From Alteromonadaceae bacterium M269 (GTDB lineage Bacteria; Pseudomonadota; Gammaproteobacteria; Enterobacterales; Alteromonadaceae): a stretch of 64,000 bases of DNA. Where the stretch lies: assembly GCA_004353515.1 (NCBI GenBank), contig SMNZ01000002.1:868001-932000 (forward strand), given 5' to 3'. A model generated the notes under the pieces. That model did not search any database. It was not told where the DNA came from and saw only the letters and a list, made by a program, of their open reading frames with translations. The position numbers and the translations under genes were made by a program. Below are positions 1 through 64,000 of this stretch, one piece after another (position 1 is the first letter of the stretch; every line of letters begins with the position of its first letter).

Positions 1-779
1 AAAGGTGCATCTTCAGCACCAGAGACGAAGCCGACTTCTCTGTCTTGATAGAAGTAGTTCCAGTAAGTTTCTCTCGAGACTGTGAAATAGTGGTCACCGT
101 CTATGAACCATCGAATGCGCTGAGAGTCCCATTCAACCGCGTATTGATGGAATCCGTCAGTAGGATCGACCTCATTGTTGATTCTGGAAACGTTCTCGTT
201 GAGAGGGAAAACCATTCCAAAATGAGCGGTACCCTGTGCAAATTGAGTTTCTTGTCCGAAAGACTCCATGATGTCAATTTCGCCACGAGCAGCCCATGCG
301 CCAAAGGGAGATGGATCACTACCTAACATCCAAAATGCAGCCCACAGTCCGAGGCCTTCTGGAACTTGGATGCTGGCTTCAATTCGTCCATAAGTAAAAT
401 CAAACAATCCCTGAGTTCTTATCCGGCCGGATGTGAAATTGAAGTTGGGATCGGGTGAATCTCCGACTCTGGCTTCGATGACTAGGTTGCCATCTTCTAC
501 AGTGATGTTGTCTTCTGTGTAGTACTGAAGTTCGTTGTTTCCCCAACCTGGAGGCAAACCTTCTGAAGTACCATCACCAATTTGGATCTCCCACCGTGAT
601 CTATCTAGTTCGGTACCGTCGAATTCGTCAGCCCATACTAGAGTGAAGTTTGCTGAGGTCGCTGGTGGTGGGTTGGCAAGCTCACCACCTTCAGCCGGGT
701 CGTCGTTTTGACATCCTGCTAGCGCAAGTATGGCGGTTGATATCGCGATTGTTTTACTGAGATGACTGTTAGAACGCAT
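1..779 (-). CDS. GH16 beta-1,3-glucanase (laminarinase-like) lipoprotein, 3' end cut by window
   Basis: A secreted endo-beta-1,3-glucanase is likely, cutting laminarin-type glucan outside the cytoplasm. Translating the minus strand from the ATG at 779 gives an N-terminus ending in the lipobox LAGC, so the enzyme should be a lipoprotein. The mature part opens with FTLVWADEFDG and WGNNELQYY, typical of GH16 laminarinases. The catalytic signature GEIDIMES (E-x-D-x-x-E, nucleophile and acid/base Glu) is intact near residue 165. About 259 codons are visible and the C-terminal part lies outside the window. It diverges from the phosphorylase gene at 1260, which fits one glucan-use locus. Family assignment is firm; the exact substrate is inferred. 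Confidence 0.9.
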   Translation of the reverse strand, partial: MRSNSHLSKTIAISTAILALAGCQNDDPAEGGELANPPPATSANFTLVWADEFDGTELDRSRWEIQIGDGTSEGLPPGWGNNELQYYTEDNITVEDGNLVIEARVGDSPDPNFNFTSGRIRTQGLFDFTYGRIEASIQVPEGLGLWAAFWMLGSDPSPFGAWAARGEIDIMESFGQETQFAQGTAHFGMVFPLNENVSRINNEVDPTDGFHQYAVEWDSQRIRWFIDGDHYFTVSRETYWNYFYQDREVGFVSGAEDAP

Positions 780-1259
780 TTTGTGTTTCTCTCTCTCAAT
801 TCATCCATTAATACTGTTGTTCAGCATCGAATGATTATTTTTATTTTCTCAACCTAGTTGTAATCGGGTGCGTTTTTAGTCTCAAACAAAATGCGTTAAG
901 AAGGTCTGGGCATAGGTCAAAGCGGACAAATCGCACTAGCGCTTGTTATTAATTTGTTAACGTATGTGGGCTTGAAAAGATCGATTTTACACTGCGTAGA
1001 AGTTTACCTTTATCTTGTTTTTTTAGTGTAAGCTTATGTATTTATTGGTTATTTCTAATTTTGTTTTTATGCTCATTCTGTTGAGGATGTAATGGATTTG
1101 TAACTGTTTTAACGCGTAATCGCACTGAGTGTATATTGATTTTTATGGTCTTGTTCCAACTTGTCGCAAGGTCAGCCCGCCTTAACGTGTTTTGATTGCA
1201 TGCACAATTGCTTGTCTTATTGTCGCGAGCAATAAAGGCTAGTTAGGTGGGTAGAGTTT
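780..1259. other. Divergent intergenic region between glucanase and phosphorylase
   Basis: About 480 bases without a convincing ORF. It must hold the promoters of the two divergent glucan genes. It is AT-rich, especially around 1010-1140. An AGCGCT core at 938-943 resembles a LacI-family half-operator but is too weak to call. AGGTGG at about 1245-1250 is the likely ribosome binding site of the phosphorylase gene. Confidence 0.5.
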
Positions 1260-4200
1260 GTGTTGAATCGGTTTTCAGCAGAAGAAATAGAAGTAGAGGG
1301 AAGTTTCGTAACGATAGACGGAGAGACTTTCTACGCTATTAATCACGTCGATCAAATGCCTCCATTTTTTGTTAGCTTAGTCTCTAATAGTGATCATTGG
1401 CTTTTTATTTCCTCTACAGGTGGTTTGACTGCTGGTCGAGTATCACCTGAAACAGCCCTTTTTCCTTACACACCGGTTGATAAAATCCATGAGAGTTCAC
1501 TTCATACTGGAAGTAAGACACTAATCCGTTTATCGAGCTCAAACGGTTTTCGGCTGTGGGAACCCTTTAATGAGGAGCAAAGTTGTTTTTATCATTGCTC
1601 ACGGCATTTGTATAAGAACGAGTTAGGAAACAAAATCCGCTTCGAAGAAGTTAACGAAGACCTGGGATTAGTATTTTCTTACACTTGGTCTTTTTCTGAT
1701 GATTTTGGCTTTGTACGTGAATGCCAATTGACTAATCTCAATGAGGAGCATGTTTCCTTAGAAATTATTGATGGGCTTCAGAATATCCTGCCGGCAGGGA
1801 CACCTCGTTATACGCAAACTCAATCCAGTAACCTGGTGGATGCATATAAATGGAGTGAGATTGACTCAGAAACTGGCTTAGCATTTTTTACACTCTATTC
1901 CGGAATTACTGATAGAGCTGAGCCTAGTGAGTCTTTGAGAGCTAACACTGTTTTCTGTCTGGGGTTGAAAGCAGATACAAACTTACTTTCATCTGAACAG
2001 CTTAATTTGTTTAAGAAAAGTAGGGATTTGACTCAGGAATCACTCAAAAAGGGTGTTCGAGGAGCTTATCTGGTTCATTCGGTTCTTGAGCTAATGGGCA
2101 AGTCTCAATCCAAGTGGGTTATGGTTGCTAATTTAGAGCAAGACCAATCGCAAGTTGCAATGCTAAACAAAAAACTTCGTGATCCTGACGCGTTAGCTAA
2201 TGCTATTTCCAGATCCGTTGATGAAGGGAATGATGAGCTAGCACGTATTGTTGCTACAAGTGACGGTTTCCAACAAACCAATGAGAGCTTGGTATCGCTA
2301 CATCATTATGCAAACACTTTATTTAATGTCTTGCGTGGGGGGACGTTTAGCGATCAATACAAAATCTTAACTAAAGATTTCGTTGATACGTTGGCGCTAT
2401 TCAATCGGCCTGTTTTCAATCGTCATCAGCACGTATTGCAAGATTTACCAGAGGCCTTAGGTTTAGATGAGTTACATGGATTAGTCACGCAACAAAATGA
2501 CGAGCAGCTTAAAAGGTTGGCAACTGAATATTTGCCTATTACTTTTGGTCGAAGACATGGAGACCCGAGTCGACCTTGGAACCAATTTGAGCTGAGATTC
2601 AAAGATGAGCAAGGTAACCCTTTACTGTCTTACCAAGGAAACTGGCGAGATATCTTCCAAAACTGGGAAGCGCTTTTATTCAGTTATCCAGATTATATCG
2701 AACAGGTTATTGCTAAGTTTGTTAATGCCTCCACAGTAGACGGTTACAACCCTTACCGCATCACAAAACAAGGCATTGATTGGGAAGTCGAAGAACCTGA
2801 TGACCCATGGAGTTATATCGGGTACTGGGGAGATCACCAGGTTATCTACCTACTTAAGCTGTTAGAACTGTCAGATAAGTTTCATCCTGGCCAACTCCAT
2901 TACTTGCTGGACGCTGAAATATTTAGTTTTGCTAATGTACCTTACCGAATTAAAGCGTTCGACGAATTGCTGAAAGATCCAAAGAATACCGTGTTATTTG
3001 ATGAGGAACTTGCTTGCAAAATTGATGAGCGAGTTTCGCAGATTGGCAGTGATGGTAAGTTATTGTTAGATGAGAGTGATCAGGTCTATCAGGTTAATTT
3101 ACTGGAAAAACTGCTTATTACCTTATTAAGCAAGTTAAGTAATTTCGTACTTGGTGGCGGCATCTGGCTCAACACGCAACGACCAGAATGGAACGACGCA
3201 AACAATGCGTTGGTAGGACAAGGTTTATCTATGGTAACGCTTTACTACATGCGTCGTTATATTGATTTCCTATCCAGGCTACTTTCATCGACAAGTGTCG
3301 AACAAGTGCAGTTGTCCAATGAAGTCGCGCGGTGGTTAACTCAAACTGCGCTTGCGATATCCGAGTTAGAGCTTTCGTCGTCTTCAGTCAAATGGAAAAC
3401 GGCTCATCAATTGATGTTGAGCTTGGGGCAGATTGCGAGCGAGTATCGAACAGCTGTTTATTGTCAGGAAGGGTTTTCTGGAAAGACCAAGGTTAAGATG
3501 TCGCTTATTCAGCAACTGTTAGATGACTCACAGAGGCTTATTGATGAATCCATCAGTGTCAATAGAGCTGATGACGGGCTTTATCATGCCTACAACTTGT
3601 TGGAAGCTGACAATGAGTCTCTGCGGATATCTCACCTTTATCCGATGTTAGAAGGACAAGTTGCTGCGTTGAGTTCCGGCGCACTAAAGCCTGAGGAATC
3701 TAATGATGTTTTAGACAAGCTGTTTGACAGTGCTATTTTCAGAGCCGATCAGAAGACATTTATGTTATATCCCGATCGAGATCTTCCATCATTCCTCGAA
3801 AAAAATAAGTTGCCTGCAACAGTTGTTGAGAGTAATCCTCTGCTTGCCACTATGCTGAAACTCAAAGATGAACGTGTAGTTCGGGTTGGTGTTGATGGGG
3901 AATACAGATTCAATGCTGATTTGAAAAATAGTGCGGCTTTGTTAGAAAGGATTTCGAGTTTAAGTGCTGAATATGGCGATGTTGCTAACTCCACTATTGA
4001 ACATATCGCAAAAGCTTATGAAGAAGTGTTCAGTCACAAAGCTTTCACAGGTCGCTCTGGAGGAATGTTTGGTTTTGAAGGGCTCGGCTGTATCTACTGG
4101 CATATGGTTGCTAAGTTATTGCTTGCTGTTCAGGAGCAGTTTTTTGCAGCTTTAGAAAAAGGTGCGTCGGCCGAGTTAGTGAGGAAATTGGGTGCTCATT

Positions 4201-4706
4201 ACTATGCTGTCAGAGAGGGTATTGGGTTTAACAAAACACCACAGGAATATGGTGCCTTTCCTTGTGACCCTTATTCACATACACCTAAGCATGCTGGGGC
4301 ACAACAACCCGGTATGACGGGACAAGTAAAGGAGGAAGTACTGACTCGGTTTGGAGAGCTGGGCATTAAAGTCAGCGATGGTCGGGTGAGTTTTGAACCG
4401 TATTTATTGAGGAAACAGGAGTTTAATACCGAGTCTTCTGTGTTCAGGTATCTCGATATCTGTGGGGATTGGCAAAACACAGATATTCCCGAAGGTAGTC
4501 TAGCGTTTACCTGGTGTCAGGTACCAATTGTTTATCGCTTGTCAAAAGGTGAGGTTATGGTGGTAACGATAGAGTTTTCCGAAGGTAAAAAGGTACAGAT
4601 TGCGAGTGGTTGCTTATCGCAAGAAGAAAGTCGTCAAATTTTTGGACGAAAGGGAGTTATCAATCGAATCGATGTAGAGATACCTGAAGGAATACTTTTT
4701 GAGTAG
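1260..4706 (+). CDS. GH94-like glycoside phosphorylase, probable beta-1,3-glucan phosphorylase (GH149/GH161 type)
   Basis: A 1148-residue protein with no signal peptide, so cytoplasmic. The motif R641-P-E-W-N-D646 matches the W-N-D motif carrying the catalytic acid Asp of GH94-type inverting phosphorylases. GYWGDHQ and RRHGDPSRPWN upstream are further phosphorylase-like blocks. The length, well above the roughly 800 residues of cellobiose phosphorylases, suits the beta-1,3-glucan phosphorylase families GH149 and GH161. The reaction would be phosphorolysis of beta-1,3-oligoglucans to glucose-1-phosphate. The divergent GH16 glucanase supports that substrate. The start is GTG at 1260, with TTG as the next codon and AGGTGG upstream. 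The fold call is fairly secure from motifs; family and substrate are inferred without alignment. Confidence 0.72.
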   Translation: MLNRFSAEEIEVEGSFVTIDGETFYAINHVDQMPPFFVSLVSNSDHWLFISSTGGLTAGRVSPETALFPYTPVDKIHESSLHTGSKTLIRLSSSNGFRLWEPFNEEQSCFYHCSRHLYKNELGNKIRFEEVNEDLGLVFSYTWSFSDDFGFVRECQLTNLNEEHVSLEIIDGLQNILPAGTPRYTQTQSSNLVDAYKWSEIDSETGLAFFTLYSGITDRAEPSESLRANTVFCLGLKADTNLLSSEQLNLFKKSRDLTQESLKKGVRGAYLVHSVLELMGKSQSKWVMVANLEQDQSQVAMLNKKLRDPDALANAISRSVDEGNDELARIVATSDGFQQTNESLVSLHHYANTLFNVLRGGTFSDQYKILTKDFVDTLALFNRPVFNRHQHVLQDLPEALGLDELHGLVTQQNDEQLKRLATEYLPITFGRRHGDPSRPWNQFELRFKDEQGNPLLSYQGNWRDIFQNWEALLFSYPDYIEQVIAKFVNASTVDGYNPYRITKQGIDWEVEEPDDPWSYIGYWGDHQVIYLLKLLELSDKFHPGQLHYLLDAEIFSFANVPYRIKAFDELLKDPKNTVLFDEELACKIDERVSQIGSDGKLLLDESDQVYQVNLLEKLLITLLSKLSNFVLGGGIWLNTQRPEWNDANNALVGQGLSMVTLYYMRRYIDFLSRLLSSTSVEQVQLSNEVARWLTQTALAISELELSSSSVKWKTAHQLMLSLGQIASEYRTAVYCQEGFSGKTKVKMSLIQQLLDDSQRLIDESISVNRADDGLYHAYNLLEADNESLRISHLYPMLEGQVAALSSGALKPEESNDVLDKLFDSAIFRADQKTFMLYPDRDLPSFLEKNKLPATVVESNPLLATMLKLKDERVVRVGVDGEYRFNADLKNSAALLERISSLSAEYGDVANSTIEHIAKAYEEVFSHKAFTGRSGGMFGFEGLGCIYWHMVAKLLLAVQEQFFAALEKGASAELVRKLGAHYYAVREGIGFNKTPQEYGAFPCDPYSHTPKHAGAQQPGMTGQVKEEVLTRFGELGIKVSDGRVSFEPYLLRKQEFNTESSVFRYLDICGDWQNTDIPEGSLAFTWCQVPIVYRLSKGEVMVVTIEFSEGKKVQIASGCLSQEESRQIFGRKGVINRIDVEIPEGILFE

Positions 4707-4775
4707 AAGTCGAGTACCGCAAATTTTAGGGGATGGCGCTCATATTGCGTCGATGTGGCATGAGGTGTTAGCGTA

Positions 4776-5984
4776 ATGGCAATATCAGAGATAAAGTGGA
4801 TAGAAAAAAGCGCGCAGTCACCTATGTTACGAAAACTAAAAACTCGCATTGTTACCGCTGTTTTATCTAAACCGGTTTACCAATTTTGGTTGTGGCAAAC
4901 CAGTTATTGGCTGTTTGTCAGTTTTATCGGCTTTTTCACACTCACACTGTGGTATGGCGAATTAAGATGGCCTTTTATTTTCCATACCTTTGCCCAGGCG
5001 GCACTTGGGCTACTCTCTTCTTTGTTTTTGTATGCCGTTTTTATGCGGATATGGTTTAAACCTATTTCTGTTCGTTTCTCAATTGGCATTTTTATGGTTC
5101 TTGTCGTCGCTTTGATATGGAATTTGGCGAGAATGGAGCTGTTTATTTCTATTACCAACAATCCTCACCTGTGGGATGATTTTGGAGGTTGGTATTACGC
5201 CAGTATCTTTATTTTTCTGTTTTGGACAGGCATGTTCCATGGTGTCCGGTACTATCTTTTGTTGCAGTCTGAGCACCGTATTATGTTGAAGGCGGAAGCG
5301 GATGCTCGCCAAGAGCAAATCCAGCGAATCCAAGCTCAATCTGAAGCAAGAGATGCGCAAATTAAGATGCTCAGGTACCAGTTAACACCGCATTTCCTTT
5401 GTAATACGCTCAATGCAATTAGTGCACTAGTCGAGACAGAAGAGTCTCAAAAAGCACAAGAAATGACTGTACAACTGAGTCGCTTTTTACGTTACTCCTT
5501 GGATAATAATCCAGATACCAAAGTCTCTCTTCAAGCTGAGCTTAAAGCGCTGAATTTATATCTTTCGATAGAAAAATCTCGCTTTGAAGACCGACTAATC
5601 GTGAAGTTTGATGTTGAAGATGAAGCACTGTTAGCCGCTGTTCCTAGCTTGCTACTCCAACCGATTATTGAAAACTCGATGAAACATGCGATATCGCAGA
5701 ATGAAGAAGGTGGTGTGATTGAAATCCATGCTCGAGTAGTGAGTGAGACCTTGGTTTTAGAACTGAGCGATACTGGCTCTGGCGAAGAGTACGAACCAAG
5801 CAATGGTCCAAAAGGTGTTGGGCTCCGTAACACTAATGAGCGACTAAAAGTTCTTTATGGAAAGCGTTATACCTATGAAGCCAAGTTGATGCCAACAGGT
5901 GGTTTAAAGACGACTATTACGCTCCCTTATGAAAAGTCTACGGCGTCACAAGATGACGTTTTTGAATTTGAGAGTGTAAGTTAA
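4776..5984 (+). CDS. LytS/YpdA-type sensor histidine kinase
   Basis: A 402-residue membrane sensor kinase of the His_kinase (LytS) type. Four or more hydrophobic segments lie between residues about 35 and 165, followed by a short coiled coil (about 170-195). The phosphoacceptor box is QLTPHFLCNTLN with His206; most relatives read L-N-P-H-F-L-F-N, so Thr and Cys are small departures. The ATP-binding part shows LLLQPIIENSMKHA (N box) and the glycine-rich GVGLRNTNERL. The stop is 5 bases before the response-regulator gene at 5990, so the two form one operon. It starts 70 bases after the phosphorylase gene and may share its transcript. The signal sensed cannot be read. Confidence 0.92.
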   Translation: MAISEIKWIEKSAQSPMLRKLKTRIVTAVLSKPVYQFWLWQTSYWLFVSFIGFFTLTLWYGELRWPFIFHTFAQAALGLLSSLFLYAVFMRIWFKPISVRFSIGIFMVLVVALIWNLARMELFISITNNPHLWDDFGGWYYASIFIFLFWTGMFHGVRYYLLLQSEHRIMLKAEADARQEQIQRIQAQSEARDAQIKMLRYQLTPHFLCNTLNAISALVETEESQKAQEMTVQLSRFLRYSLDNNPDTKVSLQAELKALNLYLSIEKSRFEDRLIVKFDVEDEALLAAVPSLLLQPIIENSMKHAISQNEEGGVIEIHARVVSETLVLELSDTGSGEEYEPSNGPKGVGLRNTNERLKVLYGKRYTYEAKLMPTGGLKTTITLPYEKSTASQDDVFEFESVS

Positions 5985-5989
5985 AGAGT

Positions 5990-6811
5990 ATGACAAAATT
6001 GAACGTACTTATAGTTGATGATGAACCTCTGGCATTGCGCCTACTGAAATCTAAGCTTAGTAAAATAGAAGGCATTGAGGTTATTGGCGAATGTAAGAAT
6101 GGTAGAGAAGCCATTAAAGCGACTTTGGATTTGTCTCCCGATCTTATTTTTCTGGATATTCAGATGCCAGGCATTAACGGTTTAGAGGTAGTAAAAAAGC
6201 TTCAAAGCGATGTGGTTCCACTCATTATCTTCACGACAGCCTACGAGCAATATGCCCTTGATGCTTTCGATGTACATGCTGTCGATTACATTTTAAAACC
6301 TCTTGATGATGAACGTATTCAGCGTGCTATTGAAAGAGCTAAACAGAGAATGCAAGCATCTACCGATTTACAACAAAAACCCAAGATACTAGGTGCTATT
6401 AATAGCATTGTTGAAAAGGAAATATGGGGTGAGGATGAGCAACGAATCAAAGACATTAACGGTGGCCCGAATGGTAATTTGTCTAAAAAAGTCGTTGTTA
6501 AAGACAGGGATGAAATCACTATTCTGAAGCAAGAGAATATCGAATGGATAGATGCTGCGGGAGATTATGTTTGTCTTCATTCAGAAGGTAAAACGCATAT
6601 AAAACGTAGTACGCTTAAAGAGTTGCTTGATGACTTGGATGATGCATTTTTTAAGAGAATCCATCGTTCAACCATCGTTAATCTCAATTTTATTGAGCGA
6701 GTGATTCCTCACACCAAGGGCGAGTTTTTCCTCGAATTAATGGGTAATGAGAGAATTAAAGTAAGTCGTAATTACAGAGAAACTATCAAGGATTTCTTGG
6801 CAAGTAATTAG
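5990..6811 (+). CDS. LytTR-family response regulator
   Basis: A 273-residue regulator. The receiver domain (about 4-125) has the acidic pair DD at 10-11, phosphoacceptor Asp56 in FLDIQMPGING, and the conserved Lys in ILKPLDD. A LytTR DNA-binding domain occupies about 165-270, with the family pattern IEWIDAAGDYVCLH, RSTLKELL and FKRIHRSTIVNL. It is the cognate partner of the upstream LytS-type kinase. LytTR proteins usually bind paired direct repeats upstream of a few target genes; the targets here are unknown. The gene converges with the SLC13 permease gene ending at 6839. Confidence 0.95.
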   Translation: MTKLNVLIVDDEPLALRLLKSKLSKIEGIEVIGECKNGREAIKATLDLSPDLIFLDIQMPGINGLEVVKKLQSDVVPLIIFTTAYEQYALDAFDVHAVDYILKPLDDERIQRAIERAKQRMQASTDLQQKPKILGAINSIVEKEIWGEDEQRIKDINGGPNGNLSKKVVVKDRDEITILKQENIEWIDAAGDYVCLHSEGKTHIKRSTLKELLDDLDDAFFKRIHRSTIVNLNFIERVIPHTKGEFFLELMGNERIKVSRNYRETIKDFLASN

Positions 6812-6838
6812 TACCTGTAAGAGAGCTGAACCAACTTG

Positions 6839-8569
6839 TTAGATGAGTTGGTAATGCCATCCTAGAAGCGCTAGCACTATTGTTGAAAAGGCAATAGAAA
6901 TAGGGAATCCTGATTTCACAAAATGGCTATAACGGTACTTGGTTGCGCTGAATACCAATAGGTTTGTTTGATAGCCGTAAGGGGACATGAAACTGGCACT
7001 GGCTGCGAAAGCCACTGCAAGCGCAAAGGGCATAATAGGTATTTGGATCGACTCAGATATTGCGTATGCAAAGGGGAACATCAACGCTGCCGCTGCGTTG
7101 TTAGTCACTAGCTCTGTCAAAACCAATGTCACCAGATATACAGCGATAAGTGCAACAAAAGGTGTTGCACCTATCAGTAAAGGCTCTAACCATCCCGTTA
7201 CTATTGATATTACGCCGCTGCTTTCTAATGCCGTGGCGAGGCTGAGTGCGCCGACTATGACCAATATTAAATTGAATGGCAGATTACGCTTAAGCTCTGA
7301 ATTTGATGTAACACCTGTGATAACTAACACAGCAATCAGGAACATTAAGCTAATTGGGAGTGAAATCAATGAGAAGGCGCTTAAAGCAATAGCAACGATA
7401 AAACCGATAATAGTAGTCCATTCTTGCCTGGTGTTTAGTTTGGTTGCAATGCGCTTTTCTGAAAGGATAAAAAAGTTTTTAGATAAGTTATGGCGCTTTT
7501 CGAAGTCAGGGCCTGTGGCGAGTAATAGGAAATCACCTGCTTGAAGCCTTATTTCACCGAGCTTCCCTGATAATACGGCGCCATCTCTTCGAATTGCTAC
7601 AACAGCAGCATCAAATAAGGCTCTAAACCCGAGCTGTTTGAGGTTTTTGCCTATGATAGGAGCTCTATTGGATATAACGACCTCGGTTAAATTCTCTCTC
7701 AATAGGCCATCGTTTTGTGCAAATAGCTTTAACCCATCTATGTGTTGTAGGCCATCTACCTTTTGGATATTACCTGAGAATATCAGCTTATCGTTTGATT
7801 CAATAATGATGTCTGGCGTAACAGGGCTGATAAGTTTGCCTTTGCGCACGATCTCAACCAAGAATAACTCTGGTAAGTTTCTCAGGTGGTTTTGTTCAAC
7901 AGATTTACCGATAAGTTCGGAGTTGGGTTCGACACCAGCTTCGATGAAGTACTCTGTAAACAGACGAGGGCTAGACTGAATATTGGGTAATAACGGTGTG
8001 AGAAAATACATTAATACACCGCACGCTAGGCCAGCTGTTAGTCCAAATAATGTGAAATCCCAGAAGTTAAAGCCGGGTAGGCCGTGGTCTATCAAAAAGC
8101 TATTAACGATAAGGTTAGTCGAGGTACCGACCAAAGTTACCGTACCACCTAATATGGCTGCGTAGGATAAGGGAATAAGCAGTTTAGACGGTGGGTAATA
8201 TTGATTTTGCTTAACCGGACCTATTAAACTCGCAACAACAGCTGTGTTATTTAACAGAGAAGATGATAAGAAGGTTAGTCCGAACAGGCGCCAAAATGTT
8301 TGCGTGTAGCTAGCACGAACAATTTTTCGACCAAGTTTCTTGATAAAAGACGTTTTATCAATAGCTGTACTCACCATCAATAACAGTACCAGCGTGAGTA
8401 AACCTAAGTTGGTAAAGTGGTAAGTAACTTGTGTGAGTGACAGTTGTTGAGTTGCCAGAAGGGCAAGCACGGAAGTAGAAAAAATAGACGCTGGGCGCAG
8501 ATTCGAAAAAATAAGCGCCCCTATTGTTGTCACAAAAATAGCGACAACCAACAGTTGGTTTATACCCAT
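6839..8569 (-). CDS. SLC13/DASS-family permease with two TrkA-C domains, probable sulfate transporter
   Basis: A 576-residue transporter. N-terminal and C-terminal halves of hydrophobic helices flank a soluble middle (about 205-370) holding two RCK_C/TrkA-C regions (for example ELIGKSVEQNHLRNLPELFLVEIVR). This arrangement is known from SLC13-type sulfate permeases of the Chlamydomonas SLT kind. The position at the end of the cysD-C-Q-N operon supports sulfate as substrate, which remains inference. The start codon at 8569, its glycine codon, and the apparent ribosome binding site GAGGT all lie inside the terminal inverted repeat of the element at 8564-8824. The current N-terminus therefore appears to be supplied by that element. 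Confidence 0.88.
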   Translation of the reverse strand: MGINQLLVVAIFVTTIGALIFSNLRPASIFSTSVLALLATQQLSLTQVTYHFTNLGLLTLVLLLMVSTAIDKTSFIKKLGRKIVRASYTQTFWRLFGLTFLSSSLLNNTAVVASLIGPVKQNQYYPPSKLLIPLSYAAILGGTVTLVGTSTNLIVNSFLIDHGLPGFNFWDFTLFGLTAGLACGVLMYFLTPLLPNIQSSPRLFTEYFIEAGVEPNSELIGKSVEQNHLRNLPELFLVEIVRKGKLISPVTPDIIIESNDKLIFSGNIQKVDGLQHIDGLKLFAQNDGLLRENLTEVVISNRAPIIGKNLKQLGFRALFDAAVVAIRRDGAVLSGKLGEIRLQAGDFLLLATGPDFEKRHNLSKNFFILSEKRIATKLNTRQEWTTIIGFIVAIALSAFSLISLPISLMFLIAVLVITGVTSNSELKRNLPFNLILVIVGALSLATALESSGVISIVTGWLEPLLIGATPFVALIAVYLVTLVLTELVTNNAAAALMFPFAYAISESIQIPIMPFALAVAFAASASFMSPYGYQTNLLVFSATKYRYSHFVKSGFPISIAFSTIVLALLGWHYQLI

Positions 8570-8824
8570 ACTACCTCAAGACGCTCATTTCAGATCTATC
8601 ACAGTGCTTTTAATACAAGACGCACTGATGAAGGAATGTCGAGCACCTTTCGAATCAGTGCAACGCAGGAGGGGAAGCACTGTGAAGCTCCCGAAGGGCT
8701 GGGCCAAAAATGATTGATGCTGTGTTAAATTGCCTTGATGTAGGGCAACTATACCATCGCCAATTTGCCTTGCCTCAATCATTTTTTCCTCCAGCTGAAA
8801 TCAGTGTCTTGAGGTAGTATGGGT
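8564..8824. mobile_element. 261-bp MITE-like element with 30-bp terminal inverted repeats
   Basis: The left end (8564-8593) and the reverse complement of the right end (8795-8824) agree at 28 of 30 positions; both begin ACCCATACTACCTCAAGAC. The 6 bases outside each end are similar (GTTTAT at 8558-8563, GTCTAT at 8825-8830), a possible imperfect target duplication. Inside, AAAAATGATTGA (8706-8717) pairs with TCAATCATTTTT (8775-8786), giving a nested stem. On the minus strand a 65-codon ORF (8782 to 8585) starts 5 bases after a strong GGAGG. No transposase domain is recognisable, so the element would be non-autonomous. It lies between cysN and the permease gene. Other copies in the genome would establish it. 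Confidence 0.75.
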
Positions 8825-8838
8825 GTCTATTCATCAAT

Positions 8839-10251
8839 TTATAGCTTACTGATATCTATCGCATGCCAATGCGGGAAGTGCTTGCGCACCAACGCATTGA
8901 ATTCAACTTCGAACTCACTGAACTGATGTTCTTTGACTTCTTCGGTTGCCGCCGCATCGATAATCATTCCAGCGCCAACTGTACTGTTGGTGAGCCTATC
9001 GATAATGACATATGCGCCAGTACCTTGGTTTCTTTGATAAGAATCGCAAGCGATGTCTTGCGTTAGTTTGATATCAACTTCTGCAATTTCGTTCAATTGA
9101 AGGTGAGTTGCTTCGTCACGCTTCATGGTGTTCACATCAATCTTGTGATTGATAGTGGATACAACACCAGGAACAAACTTCGTTGAGAACTTAAACCCGT
9201 ATTGCTTATTAGGCATCATAGGTTCTTCGGCCATCCAAACAAGAGTCGAACGATAGGCGTTAGTATTTAGCGGCATATTGTCGGTTTTGACAATCATGTC
9301 ACCACGCGAAATATCTATCTCGTCTTCAAGTGTAATCGTGACTGCAAGTGGCGGATAAGCGGTTTCTAGTTCACCATCAAATGTGACGATAGATTTCACT
9401 TTTGAGGACTTCCCTGAGGGTAAAGTAACGACTTGATCGCCTTTGCTGATTTGACCTGAAACGATAGTCCCAGCAAAACCCCTAAAGTCTAAGTTAGGTC
9501 TATTCACATACTGAACAGGGAACCTAAAGTCGTCCATATTGAAGTCTTGCGCGACCTCGATGTTCTCAAGCAAGGACATTAGCGTTTCACCTTGATACCA
9601 AGGTGTTGCTTCACTCTTATTAACGACGTTGTCGCCGTTTAGTGCAGAAATAGGAACGAACTGGATATCTGGAATCGATAGCTCTTTGGCAAACTCCAAA
9701 TAGTCTTGCTGAATTTTTTCGTAAACACCGCGATCGTAATCCATCAAGTCCATTTTATTAATTGCAACAATAACGTGTTTGATGCCTAACAATGAGACTA
9801 AGAATGAGTGTCTGCGAGTTTGTGTTTTAACACCACCACGAGCATCAACCAAAATAATGGCTAAGTCACAGGTGGATGCGCCTGTCACCATGTTACGAGT
9901 GTATTGCTCGTGTCCAGGAGTGTCGGCGATAATGAATTTACGCTTATCTGTTGAGAAGTAGCGATAAGCAACGTCGATGGTAATGCCTTGCTCTCGTTCA
10001 GATTGCAAACCATCAACCAACAAAGCTAAATCAACTTTTTCACCGGTTGTTCCAACTTTTTTGCTGTCTTTTGTAACCGCTGCTAGCTGATCTTCATAGA
10101 TCATCTTTGAGTCGTGTAGGAGTCGACCAATAAGCGTACTCTTACCATCATCAACGCTCCCGCAAGTCAGAAAGCGCAACATATCTTTATTTTCATGTTG
10201 ATGAAGGTAGGAAATAATGTCGGTTTGTAATAATTCGTTTTCGCTATTCAT
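8839..10251 (-). CDS. cysN: Sulfate adenylyltransferase GTPase subunit CysN
   Basis: A 470-residue regulatory GTPase of ATP sulfurylase. With CysD it makes adenosine phosphosulfate (APS) from sulfate and ATP, using GTP hydrolysis to drive the reaction. The G domain carries [15 protein letters not shown] (P loop), DTPGHEQY (G3) and INKMDLMD (G4). Beta-barrel domains follow to about residue 450. There is no fused APS kinase; cysC is a separate gene upstream. The start lies 3 bases after the cysQ stop, so translation may be coupled. In many gammaproteobacteria cysN directly follows cysD; here cysC and cysQ lie between them. Confidence 0.97.
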
Positions 10252-10254
10252 GAC

Positions 10255-11049
10255 TTAACAGCTCACTAAAAAATAAGGGTTTAATAAAGATTCTTTCTGG
10301 TTATAAAGCAATGGCTTAGCGTCCTCAGAAAACGGTGTGGAATGGTCTTCATAGACAGTCACTTTTCCACCTGACGCTTCAACAACAGCTTGTGCTGCGG
10401 CTGTATCCCACTCGGAGGTTGGACCTAGCCTTGGGTACATATGCGCTTTACCTTCAGCCACAAGGCATAGTTTTAGAGAACTACCCATAGGAATGAGTTC
10501 GGCTTCGCCATCTAAAGAAGCAATGAGTGCTTGTATATCCGGACTCTGATGTGAGCGACTGCCAACAATCTTCCAACTTTCATTTGCCTGACGAGCTTTA
10601 GGTGAAATGGCCGAATTCCCTGTCTCCTCAAGCTTATAGGCTTGAACAGCTTCACCTTCCTGATTAACACCGACGTAAGTTGTCGATAATACAGGGGCAT
10701 AAACAACACCTAAGGTAGCCTTGCCATTTTCGATAAGCGCAATATTGACTGTGAATTCGCCATTTTTCTTTATGAACTCTTTGGTGCCATCAAGTGGATC
10801 AACTAACCAATAACGCGTCCACTTCTGGCGTGTTTCCCAGTCAATCTTTGATGATTCTTCTGAGAGAATAGGGAGATTCGATATAGCTTCCAAGCCGTTC
10901 ACGATAATATGGTGGGCTGCAAGGTCTGCCTCAGTAAGCGGACTTTTATCGCTTTTATCAACGACATCAAAATCTCGCTGGTAAATTTCCATTATCGCGG
11001 CACCAGCTCGATGTGCGATGTCTATGACGTTTTCTGTTAGCTGACTCAT
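10255..11049 (-). CDS. cysQ: 3'(2'),5'-bisphosphate nucleotidase CysQ
   Basis: A 264-residue member of the inositol-monophosphatase-like family. CysQ removes the 3' phosphate of PAP (and PAPS), which builds up when sulfate is activated. Metal-binding motifs are visible: LSEESSKIDW, then WLVDPLDGTKEFIKKNGEFTVNIAL, and SEWDTAAAQAVVEASGG near the C-terminus. Its start overlaps the cysC stop by one base, and cysN follows 3 bases after it. Being embedded in the cys operon favours PAP hydrolysis over inositol phosphate hydrolysis. Confidence 0.95.
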   Translation of the reverse strand: MSQLTENVIDIAHRAGAAIMEIYQRDFDVVDKSDKSPLTEADLAAHHIIVNGLEAISNLPILSEESSKIDWETRQKWTRYWLVDPLDGTKEFIKKNGEFTVNIALIENGKATLGVVYAPVLSTTYVGVNQEGEAVQAYKLEETGNSAISPKARQANESWKIVGSRSHQSPDIQALIASLDGEAELIPMGSSLKLCLVAEGKAHMYPRLGPTSEWDTAAAQAVVEASGGKVTVYEDHSTPFSEDAKPLLYNQKESLLNPYFLVSC

Positions 11050-11645
11050 TAATCTATGAGGCCTTGTTCTTGTAGTGCTGCAACAATGCGCTCAGCGGAA
11101 TCTGATGCTGATTCTTCCTGATAGGTTAGGTGTATTTCAGGTTTCTGAGGTGCTTCATATGCAGAGTCGATACCGGTAAACTGGCTAATCTCTCCGTTAC
11201 GAACCTTTTTGTACAAACCTTTAGGGTCACGCTGCTCACATACATCGAGTGGCGTATCAACAAAAACTTCAACGAACTCGTTTTCTTCCAACAAGCCTCG
11301 GCAGTAATCTCTATCGGCTTGGAAAGGCGAAATGAAAGCTGTAATTACGATAGTGCCTGAGTCCACAAAAAGTTTAGAGACTTCGCTAATACGTCTAATG
11401 TTTTCAACACGGTCTTTGTCGCCAAAACCTAAATCGCCGCACAATCCATGACGCACATTGTCACCATCTAAAAGGTAGGTGTGCTTACCGAGTTCGGTTA
11501 GCTTTTTCTCAACTAAGTTCGCAATTGTAGATTTACCGGAACCACTTAGTCCTGTCATCCATAGAACGAAAGGCTTTTGCTTTTTAGCATCTGCTCTGCG
11601 CTTTTTATCAACTTCATGTTGGTGCCAAACAATATTTGTAGCCAT
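11049..11645 (-). CDS. cysC: Adenylyl-sulfate kinase CysC
   Basis: A 198-residue APS kinase, phosphorylating APS to PAPS with ATP in the cytoplasm. The P loop [12 protein letters not shown] is at about residues 32-43. [17 protein letters not shown] and [13 protein letters not shown] (substrate-binding loops) are intact, as is the lid region [13 protein letters not shown]. The length matches stand-alone CysC enzymes. The start codon overlaps the cysD stop by one base and the stop overlaps the cysQ start, a tightly packed operon. Confidence 0.97.
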
Positions 11646-12559
11646 TAGAAATACCCTTCCATCTTTTTCTTCTCCATTGAACCTGAAGAATCATGATCAA
11701 TCATTCGCCCTTGGCGCTCAGATGTTTTAGTTAACAACATTTCTTGAATTACGTCAGTGAGCGTATTGGCATTAGATTCAACAGCACCTGTAAGAGGGTA
11801 ACAACCTAATGTTCTGAACCTTACTGAACGCATTTCAGGTGTTTCACCTTCATTCAATGGCATACGATCATCATCAACCATGATCAACATACCATCGCGC
11901 TTAACAACTGGGCGTGGTTTCGCTAAATAAAGTGAGGGTATTTCGATATTTTCCAAGTAAATATATTGCCAGATGTCGAGCTCAGTCCAGTTAGACATAG
12001 GGAATACGCGGATGCTCTCGCCTTGATTAATTTGCGAGTTATAAATATTCCATAATTCTGGTCGTTGGTTTTTAGGATCCCAGCGATGGTTCTCATCACG
12101 GAAAGAATATACGCGTTCTTTAGCGCGAGACTTCTCTTCATCGCGGCGAGCGCCACCAAAAGCGGCATCAAATTTATATTTATTTAATGCTTGCTTAAGT
12201 GCAACTGTCTTCATGATATCCGTATGTTTAGAACTACCATGAGTAAATGGGCCGACGCCCATATCGATACCTTCTTGGTTTTTATGCACAATCAGGTCGA
12301 AGTCGTGTTTCTCAGCCATTCTGTCGCGGAATTCAATCATTTCTTTGAACTTCCACGTTGTATCAACATGCATTAATGGAAAAGGTATCTTACCTGGTGC
12401 GAATGCCTTTCTAGCAACATGTAGCAATACAGATGAATCTTTACCAACTGAGTAAAGCATGACAGGGTTATCAAATTCAGCTGCAACCTCACGGAATATG
12501 TGAATAGATTCAGCCTCAAGTTGTTTTAAATGAGTAACAGTTGGAACACTGGTGGTCAT
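11645..12559 (-). CDS. cysD: Sulfate adenylyltransferase subunit CysD
   Basis: Catalytic subunit of ATP sulfurylase (about 304 residues), a PP-loop enzyme pairing with Cys[21 protein letters not shown] and the PP-loop [16 protein letters not shown] are typical, as are [16 protein letters not shown] and [16 protein letters not shown]. An in-frame ATG lies 12 bases upstream (12571), but nothing like a ribosome binding site precedes it, whereas GGAA precedes the ATG at 12559, so I prefer the latter. It is the first gene of the operon cysD-cysC-cysQ-cysN-permease. The upstream region 12560-12822 presumably holds the promoter; I could not identify a CysB-type site. Confidence 0.96.
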
Positions 12560-12822
12560 AGTGGTTTCCATAATTAAAGATATTCAATGAGTATACGTAA
12601 ACTGTCTAAAATGCTGACTTTACCGCTAGCCGATGTCGACTATTGAGCCATCACCGAAATCGTCCAAGCCATTAGATTTAGGGTTTAAGACAAATTAGGT
12701 ATACCAAACAATTATATGCTTAGAACAATATCATAAGTATACAGCTTCAATGTGAGAGCGAGTATGCCACTTTGCTATTAGATAACATCGAAAGGTATTA
12801 AAACGATGATATATATAACGTG

Positions 12823-14043
12823 CTAGCCTAACGACTGCCTTTCGTTAGCCCAAATAACCGCCTGTTGGTATTTCAAAGCAGTATCATCTTTGTCTAAATT
12901 GAGTTTTTCCGAGATAGTAGCTGCGCTCTGCCAATCCGCTTTTTCGAAACAGGTCACTAAGGCGAGGTAAGTCGATAGCTCGCCTTCGTTTGACGTGAGT
13001 GCCGATTTAATGTGTGAGGCTAGAGGCAAGGTCTCCAATAGCTCTGCTAGATCTGAGTCCAGCATGGCATCTAGTAGTGATAACAACCCAACAAGAAACG
13101 CACACGCTTGTTCTTGATTTTGGCTAGGGAAACAGGTGAGTGATTCGCAAAATCTTGCCCGTATTAAACTCATGGCGGTTAAAGAAGGCGGTTTACCATC
13201 TGAGTATTTAGTTGCAAATAACAGTGAAACGAAACGCCTGAGCTCTTGTTCTCCTAAAACTAAAATTGCTTGCTTGATGGTTGAGATTTCGCATTCACGC
13301 TTAAAAATAGGGGACTGGGTATATCGTAAGAGTTTGTATGACAAATTCACATCGAGCTCAAACGCTTTACTGACTTTGTTCACATCGGGCTCGGGCTTTG
13401 ACATTTCGGACATAATATCAGCCAGTGCAATATGCGAAGGTGTGAGTGTGCGGCTCTGGAGTATTTCTGGGCGACTAAAGAAATATCCTTGGAAATAACT
13501 AAAACCTAACTCTTTTGCTTGAGAAAACTCGTCATATGTTTCTATTTTCTCAGCAAGCAGTTTGATCTTTGGAAAGTCCTTTATGTCCTCAATAATCTGC
13601 CTAACCTCATCCATTGTCGTTAGAGTGAAATCTATCTTGATGATATCGACGTAGGGGTAAAAGTGCTTCCAGACGGCTTGATGTTCATAATCATCAAGAG
13701 CAATGGTGTAACCGTTTTGTTTAAACTCTTTGATTGCTTCAAGCAATTGTTTGCCGGGCTTAACTGTTTCTAGTACCTCAATAACTATGTGGTCTTTAGG
13801 GAGAATTAGAGGGTAGCGATTCAGTAAGGTTTCGTGAGTAAAATTGATAAAAGCAGGATGGTTATGCGCTAGCTTCTCTAACCCCAAACTGGAGACCAAG
13901 CCTTCAACCATATTACTGGTGGCTTGGTCATCATCCATGTCTTTAGGGAAAGCATTTTCTAAGCTGTCGCGGAAAAGTAGTTCATAGGCATAAAGCGTTT
14001 TATCAGCATTGAGAATGGGCTGCCGTGCTGTAAAAAATGCCAT
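12823..14043 (-). CDS. EAL-HDOD domain signalling protein (YuxH/CdgJ-like)
   Basis: A 406-residue two-domain protein. The N-terminal EAL-like domain (about 1-200) begins FFTARQPILNADKTLYAYELLFR, where the catalytic EAL-type motif reads ELL. The later motif IALDDYEHQ and AEKIETYDEF are partly kept. The C-terminal HDOD domain (about 205-400) shows VSKAFELDVNLSYKLLRYTQSP and IKQAILVLGEQELRRFVSL. Characterised relatives mostly lack c-di-GMP hydrolysis and act by protein contacts in motility or surface behaviour, so an enzymatic role here is doubtful. It is monocistronic and faces away from putP's start. Confidence 0.9.
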   Translation of the reverse strand: MAFFTARQPILNADKTLYAYELLFRDSLENAFPKDMDDDQATSNMVEGLVSSLGLEKLAHNHPAFINFTHETLLNRYPLILPKDHIVIEVLETVKPGKQLLEAIKEFKQNGYTIALDDYEHQAVWKHFYPYVDIIKIDFTLTTMDEVRQIIEDIKDFPKIKLLAEKIETYDEFSQAKELGFSYFQGYFFSRPEILQSRTLTPSHIALADIMSEMSKPEPDVNKVSKAFELDVNLSYKLLRYTQSPIFKRECEISTIKQAILVLGEQELRRFVSLLFATKYSDGKPPSLTAMSLIRARFCESLTCFPSQNQEQACAFLVGLLSLLDAMLDSDLAELLETLPLASHIKSALTSNEGELSTYLALVTCFEKADWQSAATISEKLNLDKDDTALKYQQAVIWANERQSLG

Positions 14044-14106
14044 ATTTAGTTCCTTTATCCTTTTCGTATATATCTACTTAACTCTAGTATAGTCAGCGAA
14101 GTGGTT

Positions 14107-15603
14107 TCACGACATATTTTGGACTTCTTCGGTCATTTGAGCATATTGCGATTGGATTGTTGAGCTCACCTCACCAGAGAATTTACTTGCTAGAATGGCA
14201 ACACTCCCACCGATAATAAATCCAGGTACAATTTCATAAATTAGTCCACTTAAGCTTTGTTCGCCAATCGTGATTGGTGCATATATCCAGAAAAGTACCG
14301 TAATAGCACCTGCGAGCATGCCGCTAATAGCTCCAGTTCTCGTTAGCCCAGCCCAGAATAAACTCAACAATATGATGGGACCGAAAGCTGCACCAAAACC
14401 TGCCCATGCATTACTGACCAAAGTCAGTATGCTGCTATCTCTATTGTAGGCGAGGGCGATAGCAATGATTGCTACCAATAATACAGATAGCCTTCCAACA
14501 GTGACCAACTCTTTTTGACTAGCGTCTCTACGTACAAAGATTTTGTAAAAATCTTCTGTTAATGAACTGGAAGAAACTAAAAGTTGAGAAGAAATGGTAC
14601 TCATAATTGCTGCAAGTATTGCCGCTAAAAGAAAGCCACCGATTAAAGGAGAAAACAGTAGCTGAGATAAAAGAACAAATATGGTCTCTGGGTCAGCGAT
14701 ATCAATGCCGTTCTGACTAACATAAGCAGCACCAACCAATCCTGTTGATGAGGCACCAATTAAAGTCACCAGCATCCAACTCATACCTATACGTCGTGCT
14801 GTCTTTACTTCGGTTACGGAGCGTATCGCCATAAAGCGAACAACGATGTGTGGTTGACCAAAATAGCCTAATCCCCAGGCCATGCTTGAGATAATTGCCA
14901 TAATCGATACACCACTGAGCAGATTCAGTTTATTACCAGGTAAATCAGCGAGTATTGAAGTCGTTGTGCTTAGCCCTCCGATATCTGTCAATGCAACAAT
15001 TGGCACTAAAATGAGAGCAATAAACATAATACAGCCTTGTACAAAGTCAGTGATACTTACAGCCATAAAGCCGCCAAATAAGGTGTAAGCGACAACGACA
15101 CCTGCTGTAATGTATAAACCTAGCTCATAGCTTAAGCCGAAAGAGCTCTCGAAGAGTTTGCCGCCAGCAACAACACCAGAAGATGTATACAGGGTGAAGA
15201 AGATTATGATGACAATAGATGAGATGACTCTTAATGCATAACCCTCATTGTCGAAACGTTTGGCGAAGAAGTCAGGAATCGTCAGTGCATCATCTGCAAC
15301 CGCTGTGTATACACGAAGTCTCGGAGCGACGAGAAGATAGTTAAAGTAAGCGCCGATCAGTAACCCTATGGCAATCCAAACACTACTGACACCAGAAACA
15401 AACATGGCTCCGGGTAACCCCAGTAGCATCCAGCCACTCATATCGGAAGCGCCTGCCGACAGGGCAGTAACGGCTGGACTCATTTGTCGACCGCCGAGCA
15501 TATAACCGGACATACTTTTGTCTGATTTCTTGTATGAATAAAGGCCTATCCCCAACATTGCGAGGAAATAGATAGCCAGTGAGACAAAAGTACCTGTTTG
15601 CAT
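14107..15603 (-). CDS. putP: Sodium/proline symporter PutP
   Basis: A 498-residue sodium:solute symporter (SSS family) with about 13 hydrophobic helices. MLGGRQMSPAVTALSAGASDMSGWMLLGLPG near residues 35-65 is the diagnostic PutP region including the Na+/proline-binding Ser residues. WGLGYFGQPHIVVRFMAI, in the middle of the protein, is also characteristic. It imports proline with Na+ into the cytoplasm. No putA gene is in the window. An inverted repeat (15648-15683) lies upstream of the start and could be an operator. Confidence 0.95.
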   Translation of the reverse strand: MQTGTFVSLAIYFLAMLGIGLYSYKKSDKSMSGYMLGGRQMSPAVTALSAGASDMSGWMLLGLPGAMFVSGVSSVWIAIGLLIGAYFNYLLVAPRLRVYTAVADDALTIPDFFAKRFDNEGYALRVISSIVIIIFFTLYTSSGVVAGGKLFESSFGLSYELGLYITAGVVVAYTLFGGFMAVSITDFVQGCIMFIALILVPIVALTDIGGLSTTTSILADLPGNKLNLLSGVSIMAIISSMAWGLGYFGQPHIVVRFMAIRSVTEVKTARRIGMSWMLVTLIGASSTGLVGAAYVSQNGIDIADPETIFVLLSQLLFSPLIGGFLLAAILAAIMSTISSQLLVSSSSLTEDFYKIFVRRDASQKELVTVGRLSVLLVAIIAIALAYNRDSSILTLVSNAWAGFGAAFGPIILLSLFWAGLTRTGAISGMLAGAITVLFWIYAPITIGEQSLSGLIYEIVPGFIIGGSVAILASKFSGEVSSTIQSQYAQMTEEVQNMS

Positions 15604-15647
15604 AGTGCTTCCTGTTAAAATTATTTTTATTTCTTAATTAGAGCGTT

Positions 15648-15683
15648 TTGATCTTCACTGCAAAAATGCACAATAAAGATCAA
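15648..15683. promoter_or_regulatory. Inverted repeat upstream of putP
   Basis: TTGATCTT (15648-15655) and AAGATCAA (15676-15683) are perfect 8-base inverted arms separated by 20 bases, with a GCA...TGC pair inside. The repeat lies about 45-80 bases before the putP start codon, in the interval shared with elaA, where a regulator could act. Which protein binds, if any, is unknown; a transcript hairpin is the alternative. Confidence 0.45.
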
Positions 15684-15771
15684 CGCACTTTAGTTATATC
15701 TTTGATAGTTAAGATAAACAAACCTTTGCAATGCTAACAAGAGCATTGACGCAATTCTATGAGGAAAATAA

Positions 15772-16221
15772 ATGAGTGACTGTAAATGGTTTGAATACGC
15801 ACAACTCAGTAAAGAGGAGTTGGAAGCAATATTCGAGCTCAGGCAACGCGTTTTTGTGATTGAACAACAAAGTATTTACCCCGATATAGATGGGCTTGAT
15901 AAAAGCGCTCTGCACCTAGTGATGTCACAAAAAGGGAAGATGATAGGTTATGTTCGTCTGCGTTGTTTAGACGATGCTCAATGTTGGAAAATCGAGAGAG
16001 TGCTGTTGGAAGAAGGTTCTCGTGGATTGGGGTTAGGTGATGAGCTTATTAAGCAAACGATTGATAAAGCCCAGTCTATTAACAATGAGTTTGATATTAA
16101 GTTATCGTCTCAGTGCTCTGCAATCGCTTTCTATCAACGTTTTGGTTTTAAAGAAAAAGGTGAAGTATACGATGATGGTGGGATAGACCATATCGATATG
16201 ATCAAGCCATCGACTCAATAG
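15772..16221 (+). CDS. elaA: ElaA-family GNAT N-acetyltransferase
   Basis: A 149-residue GNAT protein of the ElaA type. FELRQRVFVIEQQSIYPDIDGLDKSALHL is the family's N-terminal signature and VRLRCL is the central strand. The acetyl-CoA loop VLLEEGSRGLGLGDELI contains the expected R-G-x-G-L-G pattern. FYQRFGFKEKGEVYDDGGIDHIDM ends the fold. The substrate of ElaA proteins is not settled. GAGG stands about 8 bases before the ATG. A strong bidirectional terminator follows at 16241-16266. Confidence 0.92.
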   Translation: MSDCKWFEYAQLSKEELEAIFELRQRVFVIEQQSIYPDIDGLDKSALHLVMSQKGKMIGYVRLRCLDDAQCWKIERVLLEEGSRGLGLGDELIKQTIDKAQSINNEFDIKLSSQCSAIAFYQRFGFKEKGEVYDDGGIDHIDMIKPSTQ

Positions 16222-16240
16222 CTATTTCTTATGAGCATTA

Positions 16241-16266
16241 AAAAACCCAGCTTAAGCTGGGTTTTT
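16241..16266. terminator. Bidirectional rho-independent terminator
   Basis: A fully self-complementary hairpin, ACCCAGCTT pairing with AAGCTGGGT, with A-runs on the left and T-runs on the right, so it can terminate both elaA (plus) and the DUF3379 gene (minus). Confidence 0.92.
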
Positions 16267-16279
16267 ATTGGAATCGTTC

Positions 16280-17008
16280 TTACGCCGTGTAATCTAATTT
16301 CTTAGATAACGAAGATTTAAATTTCTCTAGAGCTTCGCCTTTTTCACCAATAATGACCATGTTGGTTTCGCCCAATTGAAGTGACGTACCATCCATATCA
16401 TCATCGCCAAAAGTATCTTTCATAAGAAGGCGGTCTTCATGAGGAACAATAAAGACAGAAACTTTACCTTGTTCCCCTTCCATGATGAGGTGCAGTGTAC
16501 GTACCTTATCTACATCACAAAAGTTAGCTGAGAATACTTTGCCGATATCGCTACTAAACTGAGTGCCAAAACTTGCTAATTTAAAATTAACTTGTTGTGT
16601 AGACAGGTTAGCATCTCCATTTTCCATCTCTTTAGCATGATAGAAGTGAGCTAAAGCGCCTTCTGAGAAATTAATATCTGGTTGTCTTTGCTGGAAAGTT
16701 GTAAAACTTATGCCAATTGCAAAAGCAACAGAAGCAGCTAGAGCCAAATGCACTCTGCCGCGTCTTTTCGTTTCTTGATGCTGATTCAACGACTGATTAA
16801 GAATAATTTTATGCGCCAGATTCTCTGGCACAGGAACATTCATTGTTTCCTGAATGGCTACATCAAGATCTTTGAGTTCGTTCCAAAGTTTTTGCTTCGA
16901 TTCATCCTGCAGTGCCGCGTCTCGAACTTTTGAATCGTTCGTTGATGGCTCTGAGTAAATGGAACGTCTAAACTCCAGGTCATCCATTTTTATAATCTCT
17001 GCCTTCAT
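16280..17008 (-). CDS. DUF3379 protein, probable anti-sigma partner of the upstream ECF factor
   Basis: A 242-residue protein of the DUF3379 family. The N-terminal part (about 1-85) is soluble and begins MDDLEFRRSIYSEP. A single membrane segment follows (about 86-103, ALAASVAFAIGISF), and then an exported domain of about 130 residues. This one-helix layout, directly after an ECF sigma gene and overlapping its end, is what an anti-sigma factor looks like, although the role is inferred. Two starts are possible: ATG at 17008 has GAGAG at a good distance, while ATG at 16987 overlaps the sigma stop region. Confidence 0.85.
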   Translation of the reverse strand: MKAEIIKMDDLEFRRSIYSEPSTNDSKVRDAALQDESKQKLWNELKDLDVAIQETMNVPVPENLAHKIILNQSLNQHQETKRRGRVHLALAASVAFAIGISFTTFQQRQPDINFSEGALAHFYHAKEMENGDANLSTQQVNFKLASFGTQFSSDIGKVFSANFCDVDKVRTLHLIMEGEQGKVSVFIVPHEDRLLMKDTFGDDDMDGTSLQLGETNMVIIGEKGEALEKFKSSLSKKLDYTA

Positions 17009-17537
17009 TACTTCTCTCTAATTGTTCTTTCAGTTGGTTTCGTGCCCTAAACAAACGTGTCATAACAGTATTTTTGTTAAGATCCAGTTGTTCAGCTATT
17101 TCTTCGCCGCTATAGCCAAACATGACCTGCAGCATTAACGGTTCTCTATACTCTTCACTTAAATTAGCAATAAGACGCTGTAATTCTTGATGCTCGATCT
17201 GAGTTTCATTCGATGGTCCGCCATCCTCTAAGGACACATCATCCATATCCACTAGATCGAATTGCTTGCGTTCAAATCGACGCGCGTTTTCTCGTCTTAA
17301 AATAGTAATCAACCAAGCTTTTGCTGCTTTCTCATCTTTTAGAGAGTCTAATGAGCGCCAGGCACGTAAAAATGTCTCTTGTACAATGTCTTCAGCAATG
17401 GCTTTATCTTTCACTAACCAATAAGCGTATCGGTATATATCAGCGTGCAGAGCTTGAACCAAAGCCTCGTAACGCTTTTGTTTTGCAGCTATGTCACTAG
17501 GGACCGCACTAAGTTTTGTTTTATTTCGCGAAAACAT
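16980..17537 (-). CDS. ECF RNA polymerase sigma factor (RpoE-like)
   Basis: A 185-residue extracytoplasmic-function sigma factor. Region 2 shows YRYAYWLVKDKAIAEDIVQETFLRAWRSL (core binding and -10 recognition). Region 4 shows LSEEYREPLMLQVMFGYSGEEIAEQLDLNKNTVMTRLFRARNQL (-35 recognition helix-turn-helix). It overlaps the DUF3379 gene, so the two are co-translated and probably form a sigma/anti-sigma pair. The regulon is unknown. The AT-rich 147 bases upstream (17538-17684) should carry its promoter. Confidence 0.95.
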   Translation of the reverse strand: MFSRNKTKLSAVPSDIAAKQKRYEALVQALHADIYRYAYWLVKDKAIAEDIVQETFLRAWRSLDSLKDEKAAKAWLITILRRENARRFERKQFDLVDMDDVSLEDGGPSNETQIEHQELQRLIANLSEEYREPLMLQVMFGYSGEEIAEQLDLNKNTVMTRLFRARNQLKEQLERSNEGRDYKNG

Positions 17538-17684
17538 ACAAATTTATTGAATTTCTTTCTTAATGTTCATAATAGTATCAATATTCTTTATCAAAAGGGT
17601 ATTATTCCTCCGAAAAGATAAGAAAATCGTCTATTTTTTAAAGATTTAGTGAGAGTTTAACAAACTCTCCAGCTATGCATTTAT

Positions 17685-19523
17685 CTAAATCTGACTGTCT
17701 ACCCAGGCATTAACTTTGTCTTCTAAGACATTCAAAGGAACAGGCCCATCTTTGAGTATTTCATCATGGAAGCCTCGAATGTCGAATTTATCGCCCAGTT
17801 TTTGCTTAGCAGACTCGCGTAATTCCATAATCTTGAGTTTGCCTATCATATAAGCTGTTGCCTGGCCTGGCATTGCAATATAACGCTCAATCGCTTTGAC
17901 TGCATCATTTTGAGGGTTAGGTGTGTTTTCCAACAGATAATTAATAGCGTCTTCACGGCTCCACTGCTTTGCGTGTATACCGGTATCAACAACGAGTCGA
18001 CAAGCACGCCACAATTCCATCGCTAAACGCCCGAAATCAGAGTAAGGGTCTTGGTAAAAGCCCATATCCTTGGCGAGCTCTTCTGTATATAGACCCCAGC
18101 CTTCAGTGTAAGCAGTAAAAGAAGCATACTTTTGGAATTCTGGGATTCCTTCAAGCTCTTGTGCAATCGCTCTTTGCATATGGTGACCAGGTATTCCTTC
18201 ATGGTAAGCCAAAGCCTCCATTTGATATGTTGGCATAGAGTTCATATCAAATAAGTTGGCGTAATATGTTCCTGGACGAGAGCCGTCTTTTGAAGGGCTT
18301 TGGTAGAAGGCTTTTCCAGCAGACTGTTCTCTGAAAGCTTCAACGCGTTTAACAATCATGTCTGCTTTAGGCAATAGCCCAAAGTATTCAGGGATTTTGT
18401 TACGCATTTGGTCTATAAGATCGGTAGCTTCGGTTAAGTAACGATCTCTGCCTTCTAGGTCATTAGCATAGTAAAACTGTTTGTCTGTGCGCATGAACTC
18501 AAAGAATTCATTTAAGGTGCCGCTAAACTCGACTTTCTTCATAATGTCGCGCATTGCATCGTGAATACGTTTGACATTGTCTAAGCCAATTTGATGAACT
18601 TCTTCTGCATTAAGATCAGTTGTTGTGAACCAAGCTAACCGATTAGCGTACCATTTATCGCCATCGGGCAAGCGCCAAACACCATCTCCCTCAGGGCTTA
18701 ATTCCCGTTGTTTTTCCAGCTCTTTGATCATTGCAGTATAAGCTGGCTGAACTGATTCGAGCATGGCATTGCGAGCATCTGCTAGTAGGGCAGATTTCTC
18801 TGATGATGATAGTTCTAGTTTGTCGATCTTATTATTGAAATCATTCCAGATTGTTGAGCTGTTTGGAGACTCTTCAAACGGTGCGCCAGTAATGACATTT
18901 TTAGAGGCTTGAATCATTTGATCATAAGCCCATTTAGGTGGATAAACGCCTAGTTCTTCGCGTATGCGCAGTTGTTCAATTACTTGTTCGAACAATGTGT
19001 CAACACTATCTAGTCGGGAAACATAAGCTTCGGCATCACTGATATCAGAAATACGGTGAATATTGATTAAAAAGCTTGGAACCAGTGTATGGAAAGCTCT
19101 GAACTGGTGCATGATATAAGTATGATGGCGATATTCATCATTTGCCAGCTCTCGCTCAATGGAGAGTTGATTAATCTTCAAACTTAGCTTTTGGCTTTCT
19201 GATAGCTGAGATTGATCGAAAGTCGACAATTCGGCTAATCTGGCTCTTAAAGTATTCGCTTGCTTATCGAATCTTTCCTCAGAAATCGTATCCCATTTAT
19301 CATAATCCCACTTGTAGCCAAGGTAACCTTGTCGAAGAGGAGAATCTTTAACATCGGCTTCGAAGTTTTGCGCAAAGAAGTCATCAAGACGTCCAGAGTC
19401 CGATGTCGTCACCTGTTCTTGTTGATCTGTTTTCGTACTTTCAACTGTCTGATTAGCCGGTGTGCAGGCCCCGAGCGACGCAATAAGTGCCCCTATGGTT
19501 AAAGCTAATATGGTTTTCTTCAT
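17685..19523 (-). CDS. DUF885 family lipoprotein, probable metal-dependent hydrolase
   Basis: A 612-residue DUF885 protein. The N-terminus MKKTILALTIGALIASLGAC ends in a lipobox (LGAC), so the mature protein is a lipoprotein. The zinc-like motif HEGIPGHHMQ is at about residue 440, with EGWGLYTEELAKDMGFY about 30 residues further on; these are the family's conserved blocks and resemble peptidase HExxH plus Glu arrangements. Activity is not well established for the family, though peptidase function is suspected. It is transcribed in the same direction as the Bat operon and starts 9 bases after batD, so it may be its last gene. Confidence 0.9.
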   Translation of the reverse strand: MKKTILALTIGALIASLGACTPANQTVESTKTDQQEQVTTSDSGRLDDFFAQNFEADVKDSPLRQGYLGYKWDYDKWDTISEERFDKQANTLRARLAELSTFDQSQLSESQKLSLKINQLSIERELANDEYRHHTYIMHQFRAFHTLVPSFLINIHRISDISDAEAYVSRLDSVDTLFEQVIEQLRIREELGVYPPKWAYDQMIQASKNVITGAPFEESPNSSTIWNDFNNKIDKLELSSSEKSALLADARNAMLESVQPAYTAMIKELEKQRELSPEGDGVWRLPDGDKWYANRLAWFTTTDLNAEEVHQIGLDNVKRIHDAMRDIMKKVEFSGTLNEFFEFMRTDKQFYYANDLEGRDRYLTEATDLIDQMRNKIPEYFGLLPKADMIVKRVEAFREQSAGKAFYQSPSKDGSRPGTYYANLFDMNSMPTYQMEALAYHEGIPGHHMQRAIAQELEGIPEFQKYASFTAYTEGWGLYTEELAKDMGFYQDPYSDFGRLAMELWRACRLVVDTGIHAKQWSREDAINYLLENTPNPQNDAVKAIERYIAMPGQATAYMIGKLKIMELRESAKQKLGDKFDIRGFHDEILKDGPVPLNVLEDKVNAWVDSQI

Positions 19524-19532
19524 TGTACTTCC

Positions 19533-21230
19533 TTAAGCGTTCGTCGGATAAAGAGATTTAAGTTCGGTGCCTTGGGACACTCTTTTTTTGTTTTTATCGG
19601 ATTTTATTCTTTGAATGATCTTACTCAACTCATTCGCTGTCCAAGATGTGTTCTCTTGGCTATAACGCGATTGCAGCATATTTTTAATCGCTAAATTAAG
19701 AGGTTCGTCTGCCAACAGCCGTTGAGACTCTGCAAGCGAGCAGTGTTTTTTGTTGCAGACTTCCGAAAGCCACATTGCAAGAGCTGGTTGTATTTTCCCA
19801 GGTTCATTGGTTTTTAATGCGGCAGAGAGAGAATCCCACGAATTTGCTTCTACTTTTGCAGAGCTAGAATTGCGTTGAGGTGAGCCTTCTTTATTACGGC
19901 TAACATACCATAAAAGCAGTGTTAGCAGCCATAATATGAGGAGCGCAGTACTACTGTGAGACCACCAGGAGGTTTGTGTTATCGTCACAACTTCTGTTGG
20001 TGTGTCAATGTCAGGTTCAACACTTACAGGAGGTAAGCTTGGCAAATTATTCGATTGACTTGCCGACGGTTGAATTGTAATCGTCCTAGAAGGAAGAGTC
20101 GCGTACTCGGTTGTTTGTGTTTTTACATTAAACCAAGGAACACGAACTTCTGGAATGGTAATATCGCCAGCTTCACTTGGAATAATGGCAATGCGTTCAG
20201 TGCGTTGCGCGATAAGTGAATCATCTCTCTCGACAGTGGTCGATGTTGGTTGTTCTGGGTAGGTTTTTAATGAATCAGGGTAACCGCTATTTACAGAGGG
20301 TAATTGTTCTTCAACTAACCCTACAGCGGTTAACGTTAATGTACGTGTTATGGGTTCTCCCACTCGATACTCTGATGGTTGTGGCTGCCATTCTTCATTT
20401 AACTCAATGTAATCACTAGGAAGCCAATGTGTGTTGTAGCCTTGTGGGATAGGGCGCACAGTTATATCAATATTGGGGCCTAGTCGAGTGACAGATTTCG
20501 TGCGACTAAAGAAGCCAAAAGATTGACTGCTGTTGTCTGCAACTTCACCTTCAAACAGTGAACCTTCAATAACAAATTGTCCACTTTTCTGCGGAATGAT
20601 AGCGAAGACTCTTTCGATGATGCGAAATCTCTTACCATCAATGATTTCGTTATATTCTTTATCCTGGCCGATCTGCCTCACTTCCGCATCAGCTAACTTG
20701 GGTGCAGCAAGGCTACCGCGTTGCAGATCGGTTGCCAGGTAAAGTTTGGCGGTATATCGAATTTGTTGCTGAAGATAAACTTCATTGGTATCGACATCTG
20801 TGGTGACATACAGGTTTCTGTTCCTACCTGCTCGACTGGCGGATGCTGGAAGTACCGAGAGCTGAATTGGTTGGCTTTGTTGTCCCTCAATAGTGAATGC
20901 TGGAATGGTATAGCGTCCAGGTTTTCTTGGTATTAGTCTTGTTGTCCATTGCGTCAATCTTGTTGTTTGAAAGTTGATGCTTCTGGTTTGACGACTGACA
21001 GATGTGTTACCGACAACAAAATCTTTTAAGAGAGGATTGGGATCAAATGCATTGCTGGAAATATCGTCATTAGCTGTGACAACTAAATTCACAGATTCGT
21101 CCATAATCATGGGATTTGCGTCTACTGTTGCTGTCACCTCGGTTACAGCAGCGTGAAGATTTCCACAAACTATCAGTAATAGTAAAGTGCCAAACAGAGC
21201 ACTCGTATTTCTCTTGATGTCAGTCATCAT
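19533..21230 (-). CDS. BatD-like oxygen-tolerance family protein
   Basis: About 565 residues, an exported BatD-family protein. A signal peptide (TSALFGTLLLLIVCGNLHAA) is followed by beta-rich repeats with ATVDANPMIMDESVNLVVTA and the 'translocation and insertion' style block ITIPAFTIEGQQSQPIQL. A transmembrane helix occurs at about residue 425 (STALLILWLLTLLLWYV) with a cytoplasmic tail after it. Start choice: the ATG at 21230 overlaps the stop of the preceding gene as TAATG; a TTG two codons earlier is in frame but unlikely. Bat proteins were tied to aerotolerance in Bacteroides; the molecular role is unclear. Confidence 0.85.
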   Translation of the reverse strand: MMTDIKRNTSALFGTLLLLIVCGNLHAAVTEVTATVDANPMIMDESVNLVVTANDDISSNAFDPNPLLKDFVVGNTSVSRQTRSINFQTTRLTQWTTRLIPRKPGRYTIPAFTIEGQQSQPIQLSVLPASASRAGRNRNLYVTTDVDTNEVYLQQQIRYTAKLYLATDLQRGSLAAPKLADAEVRQIGQDKEYNEIIDGKRFRIIERVFAIIPQKSGQFVIEGSLFEGEVADNSSQSFGFFSRTKSVTRLGPNIDITVRPIPQGYNTHWLPSDYIELNEEWQPQPSEYRVGEPITRTLTLTAVGLVEEQLPSVNSGYPDSLKTYPEQPTSTTVERDDSLIAQRTERIAIIPSEAGDITIPEVRVPWFNVKTQTTEYATLPSRTITIQPSASQSNNLPSLPPVSVEPDIDTPTEVVTITQTSWWSHSSTALLILWLLTLLLWYVSRNKEGSPQRNSSSAKVEANSWDSLSAALKTNEPGKIQPALAMWLSEVCNKKHCSLAESQRLLADEPLNLAIKNMLQSRYSQENTSWTANELSKIIQRIKSDKNKKRVSQGTELKSLYPTNA

Positions 21231-23059
21231 TACCAATTTTTCTCTCGATTTCCTGGGATCCTGTTGCGTTTACGTTTTTGATTTTCCAACAACATCTTTT
21301 GTTTAAGTAAAAATGAAGGGTCGTCTGGGACTTTACGCAATAGGTTTTCTAATCTTTGTAACTGTTCTTTTTGCTCATCTGTTAGCTCTTCAGGCTGCGC
21401 TTGAGCTTGCTGTTCTTGGCCTTCCTGTTGTTCCTGCTCTTGTTCCTGAGCAGATTGTTCTTCTTCGCCTTCTTGTTCTGATTCTTGCTCTTCAGACTCT
21501 TGCTGTTCGCCGTCTTGTTCTTGATTCTCTTCGCTATCGCTTTGGGAACCGTCCTGTTGTTCGGATTGGTCTTGGTTTTGTTCTTGTTGATCTTGCTCGC
21601 CAGACTCTTGATCTTGTTGTTCAGAATCAGATTGCTCTTGATTTTCATCTGATGAATCGGACTTTTGTTGTTGCTCCTGCTCTTGCTGCTGTTTTTGTTG
21701 TTCCAACAGTTCTTTGTTAAATATGGCGTCTTCGTGATCAGGTTGTTGCGCAATTGTTTGATTGTAAGCTTCTATTGCGGCATCAAGTTCTCCCAGTTGT
21801 GCTAATGCATTGCCTCTGTTGTAGTGAGCTTCAGGTGTGTCTAATTGTGAAAATGCATCAGCAGCAGCCTCATAATTACCGCTTCTATAGTGAGAGGAAC
21901 CTTTCCATAATGGGTCGTTAAACTTTTGGGCTGCGCTATCAAATTGCTCTTGGTTAAAGGCTTTTTGTCCCTGCTGATTTTTGGTTTGCCACAAATCATC
22001 CCACCAACCAGCTTCTGCACTAGGTGGGTATAAAGGAAATAACCCTAGGCATAAGATAAAGACTAATCCACGCCTAAAGCTATAAGCAGCAATAGGTAAT
22101 AATAAGAGAAGTAGGTAGGGGCCCATCTCTTGCCACTGATCACCTTGATTACTTTCTTCCTGCTCAGAGTTTTCTGTCTGGTCAACGAGTGACTGATTGA
22201 TCAAGAAATCGATATCGCTATTGTCTGATTGAAGAGGAGCATAGCGCCCTTTACCTACGCGGGCTAATATTTTCAGGTTACTGGTTGTTAGTTTGGGGAC
22301 AACGATGGCTCCAGAGTAATCTTTCAGAAAATCACCATTACTGAGTCTGATTGGTGCACCTTCTTCTGTGCCTATACCAAGAATTGAAATACGGTAAGGG
22401 CTAGCATTAATAAACTCATTTATCTCTGCCATCTCATCTAGTTCGATGCCATCAGTAATCAGGAAAATTTCACCTTGTTGGTAACCCGCGTTACTGAGTA
22501 GTTCTGACGCTTTTTCAAAGCCGAGTATGGCAGCACTGCCTGGAACAGGCATGATTTCTGGTACCAGGCTTGGGATCAAGCTCACCAAGTTTTTCACATC
22601 GCTGGTTAGCGGACTAATAACAAATGCATCACCAGCATAGGCAACCAAGCCAGTTTCACCTTCGGCAATCTCTTCTACTAAATCAATAGCTTTGTATTTC
22701 GCTCGTGTTAGCCTATCTGGAACGATATCAGTTGAGCGCATAGACATAGACATGTCCATTAACACGACCTTACCTGTATTCAGTTGATAAACAGGCTGTG
22801 GCAATTTTTCCCATGTTGGGCCAGCAAGTGCGAAAACTGTTAATATCCACCCTAGTGCTAGCAGATAAATAGGTGGTGTAGGACGCTTTTTACCTTCTGT
22901 TGTCATTAGATGTTGATAAAGATGACTTGCAAGCAATCCTTGCCATCCCGAGCGTTGCTTCACTAAGTACTTAGCTGCAACAATTAACAACACTAAAGGA
23001 ATAAAAGCCCAGAACCATTCTGGGCGAATAAAATGAAAAAGTGAGAAATCTGTGTTCAT
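21230..23059 (-). CDS. BatB/BatC-like membrane protein: vWA domain, TPR, Gln/Glu-rich tail
   Basis: A 609-residue fusion of a von Willebrand A domain and tetratricopeptide repeats. Two N-terminal helices precede the vWA domain (about 90-290), whose MIDAS motif is D-M-S-M-S in VLMDMSMSMRSTD. A further helix lies at about 305-345. TPR units occur at about 365-455 (SHYRSGNYEAAADAFSQL, AHYNRGNALAQLGELDAAIEAYNQ). Then comes a tail of about 110 residues (about 455-570) made almost wholly of Gln, Glu, Ser and Asp. In Bacteroides BatB and BatC are separate proteins; here they are joined. Its stop overlaps batD. Confidence 0.88.
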   Translation of the reverse strand: MNTDFSLFHFIRPEWFWAFIPLVLLIVAAKYLVKQRSGWQGLLASHLYQHLMTTEGKKRPTPPIYLLALGWILTVFALAGPTWEKLPQPVYQLNTGKVVLMDMSMSMRSTDIVPDRLTRAKYKAIDLVEEIAEGETGLVAYAGDAFVISPLTSDVKNLVSLIPSLVPEIMPVPGSAAILGFEKASELLSNAGYQQGEIFLITDGIELDEMAEINEFINASPYRISILGIGTEEGAPIRLSNGDFLKDYSGAIVVPKLTTSNLKILARVGKGRYAPLQSDNSDIDFLINQSLVDQTENSEQEESNQGDQWQEMGPYLLLLLLPIAAYSFRRGLVFILCLGLFPLYPPSAEAGWWDDLWQTKNQQGQKAFNQEQFDSAAQKFNDPLWKGSSHYRSGNYEAAADAFSQLDTPEAHYNRGNALAQLGELDAAIEAYNQTIAQQPDHEDAIFNKELLEQQKQQQEQEQQQKSDSSDENQEQSDSEQQDQESGEQDQQEQNQDQSEQQDGSQSDSEENQEQDGEQQESEEQESEQEGEEEQSAQEQEQEQQEGQEQQAQAQPEELTDEQKEQLQRLENLLRKVPDDPSFLLKQKMLLENQKRKRNRIPGNREKNW

Positions 23060-23064
23060 AGTTA

Positions 23065-24072
23065 CTACGCGACCTCACCAGACTGTCGCTGACCTTGGAA
23101 ATTTTGCCAAAGCGGTGCGATAAAAAAACACACAGATAAAAGCAGAGCTAGTGCTAACGGGTAATAGAATAAAGCGCGCAATGGTCTTAACTGCCTGCTC
23201 TCACGTTCTATCGGTTCTAACTCATCTAGTGTGGCATAGATTGCTTGTAAGCTTTCCGCATCTCGAGCCCTGAAGTATTGGCCGCCCGTTGACTCGGCTA
23301 ATGTTGTTAGCATGTTTTCATCAAGTTCTTGTGATGGGTTAACACGCCGGGTTCCAAACAGGCTGCGAACTAACATCTCATCAGCGCCAACGCCGATAGT
23401 ATAAACCGTAATGTCTTTCTCAATAGCAAGCTGGTTAGCTTGTTCAGGTGTTATGTTACCAGCCGTGTTTTGCCCATCGGTTAGGAGGATAAGAACACGG
23501 TTGGATTCTTTTTTCTCGTCGAAACGTTTAACTGCCAAGCCAATCGCATCGCCTATTGCAGTTTGCTCTCCGACTAAACCAATCACAGTTTCATCTAGAT
23601 ACTGCTTAACAGTTTCTCTGTCGTAGGTTAGAGGAGTTTGAAGGTAAGCTGTGTCGGCAAACAAAATTAAGCCGATACGGTCACCAACACGACGCTGAAT
23701 AAATTGAGATAATACAGATTTAATCATAACAAGGCGGTCTACACGTCTGCCATTGACTTCCATATCGTCAATTTTCATACTTCCTGATAAATCGACCGCG
23801 ACCATTAAATCTCTCCCTTCAGCAGGGATACTGACGGGTTCCCCTAACCACTGAGGGCGAGCAGCAGCCGTCACTAAGCTGATCCAAGCTAGTAGTGCTA
23901 ACCAGATCATATTAGAACGTCTCTTTTTTGATTCTTCCTGTGTTTCTAATCCCCTCATTAGCATAGGAACTTTCAATGCTGTGAGCTGCCCTTGTTCTCT
24001 TGATGGCAAAAGTCTAAATAAAAAAGGAAGAGGTAAGGCAGCAAAAGCCCATATCCAAGCGAATTCAAACAT
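23065..24072 (-). CDS. BatA-like vWA-domain membrane protein
   Basis: About 335 residues. Two N-terminal membrane helices (FEFAWIWAFAALPLPFLFRLL and a second at about 60) are followed by a vWA domain with an intact MIDAS motif, VAVDLSGSMKIDDM, and the later T and D positions (ADTAYLQTPLTY, LLTDGQNTAG). A C-terminal helix (ALFYYPLALALLLSVCFFIA) completes the BatA layout. I take the ATG at 24072, which overlaps the stop of the DUF4381 gene and has GAGG upstream; the ATG at 24087 lacks a ribosome binding site. MoxR-type ATPases are thought to act on such vWA proteins. Confidence 0.88.
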   Translation of the reverse strand: MFEFAWIWAFAALPLPFLFRLLPSREQGQLTALKVPMLMRGLETQEESKKRRSNMIWLALLAWISLVTAAARPQWLGEPVSIPAEGRDLMVAVDLSGSMKIDDMEVNGRRVDRLVMIKSVLSQFIQRRVGDRIGLILFADTAYLQTPLTYDRETVKQYLDETVIGLVGEQTAIGDAIGLAVKRFDEKKESNRVLILLTDGQNTAGNITPEQANQLAIEKDITVYTIGVGADEMLVRSLFGTRRVNPSQELDENMLTTLAESTGGQYFRARDAESLQAIYATLDELEPIERESRQLRPLRALFYYPLALALLLSVCFFIAPLWQNFQGQRQSGEVA

Positions 24073-24592
24073 TGCTATGAACCTCATTCGTTATAGGTTG
24101 AGGTGTATTGGCTGCCTTTTGTTGTTTTGGTGGCAATGCTTGGTTTATCCAATACTTAGCTGCGGCTTTTTGTTTTTCTATATCTAAATTATCAGCGTTT
24201 GGTTGGTACTGTGCGTTGACTAAACTTTGCAGTTCTGCCTGACATTTCTCATATTGGTTTGGTTTGAGTTGGCTCATGAGAAATTGGACCCAATGTTGAC
24301 CGTGTAATTGAGCAACGTTTTCCTGTGGGAAATAACTAACGGTTAATCTGCGCATAAGTTTATGCAGGTGTTGGGGCCAATTTTCAGAGTTAGTCGTTAG
24401 CATTTCAAGCTCAGCAATAGCCTGTCGCTTTGCGAGATTGGATCTCCAACGTCTAACCTGCCAAATAATAAGAGCGATAATTAAACCAATGACAACTGTA
24501 AGTAATATCCACCATCCATAAGCTGGTGGCCACATGCTAGTGGGCTCTGGTAGGTGTATATCTTTTAATTCAGCTAATGGAGAACCTTGCAT
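24065..24592 (-). CDS. DUF4381 membrane protein
   Basis: A 175-residue DUF4381 protein, a regular member of MoxR/vWA operons. PLAELKDIHLPEPTSMWPPAYGWWILLTVV is the family's start, with Pro- and Trp-rich residues just before one transmembrane helix (about 26-45). A basic cytoplasmic region follows. Start and stop overlap both neighbours, indicating translational coupling. Function is unknown. Confidence 0.88.
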   Translation of the reverse strand: MQGSPLAELKDIHLPEPTSMWPPAYGWWILLTVVIGLIIALIIWQVRRWRSNLAKRQAIAELEMLTTNSENWPQHLHKLMRRLTVSYFPQENVAQLHGQHWVQFLMSQLKPNQYEKCQAELQSLVNAQYQPNADNLDIEKQKAAAKYWINQALPPKQQKAANTPQPITNEVHSNV

Positions 24593-25542
24593 TATCGTCC
24601 CACCAATTGCTGTTCGAGCGGGATGCCCGCGTTAAGCTGGATAACTTTAGCTCGGCATTGTTCTAATGCTTTCACAACTTGATTATTTCTCTTGTTATAT
24701 TCTTGCTGATAGTGAGTTGCTGTTTTTTGTTCACCCAATAACAATGTTTGATTCTGAACGCCATCTGTTAATGCCACTTGCTGAACAACTTTGGCTTGCG
24801 GAAGTTGGTGTTCGAAAGAATCGGATACTTTATAAGCAACGAGTTCACAATGGCGACTCAAGCGGCTGAGATGTCTTTTAGCCGTTTCATTCATTTGCGT
24901 GAAGTCGCTGATTAAAAATACCATTGAACCTGGTCTAGCAAGTCGCCTTAAGCGAGCACAGGAATCGGCAAAAGTAATTTCTGTATTCTTATTGGTAGCT
25001 GCTGACGAATGAACTTTGATTAGGCCATTTAATAAGGCTAAGACTGACTTTTGTCTTGTCTGAGGCTTGAATTCTAAGTGCTGGCTCTGATTAAACAAGA
25101 GACCGCCAATGCGATCACCATGGTTTTTAGCAGCCCAGGCCAAAAGTGATGTTAGGTGAGCTGCTTGAACCGATTTGAAAAGAAGCTCAGTGCCAAAGTG
25201 CATGCTTTTAGATAAATCACACAATACAAAAACAGGACGCTCTTTCTCTTCCCGATAAAGCTTGGTGTGCGTTTTACCGGTTCTTGCTGTCACACGCCAA
25301 TCAATGGCTCGAATATCATCGCCGGGTTGATAGTGCCTAGCTTCGTCAAACTCCATTCCTCGGCCTTTTGTTTTGGCCAGGTAACTACCTGCTAGTTTCG
25401 CTTGAATCGCTTTTTTAGGGCTGATATCAAGCAGGGCAGCCTTGTTTTGATAGTACAAGAGCTCTTTCATACTCAGGCTGACACCGTTGGTATGATGTTG
25501 TGCTAACCAAGCTTGTGTTTCATGTAGATTAAACTGCATCAT
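24592..25542 (-). CDS. DUF58 domain protein of the MoxR operon
   Basis: A 316-residue soluble DUF58 protein. The defining segment GRGMEFDEARHYQPGDDIRAIDWRVTARTGKTHTKLYREEKE is complete at about residues 58-100, followed by a vWA-like fold (PVFVLCDLSKSMHFG; D-x-S-x-S kept). It sits directly after moxR (end 25543) and overlaps the DUF4381 gene by one base. DUF58 proteins are presumed clients or adaptors of MoxR ATPases in assembling metal-dependent complexes; this role is inferred from context. Confidence 0.92.
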   Translation of the reverse strand: MMQFNLHETQAWLAQHHTNGVSLSMKELLYYQNKAALLDISPKKAIQAKLAGSYLAKTKGRGMEFDEARHYQPGDDIRAIDWRVTARTGKTHTKLYREEKERPVFVLCDLSKSMHFGTELLFKSVQAAHLTSLLAWAAKNHGDRIGGLLFNQSQHLEFKPQTRQKSVLALLNGLIKVHSSAATNKNTEITFADSCARLRRLARPGSMVFLISDFTQMNETAKRHLSRLSRHCELVAYKVSDSFEHQLPQAKVVQQVALTDGVQNQTLLLGEQKTATHYQQEYNKRNNQVVKALEQCRAKVIQLNAGIPLEQQLVGR

Positions 25543-26499
25543 TTAAGGTACTGGTACGAGCGCAATAATCTTGTCGAGAACCTGGTCTGCGTTAATACCT
25601 TCAGCTTCTGCTTCGTAGCTAAGTAATACGCGGTGACGCAACACATTGTGGAATACCGCTTGTATATCATCTGGGCCAACAAAATCTCGGCCATTAAGCC
25701 AAGCATGTGCTCGAGAACATTTATCCAAGGCAATTGTTGCTCTAGGAGAGGCTCCGAATTCAATCCAGCTCGCCAGTTGTGAGTCATAGAGTTCAGGCTG
25801 TCGTGTCGCAACAATAAGCTGAACCATGTAGTTTTCTAATGCGTCAGCAAGATGAATTTTCAAGACTTCTTTTCTAGCAATAAAAATATCGTTTTGCGTT
25901 AGTTCTTGAGGCTTTTCAACTTTTTCGGTAATGGCTTCGTTGCGTGTTAAGCGCAAGATTTGTAATTCAGTTTCCGCACCAGGGTAATCAATGCTTAAGT
26001 GCATTAAGAAACGATCAAGTTGCGCTTCAGGTAATGGATAAGTACCTTCTTGCTCAATTGGGTTTTGTGTTGCCATAACCAAGAATAAAGGCGGTAATGG
26101 ATACGTTTTATTACCTACGGTAATTTGGCGTTCCGCCATGGCTTCTAGTAGTGCTGATTGCACTTTAGCTGGTGCTCGGTTTATTTCATCAGCAAGCACG
26201 AGATTGTGGAATAGGGGACCTTGTTGAAAAACAAATGAACCGTCTTCTGGGCGGTAAATGTCTGTACCCGTTAAATCTGCAGGTAAAAGATCCGGTGTAA
26301 ATTGCACACGGTGAAAGTCACCTTCAACACCTTGAGCGAGGGCATTAACGGCTCTTGTTTTAGCGAGCCCTGGAGGCCCTTCAACTAGAAGGTGTCCATC
26401 AGCTAACAAAGCGATGAGAATATTCTGCGTTAAGGTTTGCTGGCCTATAACTTGGCTATCTAAATAATTAAGAAGTTGTTTGAATTGAGCAGAAGCCAT
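25543..26499 (-). CDS. MoxR-family AAA+ ATPase
   Basis: A 318-residue AAA+ ATPase of the MoxR family. Walker A is GPPGLAKT at about residues 40-47, Walker B is LVLADEINRAP, and MATQNPIEQEGTYPLPEAQLDRFLMHL is the strongly conserved sensor-1 region. SPRATIALDKCSRAHAWLNGRDFVGPDDI forms the C-terminal lid. It is first in the operon with DUF58, DUF4381, two vWA proteins and BatD, an arrangement widely conserved and linked to chaperone-like assembly and envelope stress. The promoter should lie in the divergent interval before fadI. Confidence 0.95.
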   Translation of the reverse strand: MASAQFKQLLNYLDSQVIGQQTLTQNILIALLADGHLLVEGPPGLAKTRAVNALAQGVEGDFHRVQFTPDLLPADLTGTDIYRPEDGSFVFQQGPLFHNLVLADEINRAPAKVQSALLEAMAERQITVGNKTYPLPPLFLVMATQNPIEQEGTYPLPEAQLDRFLMHLSIDYPGAETELQILRLTRNEAITEKVEKPQELTQNDIFIARKEVLKIHLADALENYMVQLIVATRQPELYDSQLASWIEFGASPRATIALDKCSRAHAWLNGRDFVGPDDIQAVFHNVLRHRVLLSYEAEAEGINADQVLDKIIALVPVP

Positions 26500-26827
26500 A
26501 ATAATTAACGGATTTCCTACGGTTATAGTTTATAAAGTTTTTATTTTCTCAGCACAGAGACAACCTAACCCATATAAGGTTTCATGCAAGAAAAACAATG
26601 TTACAAAAACTTGTCTGGCGATATTTTATACGAGAAGTTGTAATGTTTTATATACTTAGGGATTATTTGTACCCGAAACAGGTATTTTATCATTTATTCC
26701 CTTTTGTTAAATGATTGAAATGTATATGAGAATACTAGAGCGCTTTGTTTTAGTAGATGAATGACTTGCTGGTGCTTGTTCATGCCGTTGAAATATCGGT
26801 TAGGTATATACCATGACAGGATCAAAT

Positions 26828-26855
26828 TTGAATTTTTTTGGCTAATCTGTACAAT
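26828..26855 (+). promoter_or_regulatory. Predicted fadI promoter
   Basis: TTGAAT (26828-26833) and TACAAT (26850-26855) are 16 bases apart, a good sigma-70 pair. Transcription would begin near 26862, just upstream of the FadR-like palindrome. Confidence 0.55.
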
Positions 26856-26866
26856 TCTGTCTCAAA

Positions 26867-26884
26867 TTAGAGGTCAGACCACTT
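26867..26884 (+). promoter_or_regulatory. FadR-like operator upstream of fadI
   Basis: The core GGTC-A-GACC with flanks (TTAGAGGTCAGACCACTT) resembles the enterobacterial FadR consensus built on TGGTCnGACCA. Lying just after the predicted start of transcription, a bound repressor would block fadI-fadJ until fatty acyl-CoA is present. The identity of the regulator is inferred from the motif alone. Confidence 0.5.
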
Positions 26885-26895
26885 AAGGAGTGCTT

Positions 26896-28206
26896 ATGTC
26901 ATCCACTCAATCAGTTACAGCACGCAACGGCGATAGAATAGCCATAGTTGCCGGTTTAAGAACACCGTTCGCTAAGATGGCGACGTATTTTCATGGCGTG
27001 CCCGCTGTTGATTTAGGAAAAATGGTCGTCAACGAAATGTTGGTAAGAAACGATGTTGATCCTAAGTCTGTTGATCAGCTTGTTTACGGTCAAGTTGTAC
27101 AAATGCCTGAAGCACCGAACATTGCGCGTGAAATTGTGTTGGGCACAGGAATGAACATTAATACCGATGCTTATAGTGTTTCTAGAGCCTGCGCAACAAG
27201 TTTTCAGTCAACAGTGAATGTCGCCGAATCTATGATGGCAGGAACTGTTCAAGTTGGCGTTGCTGGAGGCGCTGATTCGACTTCAGTATCACCTATCGGT
27301 GTATCAAAGCCTCTAGCTAGAGCACTTGTTGACCTGCAGAAAACAAAGACATTAGGTCAAAAATGGCAGGTTCTTAAAAAGTTAAAACTTAAGAACCTTT
27401 TGCCTGTACCTCCTGCTGTTGCCGAATACTCAACAGGCCTTTCTATGGGGCAAACTGCAGAACAAATGGCCAAGACGCATAACATTAGTCGAGCTGACCA
27501 AGATGCGTTAGCCCACCGCTCTCACGCGAATGCTGCTAAGAGTTGGGAAGATGGCTTGTTAGAAAATGAAGTGATGACAGCTTATGCTGAACCTTTTAAA
27601 GGTGCGCTGGAGAGAGATAACAACGTAAGAATGGATTCAAAAGTTGAAGGGTATGCAAAACTGCGCCCTGTTTTTGATAGAGCACATGGTTCAGTGACTG
27701 CAGCGAACGCAACGCCATTGACTGATGGTGCATCAGCCGTATTAATGATGACTGAGAGTCGCGCAAAAGAATTAGGCTACACGCCTTTGGGTTATATTAA
27801 GAGCTATGCATTCGCAGCTATAGACGTCTGGGAAGATATGTTGATGGGACCTTCCTATGCAACGCCTCTTGCGCTGGAACGAGCGGGTATGGATCTGAAC
27901 GATCTGACACTTATTGAAATGCATGAAGCTTTTGCGGCTCAAACATTGGCTAACATCAAAATGTTTGCAAGTGATAAGTTTGCACAAGAGAAGCTTGGAA
28001 GAAGTAAAGCAACCGGTGAGATTGATATGGACAAGTTTAACCAAATGGGTAGTTCTATCGCGTATGGTCACCCCTTTGCAGCAACCGGAACCCGAATGAT
28101 AACGCAGATGTTAAACGACCTTAATCGCCGTGGTGGTGGAACAGGGTTATTAACTGCATGTGCTGCTGGTGGCTTAGGCGCAGCTATGATTGTTGAAACA
28201 GAATAA
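26896..28206 (+). CDS. fadI: Acetyl-CoA C-acyltransferase FadI (3-ketoacyl-CoA thiolase)
   Basis: A 436-residue thiolase, beta subunit of the FadI-FadJ beta-oxidation complex, cleaving 3-ketoacyl-CoA with CoA to acetyl-CoA and a shortened acyl-CoA. The nucleophile Cys99 is in [12 protein letters not shown]. The His of EMHEAFAAQ, the [10 protein letters not shown] His and the C-terminal Cys in [10 protein letters not shown] complete the active site. Length equals E. coli FadI (436). The ATG at 26896 is preceded by AAGGAG at 5 bases; a GTG two codons earlier is in frame but overlaps that site. fadJ follows after 12 bases. Confidence 0.96.
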
Positions 28207-28218
28207 GGAAACGTAAGA

Positions 28219-30342
28219 ATGAGCGAACAAAATCAATCTGCGTTTACGTTAGACAAAAGAGAAGACGGCATCGCCATCCTAACTATGGATGTGCCTGGCG
28301 AGACCATGAATACGCTAAAAGCGGAATTTAGTGACCAAATTACCACTATGCTGGATCAGATCGAATCGGATAACAGCATTAAAGGTGTCGTTGTCGCGAG
28401 TGGAAAAGAGAATTCCTTTGTCGCTGGTGCAGATATCTCGATGCTAGATGGCTGTGAAACTGCCGAGCAAGCGCAAGCTTTATCAAGCTCTGGCCAAGCG
28501 ATTTTTGATCGTATTGAAAAATTGAAGATACCTGTTGTTGCCGCTGTTCATGGACCTGCCCTTGGAGGCGGACTCGAACTTGCGTTGTGCTGCCACAGTC
28601 GAGTCTGTAGTGACGATAGCAAAACTGTTTTAGGTTTACCTGAAGTGCAACTGGGCGTGCTGCCTGGCACAGGTGGTACTCAGCGTTTACCCGCATTGAT
28701 TGGTATTCAGCAGGCAATGCAAATGATGCTAACAGGTAAGCAAGTCAAAGCGAAGCAAGCGAAGAAGCTTGGTTTAGTTGACGATGTTGTGCCACATTCA
28801 GTTCTAATTGATGTAGCAGTAAAACTAGCTACAAAAGGCAAAAAGAAGTCGGCTCAACCTAAGTTGTCTCTAGTAAATAAATTCTTAGAAAAAACACCCT
28901 TTGGGCAACAGATAGTATTTAAACAGGCACGTAAACAAACGTTATCCAAGACTTTCGGTAACTATCCAGCACCTATGCGCATTATTGACTGTATAGAGGC
29001 TGGTGTTACAGGAAAGAAAGGTTATCAAACAGAAGCTAAGCTGTTTGGTGAATTGGTGATGACGTCAGAATCGAATGAGTTACGTAATATCTTTTTTGCC
29101 ACGACCGACATGAAAAAAGAGAGTGGCGTTGAAGGTGTTGAACCTGCTGATTTATCAAAGATCGGGGTTTTAGGTGGTGGTTTGATGGGCGGAGGTATCG
29201 CCTACGTGACCGCAACTAAAGCTAGTTTACCTGTGCGCATAAAAGATATTCGCAGTGAGGGTATAGCGAATGCCATGAAATACTCTTTCGATTTGCTGAA
29301 TAAGAAGGTTAAGCGCCGCTTTATGGCAAAGAGTGTTATGCAAAAGCAAATGGCACTTCTAACTGGTTCAACAAATTATGACGGCTTTGGTGACGCAGAT
29401 GTTGTTATCGAAGCGGTATTTGAAGATATCTCTTTAAAACAGCAAATGGTTGCTGATATTGAGGAAAACTGTAACGAGAATACTATTTTCGCGTCTAACA
29501 CGTCTTCAATTCCTATTGGACAAATTGCCGAAAAAGCAAAGCGTCCTGAGAACGTTATTGGTCTGCACTATTTTTCTCCCGTAGAAAAAATGCCGCTGGC
29601 GGAGGTTATTTCTCATGACAAGACGTCTGAGCAAACGATATCAACGACAGTAGAACTTGCGCGTCGCCAAGGTAAAACACCAATTGTTGTTAAAGACGGT
29701 GCTGGCTTCTATGTGAATAGGATACTAGCTCCATATATGAATGAAGCAGCCGATGTTTTGTTGGCAGGTGAGCCTATTGAACAAATCGATAAAGCGCTGC
29801 AAAAGTTCGGTTTCCCTGTTGGGCCGGTCAAGTTGCTTGATGAAGTTGGTATTGATGTTGGGACGAAGATTATCCCTATCCTAATGGCCCAGTTTGGTGA
29901 TCGATTTAAGTCTGCTGATGCGTTCGACAAAGTCTTAAAAGATGACCGTAAAGGGAAAAAGAACAAGAAGGGCTTCTATCTTTATACTGGCAAAAAACCT
30001 GGCAAAGAAGTTGACGAAAGTATCTACAGCCTAGTTGGTGTTAAACCCAACCCGAGTATGAGCTTGAATCAGATATCTGAACGTTGCGTCATGATGATGT
30101 TGAATGAAGCGGCTATGTGTTTAGATGAAGGTGTTATTCGCAGTGCTCGTGATGGAGATATCGGTGCCATATTTGGTATTGGATTCCCTCCATTCCTTGG
30201 CGGACCATTCCGTTATATGGATAGTTTAGGTATCGAGCATGTGGTTAATCGCTTAGAGCACTATCAGTCAACGTTGGGTGATAAGTTTGCTCCTGCTCAA
30301 CTTCTTCTTCAAATGAAAGAAGAAAATAAAACCTTTTATTAA
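28219..30342 (+). CDS. fadJ: Fatty acid oxidation complex alpha subunit FadJ
   Basis: A 707-residue multifunctional enzyme: N-terminal enoyl-CoA hydratase (about 1-190), central NAD-dependent 3-hydroxyacyl-CoA dehydrogenase (about 310-590) and a C-terminal domain. The oxyanion-hole and catalytic blocks GGGLELALCCHSRV and GLPEVQLGVLPGTGGTQRLP are present. The NAD-binding loop is VLGGGLMGGGIAY, and IGLHYFSPVEKMPLAEVI holds the dehydrogenase His. It works with FadI in the same operon. A terminator follows at 30361-30387. Confidence 0.96.
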   Translation: MSEQNQSAFTLDKREDGIAILTMDVPGETMNTLKAEFSDQITTMLDQIESDNSIKGVVVASGKENSFVAGADISMLDGCETAEQAQALSSSGQAIFDRIEKLKIPVVAAVHGPALGGGLELALCCHSRVCSDDSKTVLGLPEVQLGVLPGTGGTQRLPALIGIQQAMQMMLTGKQVKAKQAKKLGLVDDVVPHSVLIDVAVKLATKGKKKSAQPKLSLVNKFLEKTPFGQQIVFKQARKQTLSKTFGNYPAPMRIIDCIEAGVTGKKGYQTEAKLFGELVMTSESNELRNIFFATTDMKKESGVEGVEPADLSKIGVLGGGLMGGGIAYVTATKASLPVRIKDIRSEGIANAMKYSFDLLNKKVKRRFMAKSVMQKQMALLTGSTNYDGFGDADVVIEAVFEDISLKQQMVADIEENCNENTIFASNTSSIPIGQIAEKAKRPENVIGLHYFSPVEKMPLAEVISHDKTSEQTISTTVELARRQGKTPIVVKDGAGFYVNRILAPYMNEAADVLLAGEPIEQIDKALQKFGFPVGPVKLLDEVGIDVGTKIIPILMAQFGDRFKSADAFDKVLKDDRKGKKNKKGFYLYTGKKPGKEVDESIYSLVGVKPNPSMSLNQISERCVMMMLNEAAMCLDEGVIRSARDGDIGAIFGIGFPPFLGGPFRYMDSLGIEHVVNRLEHYQSTLGDKFAPAQLLLQMKEENKTFY

Positions 30343-30360
30343 CAACTAGTTAACCTTTGA

Positions 30361-30387
30361 AAAAGCTGCATTTGCAGCTTTTTTTTT
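30361..30387 (+). terminator. Rho-independent terminator of fadI-fadJ
   Basis: AAGCTGCA and TGCAGCTT form the stem, followed by a run of nine T. Confidence 0.92.
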
Positions 30388-30432
30388 GACCATATTTTAG
30401 TGTATGATGCGCACCCTAACTAGGAGATGGTC

Positions 30433-30633
30433 ATGATGTTATTAGTAGTGTTGGTGTTGACTGTTTCTAGTCTATTTTATTATGTGCAGGCGTTTAAAAA
30501 CGGGATGTCAGCGAAAGGCTGGGCGGTCATTGGGTTGGCTATTGGGCCTTGTGCACTACCTTTATTTAGAGCTCAAAAGCGTATGGCATTGCGTAGAGTT
30601 CAAGGATTCGATTCCGTTTTCTTCGGTGCTTAG
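30433..30633 (+). CDS. Small membrane protein, unknown function
   Basis: A 66-residue protein with two hydrophobic stretches, LLVVLVLTVSSLFYYVQAF (about 3-21) and WAVIGLAIGPCALPLF (about 31-46), and a basic loop and tail (RAQKRMALRRVQ). AGGAG at 30422-30426 sets the start at ATG 30433; the ATG at 30427 touches the ribosome binding site. It lies alone between two terminators, so it is transcribed on its own. I do not recognise a family. Hydrophobicity and position support a real gene. Confidence 0.7.
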   Translation: MMLLVVLVLTVSSLFYYVQAFKNGMSAKGWAVIGLAIGPCALPLFRAQKRMALRRVQGFDSVFFGA

Positions 30634-30657
30634 AATCTCACTTTCCTGTAGATAAGA

Positions 30658-30686
30658 AAAAAGAGAGGAATCCCTCTCTCTTTTTT
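30658..30686. terminator. Hairpin with A/T flanks, likely bidirectional terminator
   Basis: AAGAGAGG and CCTCTCTCTT pair around AAT, with A-run on the left and T-run on the right. It separates the small plus-strand gene from the small minus-strand gene at 30738. Confidence 0.8.
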
Positions 30687-30737
30687 AATTACAAATGCTT
30701 AGCGTTTTTGCTAGATCTTGAACAAATATTCTAGCTA

Positions 30738-30911
30738 TCAAAACCAACTGAAGAGGCCGAAACCTTTCTTCTTCTTAAACTCCGTCTTGGTAGTGTCTAC
30801 AATAACAGTCTTTGTATTTGTATCTTCTTTCGAAACTTCTACCTTCTGGTTTGCATTATCTGCTGCAGGAGCAGTACTTACGGCTAACGCCATCGCATAA
30901 GCTTTCAACAT
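30738..30911 (-). CDS. Small exported Lys-rich protein, unknown function
   Basis: A 57-codon gene on the minus strand. Translation begins MLKAYAMALAVSTAPAADNA, which looks like a short signal peptide with an AxA-type cleavage region. An acidic and basic stretch (KVEVSKEDTNTKTVIVDTTK) follows, and the end is EFKKKKGFGLFSWF. AGAGG stands 10 bases before the ATG at 30911. No family is recognised. The Lys tract followed by an aromatic C-terminus is distinctive. Its stop is followed by the shared terminator at 30658-30686. Confidence 0.6.
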   Translation of the reverse strand: MLKAYAMALAVSTAPAADNANQKVEVSKEDTNTKTVIVDTTKTEFKKKKGFGLFSWF

Positions 30912-31098
30912 ATTATCTTTCCTCTTATTAGCGTTGAATTTGACATAATTAAATATGTCAGCTTCCGATGTAGCTATATTCGTGCCACTTTTTATTGTGG
31001 GGTTAAGTAGCTGATTTAAAAGGATTTAGTATTGAGTGTTTCTATGAAATGAGGGTCAAATATATGACGCTGGTTATTCGGTAATCTATAGAAGTAGG

Positions 31099-34000
31099 CT
31101 AAATAGAGTTAACTATATTCGAAAGATTCTTATTCTCACGTAACATTTTTTCAAAACGCTCGGCGCTAAGAGGTTTACTAAATAAGTATCCTTGAATCAT
31201 TTCACACTCATAGCTTCTGAGTATAGAAAGTTGTTCTTCTTGCTCTACACCTTCTGCGACAACTTTAAGCCCTAAGTTATGAGCGATATTGATGATGGCG
31301 GAAATCATATGCCTGTCGACACTGCTAGTCGCAATTCCATCAATAAAGGCTTTATCAATTTTCAGGGTATTTAATGGGAACTGCTTGAGATAAGCCAACG
31401 ATGAATAACCTGTACCAAAGTCATCTAAGGCTAGGTGAATACCTCGCTCTCTTAATCTTTCCATTAACATTAGAGATTCATCAGGGTGTTGCATCAAGGT
31501 CCCTTCAGTAATTTCACATTCAAGGTGTAATGGAGATAAACCCGTTTGTTTAAGTATCTTGGTAATACGGTCATCCAAGTCTGGCAATTCAAACTGGCGA
31601 GCAGAGATATTTATAGCAACTCGACCTGTAAATAAGCCTTCTTTAACCCAGCGTTGAGTATCTTTGCAGGCTTTACGTAATACCATTTCGCCGATTTGAA
31701 TAATTTGCCCAGTCTGTTCAGCGAGTGGGATAAATTGATTAGGACTCACAATGCCTTTTTCAGGGTGTTCAAACCTGACCAGGGCTTCCATACTGATGAG
31801 TTTGCCTGTTATTACGTCGACTTTGGGTTGGTAATAAACAGTAAAGAGATCTTCTTTTAAGCCGTGACGAATCAGGTTTTCAATTTGTAATTGACGAACC
31901 GCATGTTGATTCATTTCGCCGCTAAAGAATTGATACCTGTGGCCCCCTGAGTTTTTAGCAAAATACATTGCTGTATCTGCATTTTTTAATAGTTCTTGAG
32001 GGCTAGTCCCATCACCTGGGAAGAAGGCTAGTCCAACGCTGGCACCCAATACAAACTCCTGTTTATTGATAATAAATGGGCGAGCGACTTCATCTAATAT
32101 AAATTGTGCAAAATGCGTAATACGGTGAATATCAGTTGTTTTATCTACAAGGATACTGAACTCATCACCGCCTAGGCGGTAACAGGTTGCATTGTTACCG
32201 GTCAACTTTTGCAGTCTCGAAGCTATTTGCTTGATCAGTAAATCACCCGTTTGGTGACCCATGGAATCATTAATTTTCTTAAAGTTATCGATATCTAAGC
32301 AGAGTAGGGCATGATTAGTATTCTTTCTTACCAAGTTATCATGGCTTGCTTGGAAGAAAGAGCGATTAGGTAAGTTAGTTAGAGGGTCGGTATTAGCTAA
32401 CTTAAGTAATTCTTTTTCCGTCGTCTTACGATCAGTAATATCTGACATCACACCAACAAAGTGAGTAATAACACCATCTTCTGTTTTAATGGCATCGATA
32501 TTTAAGCTAATTTCAAACCGTTCGCCATTAACGCGAGAGGACTCGATTTCCCCAAACCAATTACCTTTATGAATCAGCGTCTTTTTCACTTCTTCAGTAA
32601 ATGCTTCAGGGTACTGATAGAAACGTAAGTAAGATGCCAACGCTTGCTCTCGAGTATTACCGGTATGACGACAATAGGACTCATTAACTGATACAAAGCG
32701 GAAATGATGGTCCGTTATAAAGACACCATCTGAAATAGTTTCAATTGATTTACGATAAAGTTTAAGTTGTTCTTCAGAAATCTTTTGGGCATCGATATTT
32801 TTAATAGTACCGGTCATACGCAGAGGTTGAGCTTCGTCGTTCCATGTCACTACACGACCTCTATCCAACACCCAGACCCACTCATCTTTAAAGTTTTTGA
32901 TTCGATACGATGCACTAAAGTTATCGGATATGCCGGATAGGTGTTCATTGAGCGCAGTTGCTAACCTTTCAATATCCTCAGGATGAATATTGCGCTCATA
33001 AGAACTAAATGCTCGAATATCATCTTGCGGGAAGTCCATGGTTCCCCATGTGTTAGAGCGGTGAACCTCTTTTGCAGTGATATCCCAATCCCAGAGCTCG
33101 TCACCGCTACTCCAAAGTGTTAATTTGAGTCGCTCTTCGCTGTCCTCTAGAAGTTTCTGTGATAAGCGTTTGGCATTGTATTGTTTTAACCAGTAACCAA
33201 AAGTGAGTAATATAAAGGCGGTATATATTGCAATGGCTTTATTATTTAACCAAAACGGTGGTTCAATAATAATAGAAAGGCTACGGACTGGTGACCAAGG
33301 TCCATCGTAACTTCTTGCTTGTAGTTGGAATTCATATTTTCCGAAATCTAAATTAGTATAAGTAGCTTGTCTTAATTCGCTAGTCGTTTCTAACCAATTA
33401 CCATCACTACCAACTAACTTATAACGGTAAGAAATAGCGTTAGGTTCTAGAGCATTGATAGATGCAAATTCTATAGTAAATGGAGATGCGTCATTGTTAA
33501 GTATAATTTCGGAGCTTCTATTAATAGGTTTTTCTAGCGGGCTATCAACGCTATCTGTAGTCACTATCTTATTGAAGATCCTGAACTCAGTGAGCTCTGG
33601 CTGAGGAGTAACAACATTTTTGCGAGAGTCAAAGCTATTTGTTTCTATTCCGTGAAAGCCATTGTTACCGCCAACTAAAATAACGCCGTCAGAAGTTATG
33701 ACACCTGCACCTTCGTTAAGGTTATTGAAGTTCAGTAGCGGTTCTGAGATGCTTCGAATAACTCTATTAGTAGAACTATCTATCTGAGATACCGATTTGG
33801 AATCTACTGCCCAAACATATTTACTATCCGCTAAAACATTGATCAAACTGTTACTGGAAAGCTTGGATTTATCTGTAAAGTGCTCTTCGATATTTAGGTT
33901 AGGTTTACTAAGTTTAAGTAAACCGTTGTAATAAGTTGAGGCCCAAAACGCTTCGTTTGTTTCTGCAACTGCATTGAAAGAGGCAGACTTGTCTCCTAAA

Positions 34001-35598
34001 TTAATTATTAACTGGTTAAATTGCTGAGTTTTGAGGTTGTATTTGGATAAACCTAAGTTTGTTGATAGCCATAGTTCATGGTTTGAATCAACATATAATG
34101 GCCTAATTCTCGTTACTTGATTGTTTGCGATAGGTATTTTGACATGTTTACCAGTAGTTATATTTATACCAGTAAGATTTGGGGATTCAGAAGACAACCA
34201 AGAAATACCATCATTAACTACGACTATGTCAAATTCGTGATCTGGGAAATAGTTGTTTTGTAGTAGTAACTCTTCGCCTTGCAATATGTATTCATGAACA
34301 CCATTGGATGTCGCTAGCCAGATATGATCATCCTGATCAATATCGAGATCCCAAATGTTGTAGCTTTGATTTTTAAGGAAGTGTTCATACCTTCCTGTTT
34401 CTGGGGAATATCTGTTAACTCCGCCATTTTGTGTTGCTATCCATAAAAAACCTTTAGAGTCCTCATCGATAGACCAGATCATTTTTCCGGATAACCCAAA
34501 CTTGTAGCTTGGATTAGGCTTAAAATGCTTAATATTCGAGTTTAACGGGTTGTAAAAGTTGATACCGTTGTTGTAGGTACCCAACCAAATTGTTTTGTTA
34601 CTGTCTTTAAATACCTTATTTATAAACGGCTGGGATAAAGATGTCTGAAAGCTTCTTTCTTTGTCAATAAGTATTGTTGATTGGGTATTTATATCCAATA
34701 TGGATATACCATGTTCTGTACCTATCCATAGAGTATGTTCATTTTCTAAATCTATAGTTCTGACCCAATTGCTGACAAGAGGGGGGGAGCTTTTAGAGTG
34801 GTAATATGTTTCAACTAAGTTCTCTTTATTAAGTACAATAACTCCCTTTTCTGTAGCTAACCAGTATTCTTCACCAATTACCTTCATATCATGAAGATAA
34901 TCCGCAATAAATCCCTTTTCAGTGTTGGCATCGCCTTTTAACGGAGAGAGGTTGCCTGTTTCCTTATCTAATATATATATCCCGTATCCATATGTACCAA
35001 CCCATATTCGTTCTTCTTCCGCCAAAATAAATATTACTTCTTGGGGAAAAAGAGTTATTTCATTATATACTTGTTCAAATCTATTTGAGTTTGGAGTTAG
35101 AGTGTAGAAACCTTGTGCGCCAGCTGCTAGTAAACTCCCATCTTCCATTTGAGTTAACGCACCAATTTTATTTGTCGCAAACCCATTGTTGTCTGCATTA
35201 AAAATGTCGAAGTTATCTTTATCTGGGTTGTATCGACCTAAACCATTATGAGTTACTACCCATAGAGCACCTGCATTATCGATAAATAGCTGTCTAACAA
35301 ATTGATCAGGAAGTGAGCTGGGGATATCGGGAGAGTGTTTGTATTGTTTGAATTTATAGCCGTCGTAGCGGTTTAGGCCATCAAAGGTTGCGATCCAAAT
35401 ATAACCATCACCGTCTTCGGCAATATCTGTAATAGAATCACTGGAAAGACCATCGGCTGTGGTCAAATTCTTGAATTGAATGTCGGCAATGCTTGTGTTC
35501 GCCTCTACAGGCAGAAACGATGTACTAGCAACCAACAGAACAAACAATAGTGTTTTTATAGCGACATTAATTGCTTGCACTAATAACCCGAATATCAA
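31099..35598 (-). CDS. Two-component-propeller / Y_Y_Y / PAS / GGDEF / EAL sensor protein
   Basis: A 1499-residue one-protein c-di-GMP sensor. A signal peptide (about 1-34) is followed by a periplasmic beta-propeller of 'regulator propeller' repeats (about 45-640; for example DGYIWIATFDGLNRYDGY, KTIWLGTYNNGINFYNP) and a Y_Y_Y domain (about 690-765). One helix follows (about 775-795), then two PAS/PAC units (about 815-1050), a GGDEF domain with intact GGDEF at about 1143, and an EAL domain with EALVRF at about 1270, DDFGTGYSS and VVAEGVE. Both catalytic motifs are kept, so synthesis and hydrolysis are both possible. The propeller architecture, known mainly from Bacteroidetes hybrid sensors of glycans, is joined here to c-di-GMP output. 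Confidence 0.93.
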   Translation of the reverse strand: MIFGLLVQAINVAIKTLLFVLLVASTSFLPVEANTSIADIQFKNLTTADGLSSDSITDIAEDGDGYIWIATFDGLNRYDGYKFKQYKHSPDIPSSLPDQFVRQLFIDNAGALWVVTHNGLGRYNPDKDNFDIFNADNNGFATNKIGALTQMEDGSLLAAGAQGFYTLTPNSNRFEQVYNEITLFPQEVIFILAEEERIWVGTYGYGIYILDKETGNLSPLKGDANTEKGFIADYLHDMKVIGEEYWLATEKGVIVLNKENLVETYYHSKSSPPLVSNWVRTIDLENEHTLWIGTEHGISILDINTQSTILIDKERSFQTSLSQPFINKVFKDSNKTIWLGTYNNGINFYNPLNSNIKHFKPNPSYKFGLSGKMIWSIDEDSKGFLWIATQNGGVNRYSPETGRYEHFLKNQSYNIWDLDIDQDDHIWLATSNGVHEYILQGEELLLQNNYFPDHEFDIVVVNDGISWLSSESPNLTGINITTGKHVKIPIANNQVTRIRPLYVDSNHELWLSTNLGLSKYNLKTQQFNQLIINLGDKSASFNAVAETNEAFWASTYYNGLLKLSKPNLNIEEHFTDKSKLSSNSLINVLADSKYVWAVDSKSVSQIDSSTNRVIRSISEPLLNFNNLNEGAGVITSDGVILVGGNNGFHGIETNSFDSRKNVVTPQPELTEFRIFNKIVTTDSVDSPLEKPINRSSEIILNNDASPFTIEFASINALEPNAISYRYKLVGSDGNWLETTSELRQATYTNLDFGKYEFQLQARSYDGPWSPVRSLSIIIEPPFWLNNKAIAIYTAFILLTFGYWLKQYNAKRLSQKLLEDSEERLKLTLWSSGDELWDWDITAKEVHRSNTWGTMDFPQDDIRAFSSYERNIHPEDIERLATALNEHLSGISDNFSASYRIKNFKDEWVWVLDRGRVVTWNDEAQPLRMTGTIKNIDAQKISEEQLKLYRKSIETISDGVFITDHHFRFVSVNESYCRHTGNTREQALASYLRFYQYPEAFTEEVKKTLIHKGNWFGEIESSRVNGERFEISLNIDAIKTEDGVITHFVGVMSDITDRKTTEKELLKLANTDPLTNLPNRSFFQASHDNLVRKNTNHALLCLDIDNFKKINDSMGHQTGDLLIKQIASRLQKLTGNNATCYRLGGDEFSILVDKTTDIHRITHFAQFILDEVARPFIINKQEFVLGASVGLAFFPGDGTSPQELLKNADTAMYFAKNSGGHRYQFFSGEMNQHAVRQLQIENLIRHGLKEDLFTVYYQPKVDVITGKLISMEALVRFEHPEKGIVSPNQFIPLAEQTGQIIQIGEMVLRKACKDTQRWVKEGLFTGRVAINISARQFELPDLDDRITKILKQTGLSPLHLECEITEGTLMQHPDESLMLMERLRERGIHLALDDFGTGYSSLAYLKQFPLNTLKIDKAFIDGIATSSVDRHMISAIINIAHNLGLKVVAEGVEQEEQLSILRSYECEMIQGYLFSKPLSAERFEKMLRENKNLSNIVNSI

Positions 35599-35772
35599 AA
35601 TGCACGATTGATAAAACCTTAAATTTTTGTGGAAATTTTATTATTTTTATTTTTCTTGCAAAGTATAAAGATTCATCACTGGTTATGATGTTCATACTTG
35701 TGCCCACAGGCCATTGAAATTAAAGCATTTGAGTCGCCATGTCAAAATTTTGACAAAGAATTTGACGATTTA

Positions 35773-38544
35773 TTACTGAATAAAATTAGCCGAGGATTTA
35801 AAGTCATAAATGTCGTTAACTTTATACCCAGGAATAGACGGTTTTGGATTGTTTTTTCCACTACAATAAAGACAGATTCGTCCAACATTGACTCCGTTCA
35901 ACATCGCCTCACAATATTGACTAATGCAGTTTAATGTTATGTTTTTAAGAGCGTCTATGAGTTTTTGTCGGCGTAAACATTGGATGTCGTTATTGCCGAT
36001 GGCAATCCAGAGCCTTTGAGCTTTTATTGAAAGGTTCGCATCTTTATCTGAAAGCTGATTGATAACCGAGCGTTTCATTGATTGCCATTGAGTCTCTGGA
36101 AAATTCTGTAATTCTGATGAGAACTGTTTCAAACATCCCATCATTTCCTGATATAGGCGATCGACATTCGCGTTTGGAGATTGAACATAAAATGCGATAC
36201 CAGGATGCTGATTAAAAGGGAAATAGCCACTTCCGACAAGATAGCCAAGCTGTTTTTCCGTGCGCATATAATTGAAAAATGGCGCCGACAAGAGTTGTTC
36301 AGTAAGCATTGATAAGGCCGTATCTTTGGGACCTTCTGACGGTGCTTGAAAATAGGTAACAAGAGCTGCTTCATTATGCGTGCATGGGATATCTAAAACA
36401 AAACCCGCGCTGTCTCTTAAATCTGTGACCTCTCTACTGACCTTTTTGCCTCGGCACAAGTTGGCTTTGACTTCATCGTATAACCATTGACTAAAGTCGT
36501 TGGCTTCTTCTGCTTTCCAGTCACCTAAAAGAGCTGCTTCAATTTGGTAGCTGCTTGTTGTTGATTCCTGAAATTGCTGAATATCACCTTCGGAAACAGA
36601 ATTGAGAATAGGAAGTTTGTCATCCGAAGAAAACGTATTGCGCTGAAGCAAAACGGACAATCGACTGAACAACAGGTTAAGTGGTTTATTTAGTAAATTA
36701 TTTTTAAGTTTTTGTACCTGCTTAGCTTTTATTTGTTCAAAGAGTTCTGTATCGACTTTGTTTGTATGAATGTGCTCAAACAGGTGCTTGGCGAGGCTGA
36801 GTTGTTTATCTGTAAAACCATGAGTATGTATTGAAAATCCACCCTGATGAGAATATACATACCCGCCAAGACCTGCTGTGCTTGCTTGATAAAAGTGCTG
36901 ATGGAATTGTTCTTGGCAGATAGCAACCCAAAGAGAGCGGAGAACAACCGTTTCTGGTAAAAACTGTTTGTCTGGGGACTCGAAGCTGATGTACAAGTCA
37001 CCTTTAGGGAGTTTAAAGTCACTGTCTTGTCCAAACCAGAACTTAAAGCTTTCCTTTTCTTTGAGCTGTTTGAGGGAGGTATAACTTGGTTCGACGATAT
37101 GAGGTGTAAGACGCTCCGCAACAAAAGGGTTTTTTTGCGGAAGTTGTAAGTCAGATATAAATTCAGGCCGATTGAGCACTTGTTTTATATCTTCTGCTAA
37201 AGCCTCTATTTTGAATTCAGTGCCATACCAATTCGCAACTTGATTGGTCGTAAGTTCATCATGAATGAACTTCAGCCGCATATTGTCTGGTGTCATTAGC
37301 TCCAACATGGCGTTGACCAATAACAAATCTGGCTTATCTAGGATGTAGTCTCCAAAAACAATATGCTCAATAGGGTAGTGGTGCATAGCAGTTGATAGAT
37401 GCATCGCATAATCAAGAGGCTTCTCACTATCCCGGAAGTCAAAGGCTTGCTGGTTGAGCTTAGATTTCTCTTCTATTCTCCATTTTTCTAGTCCAGTTGT
37501 TTTAATAAGGCTTATGTAATTAAACAAAGAAGCTAATATGTCGACCTTATGTTTTAGCCCTTTTGTCGTTAGCTGTAAGTTAATATTGAAGTCTTTAAAG
37601 TTTTCTCCATCTATACCACCACCTGCGGATAGGTTTGTAGCCCAGCCCTGCTTTTTTAAGTAGTAGAGCAAGCTGCCAGGTCCTTCATCACCAATCAGAG
37701 AGCTAATAAAATCTAGTGGTTTACTTCGGTAATGCTTGTGAACACCAGGATAGACAAAAGTAATGATCAAGCGTTTTGCATGTTTAATAGGTTTGATATT
37801 TATTTGAACGCCAAGTTGTTCGGGCAAATACAAAGGAGGGAATGCCAACTTCGGCAGCTGTGTTTCTCTGTGAAAACTATTGAAAGACTGCTCAAGCAAA
37901 GCCTTCGTTTGGGTATGTGGGAGGTCGCTAATCACACAAAGCTTAAAATGCTGGACGTTATACCATTGCTGATGAAATTCGCGGAGTAAGTCAGATAAGT
38001 CTTCGGAACTAAATTGATTAAATATTTGCTGATTGCCAACTGAGAATTTACTGAAAGGGTGATTAGGATTACAGGTTTCTTTGTGAACTTGGTATAGGCG
38101 CCGCAGATCATCTTTGAGTTTAAGTTCGAACTCTGCATGAATCGATTGGCTCTCTTTTTCTATTGCGGCAGTATCCAAAAGCGGATGTTGGATCATGTCA
38201 GAAAATATCGATATTGCTTCCTCTAATGTTTTTGTTTCGCAATCGAAGTAGTAGTTAGCATGTTCGGTACCTGTCCAAGCGTTGATATGCCCACCATGAT
38301 GACTTAAAAAATCGTTAAGGTGATTAGGGGAAGGGAAGGCTCCCGAACCCATAAAAATCATATGTTCTAAGAGGTGAGCAAGGCCGTGACAATTATCAGG
38401 ATCGTGAAAATGCCCCGATGCAACTGTCAGAGAAACTGCGCTTTTATTAATACTGTCATCTTCAACTAACAGCACTTCCAGCCCAGAGTCTAATCTAGAC
38501 GGAAAGTAACGCCGTTTGTCATAAGAACTGACAATTACAGTCAT
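35773..38544 (-). CDS. M16 family (insulinase/protease III-like) metallopeptidase
   Basis: A 923-residue insulinase-family protein. The inverted zinc motif HLLEH is at residues 57-61 within GLAHLLEHMIFMGSGAFPSPN, and the third ligand Glu is expected in KESQSIHAEFELK. The C-terminal half (for example QLLSAPFFNYMRTEKQLGYLVGSGYFP) matches the protease III/insulin-degrading enzyme layout of four M16 domains. Unlike E. coli pitrilysin there is no signal peptide, so the enzyme is probably cytoplasmic. It would degrade short peptides. It is monocistronic. Confidence 0.9.
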   Translation of the reverse strand: MTVIVSSYDKRRYFPSRLDSGLEVLLVEDDSINKSAVSLTVASGHFHDPDNCHGLAHLLEHMIFMGSGAFPSPNHLNDFLSHHGGHINAWTGTEHANYYFDCETKTLEEAISIFSDMIQHPLLDTAAIEKESQSIHAEFELKLKDDLRRLYQVHKETCNPNHPFSKFSVGNQQIFNQFSSEDLSDLLREFHQQWYNVQHFKLCVISDLPHTQTKALLEQSFNSFHRETQLPKLAFPPLYLPEQLGVQINIKPIKHAKRLIITFVYPGVHKHYRSKPLDFISSLIGDEGPGSLLYYLKKQGWATNLSAGGGIDGENFKDFNINLQLTTKGLKHKVDILASLFNYISLIKTTGLEKWRIEEKSKLNQQAFDFRDSEKPLDYAMHLSTAMHHYPIEHIVFGDYILDKPDLLLVNAMLELMTPDNMRLKFIHDELTTNQVANWYGTEFKIEALAEDIKQVLNRPEFISDLQLPQKNPFVAERLTPHIVEPSYTSLKQLKEKESFKFWFGQDSDFKLPKGDLYISFESPDKQFLPETVVLRSLWVAICQEQFHQHFYQASTAGLGGYVYSHQGGFSIHTHGFTDKQLSLAKHLFEHIHTNKVDTELFEQIKAKQVQKLKNNLLNKPLNLLFSRLSVLLQRNTFSSDDKLPILNSVSEGDIQQFQESTTSSYQIEAALLGDWKAEEANDFSQWLYDEVKANLCRGKKVSREVTDLRDSAGFVLDIPCTHNEAALVTYFQAPSEGPKDTALSMLTEQLLSAPFFNYMRTEKQLGYLVGSGYFPFNQHPGIAFYVQSPNANVDRLYQEMMGCLKQFSSELQNFPETQWQSMKRSVINQLSDKDANLSIKAQRLWIAIGNNDIQCLRRQKLIDALKNITLNCISQYCEAMLNGVNVGRICLYCSGKNNPKPSIPGYKVNDIYDFKSSANFIQ

Positions 38545-38745
38545 GCTTTTCGCTAATGCTTGTGTGAAATACTATTTAGCATAACGTAAATTTCGGCAAG
38601 TATAAGATTTTTATATGGATTACTTGGAAATTTATTCTATGATAATGGAAAAATATCGGGCTTTTTGAACTGCACCGGAAATTTCTTGAGCGGTTGACCA
38701 GTCTCTATTCATAGTTTCATAAACAAGTTAATTACAGGTAACCTG

Positions 38746-39207
38746 ATGCGCCTCTTCATAATGCGACACGGCGAAGCAGAACAGCAAACATCGATTGATT
38801 CTGAGCGGAATTTGAATGACCGGGGTCGTGACGAAGCGTTTGAAGCGGGAATTAACCTAAGTCACCAATATAATGAAATTGATTTTGCTTGGGTTAGCTG
38901 TTTTTCACGAGCACAGCAGACTTTTGTTGAAGTTGAGAAGTCCGTTAGCTTCAAGCAAATTAAAAACTCAGAAGAGATTATTCCGAGTAGTCGTCCAAAA
39001 GATGTTCAACGTCAACTAGATAAAGCGTTGCTTGATAGCAATTATCAGCAAGCTTTGATTGTGAGTCATATGCCTTTGGTTAGCTATCTTGTTGATCTAT
39101 TGTGTGAAAATGCTCAATCCATGATATTTCCGACAGCCACTATCGCAGAAATAGAGTACGACCCAATAACAAGCCTTGGACACTTAGTCAAAGTAGTCGT
39201 ACCGTAG
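38746..39207 (+). CDS. sixA: Phosphohistidine phosphatase SixA
   Basis: A 153-residue histidine-phosphatase protein. The catalytic RHG motif is in LFIMRHGEAE at the N-terminus, and the second His is in VSHMPLVSYLVDLL. In E. coli SixA removes phosphate from His in phosphorelay or nitrogen-PTS proteins. SixA often lies near genes of general metabolism; here a 58-codon gene follows. Confidence 0.92.
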   Translation: MRLFIMRHGEAEQQTSIDSERNLNDRGRDEAFEAGINLSHQYNEIDFAWVSCFSRAQQTFVEVEKSVSFKQIKNSEEIIPSSRPKDVQRQLDKALLDSNYQQALIVSHMPLVSYLVDLLCENAQSMIFPTATIAEIEYDPITSLGHLVKVVVP

Positions 39208-39247
39208 AATTGCGATAACTATTTCACTTTTTCGTTAATGTTATTCG

Positions 39248-39282
39248 CCTCTCTGACCGATAAAAAAGTGATCAGAGAGAGG
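39248..39282 (+). promoter_or_regulatory. Hairpin covering the ribosome binding site of the small gene at 39290
   Basis: CCTCTCTGA (39248-39256) can pair with TCAGAGAG (39272-39280), leaving the ribosome binding site AGAGAGG (39276-39282) mostly inside the stem. It lacks a T-run, so a sixA terminator is less likely than a translation-limiting hairpin. Confidence 0.4.
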
Positions 39283-39289
39283 TTTAGTC

Positions 39290-39466
39290 ATGTCGAGCAA
39301 AAGTTTGCCTGCCTATTTACAGCAAATTTTAGAAAATCACGTACAACAATCAGATTTATCTATGGACGACGAGTTGGACGGTATCTTTCGGCGCTTGTCT
39401 GAATTAAACGAGAGTGTTGAAAGAGCGAAGCGCCAAATTCTAGAGAATCGTAGACGAGATTTATAA
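39290..39466 (+). CDS. Small charged protein of 58 residues, unknown function
   Basis: The ORF starts at ATG 39290 with AGAGAGG seven bases upstream. It encodes MSSKSLPAYLQQILENHV, then an acidic middle (SMDDELDG) and a basic end (ERAKRQILENRRRDL). The sequence is predicted helical with no membrane segment, and heptad-like Leu/Ile spacing suggests a short coiled coil. I recognise no family. It follows sixA by 82 bases and converges with the corB-like gene. Confidence 0.65.
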   Translation: MSSKSLPAYLQQILENHVQQSDLSMDDELDGIFRRLSELNESVERAKRQILENRRRDL

Positions 39467-39502
39467 AGTCACGCCTAAGAAGTTAGCTTATATCTTTAAA
39501 AG

Positions 39503-40792
39503 CTAATCTTCAGTTGGTTCTGTAGGGTCAATATAAAATTGAGGCTGAACACGGACAGTTTTGACCATATTCCCGCTCATTTCTATAATTTCTATTGGAT
39601 ATCCCGCAAGTCTAAAACTAAGGCTAGCTTTTGGAATATCTTCGTAATACTCCACAATAAGACCATTAATTGTTTTCGGGCCTTCAGTTGGAAAACTCCA
39701 ATCAAAATCTTTGTTTAATTCCCGAATGTTGGCACTGCCATTGACCAAGACACTACCATCTTGTTGTACGTGAGCTTCTTTGTTTCCACCTTGAATAATA
39801 GAGGTTGTGAATTCACCTACGATCTCTTCCAGAATATCTTCGAGGGTTACTAGCCCCTGGATATCTCCATATTCGTCAACAACCAGTCCGATTCGCTCTT
39901 TAGCTGCCTGGAATTTATACATAAGAGTATGTAACGGTGTCGACTCTGGTGTGAAGTAGATTTCCTTTACGGCTCTTAACAGTGTTGCTTTAGTAAATTC
40001 ATCTTTAGAAAGGAGGCGTAGTGCATCTCTAACGTGGATAAATCCAACCGCATCATCAATGGTGTCACGGTATAGCAGTAATCGTGTATGTTGAGAGTGA
40101 GTTAATTGCTTTTGGATATCCTTCCAATCATCGTTAATATCTAACCCGATGATTTCACTTCTTGGGATCATAATATCTTCGGCAGTGACTTTCTCTAAAT
40201 CTAAAATCCCTACTAACATATCTTGGTATTGCTTAGGGATCATCGCTCCAGCTTCATAGACAACGGTTCTGAGCTCTTCTTTGCTTAAATTTTGTGAGTT
40301 GCCTGAATCAGGTCTGATTCCAAACAAGGATAAGACGCCATTCGTAATTAAGTTCAGCGTAAAAACAAACGGATATAGAATTTTAAGGAGAATAGCTAAA
40401 ATGAAAGAACTGGGAAACGATATCTTTTCAGGATAAAGAGCCGCTAAAGTTTTAGGTGTTACTTCGGCGAAAATCAATAAAACAACGGTTAACCCAAAGG
40501 TTGCAACCACTAAACCTAAATCTCCAAACAACCGCACACATATAACAGTCGCTATTGCTGATGCAGCAACATTAACCAAGTTGTTGCCGAATAGAATTAA
40601 CCCAATGAGTCTATCTGGCTTATCGAGAAGTTTTTGAACGCGCTTTGCGCCTCTATGACCTTCGAGTTCTAAATGTTTCAATCGATAGCGATTGATTGAC
40701 ATCAATCCTGTTTCAGAGCTTGAAAAGTAGGCAGAGAGAAGAATAAGTACACCAAGTGCAATAAACAATACACTTAAAGATATGTCGTCCAA
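39503..40792 (-). CDS. CNNM/CBS-domain protein, CorB/YfjD-like
   Basis: A 429-residue membrane protein of the HlyC/CorC family with an N-terminal DUF21 (CNNM) domain. SAYFSSSETGLMSINRYRLKHLE is the family signature at about residues 20-42. Two CBS domains lie at about 205-325 (VTAEDIMIPRSEIIGLD; IGLVVDEYGDIQGLVTLEDILEEIVGE), followed by a CorC_HlyC domain with DGSVLVNGSANIRELNKDF. Family members are linked to Mg2+/Co2+ efflux. It precedes ypjD and ffh in the order known from E. coli (yfjD-ypjD-ffh), although these genes point left and ffh right. Confidence 0.92.
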   Translation of the reverse strand: MDDISLSVLFIALGVLILLSAYFSSSETGLMSINRYRLKHLELEGHRGAKRVQKLLDKPDRLIGLILFGNNLVNVAASAIATVICVRLFGDLGLVVATFGLTVVLLIFAEVTPKTLAALYPEKISFPSSFILAILLKILYPFVFTLNLITNGVLSLFGIRPDSGNSQNLSKEELRTVVYEAGAMIPKQYQDMLVGILDLEKVTAEDIMIPRSEIIGLDINDDWKDIQKQLTHSQHTRLLLYRDTIDDAVGFIHVRDALRLLSKDEFTKATLLRAVKEIYFTPESTPLHTLMYKFQAAKERIGLVVDEYGDIQGLVTLEDILEEIVGEFTTSIIQGGNKEAHVQQDGSVLVNGSANIRELNKDFDWSFPTEGPKTINGLIVEYYEDIPKASLSFRLAGYPIEIIEMSGNMVKTVRVQPQFYIDPTEPTED

Positions 40793-40884
40793 CTAAGTGG
40801 TTCCCATGTAGGTTTAGAAATTAGCTTTTTAAGCATTATAAACAACGTAAAGAATATATTAACCAAGTTCTTGAGTTTTCACCA

Positions 40885-41691
40885 TTAACTTAGAATGACT
40901 TCTTTAACAAATCGACTGCCGAAGTAGGCGAGAGTTAACAAAGATGCTGCAACAACAGTTGCTCCAACAACGGGCTTGCCACGCCAACCATATTTATAGT
41001 GTCCTAAACATATGCCTGCGTAAATAAACCAAGCTATTACTGACAAAACTGTTTTGTGTACTTGATGCTGGGCGAACATATCCTCCATAAAGCCAAAACC
41101 TGTCATTAAGGATAAGGCTAGTAAGATAGTACCGACTGAGAGCAACTTAAAGAGTATGGCTTCAACTGCCATCAATGGTGGTAATGGTGACGCAACCAGT
41201 GACGTTTGTTTTGCTTTAAGTCGGGAGTTGATATAGCCCAGTTGCAGAGCATACAGCAGCGCTATCATTAAGCAGCCATAAGCCAAAAGTGCAAGCGTAA
41301 TGTGGACTACTAATGAAGGGTTCAACGATATTTGCATCATATAAATATCGGGTACAAATATCTTTAAGAGGATCACTAGGCCAGCAAAGCCATACACCAC
41401 AGGTAATAGTAAAGCCGTTGTCATATAAAGCGATGCTAAGGTCATGCTGACGCTGATAAGCCACGCAATGAGCGAAGCAACGTTGACTATGCTCATATTT
41501 TGCCCGGGCTCTAGCAAAATTGAGTTCGCTAATATAACAATATGTGCAATCAATGCTGCGCCAGCTAACGGAAGTGCGTATGGGTGCCTACCAGGGAGGT
41601 TATTAAAAAAGTGCCTCAATAATAAGAAAGCAGATCCCAAATAAAGGACTAAGCTGACCAAACTAATTGTTAAAAATGAAGCTGATAGCAT
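40885..41691 (-). CDS. ypjD: YpjD-family cytochrome c assembly-like membrane protein
   Basis: A 268-residue integral membrane protein with about eight helices, of the CcsA/CytC_asm family. The conserved core is NPSLVVHITLALLAYGCLMIALLYALQLGYINSRLK with the haem-handling type His. QHQVHKTVLSVIAWFIYAGICLGHYKYGWRGKPVV closes the fold. It stands divergent from ffh, as in many gammaproteobacteria. A direct role in cytochrome maturation is unproven. Confidence 0.9.
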   Translation of the reverse strand: MLSASFLTISLVSLVLYLGSAFLLLRHFFNNLPGRHPYALPLAGAALIAHIVILANSILLEPGQNMSIVNVASLIAWLISVSMTLASLYMTTALLLPVVYGFAGLVILLKIFVPDIYMMQISLNPSLVVHITLALLAYGCLMIALLYALQLGYINSRLKAKQTSLVASPLPPLMAVEAILFKLLSVGTILLALSLMTGFGFMEDMFAQHQVHKTVLSVIAWFIYAGICLGHYKYGWRGKPVVGATVVAASLLTLAYFGSRFVKEVILS

Positions 41692-41883
41692 GTAATGCGA
41701 TACTTAAACTTTATGTAATTCTAGATGTTATCGCGTATCCGTAGGAATTCCAAAGGTCCTGAATCAAATTGACAATAATTTTTACGCTTTATTTATCGAA
41801 GCCGAAGTTTTCATTTCGCTATTACTAATGTGGAGAGTATTGCGATATAATCCGTGCATTCTTTTTATTTCCTAGCAGTTAAC

Positions 41884-43260
41884 ATGTTCGAAAACTTGAC
41901 TGAGCGCCTCGGTAAAACGCTCAAAAATATCAGTGGCAAGGGCCGACTAACCGAAGACAATATTCAAGAGACGTTACGTGAAGTACGTATGGCGTTGCTT
42001 GAAGCCGATGTAGCTTTACCTGTTGTTCGTGAATTTATTGGTAAGGTCAAGGAACGTGCTATAGGGACGGAAGTCACGAAAAGCCTTAACCCTGGTCAAG
42101 TCTTCATAAAGATAGTTCAAGCTGAGTTAGTTGCCGTCATGGGCGAAGCTAATGAGCGGCTAAACTTATCTGCGCAACCTCCTGCTGTCATTCTTATGGC
42201 AGGTTTGCAAGGTGCAGGTAAGACGACCAGTGTTGCTAAACTTGGACGATACTTAAAAGATCGCGAAAAGAAAAAGGTTTTGGTTGTTAGTGCTGACGTT
42301 TACCGACCTGCTGCGATTAAACAGCTTCAAACTTTGGCTGAAGAAATTGATGTTGAATTCTTCCCATCGAGTGCTTTACAGCAACCTATCGCTATCGCAG
42401 AAGCTGCAATAGAGCATGCGCGCAAACAGTTTTTTGATGTTCTCCTTGTTGATACCGCAGGTCGTTTAGCAGTTGATGAAGCCATGATGGCAGAAATTCA
42501 ACAGCTACATAAAGCAGTGAATCCTGTTGAAACTTTGTTTGTTGTTGACGCTATGACAGGTCAAGATGCCGCGAATACGGCGAAGGCATTTAATGAAGCC
42601 CTACCGCTCACAGGTGTCGTACTGACTAAAACTGATGGTGATGCTCGTGGCGGTGCCGCGTTATCAGTACGTCATATTACTGGTAAGCCTATTAAGTTCT
42701 TAGGTATTGGTGAAAAAGTTGATGCATTAGAACCTTTCCATCCAGAGCGTGTCGCATCTCGTATTTTAGGAATGGGCGATGTTTTAAGCCTTATCGAAGA
42801 AGTTGAGCGTAAGGTTGATAAACAAAAAGCAGCTAAACTCGCGAATAAAGTTAAGAAAGGAAAAGGGTTTGATCTTCAAGACTTTAAAGAACAGCTAGAA
42901 CAAATGCGCAACATGGGAGGTATGATGTCTATGATGGATAAGCTCCCTGGTATGGGCAATATGACGGCAAAGGTTAAAGAACAGGCTAACGACAAGCAGT
43001 TTAACCAAATGGAAGCCATCATTAACTCAATGACGCCACTTGAACGTCAAAAACCTGATGTGATTAAAGGATCACGTAAGCGCAGAATTGCGGCGGGCTC
43101 AGGAACTCAAATTCAAGACGTTAACCGTCTATTGAAACAATTCACTCAAATGCAAAAAATGATGAAGAAAATGTCTGGCGGCGGCATGAAGAAAATGATG
43201 CGCAACATGCAAGGCATGATGCCCCCTGGCGGACCGGGAGGTATGTTTCCGGGGCGTTAG
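41884..43260 (+). CDS. ffh: Signal recognition particle protein Ffh
   Basis: The SRP54 GTPase, 458 residues from the ATG at 41884 (MFENLTERLG, the normal N-terminus; the in-frame ATG 30 bases upstream would add a non-homologous extension). The NG domain shows GLQGAGKTTSVAKLG, DTAGRLAVDEAMM and TKTDGDARGG. The M domain (about 320-450) is methionine-rich, with NMGGMMSMMDKLPGM and MKKMSGGGMKKMMRNMQGMMPP. It binds SRP RNA and signal peptides and targets inner-membrane proteins. I did not find the SRP RNA gene nearby. Terminator at 43288-43315. Confidence 0.98.
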   Translation: MFENLTERLGKTLKNISGKGRLTEDNIQETLREVRMALLEADVALPVVREFIGKVKERAIGTEVTKSLNPGQVFIKIVQAELVAVMGEANERLNLSAQPPAVILMAGLQGAGKTTSVAKLGRYLKDREKKKVLVVSADVYRPAAIKQLQTLAEEIDVEFFPSSALQQPIAIAEAAIEHARKQFFDVLLVDTAGRLAVDEAMMAEIQQLHKAVNPVETLFVVDAMTGQDAANTAKAFNEALPLTGVVLTKTDGDARGGAALSVRHITGKPIKFLGIGEKVDALEPFHPERVASRILGMGDVLSLIEEVERKVDKQKAAKLANKVKKGKGFDLQDFKEQLEQMRNMGGMMSMMDKLPGMGNMTAKVKEQANDKQFNQMEAIINSMTPLERQKPDVIKGSRKRRIAAGSGTQIQDVNRLLKQFTQMQKMMKKMSGGGMKKMMRNMQGMMPPGGPGGMFPGR

Positions 43261-43287
43261 AGAACAGTCTTTTAGATGATAAAAGCT

Positions 43288-43315
43288 AAAACCAGCAATT
43301 TTTGCTGGTTTTTTT
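43288..43315 (+). terminator. Rho-independent terminator of ffh
   Basis: AACCAGCAA and TTGCTGGTT form the stem, followed by seven T. Confidence 0.92.
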
Positions 43316-43346
43316 ATGTTTAGTCGAGCGGTATGTCCATATTTTG

Positions 43347-43375
43347 TTTGCTTTTCTATTGAAAATCCGTACAAT
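43347..43375 (+). promoter_or_regulatory. Predicted promoter of the rpsP operon
   Basis: TACAAT at 43370-43375 is a good -10; TTTGCT at 43347-43352 is a weak -35 with 17-base spacing. The leader hairpin at 43383-43417 would begin almost at the start of transcription. Confidence 0.5.
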
Positions 43376-43382
43376 TTTGCGG

Positions 43383-43417
43383 CCTTCAAATTAGAGGTTA
43401 TAACTCTAATTTGAAGG
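43383..43417 (+). promoter_or_regulatory. Perfect hairpin in the rpsP leader
   Basis: CCTTCAAATTAGAG (43383-43396) and CTCTAATTTGAAGG (43404-43417) are perfect 14-base inverted arms around GTTATAA. It has no T-run and ends 44 bases before rpsP, so it is not a terminator of ffh. It is either an RNA stem at the 5' end of the operon mRNA or a DNA operator. Confidence 0.7.
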
Positions 43418-43461
43418 TAATTAAGTTAACGATAACGCTTTCACGAGTTTGAGGCATACAC

Positions 43462-43713
43462 ATGGTTACTATTCGTTTACAGCGTGGTGGCGCTAAAAAG
43501 CGTCCATTTTATCAAGTAGTGGTTGCAGACAGTCGCAATAAGCGCGATGGCCGATTCATTGAAAACATCGGTTTCTTTAACCCTACAGCATCTGGTCAAG
43601 AAGAGCGTCTACGCTTGGATTTGGACCGAGTTGAACACTGGGTAGGAGTTGGCGCAGGCCTTTCTGACCGTGTTTCACGCTTGGTTAAAGATGCGAAAAA
43701 AGCTGCTGCTTAA
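43462..43713 (+). CDS. rpsP: 30S ribosomal protein S16
   Basis: An 83-residue S16 protein. [41 protein letters not shown] is the full family signature, and the length is normal. It is the first gene of the conserved rpsP-rimM-trmD-rplS operon, where S16 assists assembly of the 30S subunit. Confidence 0.98.
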
Positions 43714-43743
43714 TAACACTATTATTAAGCTAAAGGTGAAGAG

Positions 43744-44274
43744 ATGAGTAACGCGTCTGATACATTGGTTGTTGGCAAAGTCGGCGCTCCTTACGGAGTC
43801 AAAGGTTGGGTCAAAATCACATCTTACACTGAGCAGCCTGCTAATATTTTTGATTATAGGCCTTGGTCTTTAGAGCAAAAATCTGGCAAGAAAGAAATAA
43901 ACATTGACCAATGGAAAACGCATAACAAAGGATTGATTGCTAAATTCGAGGGTGTTGATGATAGGGACGCAGCTGATTTGCTGAAGAATATCGAGATATC
44001 TATTGCTTCTTCCCAACTCCCTGAGTTAGCAGAAGACGAATTTTATTGGCGTGATTTGGTTGGTATGAGAGTCGTTACAGAAGCGGGTTATGACCTTGGT
44101 AAAATCGAGGAAATGTTCGAGACTGGTGCGAATGATGTCATGCTAATTAAAGCCAATATCAATGATGCATTTGGTCAAAAGCAAAGGATGGTTCCCTACC
44201 TGGTTGAGCAAGTGGTTAAGCAGGTCAATAAAGAGGAACGCATTGTCACTGTTGATTGGGAACCAGGCTTTTAA
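43744..44274 (+). CDS. rimM: 16S rRNA processing protein RimM
   Basis: A 176-residue 30S maturation factor. The N-terminal RimM domain begins VVGKVGAPYGVKGWVKITSYTE, and a PRC-barrel follows with YWRDLVGMRVVTEAGYDLGKIEEMFETGANDVMLI. The C-terminus IVTVDWEPGF is typical. It binds S19 and acts in maturation of the 30S head. Its stop codon is immediately followed by the trmD start. Confidence 0.97.
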   Translation: MSNASDTLVVGKVGAPYGVKGWVKITSYTEQPANIFDYRPWSLEQKSGKKEINIDQWKTHNKGLIAKFEGVDDRDAADLLKNIEISIASSQLPELAEDEFYWRDLVGMRVVTEAGYDLGKIEEMFETGANDVMLIKANINDAFGQKQRMVPYLVEQVVKQVNKEERIVTVDWEPGF

Positions 44275-45039
44275 ATGCCCCCAAAAAAGTGGTTTGGTGT
44301 TATTAGTCTGTTTCCTGATATGTTTCAGACTTTTACCGAACAAGGTGTTATAGGTCGGGCAATAAAGAATAATTTGCTTGAGCTGACATGTTTTAATCCT
44401 AGAGATTATACACATGACAAACACCGCACAGTGGACGACCGACCTTATGGCGGAGGTCCCGGCATGTTGATGATGGTGCAACCACTGACAGACGCAATTA
44501 ATGACGCCAAGCTTAAAGCGGGTGGTCAAAGTAAAGTGATTTACCTTTCACCTCAAGGAAAAAGGTTAGATCAGCAAACAGTATTGAAGCTCTCGAAAGA
44601 GGAAAAGTTGATACTGGTGGCTGGTCGCTATGAAGGAATTGATGAACGAGTGATTGAATCACAGGTAGATGAAGAAATCTCTATTGGTGATTATGTCCTC
44701 AGTGGTGGTGAGTTACCAGCCATGGTGTTAATGGATGCTATCTCGCGCAACGTACCTGGAGTACTAGGACACGCGTTGTCAGCGGAGCAAGATTCATTTA
44801 CTCAAGGCTTGTTAGATTGTCCTCACTATACACGACCTGAAGTTCTGGATGGTAAACCGGTTCCCGAGGTGTTGTTAAGTGGTAATCACGAAAAAATTAG
44901 GCAGTGGCGTTTAAAGCAGTCATTAGGTAAAACTTGGCTACTACGTCCTGAATTATTAATTAACCTAGCTCTGACTGAGGAGCAGGAAACTTTGCTAGAA
45001 GAGTTTAAGCAAGAGCACCTGCAGCAAGAAGACAGTTAA
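44275..45039 (+). CDS. trmD: tRNA (guanine-N1)-methyltransferase TrmD
   Basis: A 254-residue SPOUT methyltransferase making m1G37 in tRNAs, which prevents frameshifting. [56 protein letters not shown] and [20 protein letters not shown] (the knotted AdoMet site) are present. The ATG follows the rimM TAA without a gap; [13 protein letters not shown] is the likely start. Confidence 0.98.
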
Positions 45040-45058
45040 TCTAGGACAAGAGGTTATG

Positions 45059-45418
45059 ATGAGTAAAGTTAATCAAGATATCATCAAGCGTATTGAAGAA
45101 GCACAGTTGAAGAAAGACGTTCCAGAATTTGGACCGGGTGATACTGTTGTTGTTCAAGTACGTGTTAAAGAAGGTGAGAAAGAACGTCTTCAGGCATATG
45201 AAGGTGTTGTTATCGCAAAACGTAATCGTGGTTTGCACTCCGCTTTCACAGTACGTAAGATTTCTAACGGTGAAGGCGTTGAGCGTGTATTCCAAACTCA
45301 TAGTCCAGCTGTATCAAGCATTGAAGTAAAACGTCGTGGTGCTGTTCGTCGCGCTAAACTTTACTACTTGCGCGAGCGTTCAGGTCGTTCTGCACGTATC
45401 AAAGAAAAGCTTAATTAA
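45059..45418 (+). CDS. rplS: 50S ribosomal protein L19
   Basis: About 119 residues. [48 protein letters not shown] and the end [17 protein letters not shown] are diagnostic. L19 lies at the 30S-50S interface. Two adjacent ATG codons exist (45056 and 45059); AGAGG is better spaced for the second. It is the last gene of the operon; terminator at 45450-45475. Confidence 0.98.
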
Positions 45419-45449
45419 TATTAATTTCGCGTTAACGTTAACTTATTTG

Positions 45450-45475
45450 AAAAGCCCGCATTTGCGGGCTTTTTG
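45450..45475 (+). terminator. Rho-independent terminator of the rpsP-rimM-trmD-rplS operon
   Basis: AAAGCCCGCA and TGCGGGCTTT pair around TT, with T-run after; the A-run before it could also serve the minus strand. Confidence 0.92.
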
Positions 45476-45495
45476 CTATTTAGTGCAAACAAACG

Positions 45496-45762
45496 CTAAA
45501 TACCCATATTACTCAGAGTCACCATGATATTGTTAAGAATAGAGGCAATACGAGGATGGTCTTGCTCAAAAATTGTGACCATACCATCAACCTGATCGGA
45601 CAACGTTTCAGGATCACCTGTCTTTAGTATGGGACCACTAAGTTGCTGCTCAATCTCGACTATCAAGTCAGCCAAGTGGGCCTTTTCTTCATCCGGTGTA
45701 TTGAGGTCCTCAATAGCCGAATTCAACTCATCTAAGTATTCACGAAGTTTTTGCCTTTCCAT
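45496..45762 (-). CDS. DUF4404 protein
   Basis: An 88-residue soluble protein of the DUF4404 family, beginning MERQKLREYLDELNSAI and ending RIASILNNIMVTLSNMGI, the conserved block. It is predicted all-helical and acidic. No function is known for the family. It is a single gene converging with rplS. Confidence 0.85.
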   Translation of the reverse strand: MERQKLREYLDELNSAIEDLNTPDEEKAHLADLIVEIEQQLSGPILKTGDPETLSDQVDGMVTIFEQDHPRIASILNNIMVTLSNMGI

Positions 45763-45852
45763 CTTTTGCTCCGTTATGGGCTACTCATTTAAGCATAGCA
45801 TCAGTTAAGCCATCTTGAGTTTCACTCTTGGTTTTAATCCTAAATTCAAGGC

Positions 45853-45883
45853 ACAAAAAAACCTGCATAAAGCAGGCTTTTTA
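45853..45883 (-). terminator. Terminator after the YHS-domain gene
   Basis: CCTGC and GCAGG pair around ATAAA; seven A on the plus strand become the T-run for the minus-strand transcript. T-rich on the other side too, so it may work both ways. Confidence 0.8.
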
Positions 45884-45897
45884 TTCAATAACTTGTT

Positions 45898-46371
45898 TTA
45901 TTCATTAAAGCTGTTTACATCAGTGATGTTAGGGTAGTTTCTATCGGCAACTTCGATATCCGCATCCCTTGTTGTTAACCACTCCTTCAACACATTCTGG
46001 TTGAAGTTAAGGTAAAGCTTACCGTTGTAGATATTCCAAGCGTCTGGGCTAATACGTACTGTTCTACCTTTACCGTCAGCCATTGCCCATGCACAGTAAC
46101 CACCGTATTGAGGTGCATACTTCTCAGGATCACCCTTGAATAAGTCTAGGTGCTTCTGGCTAGCGAATTGCCATGTTGCGCCGTGCCATTCCATAGTGAA
46201 TTCTTCACTACCTTCCATAGGCTTACCTTCAGTCCAATAAGCAACAGGGTCATAGCCTTTGATAGCAACTTCAGAACGTCCTCTTTTATAGACAGCATCT
46301 TTTGCTGCAAAAGCAGGAACCGTTATAAATAGACTTAACAATAAAGCTGCAATTAATTGAATCTTTTTCAT
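45898..46371 (-). CDS. Exported YHS-domain protein
   Basis: A 157-residue protein with a signal peptide (MKKIQLIAALLLSLFITVPAFA). The YHS domain shows GYDPVAYWTEGKPMEGSEEF, FASQKHLDLFKGDPEKYAPQYGGYCAWAMADG, a cysteine-containing core often tied to metal handling. Its C-terminus, DAWNIYNGKLYLNFNQNVLKEWL, is common to exported YHS proteins of marine bacteria. It lies next to the exported KatG gene in the same orientation with a separate terminator between. Precise role unknown. Confidence 0.9.
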   Translation of the reverse strand: MKKIQLIAALLLSLFITVPAFAAKDAVYKRGRSEVAIKGYDPVAYWTEGKPMEGSEEFTMEWHGATWQFASQKHLDLFKGDPEKYAPQYGGYCAWAMADGKGRTVRISPDAWNIYNGKLYLNFNQNVLKEWLTTRDADIEVADRNYPNITDVNSFNE

Positions 46372-46571
46372 TTTAATCTCAATAGTTATAAGTGAATTAA
46401 CAAAGTCATCTATAAAACCGACTTAATTGCCCAATTATTTCATCACAATTTCATCACATGTAAACTTTGTGTGAACTGGCATTAACTGATTGTTTTTAAA
46501 TAATTTTTAGTGAATTTTAAAGACGGTAGAAGGAAATAATAACAGGATTTTCGCGAGGTTACTTTTTAGTG

Positions 46572-46603
46572 ATAAAAAAAGTGGCGCTTCAAGCGCCACT
46601 TTC
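46572..46603 (-). terminator. Terminator of katG
   Basis: GTGGCGCTT and AAGCGCCAC form a strong stem; the seven A on the left become the T-run in the minus-strand transcript. Confidence 0.88.
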
Positions 46604-46634
46604 AAACATTTTTGATAGAAATGATGCCGCTCAA

Positions 46635-48851
46635 TTAGCGTAAATCGAATCTATCTAGAGTCATAACTTTGCTCCAAGCATTAACAAAGTCGTTAACGAA
46701 TTGTGCTTTAGCATCGTCAGACGCATAGAACTCTGCAACAACACGTAGCTCTGAGTTTGAACCGAAGATCAAATCAACTGGAGTTGCCGTCCATTTTAGC
46801 TGACCAGTCTGACGATCATGACCTTCATAAACGCCATCTTTAGAAGTCTTAGACCATTTAGTTGACATGTCTAATAAGTTAACAAAGAAGTCATTGCTCA
46901 ATGTACCAGGCTTATCAGTGAATACACCGTGCTTAGAGCCGTTAGCATTTGCATTCAATGCACGCATACCGCCCATAAGAACTGTCATTTCTGGTACTGT
47001 CAAAGTAAGCATGTCCGCTTTATCAACTAACATTTCTGCTGGTGAGCGGAAGCTACGGTCGTCATAGTAGTTACGGAACGCGTCAGCTGTAGGCTCAAGT
47101 ACTGCAAATGACTCGGCGTCAGTTAGAGCCTGAGTAGTGTCACCACGACCAGGTTTGAAAGGTACAGTGACATTTTGTCCTGCATCTTTCGCCGCTTTTT
47201 CAATCGCAGCTGCACCACCTAGTACGATAACGTCTGCTAGAGATACTTTTCTCTTACGAGATTTAGCGTTGAAATCGTCTTTTACTTTTTCAAGCTTAGT
47301 AAGCGCACTAGATAATTCTGCAGGGTTGTTAACAGCCCAGCTCTTTTGTGGAGCTAGGGCAACACGAGCACCATTTGCTCCACCGCGCATATCAGTTCCG
47401 CGGAAACTAGCTGCTGACGCCCACGCTGTTCTAACCAATTCAGAAACACTAAGTCCAGTAGATAAAATCTCTGACTTAAGTTTCTTGATGTCACGATCAT
47501 TGATGACATCACCTTTTTGCGCAGGAACCGGATCTTGCCAGATAAGCACTTCTTCAGGAATTTCCTTACCTAAGTAACGCGCACGAGGTCCGAGGTCACG
47601 GTGGTTAAGTTTGAACCAAGCTTTACCAAATGCTTTTTCGTATAAGGAAGGATCTTTACGGAAGCTTTCAGCTATCTTTCTGAACTTCGGATCTTCTTTT
47701 AACGCAATGTCAGTAGTGAACATAATAGGGGCATGACGCTTAGTTGGATCATGTGCATCTGGCACTAACTGAGACGCAGCTTTTGTATCTGGAATCCATT
47801 GAGTTGCGCCAGCAGGGCTCTTAGTTTTAACCCAGTTGAAACCAAATAGGTTATCAAGATAGTTTGTTGTCCATTGTGTTGGCGTTACTGTCCAAGCACC
47901 TTCTAAACCACTCGAAATAGTGTCGGCGCCTTTACCGCTTCCACACTTGTTTTTCCAGCCAAGGCCTTGTTCTTCAAGCGCTGCTGCTTCAGGAGCTTCA
48001 CCAACACAACCTTTAGGGCTTTTTGCACCGTGTGCTTTACCGAATGTGTGACCGCCAGCGATAAGTGCGACGATCTCTTCGTCATCCATAGCCATACGAC
48101 CGAAAGATAAACGAATTTGCTCAGCAGAAGCTAATGGATCAGGGTTGCCGTGTGGACCTTCAGGGTTAACATAAATCAAACCCATTTCAACAGCAGCTAA
48201 AGGACCTTTAATAGTGCCATCTGAACGACGCTTATCAGTAAGGAACTCTGTCTCAGGACCCCAGTAGATGACATCTGGTTCCCAATCGTCTTCACGACCA
48301 CCAGCGAAACCAAATGTTTTGAAGCCCATAGATTCAAGAGCAACGTTACCTGTCAAAGCAATTAGGTCACCCCAGGAAATGTTACGACCATACTTTTGTT
48401 TGACAGGCCACATTAAACGACGAGCCTTGTCTAAGTTAACGTTATCAGGCCAGCTGTTAAGTGGAGCGAAACGTTGCTGACCACCACCGGCGCCGCCACG
48501 ACCATCGTGAACACGGTAAGTACCCGCTGCGTGCCATGCCATACGAATGAAGAATGGTGCATAAGTACCGTAGTCGGCAGGCCACCAGTCTTGAGAATCA
48601 GTGAGTGTTGCTTTGATATCTGCTTTAAGTGCATCAAAGTCTAAGCTGTTAAATGCTTCTACATAATCAAAGTTTTCATCTAGCGGGCTAGATGTTTGGT
48701 CATGGTCGCGTAAAGGACCTAGGTTTAATTGGTTTGGCCACCAGAAGCTATTCGCCTTTGGCTCCCCCTGACTTGCTGCGTTAACTGGTGCTACAGCTGT
48801 AGATAAAGCTAGTGCAACAGCAGCCGCTAATGGAAGTGTTTTCTTAAGCAT
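46635..48851 (-). CDS. katG: Catalase-peroxidase KatG, exported form
   Basis: A 738-residue bifunctional haem catalase-peroxidase. The distal site R103-M-A-W106-H107 is intact, the proximal His is in [13 protein letters not shown], and the Trp-Tyr-Met crosslink partners are W106, Tyr in LIYVNPEG and Met in [11 protein letters not shown]. Both halves of the duplicated fold are complete. A clear signal peptide ([20 protein letters not shown], cleavage after about residue 25) sends it to the periplasm, like KatP-type enzymes and unlike most KatG. A single OxyR-like half-site (48895-48909) is too weak to call. Confidence 0.97.
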
Positions 48852-49006
48852 GAGATTGTTCCTCTGTTCAATGACATATCGCTCGAGAAGTAATATAGGT
48901 GAGAGATATCAATTAAGCTAGCCAGAATAGATTGGAAAATTAGATTAATGTAATTACTAATTTTTAACATCTGGAAGAGGTAATGGAGTCGGACTTAGTA
49001 GAACTT

Positions 49007-49035
49007 TGCCACTATTTGTATAAGAAATAGTGGCA
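49007..49035. repeat. Perfect inverted repeat between ccp and katG
   Basis: TGCCACTATT (49007-49016) and AATAGTGGCA (49026-49035) are perfect 10-base arms with a 9-base loop, 48 bases after the peroxidase stop in its direction of transcription. No T-run follows, so it is a poor terminator; an mRNA-stabilising stem or an operator is possible. Confidence 0.6.
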
Positions 49036-49082
49036 TGGACTTCTGCTAACTAGTTGATAGATAATAATTTTGTTTGTCTTGT

Positions 49083-50069
49083 CTATTTATCAAACCTTTC
49101 GTCTGAATCTTTGTTATTCAGTGCACGTAAAAATGCGCTGATATCTTCAACCTGCACGTCGGTAAACTTGATACCGAGTTGGTGCCAACCAGTATCTAAT
49201 ACCGCTTGTTCAAGTGTTGCACCTGCACCGTCGTGAAAATAAGGAGCTGTTTTAGCAACATTGCGCAACGGGGGAACCTTAAATAGGAAATTGTCGGCAG
49301 CGCTACCTGTTACTTGTGCTCGCCCTTTATCCTCTTTGTTAGGGTAAGCATTAACAAGCCCCATTTTCATAAAGAGTTCCCCACCCATGAGAGGTCCGTT
49401 GTGACAAGCGTTACATCCAGTATTGATGAAAGTTTGTAACCCTTGCTTTTCTTGTTGATTTAGCGCTTCTAAGTCGCCAGCAAGAAAGTCATCGAATCTG
49501 TCATGAGTCACTAATGTCCGTTGAAAAGCTGCTAAGGCCTGTAAGATATTATTGAACTTTAGCGGTTCTGATTCACTTGAGAATGCCTTTTTAAAACGAT
49601 CTTTGTACCCGGCATCGGTGAGTTTTTCGATAGCTTCTGCCTCTGATTTGAGTGCCATCTCTGCAGGATTGAGCAGGGGGCTTTTAGCTTGTTCAACTAA
49701 GTCTTTTGCTCTGCCATCCCAAAACTGTGCGAACTGAAAACCCGCGTTCCATGTGCTGGGGCTATTTCGGGTACCCATGATACCTAGAGCACCAGGAGAC
49801 GTTTTAAGATGGTCAACACCGCCGTCGTTATTGCGAATGTTATGGCAGCTGTTGCACGACTGAGTGTTATTGGCCGACAAGGCTGTTTCAAAGTACAGCG
49901 ACTCCCCTAAAGCGATTAATTCTGGCGTATCGTTTTCGCTCCCCGGCATAGAATCAGGGAGTTGACCAAAAAGATTAGCTGCCAGTTGACGGAGGTCTTC
50001 TGATGCATGTAATTCACTAACGAACAAAAATAAAACGAGGAGAGAAGCTGAAAGTTTTTTTGTTGTCAT
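49083..50069 (-). CDS. Di-haem cytochrome c peroxidase (CCP/MauG family)
   Basis: About 328 residues from the ATG at 50069 (MTTKKLSASLLVLFLFVSELHA, a signal peptide; an ATG 18 bases upstream is in frame but AGG is better placed for this one). Two haem c sites CxxCH are visible, SCNSCHN and GCNACHN. GTRNSPSTWNAGFQFAQFWDGRA and PPLRNVAKTAPYFHDGA are family blocks. It reduces H2O2 in the periplasm with electrons from small cytochromes. It lies upstream of katG in the same direction. Confidence 0.93.
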   Translation of the reverse strand: MTTKKLSASLLVLFLFVSELHASEDLRQLAANLFGQLPDSMPGSENDTPELIALGESLYFETALSANNTQSCNSCHNIRNNDGGVDHLKTSPGALGIMGTRNSPSTWNAGFQFAQFWDGRAKDLVEQAKSPLLNPAEMALKSEAEAIEKLTDAGYKDRFKKAFSSESEPLKFNNILQALAAFQRTLVTHDRFDDFLAGDLEALNQQEKQGLQTFINTGCNACHNGPLMGGELFMKMGLVNAYPNKEDKGRAQVTGSAADNFLFKVPPLRNVAKTAPYFHDGAGATLEQAVLDTGWHQLGIKFTDVQVEDISAFLRALNNKDSDERFDK

Positions 50070-50087
50070 AATATAACCTGCATTCAA

Positions 50088-50455
50088 TAAATGTCATGAC
50101 AGAAGTTTAACGCTGCTGAAATGAGCTATATTTCTAATTTAAAGTATCGATACAAAACTATATAAAATACGCCTGAACTTAACAATACACCAACAAATGA
50201 AGTTGTATGGATTTTGCCGTATGAAGGTGTAATTTATTTATTGGTTGTTTGATTATGGTCGAGCGGCAATCGGAATCATTTTGTATAGAATTGATATGAT
50301 ACTAAAGGGACTTATCCCAACTATAAGAAATAAGGTGTTCACATCTTTAGTTATTGATATTAAAGATTTATTTTTAGCTGCGGTAAATAGTAAGAGTGTT
50401 TTGACACAGCTAGCCTCTCATCCATAACACGAGCAGTAAGCCACACATTTTAGGC
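50088..50455. other. Intergenic region between the HExxH gene and ccp
   Basis: AT-rich; it holds the ccp promoter. TAAGCC and GGCTTA (50434-50455) form a weak hairpin after the HExxH gene. A 60-codon plus-strand ORF at 50245-50427 has a TTG start and no ribosome binding site, and I do not count it as a gene. Confidence 0.45.
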
Positions 50456-51817
50456 TTAATAATCGCCTGCTAAATCATTTATTGGCGTTAGTATTTCCTT
50501 AAGTTCAATTTTTTCGATTGGGTTATACGCTTTTTCAAAACTACGATCGATAGGGAAGCGAGGCTGCCTCGCTTCATTATTAAGCAATTCGGTAAAAACT
50601 GTTGTACCGCTAAGCTCATCCATTTTCTCCATAAACTCATCAGCCTGCCAATAATGGGTGCTTGGTATACAACAATTCTGTAGTTTAATTAGAACGTCGT
50701 CTAATGAGTTGCCTTTGTCTCGTAAACGCAGATCAACATCTGCCATGTACATAAGTGCTGCGCCACCCCAATAGACATGTTTGGTTCTTCTTGCGTTGAG
50801 TACGCTGGTGTTTTTTGCGGCTCTTCGACCTTTTGCGAAACCGGCTTTTAACTTTTTCCAAGATGTATCTGGAGATTGTAGTTGAGCTCGTGCCATAAGG
50901 ACATTTTGGTAGTAACTTGCAACACCTTCTGAAAGCCATCGAGCGGATCCGCTAACTCTTGGGATGAGTAAATGGCTTAATTCATGAGTTAATGTCCAGT
51001 CAGCGTAGAACTCCTTGATAGGCCGCTCTTGATCAATATATAAATGAACGGCTGGCAATCCTGCCCTTTGAACTTCTGCCCAAGGAACAGGCTCAGAGCG
51101 CCCTCCCAACGGCATAACTAGAATCTGTGCATTGTCTACTGGAAAGTTACCGCTGACACTCGCAATAGCTTGAGCCCCATGTTGTATCCAGTCCCGAAGT
51201 TCCTCAACTTTTGCTTTATTCGCAATGCCCAACATGCCGACTCGAACATGCTGTCCATTAACCGGGACATCAAACCGATTGAGATTTCCGAACGCCATTT
51301 TACTGGACCACCCTAAAGGTGTCGTTGCTGCGTTATAGGCTGTTTTTTCACCAGATTTGGACCAAGGTACCGATACAAGGCTTTTGCCACTTTCATGGAT
51401 AAACGAAAGCTTGATGCCATCTTGATTTGTTGGTCGCCAAAGCCATACCCTATTGTCGACTAACCATCCGCCGTTTACTTGCCATGCTTGCCTGTTGTCT
51501 TTTGCTTTATTTAAGTCAACGACATAGTTTATGCAAAGCGGCCCGTCCCTTCTCAAGTTGACATATTTCCCATTGACTCTGATTCGCTCGTTACCCTGAA
51601 TGAAGGATGTTAAATATTGGTAATCCCTTGAACGGCCAGTACTGAGTCTGCCTGAATATCCATCATCAAAGCAGGCGTCTACTTTTATCGTTCCTTTATT
51701 TTCGTTTAGATAAGCTTTGTATTCAGGAATTGCTTTAACGATATTGCTAATAACCAAAAGTAGTGTGATTAGGAGAGAGTTTGAAAACAGTTTGGTCGAG
51801 GAAAATGGAAAATTCAC
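50456..51817 (-). CDS. Exported HExxH putative metallopeptidase, unknown family
   Basis: A 453-residue protein with a signal peptide (SLLITLLLVISNIVKAIP). The N-terminal half (about 30-175) is beta-rich and contains no family I recognise. The C-terminal half has the zinc motif HELSH at about residue 278, followed by LLIPRVSGSARWLSEGVASYYQNVL, the gluzincin pattern HExxH...E seen in M1/M61 and 'peptidase MA-like' proteins. VYWGGAALMYMADVDLRLRDKG resembles the helix after the active site in M61 enzymes. It is predicted to be a periplasmic or outer-membrane-facing peptidase; the substrate is unknown. Confidence 0.72.
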   Translation of the reverse strand: MNFPFSSTKLFSNSLLITLLLVISNIVKAIPEYKAYLNENKGTIKVDACFDDGYSGRLSTGRSRDYQYLTSFIQGNERIRVNGKYVNLRRDGPLCINYVVDLNKAKDNRQAWQVNGGWLVDNRVWLWRPTNQDGIKLSFIHESGKSLVSVPWSKSGEKTAYNAATTPLGWSSKMAFGNLNRFDVPVNGQHVRVGMLGIANKAKVEELRDWIQHGAQAIASVSGNFPVDNAQILVMPLGGRSEPVPWAEVQRAGLPAVHLYIDQERPIKEFYADWTLTHELSHLLIPRVSGSARWLSEGVASYYQNVLMARAQLQSPDTSWKKLKAGFAKGRRAAKNTSVLNARRTKHVYWGGAALMYMADVDLRLRDKGNSLDDVLIKLQNCCIPSTHYWQADEFMEKMDELSGTTVFTELLNNEARQPRFPIDRSFEKAYNPIEKIELKEILTPINDLAGDY

Positions 51818-52013
51818 GCTGCTTTATCCGTAGCTCTTAAAATTGGGATATTAATAAGAAGAGCGACAATAGCAGAGAAAAGTTGCACTTGGCTTGGTAA
51901 AAGTTGTATCAGAACGTAAGAGAATCTTTGCGAGCTTTCGCATAAGGAGAATAGTAAAGATAAGAGTAAGGTTAAGAAAGGAGCTCTTAAGCAGAGCTCC
52001 GCCGATTAATTGC

Positions 52014-52814
52014 CTATTCAGATAACAAAGCAGCCAGCATTTTTCTGACTTCACTTGCTTCAAATGGTTTGTCACATAACGCATTAACACCTGTTTGCTG
52101 GATATTGCTCATGTGTGCGCTATCTTGAGCTTCAGATGTCACCATAATGATAGGAATATGTGCAGTCTCTGGACCGAAGCGAATATATTCAGACAACTCT
52201 CTACCATCCATTTCCGGCATATTGTAATCCGTTACGACAAGATCGAATGGCTGATCTTTAAGATAGGTAAGTGCTTCTGCACCATTCTCCGCTTCTTTGA
52301 TTTTCTTTAATCCCATACCTTCCAATACGCGACGGATATGGTTTCTAGCCAGACGACTGTCATCGACCAATAAAACACGAACTTCGTGAATATCGAAGAG
52401 CTCTAAATCCAGCTCATCAGAGTTAATGAGATCAACTGATGCACTGAGTGCTCGTCTTAAATGCAGAGGTTCAAACGGCTTGGGGAGCAATGCAGCGACA
52501 CCTGCTTGTTTATACTCTTCTAATTTAGCCATGCGATTTTCGCTTGAGACTAGCATAAATGGAGTAGAGGCAGTTTCTGGATTGTCTTTGATTTCTTTAA
52601 GTAATTCGAGGGCCGTGCCATCTGCGAAGTACATTGCACTAACAACTAAGTCAGCACCGTGTGTTTTCATCACCGTTTTGGCTTCTGAAAGCGAAGATAC
52701 AGAATCTATTTCACCAACGTTCTCTTTAATAAGCAGAGATGTGATGATTTTTCGTTGAGTGTCCGACGGCTCAATCAATAAGATATTCAGGTCGGCAATG
52801 GAGATATTATCCAT
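52014..52814 (-). CDS. Double-receiver response regulator, first receiver degenerate
   Basis: A 266-residue protein made of two CheY-like receivers and no output domain. In the first (about 8-125) the phosphoacceptor Asp is replaced: DLVVSAMYFADG puts Ala60 at that place and the acidic pair reads E-P-S-D. Its Lys (LPKPFE) remains. The second receiver (about 145-265) is complete, with DD at 151-152, Asp196 in DLVVTDYNMPEMDG and Lys in CDKPFE. The first half probably serves for partner binding. No kinase gene is adjacent; partner and role are unknown. Confidence 0.9.
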   Translation of the reverse strand: MDNISIADLNILLIEPSDTQRKIITSLLIKENVGEIDSVSSLSEAKTVMKTHGADLVVSAMYFADGTALELLKEIKDNPETASTPFMLVSSENRMAKLEEYKQAGVAALLPKPFEPLHLRRALSASVDLINSDELDLELFDIHEVRVLLVDDSRLARNHIRRVLEGMGLKKIKEAENGAEALTYLKDQPFDLVVTDYNMPEMDGRELSEYIRFGPETAHIPIIMVTSEAQDSAHMSNIQQTGVNALCDKPFEASEVRKMLAALLSE

Positions 52815-52876
52815 TAATGTATCCTTTGGTTGTTGAGTCTTTACTGAACAACGTTATGTAAAGACAGGTACAGCTT

Positions 52877-53197
52877 CTAACCACCAGCGAGTTTGACTTT
52901 TAAGCCACGCTTTTCTAGTGACGATTTAATTTTTTCTCGATTATCACCCTGGATTTCGATGACATTATCTTTGACAGCACCGCCAGTGCCGCACGTTTTT
53001 TTAAGTTCGGAGCAAAGCTTTTTAAGTTCACTTTGTGCCATTCCTAGGCCGTGTACAGTTGTTACGCCTTTGCCTTTGCGTCCTTTTGTCTCTCTTTTTA
53101 TCCGAACAATGCCATCACCTTTGTCGATGACTTCTTTAGGCTTAGGCTCGGTTATTTTTCCAACGCCTGTGCTATATACAAGGTTGTTATCTCGCAT
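52877..53197 (-). CDS. yciH: SUI1/eIF1-like translation factor YciH
   Basis: About 106 residues from the ATG at 53197, preceded by AGGA; the ORF could extend 8 codons upstream. GIVRIKRETKGRKGKGVTTVHGL is the SUI1 basic loop, and LKKLCSELKKTCGTGGAVKDNVIEIQGDNREKIKSSLEKRGLKVKLAGG is the complete fold. YciH is related to eukaryotic eIF1 and is thought to affect start-codon selection. It is alone here. Confidence 0.93.
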   Translation of the reverse strand: MRDNNLVYSTGVGKITEPKPKEVIDKGDGIVRIKRETKGRKGKGVTTVHGLGMAQSELKKLCSELKKTCGTGGAVKDNVIEIQGDNREKIKSSLEKRGLKVKLAGG

Positions 53198-53498
53198 AAC
53201 TTCCTGTTTTTTCAATTTCAAAGCCAGCGATTGTAGTCATAAATGACATCTAATTGCACCTATTACCAGTAAAGTAATAGAACGTATTAACTTTTTCTGT
53301 ATAGATTTTGTTCTAAATAACAAACAACTCTATGCAAACTTTACCGCAAAGGTTAACACGCTCTAACAAAGCTCAGTTTAATAGTAGTTTATTCGCGACG
53401 GATAACAAAAATGCAATGTTAAATCGTGTAACCTGATACAAAATGGTGAAATGGCTATAAGAGCCTGTCCCAACCAATAATTTGGAGAGAATCTATCT

Positions 53499-53948
53499 AT
53501 GATGACAATTCGTCGAGCTGAGCCAAAAGACTGTGATGCGATAGTTCATTTCAATTGTTCAATGGCATTAGAAACAGAGGACAAAGTGTTGTCTGATGAA
53601 CTTATAAGGCCAGGTGTTGAAAGGTTACTCAATACGCCAGAATACGGATTTTATTTAGTTGCTGAAGGCAGTGGTGAACTTTGTGGCGGGCTGATGGTGA
53701 CTTTTGAATGGAGTGATTGGCGTAACGGGTTGTTTTGGTGGGTGCAGAGTGTTTATGTGTTACCTCAGTTTAGACGTCAAGGCATCTACAAAAAACTTTA
53801 TGAGCAAGTAAAAACACTCGCAACTGAGAGCCAAGAGTGTTGTGGCTATCGGCTTTATGTCGAAAAGCAGAATACTGTAGCCCAGAAAGTTTATGAAAAT
53901 TTAGGTATGCATGAGACGCATTATCTGATGTATGAAGAGAGTTTTTAG
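53499..53948 (+). CDS. GNAT family N-acetyltransferase
   Basis: A 149-residue GNAT protein. MTIRRAEPKDCDAIVHFNCSMALETE is the N-terminal strand-helix, and the acetyl-CoA motif is SVYVLPQFRRQGIYKKLYEQV, with the R-R-x-G-I pattern. CCGYRLYVEKQNTVAQKVYENLGMHETHYLMYEE ends the fold. Substrate unknown. GGAGAG lies 9 bases before the first of two adjacent ATG codons. The gene is close upstream of the Fur box of the iron transporter, but a shared role is not indicated. Confidence 0.88.
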   Translation: MMTIRRAEPKDCDAIVHFNCSMALETEDKVLSDELIRPGVERLLNTPEYGFYLVAEGSGELCGGLMVTFEWSDWRNGLFWWVQSVYVLPQFRRQGIYKKLYEQVKTLATESQECCGYRLYVEKQNTVAQKVYENLGMHETHYLMYEESF

Positions 53949-53953
53949 AACGT

Positions 53954-53974
53954 AATTGAGAACTATTCTCAATT
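53954..53974. promoter_or_regulatory. Fur box upstream of the iron ABC transporter
   Basis: Perfect 9-base inverted arms AATTGAGAA and TTCTCAATT around CTA. The centre GAGAACTATTCTC differs by one base from the common Fur-site core GAGAATTATTCTC. It lies 52 bases before the fbpA start, next to an AT-rich -10-like TATAAA at 53988. Confidence 0.75.
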
Positions 53975-54025
53975 GATGTAGTCTTTTATAAAAATAAATA
54001 GCTTATATAACTAACAGGAGTCGCT

Positions 54026-55051
54026 ATGTTTAAGCGCCGCTTAAGGGTAATTACTGCCGTCGCTTTGGCAATCAGTTCAATCTCAATTTCAGCAATGGCA
54101 GACGAAGTGAATGTTTATTCTGCTCGAAAAGAGGCTTTAATAAAGCCTATCTTAGATCAGTTTAGCGAACAGTCTGGTATCAAGGTTAATTTGATTACAG
54201 GTAAGGCCGACGCACTTATCAGTAGAATGAAGACTGAAGGAAAGTTCAGCCCAGCAGATGTTTTAGTAACAACTGATGTAGGACGTTTGCACAGAGCAAA
54301 AAGCCAAGGTTTATTGCAGCCAATCAGCTCTGATGTTTTAGAGGCGAGCATTTCTGCTAATTTGCGTGATGGGAACGGTGAATGGTTTGCGCTAACAAAA
54401 AGAGCAAGACCCATTATGTACGTGCCAGAAAGAGTTAATGCGTCTGAATTATCTTCAGTTGATGAGCTTGCTGATGAAAAGTGGAAAGGACGAGTATGCA
54501 TTCGCTCATCAAGCAACATCTATAACCAGTCAATGGTTGCGAGCTTGATCGAACAACAGGGCTCAAGAAAAACGCAAGCTTGGTTAAATAACTTTGTTAA
54601 GAGTTTTGCTAGACCACCAAAAGGTGGTGATCGCGATCAAATTAAAGCGGCGGTTGCAGGTGTTTGTGACATCGCTATTGCTAACAGCTATTACTTAGCA
54701 GGTATGTTAGTGAGTAATGATGAGAGTGAACGAGAAGTTGCAAAGAAAGTTAAAGTTTTTTGGCCTAGCCAAGACGGACGCGGTGCTCATGTGAATATTT
54801 CTGGAGCAGGTGTAGCCAAGCATGCACCTAATGCAGATGCTGCCAAAAAGCTAATTGAATTCATGGTGACCAAACAAGCACAAGAGTGGTATGCCAAGCA
54901 CAATCAAGAGTATCCTGTCATTGATGGTGTCGATTGGAGCCCTGAGCTACTTGGCTTTGGAGAGTTCAAGGGTGAAAACGTTAGGCTACAAAGGTTGGGT
55001 GAACTTAACGCCGATGCTGTTAAATTGATGGATAAAGCAGGCTGGCGATAG
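54026..55051 (+). CDS. fbpA: Fe(III) ABC transporter substrate-binding protein
   Basis: A 341-residue periplasmic iron-binding protein (FbpA/FutA type) with a signal peptide (VITAVALAISSISISAMA). The mature start EVNVYSARKEALIKPILDQFSEQSGIKV is typical, and the iron-coordinating Tyr pair is in IAIANSYYLAGM. SSSNIYNQSMVASLIE and GGDRDQIKAAVAGVCD are further family blocks. It binds free or citrate-bound ferric ion and delivers it to the permease. Fur box upstream; AGGAG before the ATG. Followed by an internal terminator (55088-55112). Confidence 0.95.
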   Translation: MFKRRLRVITAVALAISSISISAMADEVNVYSARKEALIKPILDQFSEQSGIKVNLITGKADALISRMKTEGKFSPADVLVTTDVGRLHRAKSQGLLQPISSDVLEASISANLRDGNGEWFALTKRARPIMYVPERVNASELSSVDELADEKWKGRVCIRSSSNIYNQSMVASLIEQQGSRKTQAWLNNFVKSFARPPKGGDRDQIKAAVAGVCDIAIANSYYLAGMLVSNDESEREVAKKVKVFWPSQDGRGAHVNISGAGVAKHAPNADAAKKLIEFMVTKQAQEWYAKHNQEYPVIDGVDWSPELLGFGEFKGENVRLQRLGELNADAVKLMDKAGWR

Positions 55052-55087
55052 ACCTAAGTTTGATAGTATATTATTCGTATTGATAAT

Positions 55088-55112
55088 GGCTCCTCTATGC
55101 AGGAGCCTTTTT
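55088..55112 (+). terminator. Intercistronic terminator/attenuator between fbpA and fbpB
   Basis: GGCTCCT and AGGAGCC pair around CTATGC, followed by TTTTT. Within one operon this would lower permease and ATPase expression relative to the binding protein. Confidence 0.8.
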
Positions 55113-55148
55113 ATTTGTGATGACACAATTCTTCCCTAGGAGCTTATT

Positions 55149-56771
55149 CTGAAAAACGGTTTGTTGAGTTGGCGTATCAGCGTGCTCGCTTTAACAGGTT
55201 GGCTGATGCTTCCTATGCTTGTAGTTTTTTATAGCTGGACTAACCCGCAAGTTGAGGCATGGAAGCACTTGACTGAAACCGTGTTATCAGACTATGTCAT
55301 TCACTCACTGATACTTGCTGCGGGTGTTGGTATTGGTGTATCGGCGATAGGTACGGGCTCTGCTTGGTTAATCAGCCAATTTGATTTTTATGGCAGAAAA
55401 ACATTGCAGTGGCTGCTGGTTTTACCCATGGCCGTTCCAGCTTATATCATCGCTTACACTTATACTGGTATGTTGGATTTTGCCGGCCCTGTTCAGAGTG
55501 CTATTAGGGAATCTTTTGATCTTAGTTATGGTGACTATTGGTTCCCGGAAGTGAGGTCACTGCCTGGGGCAATAGTGATGATGTCGCTCGTCCTATACCC
55601 TTATGTGTATATGCTAGCCTTAAATGCCTTCCGAGAACAATCTCAGAGTTTGTACGAAAGCAGTAAAACACTTGGTATTTCAGGACGACGTTACTTCTTT
55701 CGAGTTGCGTTACCTTTAGCACGGCCAGCGATTGTCACGGGTGCATCACTCGCCATGATGGAATCGTTAGCGGACTACGGCACAGTGCAATACTTTGGTG
55801 TGAATACTTTTACTACTGGAATATTTAGAACGTGGTTTGGTATGGGTAACCAGCAAGCGGCTGCTCAATTGGCCTCACTGCTGTGTACTTTTGTATTTGT
55901 ACTTATCTTGTTAGAGCGTTTTTCTCGACATAAAAGACGTTATTTCAATACGGGAACGCAGCAACGAGTGGTTCAAAGGCGGGCCATGTCTCCTAAGTTT
56001 CAGTGGATTGCCGCAGTACTTTGCTTTCTCCCATTCTTATTCGGTTTTGTTGCTCCGTCATTACAACTTCTATATTGGTCAATCAGTCATTGGCAACAGA
56101 ATTTTGATGACCAGTTTTTAACGCTGGCTTTTAACAGTTTTATGCTCGCTGCTATTGCTGCTTTGGTTGTGACCTTTATTGCTGTATTTGTGTCCTATGC
56201 CAAGCGGCTGGTTGTGAGAAAGGATGTTCAAATAGCGACACAATTGGCGAGTATGGGATATGCAATACCTGGAGCGGTTGTTGCTGTTGGTGCCATGTTG
56301 CCTTTGATATGGTTCGATACGCAATTTGATAGTTTTATGCAAAATTTATTCGGTATCAGCACAGGGCTCTTATTGTCTGGAAGCTTGTTTGCATTGGTGT
56401 TTGCCTATTCTATAAGGTTTTTGGTGGTAGCCGTACAAAATACAGATGATGGGCTTTCTCGTATTAAACCTAGTATGGATGCTAGCGCACGAACGATGGG
56501 GCTAAGCCCTAAACAAGTCGGAATCAGAATTCACTTGCCTCTCCTTAGAGGAAGCTTGCTGTCGGCTTTTATATTAGTGTTTGTCGATGTTTTAAAAGAA
56601 TTACCAGCAACATTGATTATGCGGCCTTTTAATTTTAATACGTTGGCGGTCAGGGCTCATGAACTAGCTTCTGATGAAAGGCTGGTTGATGCTGCACTCC
56701 CTGCAATGGCAATTGTTATTGTAGGCTTGCTTCCTATTTATCTTTTGACGAAAAAAATGGATGAATCCTAG
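55149..56771 (+). CDS. fbpB: Fe(III) ABC transporter permease
   Basis: A membrane permease of about 540 residues with two fused BPD_transp_1 halves (about 12 helices), as in FbpB. Each half shows an EAA-type loop: ESSKTLGISGRRYFFRVALPLARPAI and DASARTMGLSPKQVGIRIHLPLLRGSL. The start is unusual: no ATG or GTG is near the ribosome binding site AGGAG (55138-55142). CTG at 55149 is 6 bases after it; ATT at 55146 and TTG at 55161 or 55164 are alternatives. All would give the hydrophobic LSWRISVLALTGWLMLP. Its TAG stop overlaps the GTG start of the ATPase. Confidence 0.93.
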   Translation: MKNGLLSWRISVLALTGWLMLPMLVVFYSWTNPQVEAWKHLTETVLSDYVIHSLILAAGVGIGVSAIGTGSAWLISQFDFYGRKTLQWLLVLPMAVPAYIIAYTYTGMLDFAGPVQSAIRESFDLSYGDYWFPEVRSLPGAIVMMSLVLYPYVYMLALNAFREQSQSLYESSKTLGISGRRYFFRVALPLARPAIVTGASLAMMESLADYGTVQYFGVNTFTTGIFRTWFGMGNQQAAAQLASLLCTFVFVLILLERFSRHKRRYFNTGTQQRVVQRRAMSPKFQWIAAVLCFLPFLFGFVAPSLQLLYWSISHWQQNFDDQFLTLAFNSFMLAAIAALVVTFIAVFVSYAKRLVVRKDVQIATQLASMGYAIPGAVVAVGAMLPLIWFDTQFDSFMQNLFGISTGLLLSGSLFALVFAYSIRFLVVAVQNTDDGLSRIKPSMDASARTMGLSPKQVGIRIHLPLLRGSLLSAFILVFVDVLKELPATLIMRPFNFNTLAVRAHELASDERLVDAALPAMAIVIVGLLPIYLLTKKMDES

Positions 56772-57802
56772 TGATTGAGATTGAAAAGCTGTCTATTGCG
56801 TATGACAAAAACGTTGCTGTCAAGGAAGCTTCTTTTACATTAGCTAAAGGGGAGGTTGCCTGTTTGCTGGGTCCCTCAGGCTGTGGAAAAAGCTCTATTT
56901 TGCGTGCGATAGCGGGCTTAGAAAGCATTGAGTCAGGAAAGGTTATTCTGCGAGACGACGTTGTCAGCTCAACCACTTCTATACTTCCGACAGAGAAACG
57001 ACGTATAGCTATGATGTTTCAGGACTTTGCGTTATTCCCGCATCTTAACGTTGAACAAAATATTAAGTTTGGTTTATTCAAACAATCCAAAGATGTTCAG
57101 CAAAAGCGTAGCGAAGAACTACTGCAACTCGTTGGGTTAGAGGGATTAGGAAGTCGCCAAATACATGAGCTGTCGGGAGGACAACAACAACGTGTTGCAT
57201 TGGCTCGAGCACTCGCGGCGGATGTTGATATTCTGCTTCTAGACGAGCCATTTTCTAGCTTAGATACTAGCCTACGCGAAGAGCTGGCTGCTGATATCCG
57301 TCGTATCGTTAAACAACAACAAATTACTGCTATCCTCGTCACTCATGACCAACATGAGGCATTTGCATTTGCTGATGTTATTGGTGTTATTCGTCAAGGT
57401 GAAATTCAGCAGTGGGGAACTGCTTTTGAGCTCTACCACACGCCCGTTAATCTCTGGGTTGCTAACTTCGTTGGTGAAGGCGCACTGATCAAAGGCCTAG
57501 CTGATGAAAGAGGCATTGTTGAAACGGCTTTAGGCTGTTTTCCTTCTAATTTGGAAAACAGCTCTGCTAGCGAGGTCAATGTGCTCATTCGTCCTGACGA
57601 TATTGTTCATGATGACTCTAGTCGGTTAACTGCTAAAGTTGTTGAACAAGCATTTCGTGGTTCGCATATTATGTTTACATTGGAATTAGACTCTGAGCAA
57701 CGTGATACTGTGCTGTGTCTAGCACCAAGCCATCATAATCATGAGGTTGGTGAGTACATAGGGATAAGGCTTGACGTGCAGCACGTTGTCGCTTTTGCTT
57801 AA
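56771..57802 (+). CDS. fbpC: Fe(III) ABC transporter ATP-binding protein
   Basis: A 343-residue ABC ATPase. Walker A is GPSGCGKSS, the Q loop is MMFQDFALFPHLNV, the signature is LSGGQQQRVALARALA and Walker B is ILLLDEPF, with the switch His in VTHDQHE. The C-terminal TOBE-like domain (about 250-343) begins near VNVLIRPDDIVHD. The GTG start at 56771 overlaps the permease stop by one base. It energises ferric ion import. Confidence 0.95.
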   Translation: MIEIEKLSIAYDKNVAVKEASFTLAKGEVACLLGPSGCGKSSILRAIAGLESIESGKVILRDDVVSSTTSILPTEKRRIAMMFQDFALFPHLNVEQNIKFGLFKQSKDVQQKRSEELLQLVGLEGLGSRQIHELSGGQQQRVALARALAADVDILLLDEPFSSLDTSLREELAADIRRIVKQQQITAILVTHDQHEAFAFADVIGVIRQGEIQQWGTAFELYHTPVNLWVANFVGEGALIKGLADERGIVETALGCFPSNLENSSASEVNVLIRPDDIVHDDSSRLTAKVVEQAFRGSHIMFTLELDSEQRDTVLCLAPSHHNHEVGEYIGIRLDVQHVVAFA

Positions 57803-58121
57803 TACTTAATTTACTACCTAACAGTGCTACCACAATCAGTTCGTGTGAAAAATTAAGAGTATAGTTGACATGTAAACTATATTGTTTAAGCATACGAAAT
57901 ATTGATTTGATCCTAGTCCATTTGGGATTCACATGTGTTTAGCTTGTTCGCAGGTTTAGTGTTGCTAAATCAAAAACGAATAACACAGCATAAACACGTT
58001 GGAAACCCATTTGACGGACGTTTGTTAGCGTTTGTGCCTGCTTTACTGTGCCTTTACTGAAGGCCCTGGCAGACACTGAACCAGTCAGAATTCATTGTAA
58101 AAAGGTACTGTTAAACTATTT
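57803..58121. other. Intergenic region with operator-like palindrome, before DUF4442 gene
   Basis: About 320 bases without a gene. It contains the palindrome at 57861-57882, overlapping a TTGACA hexamer at 57866. Between 57900 and 58100 I see no ORF and no clear terminator; a long leader or a small RNA cannot be excluded. Confidence 0.5.
57861..57882. promoter_or_regulatory. Near-perfect palindromic operator candidate
   Basis: TATAGTT and AACTATA are inverted 7-base arms around GACATGTA; 20 of the 22 positions are symmetrical (the ACATGT centre is itself a palindrome). It overlaps TTGACA at 57866-57871, a perfect -35 box, so a bound TetR-like dimer could block a promoter reading right. The regulator is unknown. 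Confidence 0.5.
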
Positions 58122-58661
58122 ATGACTATCTACCAAACCATCGCTAATTTTGGACCCAAGCTTATTGGGAAGTCGAAGATGCTCAAATTCGGCTTTAACT
58201 TTTCTCCTATGTACAAGCGCAGTACCGGAAAGATACTGGAAGTTTCTGAAGATATATGCAGAGTGCGAATGACGATACCCATCAGTTACAAGAACAGGAA
58301 TTATGTTGGTTCAATCTTTGGTGGCAGCATGTTTTCTGCCGTTGATCCTATACCTATGGTTCAGCTGATTAATATTTTGGAAAATGAATTTGTCGTCTGG
58401 GATAAGTCTGCCGAGATCTTCTTTAAGGCGCCAGCGAAAGAGGACCTCTATGCGACCTTTGAATATTCGCCTGATGAGCTTGAAGAGATAAAGCAGTATG
58501 TTACTCAACACGATGAGATGGAAATTATTAAGACGACGAATCTCACCAATAGGGAAGGTGACAGGATTTACTGTGTTGTGAAAAAGAAAATCTATATTTC
58601 AACCAAAGCGCATTACAAGAAAAAGCTACTTGCTCGGCAAAATAAAAAACCTCCTCAGTAA
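58122..58661 (+). CDS. DUF4442 hot-dog-fold protein
   Basis: A 179-residue protein of the DUF4442 family, thioesterase-like hot-dog fold. NRNYVGSIFGGSMFSAVDPIPMVQLINIL corresponds to the central helix of the fold, and EIFFKAPAKEDLYATF to the following strands. No clear catalytic residue set is visible, so acyl-CoA thioesterase activity is only inferred. The 23 C-terminal residues are very basic (HYKKKLLARQNKKPP). It is monocistronic behind a long leader region. Confidence 0.82.
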   Translation: MTIYQTIANFGPKLIGKSKMLKFGFNFSPMYKRSTGKILEVSEDICRVRMTIPISYKNRNYVGSIFGGSMFSAVDPIPMVQLINILENEFVVWDKSAEIFFKAPAKEDLYATFEYSPDELEEIKQYVTQHDEMEIIKTTNLTNREGDRIYCVVKKKIYISTKAHYKKKLLARQNKKPPQ

Positions 58662-59014
58662 TACTTTTTTCACTCCTCCTTGAACACCAAAGCCCAAGCG
58701 GCTTTGGAAGCTGATGTCTGTCCTAAGTTCCATGCTAAGTGTCTGTTAAATATAGAAATTCTATATTGCTGTCTAATGGTGTCGTTTATTTGCGACATGT
58801 TGAGGCCTGAGTATTCGAGCTGCAAACTATAAGTGTTTGATTTTTAATGACTAATTCATGTTGGCATCGAACTTGATATTACCTATTTGAGCATCGTGCT
58901 CCTGAAGTAAGAACATAACAATATGCTGAATTACTGGGGAATAAGTAAAGAGCAAGGCTTCAGGTATTTTTCGGGATTAATGCCCAATCAATAGTTAAAA
59001 AATTGGAGAAAGAC
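58662..59014. other. Intergenic region with two inverted repeats
   Basis: CCAAAGCC and GGCTTTGG (58687-58707) form an 8-base stem after the DUF4442 gene; without a T-run it is a weak terminator. AATATAG and CTATATT (58749-58767) flank AAATT, an operator-like palindrome. No ORF with a ribosome binding site is seen before the EF-hand gene. Confidence 0.5.
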
Positions 59015-59272
59015 ATGTTGAGACTAACATTTTTAATGACATCAGTTTTATTGGTAGCTACAACTTTTGCAGGTGAAGAGCGTTTAACACCGCTTGATAA
59101 AGATAAAGATGGAAACATCAGCATTCAGGAAGCAACCGTACATCCCGATTTGCTTGCTTCGTTCGGCAGTATTGATGTAGACGGGAATGGCCAAATCAGT
59201 CGTAGTGAACTGATGAATAGCGAATTCAAAAACAAACTACCAACGTTGACGCCACAAAAGAAACATTCGTAG
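59015..59272 (+). CDS. Small exported EF-hand protein
   Basis: About 85 residues with a signal peptide (MLRLTFLMTSVLLVATTFA). Two canonical Ca2+ loops are visible: DKDKDGNISIQE and DVDGNGQISRSE, with acidic residues at positions 1, 3, 5 and 12. It would bind two calcium ions in the periplasm. The ATG at 59015 is preceded by GGAG; a TTG four codons earlier is in frame but lies on that site. A terminator follows at 59368-59390. Confidence 0.85.
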   Translation: MLRLTFLMTSVLLVATTFAGEERLTPLDKDKDGNISIQEATVHPDLLASFGSIDVDGNGQISRSELMNSEFKNKLPTLTPQKKHS

Positions 59273-59367
59273 TTTGTGATTGAATGAATACATAACCTCA
59301 TATGACCGTATTTATTTGGATGTGTATTGATAAAACCACATAACTGATATACCCCTTTTTATCAGTC

Positions 59368-59390
59368 AAGACCAGCGTTGCTGGTCTTTT
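59368..59390 (+). terminator. Rho-independent terminator before glrK
   Basis: AAGACCAGC and GCTGGTCTT pair around GTT, followed by TTTA; a second inverted repeat ACTGAT/ATCAGT (59343-59366) precedes it. Confidence 0.8.
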
Positions 59391-59434
59391 ATTTATTAAG
59401 TGATCGTAGGATAATGGAGTAGTCATTCCCAATT

Positions 59435-60853
59435 ATGATCAGAGAGATTTTATTGCGCCCAGGCTCTATCAGGCAGTTGATATTTTTCAGCTTTGTCGTG
59501 GCAATGATCCCTCTAGCTCTATTGCTATGGTCTAGCCAAAACACACTTTCTAAAGTCGGTGAGATTGCTGTAACAGAAGCGCAGATGGCTGTCGCGCAAG
59601 TAAGATCTGTTGAGCAAATTCGAGCGATGTCCATCGATAATGAGCGCCTTATCAGGCAATATCGGATACTTAAAAAAAGCGAACAACAACAACTTGCCGA
59701 CAACTACATGGCACTTTTTGCAGAAAAGCTGGTTGAGCTTTGTGAGAGAGATTCTCTTAACAGTGCCTGTGATGAGCTCAAGCTAGCAGTTGATCAACTC
59801 TATAACGTTTATATTGATGCTCCCGAGCATGAACTAGATAAGCATCTACAAGCAATTAATGCAGCGTTGAATAAACTATCGACAAATTCCGACGAATTGA
59901 TAGATCAACGTATTATCCAACAACAAGCTTATGTTAAGTCGATGCAAGACCGCCAGGTTTGGCTGGTGAGTATTATGGTTATTCTGACCTTAATCGTTAT
60001 CTTCTTTAACACACGGTTGTTGGCTAAACCCATAGAACGGTTGGATAACTTAATTAGAGCTATCGCAAATCAAGAAAAGCAGTTACCGATTCAATCAAGC
60101 CTGAATCCAAAAGAATTCCAGAGTTTAGATAACAAACTACGTTGGTTAGCTGATCGGTTAAACCAACTCGAAGATTTGAGGCACTCAATGCTTAGGCATG
60201 CCTCTCATGAACTCAAAACACCGCTGGCGAGCATAAAAGAAGGTTGCTCTTTATTAACAGATGAAGTGGTGGGGGATTTAACAGATAAGCAGCGTGAAGT
60301 ACTTGAACTTCTTAATACAAGTGTTGTTAGACTTAACCAGTTGATTACTGAATTGTTAGATTACAATCGTCTGTTAGAACAGGCGAAACCGGAAATAAAA
60401 ACCATAGTAGCAGAGCCTATTCTGAATGAAGTTGTTAGTGAGAATGCGCTGCTATTGGAACAAAACAAACAATCCATAGAGTTACGTTTGGAAGCTGATA
60501 AAATCAGCGTAGATCCGATGCTTTTTAGACGTATTCTAGACAACTTGTTGTCGAATGCCGTGGCGCATAGTGAGACGGATTCGGTGATTACGATTAAACT
60601 TTATAGGCAACATAATCAATTACATCTAGATGTCGCAAATAAAGGTCAACAGATCGATCCGGCTCATCACGAAAAGCTTTTTGAGCCTTTCTATAGAATT
60701 AATCACATTAGAAATGACAAAGTGTCGGGATCTGGACTGGGGCTTTCTATCGTGGCTGATTGTGCGCGCTTAATGCATGGAAACGCTAGAGTTGTATCTG
60801 ATTCAGAAATGGATGTTTGTATTCGTGTCTCTTTACCCTTGGAGTCTATTTAA
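59435..60853 (+). CDS. glrK: Sensor histidine kinase GlrK (QseE-like)
   Basis: A 472-residue kinase. A first helix (about 13-33), a periplasmic helical domain (about 35-172), a second helix (about 174-193), HAMP-like linker, HisKA with His258 in SMLRHASHELKTPLAS, and an HATPase domain with N-box LDNLLSNAVAHSE and SGSGLGLSIVADCARL. Synteny with qseG-like and glrR genes identifies it as GlrK. In E. coli this system senses envelope or nutrient signals and controls sRNA glmY with sigma-54. Its stop overlaps the next start as TAATG. Confidence 0.93.
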   Translation: MIREILLRPGSIRQLIFFSFVVAMIPLALLLWSSQNTLSKVGEIAVTEAQMAVAQVRSVEQIRAMSIDNERLIRQYRILKKSEQQQLADNYMALFAEKLVELCERDSLNSACDELKLAVDQLYNVYIDAPEHELDKHLQAINAALNKLSTNSDELIDQRIIQQQAYVKSMQDRQVWLVSIMVILTLIVIFFNTRLLAKPIERLDNLIRAIANQEKQLPIQSSLNPKEFQSLDNKLRWLADRLNQLEDLRHSMLRHASHELKTPLASIKEGCSLLTDEVVGDLTDKQREVLELLNTSVVRLNQLITELLDYNRLLEQAKPEIKTIVAEPILNEVVSENALLLEQNKQSIELRLEADKISVDPMLFRRILDNLLSNAVAHSETDSVITIKLYRQHNQLHLDVANKGQQIDPAHHEKLFEPFYRINHIRNDKVSGSGLGLSIVADCARLMHGNARVVSDSEMDVCIRVSLPLESI

Positions 60854-61407
60854 TGAGAGTTGTTACTGTGCTTGTACTGATCTTGTTTCTGCAAGCATGT
60901 GAACTATTGAACATTCCTAAGCCTGATGAGGTCAAACAAAACACGAGCTGTGTTGTTGATTTGACCAGTGAGGAATTACAAGGAATGTGTGATGTCGATG
61001 AATGGTTGAATTTTGTTATAACCCACCAAACGATGAATTGGTCCGAGCGAAAAGCGTTGATCAAAACGCTGGGTAAGTCGGACGTCGATATGCTGAAAAA
61101 AATCTTGCTCAGCCAAGCTGTAGATACGCCTTATCAGGATAGGTTACGTGCACAGCTTTGGTCAGAGGACTTAATGCCTAAATTTGAAGAGCCATTGCAG
61201 TCTTTTGTCAAACTCCTGATTTATCAACCTAATCAGCAGGTGCTGGAGCTTGAATCAGCCATAGTGACATTAAACAAAATTAACCTGAAACATGCGGAAG
61301 AGATTGATGCCATGCAGGCATTAATTAAACAACATCAAGATCAGCTTGATCAATTATTGAAATTAGAGACGAACCTTGTCGAGAAAGTAAGGGAACCCGA
61401 TAGATGA
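60853..61407 (+). CDS. qseG: QseG-like outer-membrane lipoprotein
   Basis: A 184-residue lipoprotein: MRVVTVLVLILFLQAC is a signal peptide with the lipobox LQAC. The mature part is helical, with a coiled coil near the end (LELESAIVTLNKINLKHAEEIDAMQALIKQHQDQLDQLLKLETNL). Position between the kinase and regulator matches E. coli qseG, whose product contacts the kinase. Sequence similarity among such proteins is low, so the name rests mostly on context. Confidence 0.82.
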   Translation: MRVVTVLVLILFLQACELLNIPKPDEVKQNTSCVVDLTSEELQGMCDVDEWLNFVITHQTMNWSERKALIKTLGKSDVDMLKKILLSQAVDTPYQDRLRAQLWSEDLMPKFEEPLQSFVKLLIYQPNQQVLELESAIVTLNKINLKHAEEIDAMQALIKQHQDQLDQLLKLETNLVEKVREPDR

Positions 61408-62762
61408 AACAACAAGATACCCACGGTGTAAAAGTTTTACTTGTTGATGACGATGCGAGTTTATTGCGTTTATTAGCTCTGCGCTTAGAGGGTGAGGGTT
61501 ACGCTGTCACGACATGTGAATCCGCGAAGGATGCTCTTAAGCTTTTCAATAGTCAAAGTTTTGATCTGGTATTAAGTGATTTGCGCATGCCAGGTTTGGA
61601 TGGCTTAGCATTTTTCGATGAAGTCATGGTTATCGACCAAACGGTTCCCGTTATTTTGATGACTGCGCATGGAACCATCGAAGATGCAGTTGAAGCCACG
61701 CAAAGAGGGGTTGCAGGTTTTATTACTAAACCTATCGATCACGACGAGCTGAGAGCAATCCTCAATAAACACTCCAGCATTGGCCGGGCTAAATTAACCG
61801 ATGAGTGGCGTGAAGCCTTAATCACGCAATCACATCAAATGGAACAGTTGCTCGAACAAGCCTACCGTGTGGCACAGCGTCACGTAAGCGTGCTTATTAG
61901 CGGTGAAAGCGGTACCGGGAAGGAGCTTCTAGCTAAAGCTATACATAAAGCCAGTGATAGAAAGGATAGTCCGTTTGTGGCTATTAATTGCGGCGCGTTG
62001 CCTGAAAACCTGTTGGAATCCGAACTCTTTGGACATGCGAAAGGTGCTTTTACCGGTGCTATCAGCGAACACATGGGCTTGTTTAGAGAGGCTGATGGAG
62101 GAACGTTATTCCTTGATGAAATTGGTGATATGCCTATTTCTCTTCAAGTTAAACTCTTACGTGTTTTGCAAGAGCAGCAAGTGCGCCCGGTGGGTAGTAA
62201 TAAGCAGATCAATATTAATGTACGTATTATCTCGGCAACGCACAAAGATTTGCGTGAGGAGATGCAAGAAGGAAACTTTAGAGAAGATTTATTCTATCGC
62301 TTGAATGTGGTGAACTTGAGTCTTCCGAGTTTGCATGAAAGGGCAGAAGATATCCCTTTAATTGCTCGTCATTTATTGAAGCAGAGCGCCGAGAAGCATC
62401 AACTGAACATCACACGCTTCTCCGATGATGCCATGCAAAAACTGGTCACTGCAAAATGGCCCGGTAATGTGAGGCAGTTAGTGAATGTCATTGAACAGTG
62501 CGTAGCTCTGACACAAACCCCAATCGTATCTGAACATTTAGTTAAACAAGCATTATTTGAAACAGAGCATGCGTGGCCAACCTTAGCTGAAGCTAAGGAT
62601 GCTTTTGAGCAACGATATCTCGTTAAACTGCTTAAGATGACGGAAGGCAATGTCACTCGAGCCGCTGAATTAGCGGCAAGAAATCGTACGGATATGCATA
62701 AACTCTTGAAAAAGCACAATCTTACAGCGATTGATTTTCGCCCGCAGCAGGCTAATCGATAA
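61404..62762 (+). CDS. glrR: Sigma-54-dependent response regulator GlrR (QseF-like)
   Basis: A 452-residue NtrC-type regulator. The receiver has Asp59 in FDLVLSDLRMPGLDG. The AAA+ domain has Walker A GESGTGKELLA, the sigma-54 contact loop GAFTGA in AKGAFTGAISEH, Walker B GGTLFLDEIGD and arginine-finger region FREDLFYRLNV. A Fis-type helix-turn-helix ends the protein (MTEGNVTRAAELAARNRTDMHKLLKKHNL). Its ATG overlaps the qseG stop by four bases (ATGA). Confidence 0.96.
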   Translation: MKQQDTHGVKVLLVDDDASLLRLLALRLEGEGYAVTTCESAKDALKLFNSQSFDLVLSDLRMPGLDGLAFFDEVMVIDQTVPVILMTAHGTIEDAVEATQRGVAGFITKPIDHDELRAILNKHSSIGRAKLTDEWREALITQSHQMEQLLEQAYRVAQRHVSVLISGESGTGKELLAKAIHKASDRKDSPFVAINCGALPENLLESELFGHAKGAFTGAISEHMGLFREADGGTLFLDEIGDMPISLQVKLLRVLQEQQVRPVGSNKQININVRIISATHKDLREEMQEGNFREDLFYRLNVVNLSLPSLHERAEDIPLIARHLLKQSAEKHQLNITRFSDDAMQKLVTAKWPGNVRQLVNVIEQCVALTQTPIVSEHLVKQALFETEHAWPTLAEAKDAFEQRYLVKLLKMTEGNVTRAAELAARNRTDMHKLLKKHNLTAIDFRPQQANR

Positions 62763-62854
62763 CGCTTCAGAATTAATTTTTACGTCCGGCGGGATAGGCA
62801 GATTGATAACTCCATGGAAGGAAATTTACTTATCGTTTCAGCCCTATTGAGTGC

Positions 62855-62884
62855 TGTCATTTTTATCTCGTTTAACTGTATAAT
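62855..62884 (+). promoter_or_regulatory. Predicted aspS promoter
   Basis: TATAAT at 62879-62884 is a perfect -10; TGTCAT at 62855-62860 is a weak -35 with 18-base spacing. This gives a leader of about 70 bases. Confidence 0.55.
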
Positions 62885-62961
62885 ATGCCCCCTTATTTAT
62901 TCCCTTAATATCGTTCTGAATAAAATCACAACGAATTACTAACGTGCCCAAGGTAGGTTTC

Positions 62962-64000
62962 ATGCGCACAGATTATTGCGGCAACATCAATGCATCATAT
63001 ATAGGTCAAGAAGTCACACTCTGTGGCTGGGTTAATCGTAGAAGAGATTTAGGTGGCGTCATATTTATTGATTTGCGCGACCGCGAAGGCATTGTTCAGG
63101 TTGTTTATGATCCAGATGAACAGGCATTGTTCGAGTCTGCAAACAGCTTGCGTAACGAGTTTTGTGTGCAAATTAGTGGTTTAGTCCGTGCAAGACCTGA
63201 AGGTCAAGTCAATAAAGATATGTCGACGGGTGAAATTGAGATTCTTGGTCGTCAGCTGACTATTTTGAACAAAGCGGCACCATTACCTCTTGATTCAAAC
63301 CAGGATAACTCTGAAGAGCAGCGCCTTAAGTATCGTTACCTTGATTTGCGTCGTCCTGTTATGAGCGAACGTTTAAAGTTTAGAGCGAAAGTGACCAGTG
63401 CCGTTCGCAGCAGTCTAGAATCTCAAGGCTTCCTTGATATCGAAACGCCTATGTTAACCAAAGCAACACCAGAGGGTGCACGAGATTATTTGGTACCTAG
63501 CCGAACGCATAAAGGTCGCTTCTTTGCATTGCCTCAATCTCCTCAGTTATTCAAACAGTTGCTGATGATGTCGGGTATGGATCGTTACTATCAAATCGTT
63601 AAGTGCTTCCGCGATGAAGACTTAAGAGCCGATCGCCAACCTGAATTTACCCAAATTGACCTTGAAACCACTTTCTTGGGTGCCGATGGTGTGATGCAGA
63701 TTACAGAAACCATGATTCGTCAGGTTTTTAACGATCTACTCGGCGTTGATTTAGGTGATTTTCCTCAAATGACTTATGAGGAAGCAATGCGTCGTTACGG
63801 TAGTGATAAACCAGATCTCAGAAACCCGCTAGAGCTAACAGATGTTGCAGACTTACTAAAAGATGTTGAGTTTAAAGTCTTCTCAGGGCCAGCAAATGAC
63901 CTTAAAGGTCGCGTTGCTGTCATTAGAGTTCCAGGCGGCGCGAGCTTATCCCGTAAACAGATTGATGATTACGGCAAATATGTTGGTATCTACGGAGCGA
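62962..64000 (+). CDS. aspS: Aspartyl-tRNA synthetase AspS, 3' end cut by window
   Basis: The first 346 codons of a bacterial-type class IIb synthetase. The OB anticodon-binding domain begins [43 protein letters not shown]. The catalytic domain shows motif 1 ([22 protein letters not shown]), the [11 protein letters not shown] block and motif 2 ([24 protein letters not shown]). The bacterial GAD insertion begins near residue 290. It charges tRNA-Asp. The ATG is preceded by AGGT. Confidence 0.97.

Follow-up and report, generated by a model that had tools for sequence, protein, structure and literature searches.

A MITE copy of 259 bp (8565..8823, CCCAT...ATGGG, on the minus strand in the orientation of the permease), delimited by repeat match, other copies and alignment, has been identified between the cysN and permease genes in a 64-kb window of the genome of Alteromonadaceae bacterium M269. 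Based on sequence comparisons, it is very probably a non-autonomous MITE of the IS630/Tc1 type that inserted in the permease gene, its end replacing the native start codon in register. A mobile element inside its second codon has not destroyed the gene, as the start codon on the end of the element is in register; this suggests a simple and testable route by which MITEs could rewire translation starts. Such MITEs can also mislead the annotation of N-termini and operons.

The inverted ends noted in the initial annotation are borne out, the arms 8564-8593 and 8795-8824 being identical at 28 of 30 positions (93%). Comparison with other copies refines the limits of the element to CCC...GGG (8565-8823), with terminal inverted repeats at 8565..8593 (plus strand) and 8795..8823 (minus strand). 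An 18-bp end pattern occurs in the window at these two sites only, with 0.01 occurrences expected. The start of the permease ORF does lie in the left arm, as had been proposed: its minus-strand reading is GAGGT-AGT-ATG-GG, in which a Shine-Dalgarno-like GAGGT (8577-8573) of putative function stands 3 nt before the ATG at 8569. This ATG opens a 576-aa permease of SLC13/CitMHS type (6839..8569, minus strand), assigned from its ORF, Pfam matches (CitMHS, TrkA_C, Na_sulph_symp) and homologue comparison. The cysN gene (8839..10251, minus strand) is upstream of the element in the operon. The region 8839-12571 reads as the sulfate-assimilation genes cysD, cysC, cysQ-like and cysN in this order, followed by the permease; the identity of cysN and of the permease has been checked and the other three assignments are from reading.

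The initial annotation described a MITE-like element from a single copy; the search of this genome and its relatives with the end sequence has now revealed dozens of copies, with TA flanks and IS630-like ends, and they have the features of bacterial MITEs in being short, multi-copy and devoid of a transposase gene, with terminal inverted repeats. The genome of M269 encodes three near-full copies (91-100% identity over 264 bp, the two besides the window copy at 91-92%) and about eight decayed ones, and the end motif is also found near further remnants. Full-length relatives of the window copy share 73% identity in genome G034 and 69% in G002. With up to 2 mismatches the end motif is present in 35 of 148 family genomes, representing 19 of 52 genera, and reversed-pattern controls are near zero. 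The exact degenerate end pattern matches at least 120 stretches, spread over ten or more marine genera, and the matches listed include Photobacterium, Shewanella, Colwellia, Psychromonas, Pseudoalteromonas, Enterovibrio, Grimontia, Moritella, Motilimonas, Aliagarivorans and Alishewanella. Paired ends have a sharp length mode of 258 bp, with minor classes of 275, ~304, ~330, ~158 and ~48 bp. Two copies at different places in genome G009 are 99-100% identical, which indicates recent movement in that genome. Searches of phage records gave no match to the element. Plasmid records contain two related copies, both on large marine replicons, besides one match that is short and weak. Among the fetched loci, a sole end pair of 1112 bp (L157) was considered as an autonomous element and rejected, as it is a chance end beside a normal copy. 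Minimal forms consisting of ends only, of 33 bp (CCCAAGC-TACCTCAAGAT-GCTTGGG) and 47-49 bp, are flanked by TA and recurrent in several genomes (L122:4074, L200, L217, L195; L378, L381, L391, L399); they are either products of repeated internal deletion or the element in its smallest mobile form.

TA is found at both sides in 69 of 71 paired copies, as expected of a target-site duplication. In the window it is present on the permease side (8563..8564), and the outer dinucleotide on the cysN side (8824..8825) is TG, reading CA on the sense strand; it corresponds to the TA duplication as a decayed or variant target. When these 2 bp are counted once the window site regains the native reading D-I-N-Q. 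Beyond the flanking TA another TA occurs in ~91% of the copies, so that the preferred target is close to TATATA.

The 20-bp ends of the element match those of IS630-family insertion sequences, and an IS630-family insertion sequence is the likely mover. In Psychromonas arctica an insertion sequence end, TATACCCAAGCTACCTCAAGATGC, has five copies at contig ends; the five contigs stop 98 bases into an element whose beginning is exactly the MITE end and which, read backwards, leads into a transposase C-terminus, with the stop codon inside the end itself (GCA-TCT-TGA). Contig breaks inside the IS630 element, with the transposase stop in the terminal repeat, are seen at L178, L145 and L222. Full relatives of this transposase belong to the IS630 family (NCBIfam E=1.1e-66; DDE_3, HTH_33), are annotated as such in Salmonella plasmids and have ends beginning TATACCC, so that the MITE ends are common to autonomous IS630 insertion sequences. 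An IS630 with ends like those of the marine MITE (L270, NZ_CP016411, a Salmonella plasmid) is widespread among large plasmids of Salmonella (138 matching records). Genome G116, from the same family as the window, has an IS630 transposase fragment ending TATACCCAAGCTACTTCAAGATGC which matches the MITE ends of G116. A transposase element with the same ends has thus been found in P. arctica and, as a fragment, in G116, but a search for P0001-like IS630 transposases detected none in the M269 genome or in the MITE-bearing genomes G002, G009 and G034. Since the M269 genome has no detected IS630 transposase of the matching group, we infer the mover from the ends.

The claim that the element supplies the start codon of the permease is strengthened by reconstruction of the empty site and by cysN-permease junctions without the element, about 25 in number, in which relatives have a start codon at the aligned position. 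Twenty-nine other permease loci were examined and all lack the element. The junctions comprise 21 that were measured, where cysN ends 0-32 nt before the aligned start codon, and four read by eye; their starts are typically ATG-GAC-ATA-AAC-CAG (MDINQLLV). The window junction runs from cysN-TAA through ATTGATGA and ATA-GAC-A to the element (CCC...GGG), and then TATAAACC; the permease-side flank after the GGG is TATAAACCAACTG. When the flanks are joined with the dinucleotide counted once they read ATA-GAC-ATA-AAC-CAA-CTG, the native reading except that its ATG is now ATA. The element end AGTATGGG followed by TA gives ATG-GGT-ATA-AAC. From these two readings it follows that the insertion lies inside codons 2-3 and that the start codon was replaced in register, the empty site being reconstructed from the window flanks and from relatives of at most 71% permease identity. 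The stranded native start position, now ATA (ATA GAC A, then the element), is at 8828..8830 on the minus strand, as located by comparing the joined flanks with relatives.

In the most probable course of events the MITE, moved at present or in the past by a transposase of the IS630/Tc1 type, entered the permease gene (ATG GA^YA TAAAC) at a TA-like dinucleotide where codons 2 and 3 meet, severing the native start codon from the gene. The element end with the duplicated TA recreated ATG-GGT-ATA-AAC in the same frame and position, limiting the change in the protein to MDINQ becoming MGINQ, and the stranded ATG has since mutated to ATA. Translation would most likely proceed from the element ATG via the GAGGT of the terminal repeat. 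In the full cysN-permease transcript this start would be locked in an end-to-end helix and should depend on its disruption, either by ribosomes traversing the element or by processing of double-strand RNA.

The window element is predicted to fold with -109.7 kcal/mol (z -8.3). An alignment of 31 copies across genera, with a mean column identity of 65%, gives a fold with a stem joining the two ends and two long arms capped by hairpins. In this alignment 92.6% of paired cells are complementary, compared with 71.1% in shuffles and 34-41% with partners slid, double changes are seen in 49 of 67 pairs, and the covariation score is 0.55 against 0.18. In some groups the second arm can be recognised as an inverted copy of the first; this is not so in others, the window copy included. 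Mismatches derived from the counts, ~65 G-T to 48 A-C, have no clear RNA-strand bias and point to a DNA-level or strand-symmetric constraint, or to palindrome correction. Hairpin-templated correction during replication is known from bacterial inverted repeats, and the covariation of the arms may have arisen in this way and not by selection on a functional structure, a possibility that we consider real but the less likely one. The near balance of the two mismatch types is consistent with such correction. Loops, internal bulges (AAGGC / AACGCAG) and total length are however conserved over many genera, which counts against it because correction alone should erase them.

The GAGGT put forward as a ribosome binding site is present, but its spacing is short (3 nt) and it is fully paired with the opposite end in the full-length transcript. 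With at least 258 nt upstream included, the predicted unpaired probability of both GAGGT and ATG is 0.0; with the distal half left out, that of GAGGT is 0.71-0.91. From the predicted pairing, an intact copy would be expected to keep its own start silent or gated for as long as the helix stays closed. Two further genes with element ends at their starts, clcA and an RluA-like gene, no longer have the distal end. The minus-strand ORF of 65 codons inside the element (8782-8585), preceded by GGAGG and five A and stopping 15 bases before the permease ATG, is as first described and could bring ribosomes near the permease start. Operon tolerance conferred by this ORF is not supported as a trait of the family: the closest copy has the frame open, another has it frameshifted, and other genera lack it. 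The ORF was also rejected as a gene and is probably without coding constraint: it has no Pfam match, is frameshifted in L003 and truncated in L006, and such an ATG is missing from aligned copies of most other genera. A consensus scan of the element gave no promoter or terminator.

The predicted sequestration of the GAGGT and ATG would also suit a near-neutral insertion, in which the start in the element is coincidental and the permease is either started further downstream, for which a TTG at codon 7 offers an alternative, or poorly expressed. The absence of an in-frame excess at element ends in other genomes, given below, fits the same explanation. We regard it as quite improbable, since the element ATG coincides exactly with the position of the native start, the TTG is preceded by no other good start, the native ATG has mutated to ATA, the 576 codons of the permease are intact, and clcA provides a second exact case. 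An alternative view would make the element no insertion but a regulatory RNA or attenuator resident in the cys operon, as its very stable fold, its covariation and its location between cysN and the permease might suggest. This is hardly credible in view of the element's absence from 29/29 other permease loci, its copies at unrelated genes with TA flanks and the Rfam search (E up to 1), which gave no family match.

The in-register replacement at the permease has a parallel at clcA (L016/L333) of the same genome, where a 20-bp remnant end forms ATG-GGT-ATA-AAT and the ATG of the remnant coincides with the native ATG position in 8 of 13 homologues. A decayed element end is situated at the start of an RluA-like gene, some homologues of which start at the same place, and an alpha/beta hydrolase gene at an element end still has an ATG two codons further downstream. 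The Slt gene (L003) was rejected as a third exact takeover, as the rejoined site puts no ATG in frame. Bare or truncated ends directly at gene starts are observed at L016, L015 and L008 (contigs C24, C25 and C11), the genes concerned being a ClcA-like channel, an alpha/beta hydrolase and an RluA-like pseudouridine synthase. A DUF445-like gene is a further candidate case at an element end.

In the M269 genome a long ORF in the frame of the ATG extends from 6 of 23 outward ends, a small sample that includes remnants found by end similarity, and the other frames give 0 and 1 (one-sided p 0.06 against the comparable frame). Among 135 ATG-bearing ends in four other genomes (G009, G173-G175) there are 6 long ORFs in the ATG frame and 4 in the comparable frame, which is no excess, and a general donation of starts across genomes has been rejected on these counts. 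The proportions 6/23 and 6/135 differ (Fisher p=0.0026). The proposal that the element creates N-termini for neighbouring genes therefore stands for a few old copies in the M269 genome and finds no support in the 135 ends of the other four. A survivor effect, in which old copies persist where they serve as gene starts, is the simplest reading. A broader view is that the ends are portable start modules facing outward both ways (GAGGT-NNN-[A/T]TG-GGT-A), that insertion at TA in codon 2/3 regenerates a start in register, that old copies shrunk to a bare end persist as ribosome binding site and start of the host gene, and that the two-armed structure is under selection across families; taken as a whole we think this unlikely.

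RUP, the 107 bp repeat unit of pneumococcus associated with IS630-Spn1 (PMC2229807), is likewise non-autonomous, with a TA target and terminal repeats resembling those of IS630. The present family differs from it in being ~258 bp long, two-armed and found in marine Gammaproteobacteria. ERIC/IRU/RU-1 (127 bp) and YPAL/RU-2 (168 bp) are small folded mobile sequences of Gammaproteobacteria; the ends of ERIC/RU-1 carry TA, and RU-2 sequences have been reported as N-terminal parts of ORFs (PMC2759123, PMC2229807). The present family, with a length of 258 bp and ends of its own, is set apart from the 127-bp ERIC consensus and from RU-2 by length and ends, and whereas RU-2 adds ~30 residues, the present element replaces only the start codon and one residue, in register. 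Correia/NEMIS elements are also flanked by TA, and RNase III processes their transcripts at the terminal repeats (PMC10969869), which by analogy may be a release mechanism for the present element; unlike it, they belong to Neisseria and have other ends. The co-transcribed BOX repeats of pneumococcus give neighbouring ORFs stop and sometimes start codons (PMC3049150) and so resemble the present element in contributing codons, but they are modular (A-B-C) with another mover, and the reported BOX ORFs are without good Shine-Dalgarno sequences. A literature search with the end sequence gave no relevant paper within a scope that included only a minority of subscription papers, so that an earlier description may exist. 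The family, which adds to known MITEs a widespread one with strong covarying structure in marine Gammaproteobacteria, is apparently large and unnamed. The kind of element is familiar; what is unusual is the exact takeover of a start codon visible in the sequence.

The window at 8826-8837 and the right flank of the L003 copy have about 11 bases in common adjoining the element (TTGATGAATA, sense strand), which reflects either chance or a common target preference.
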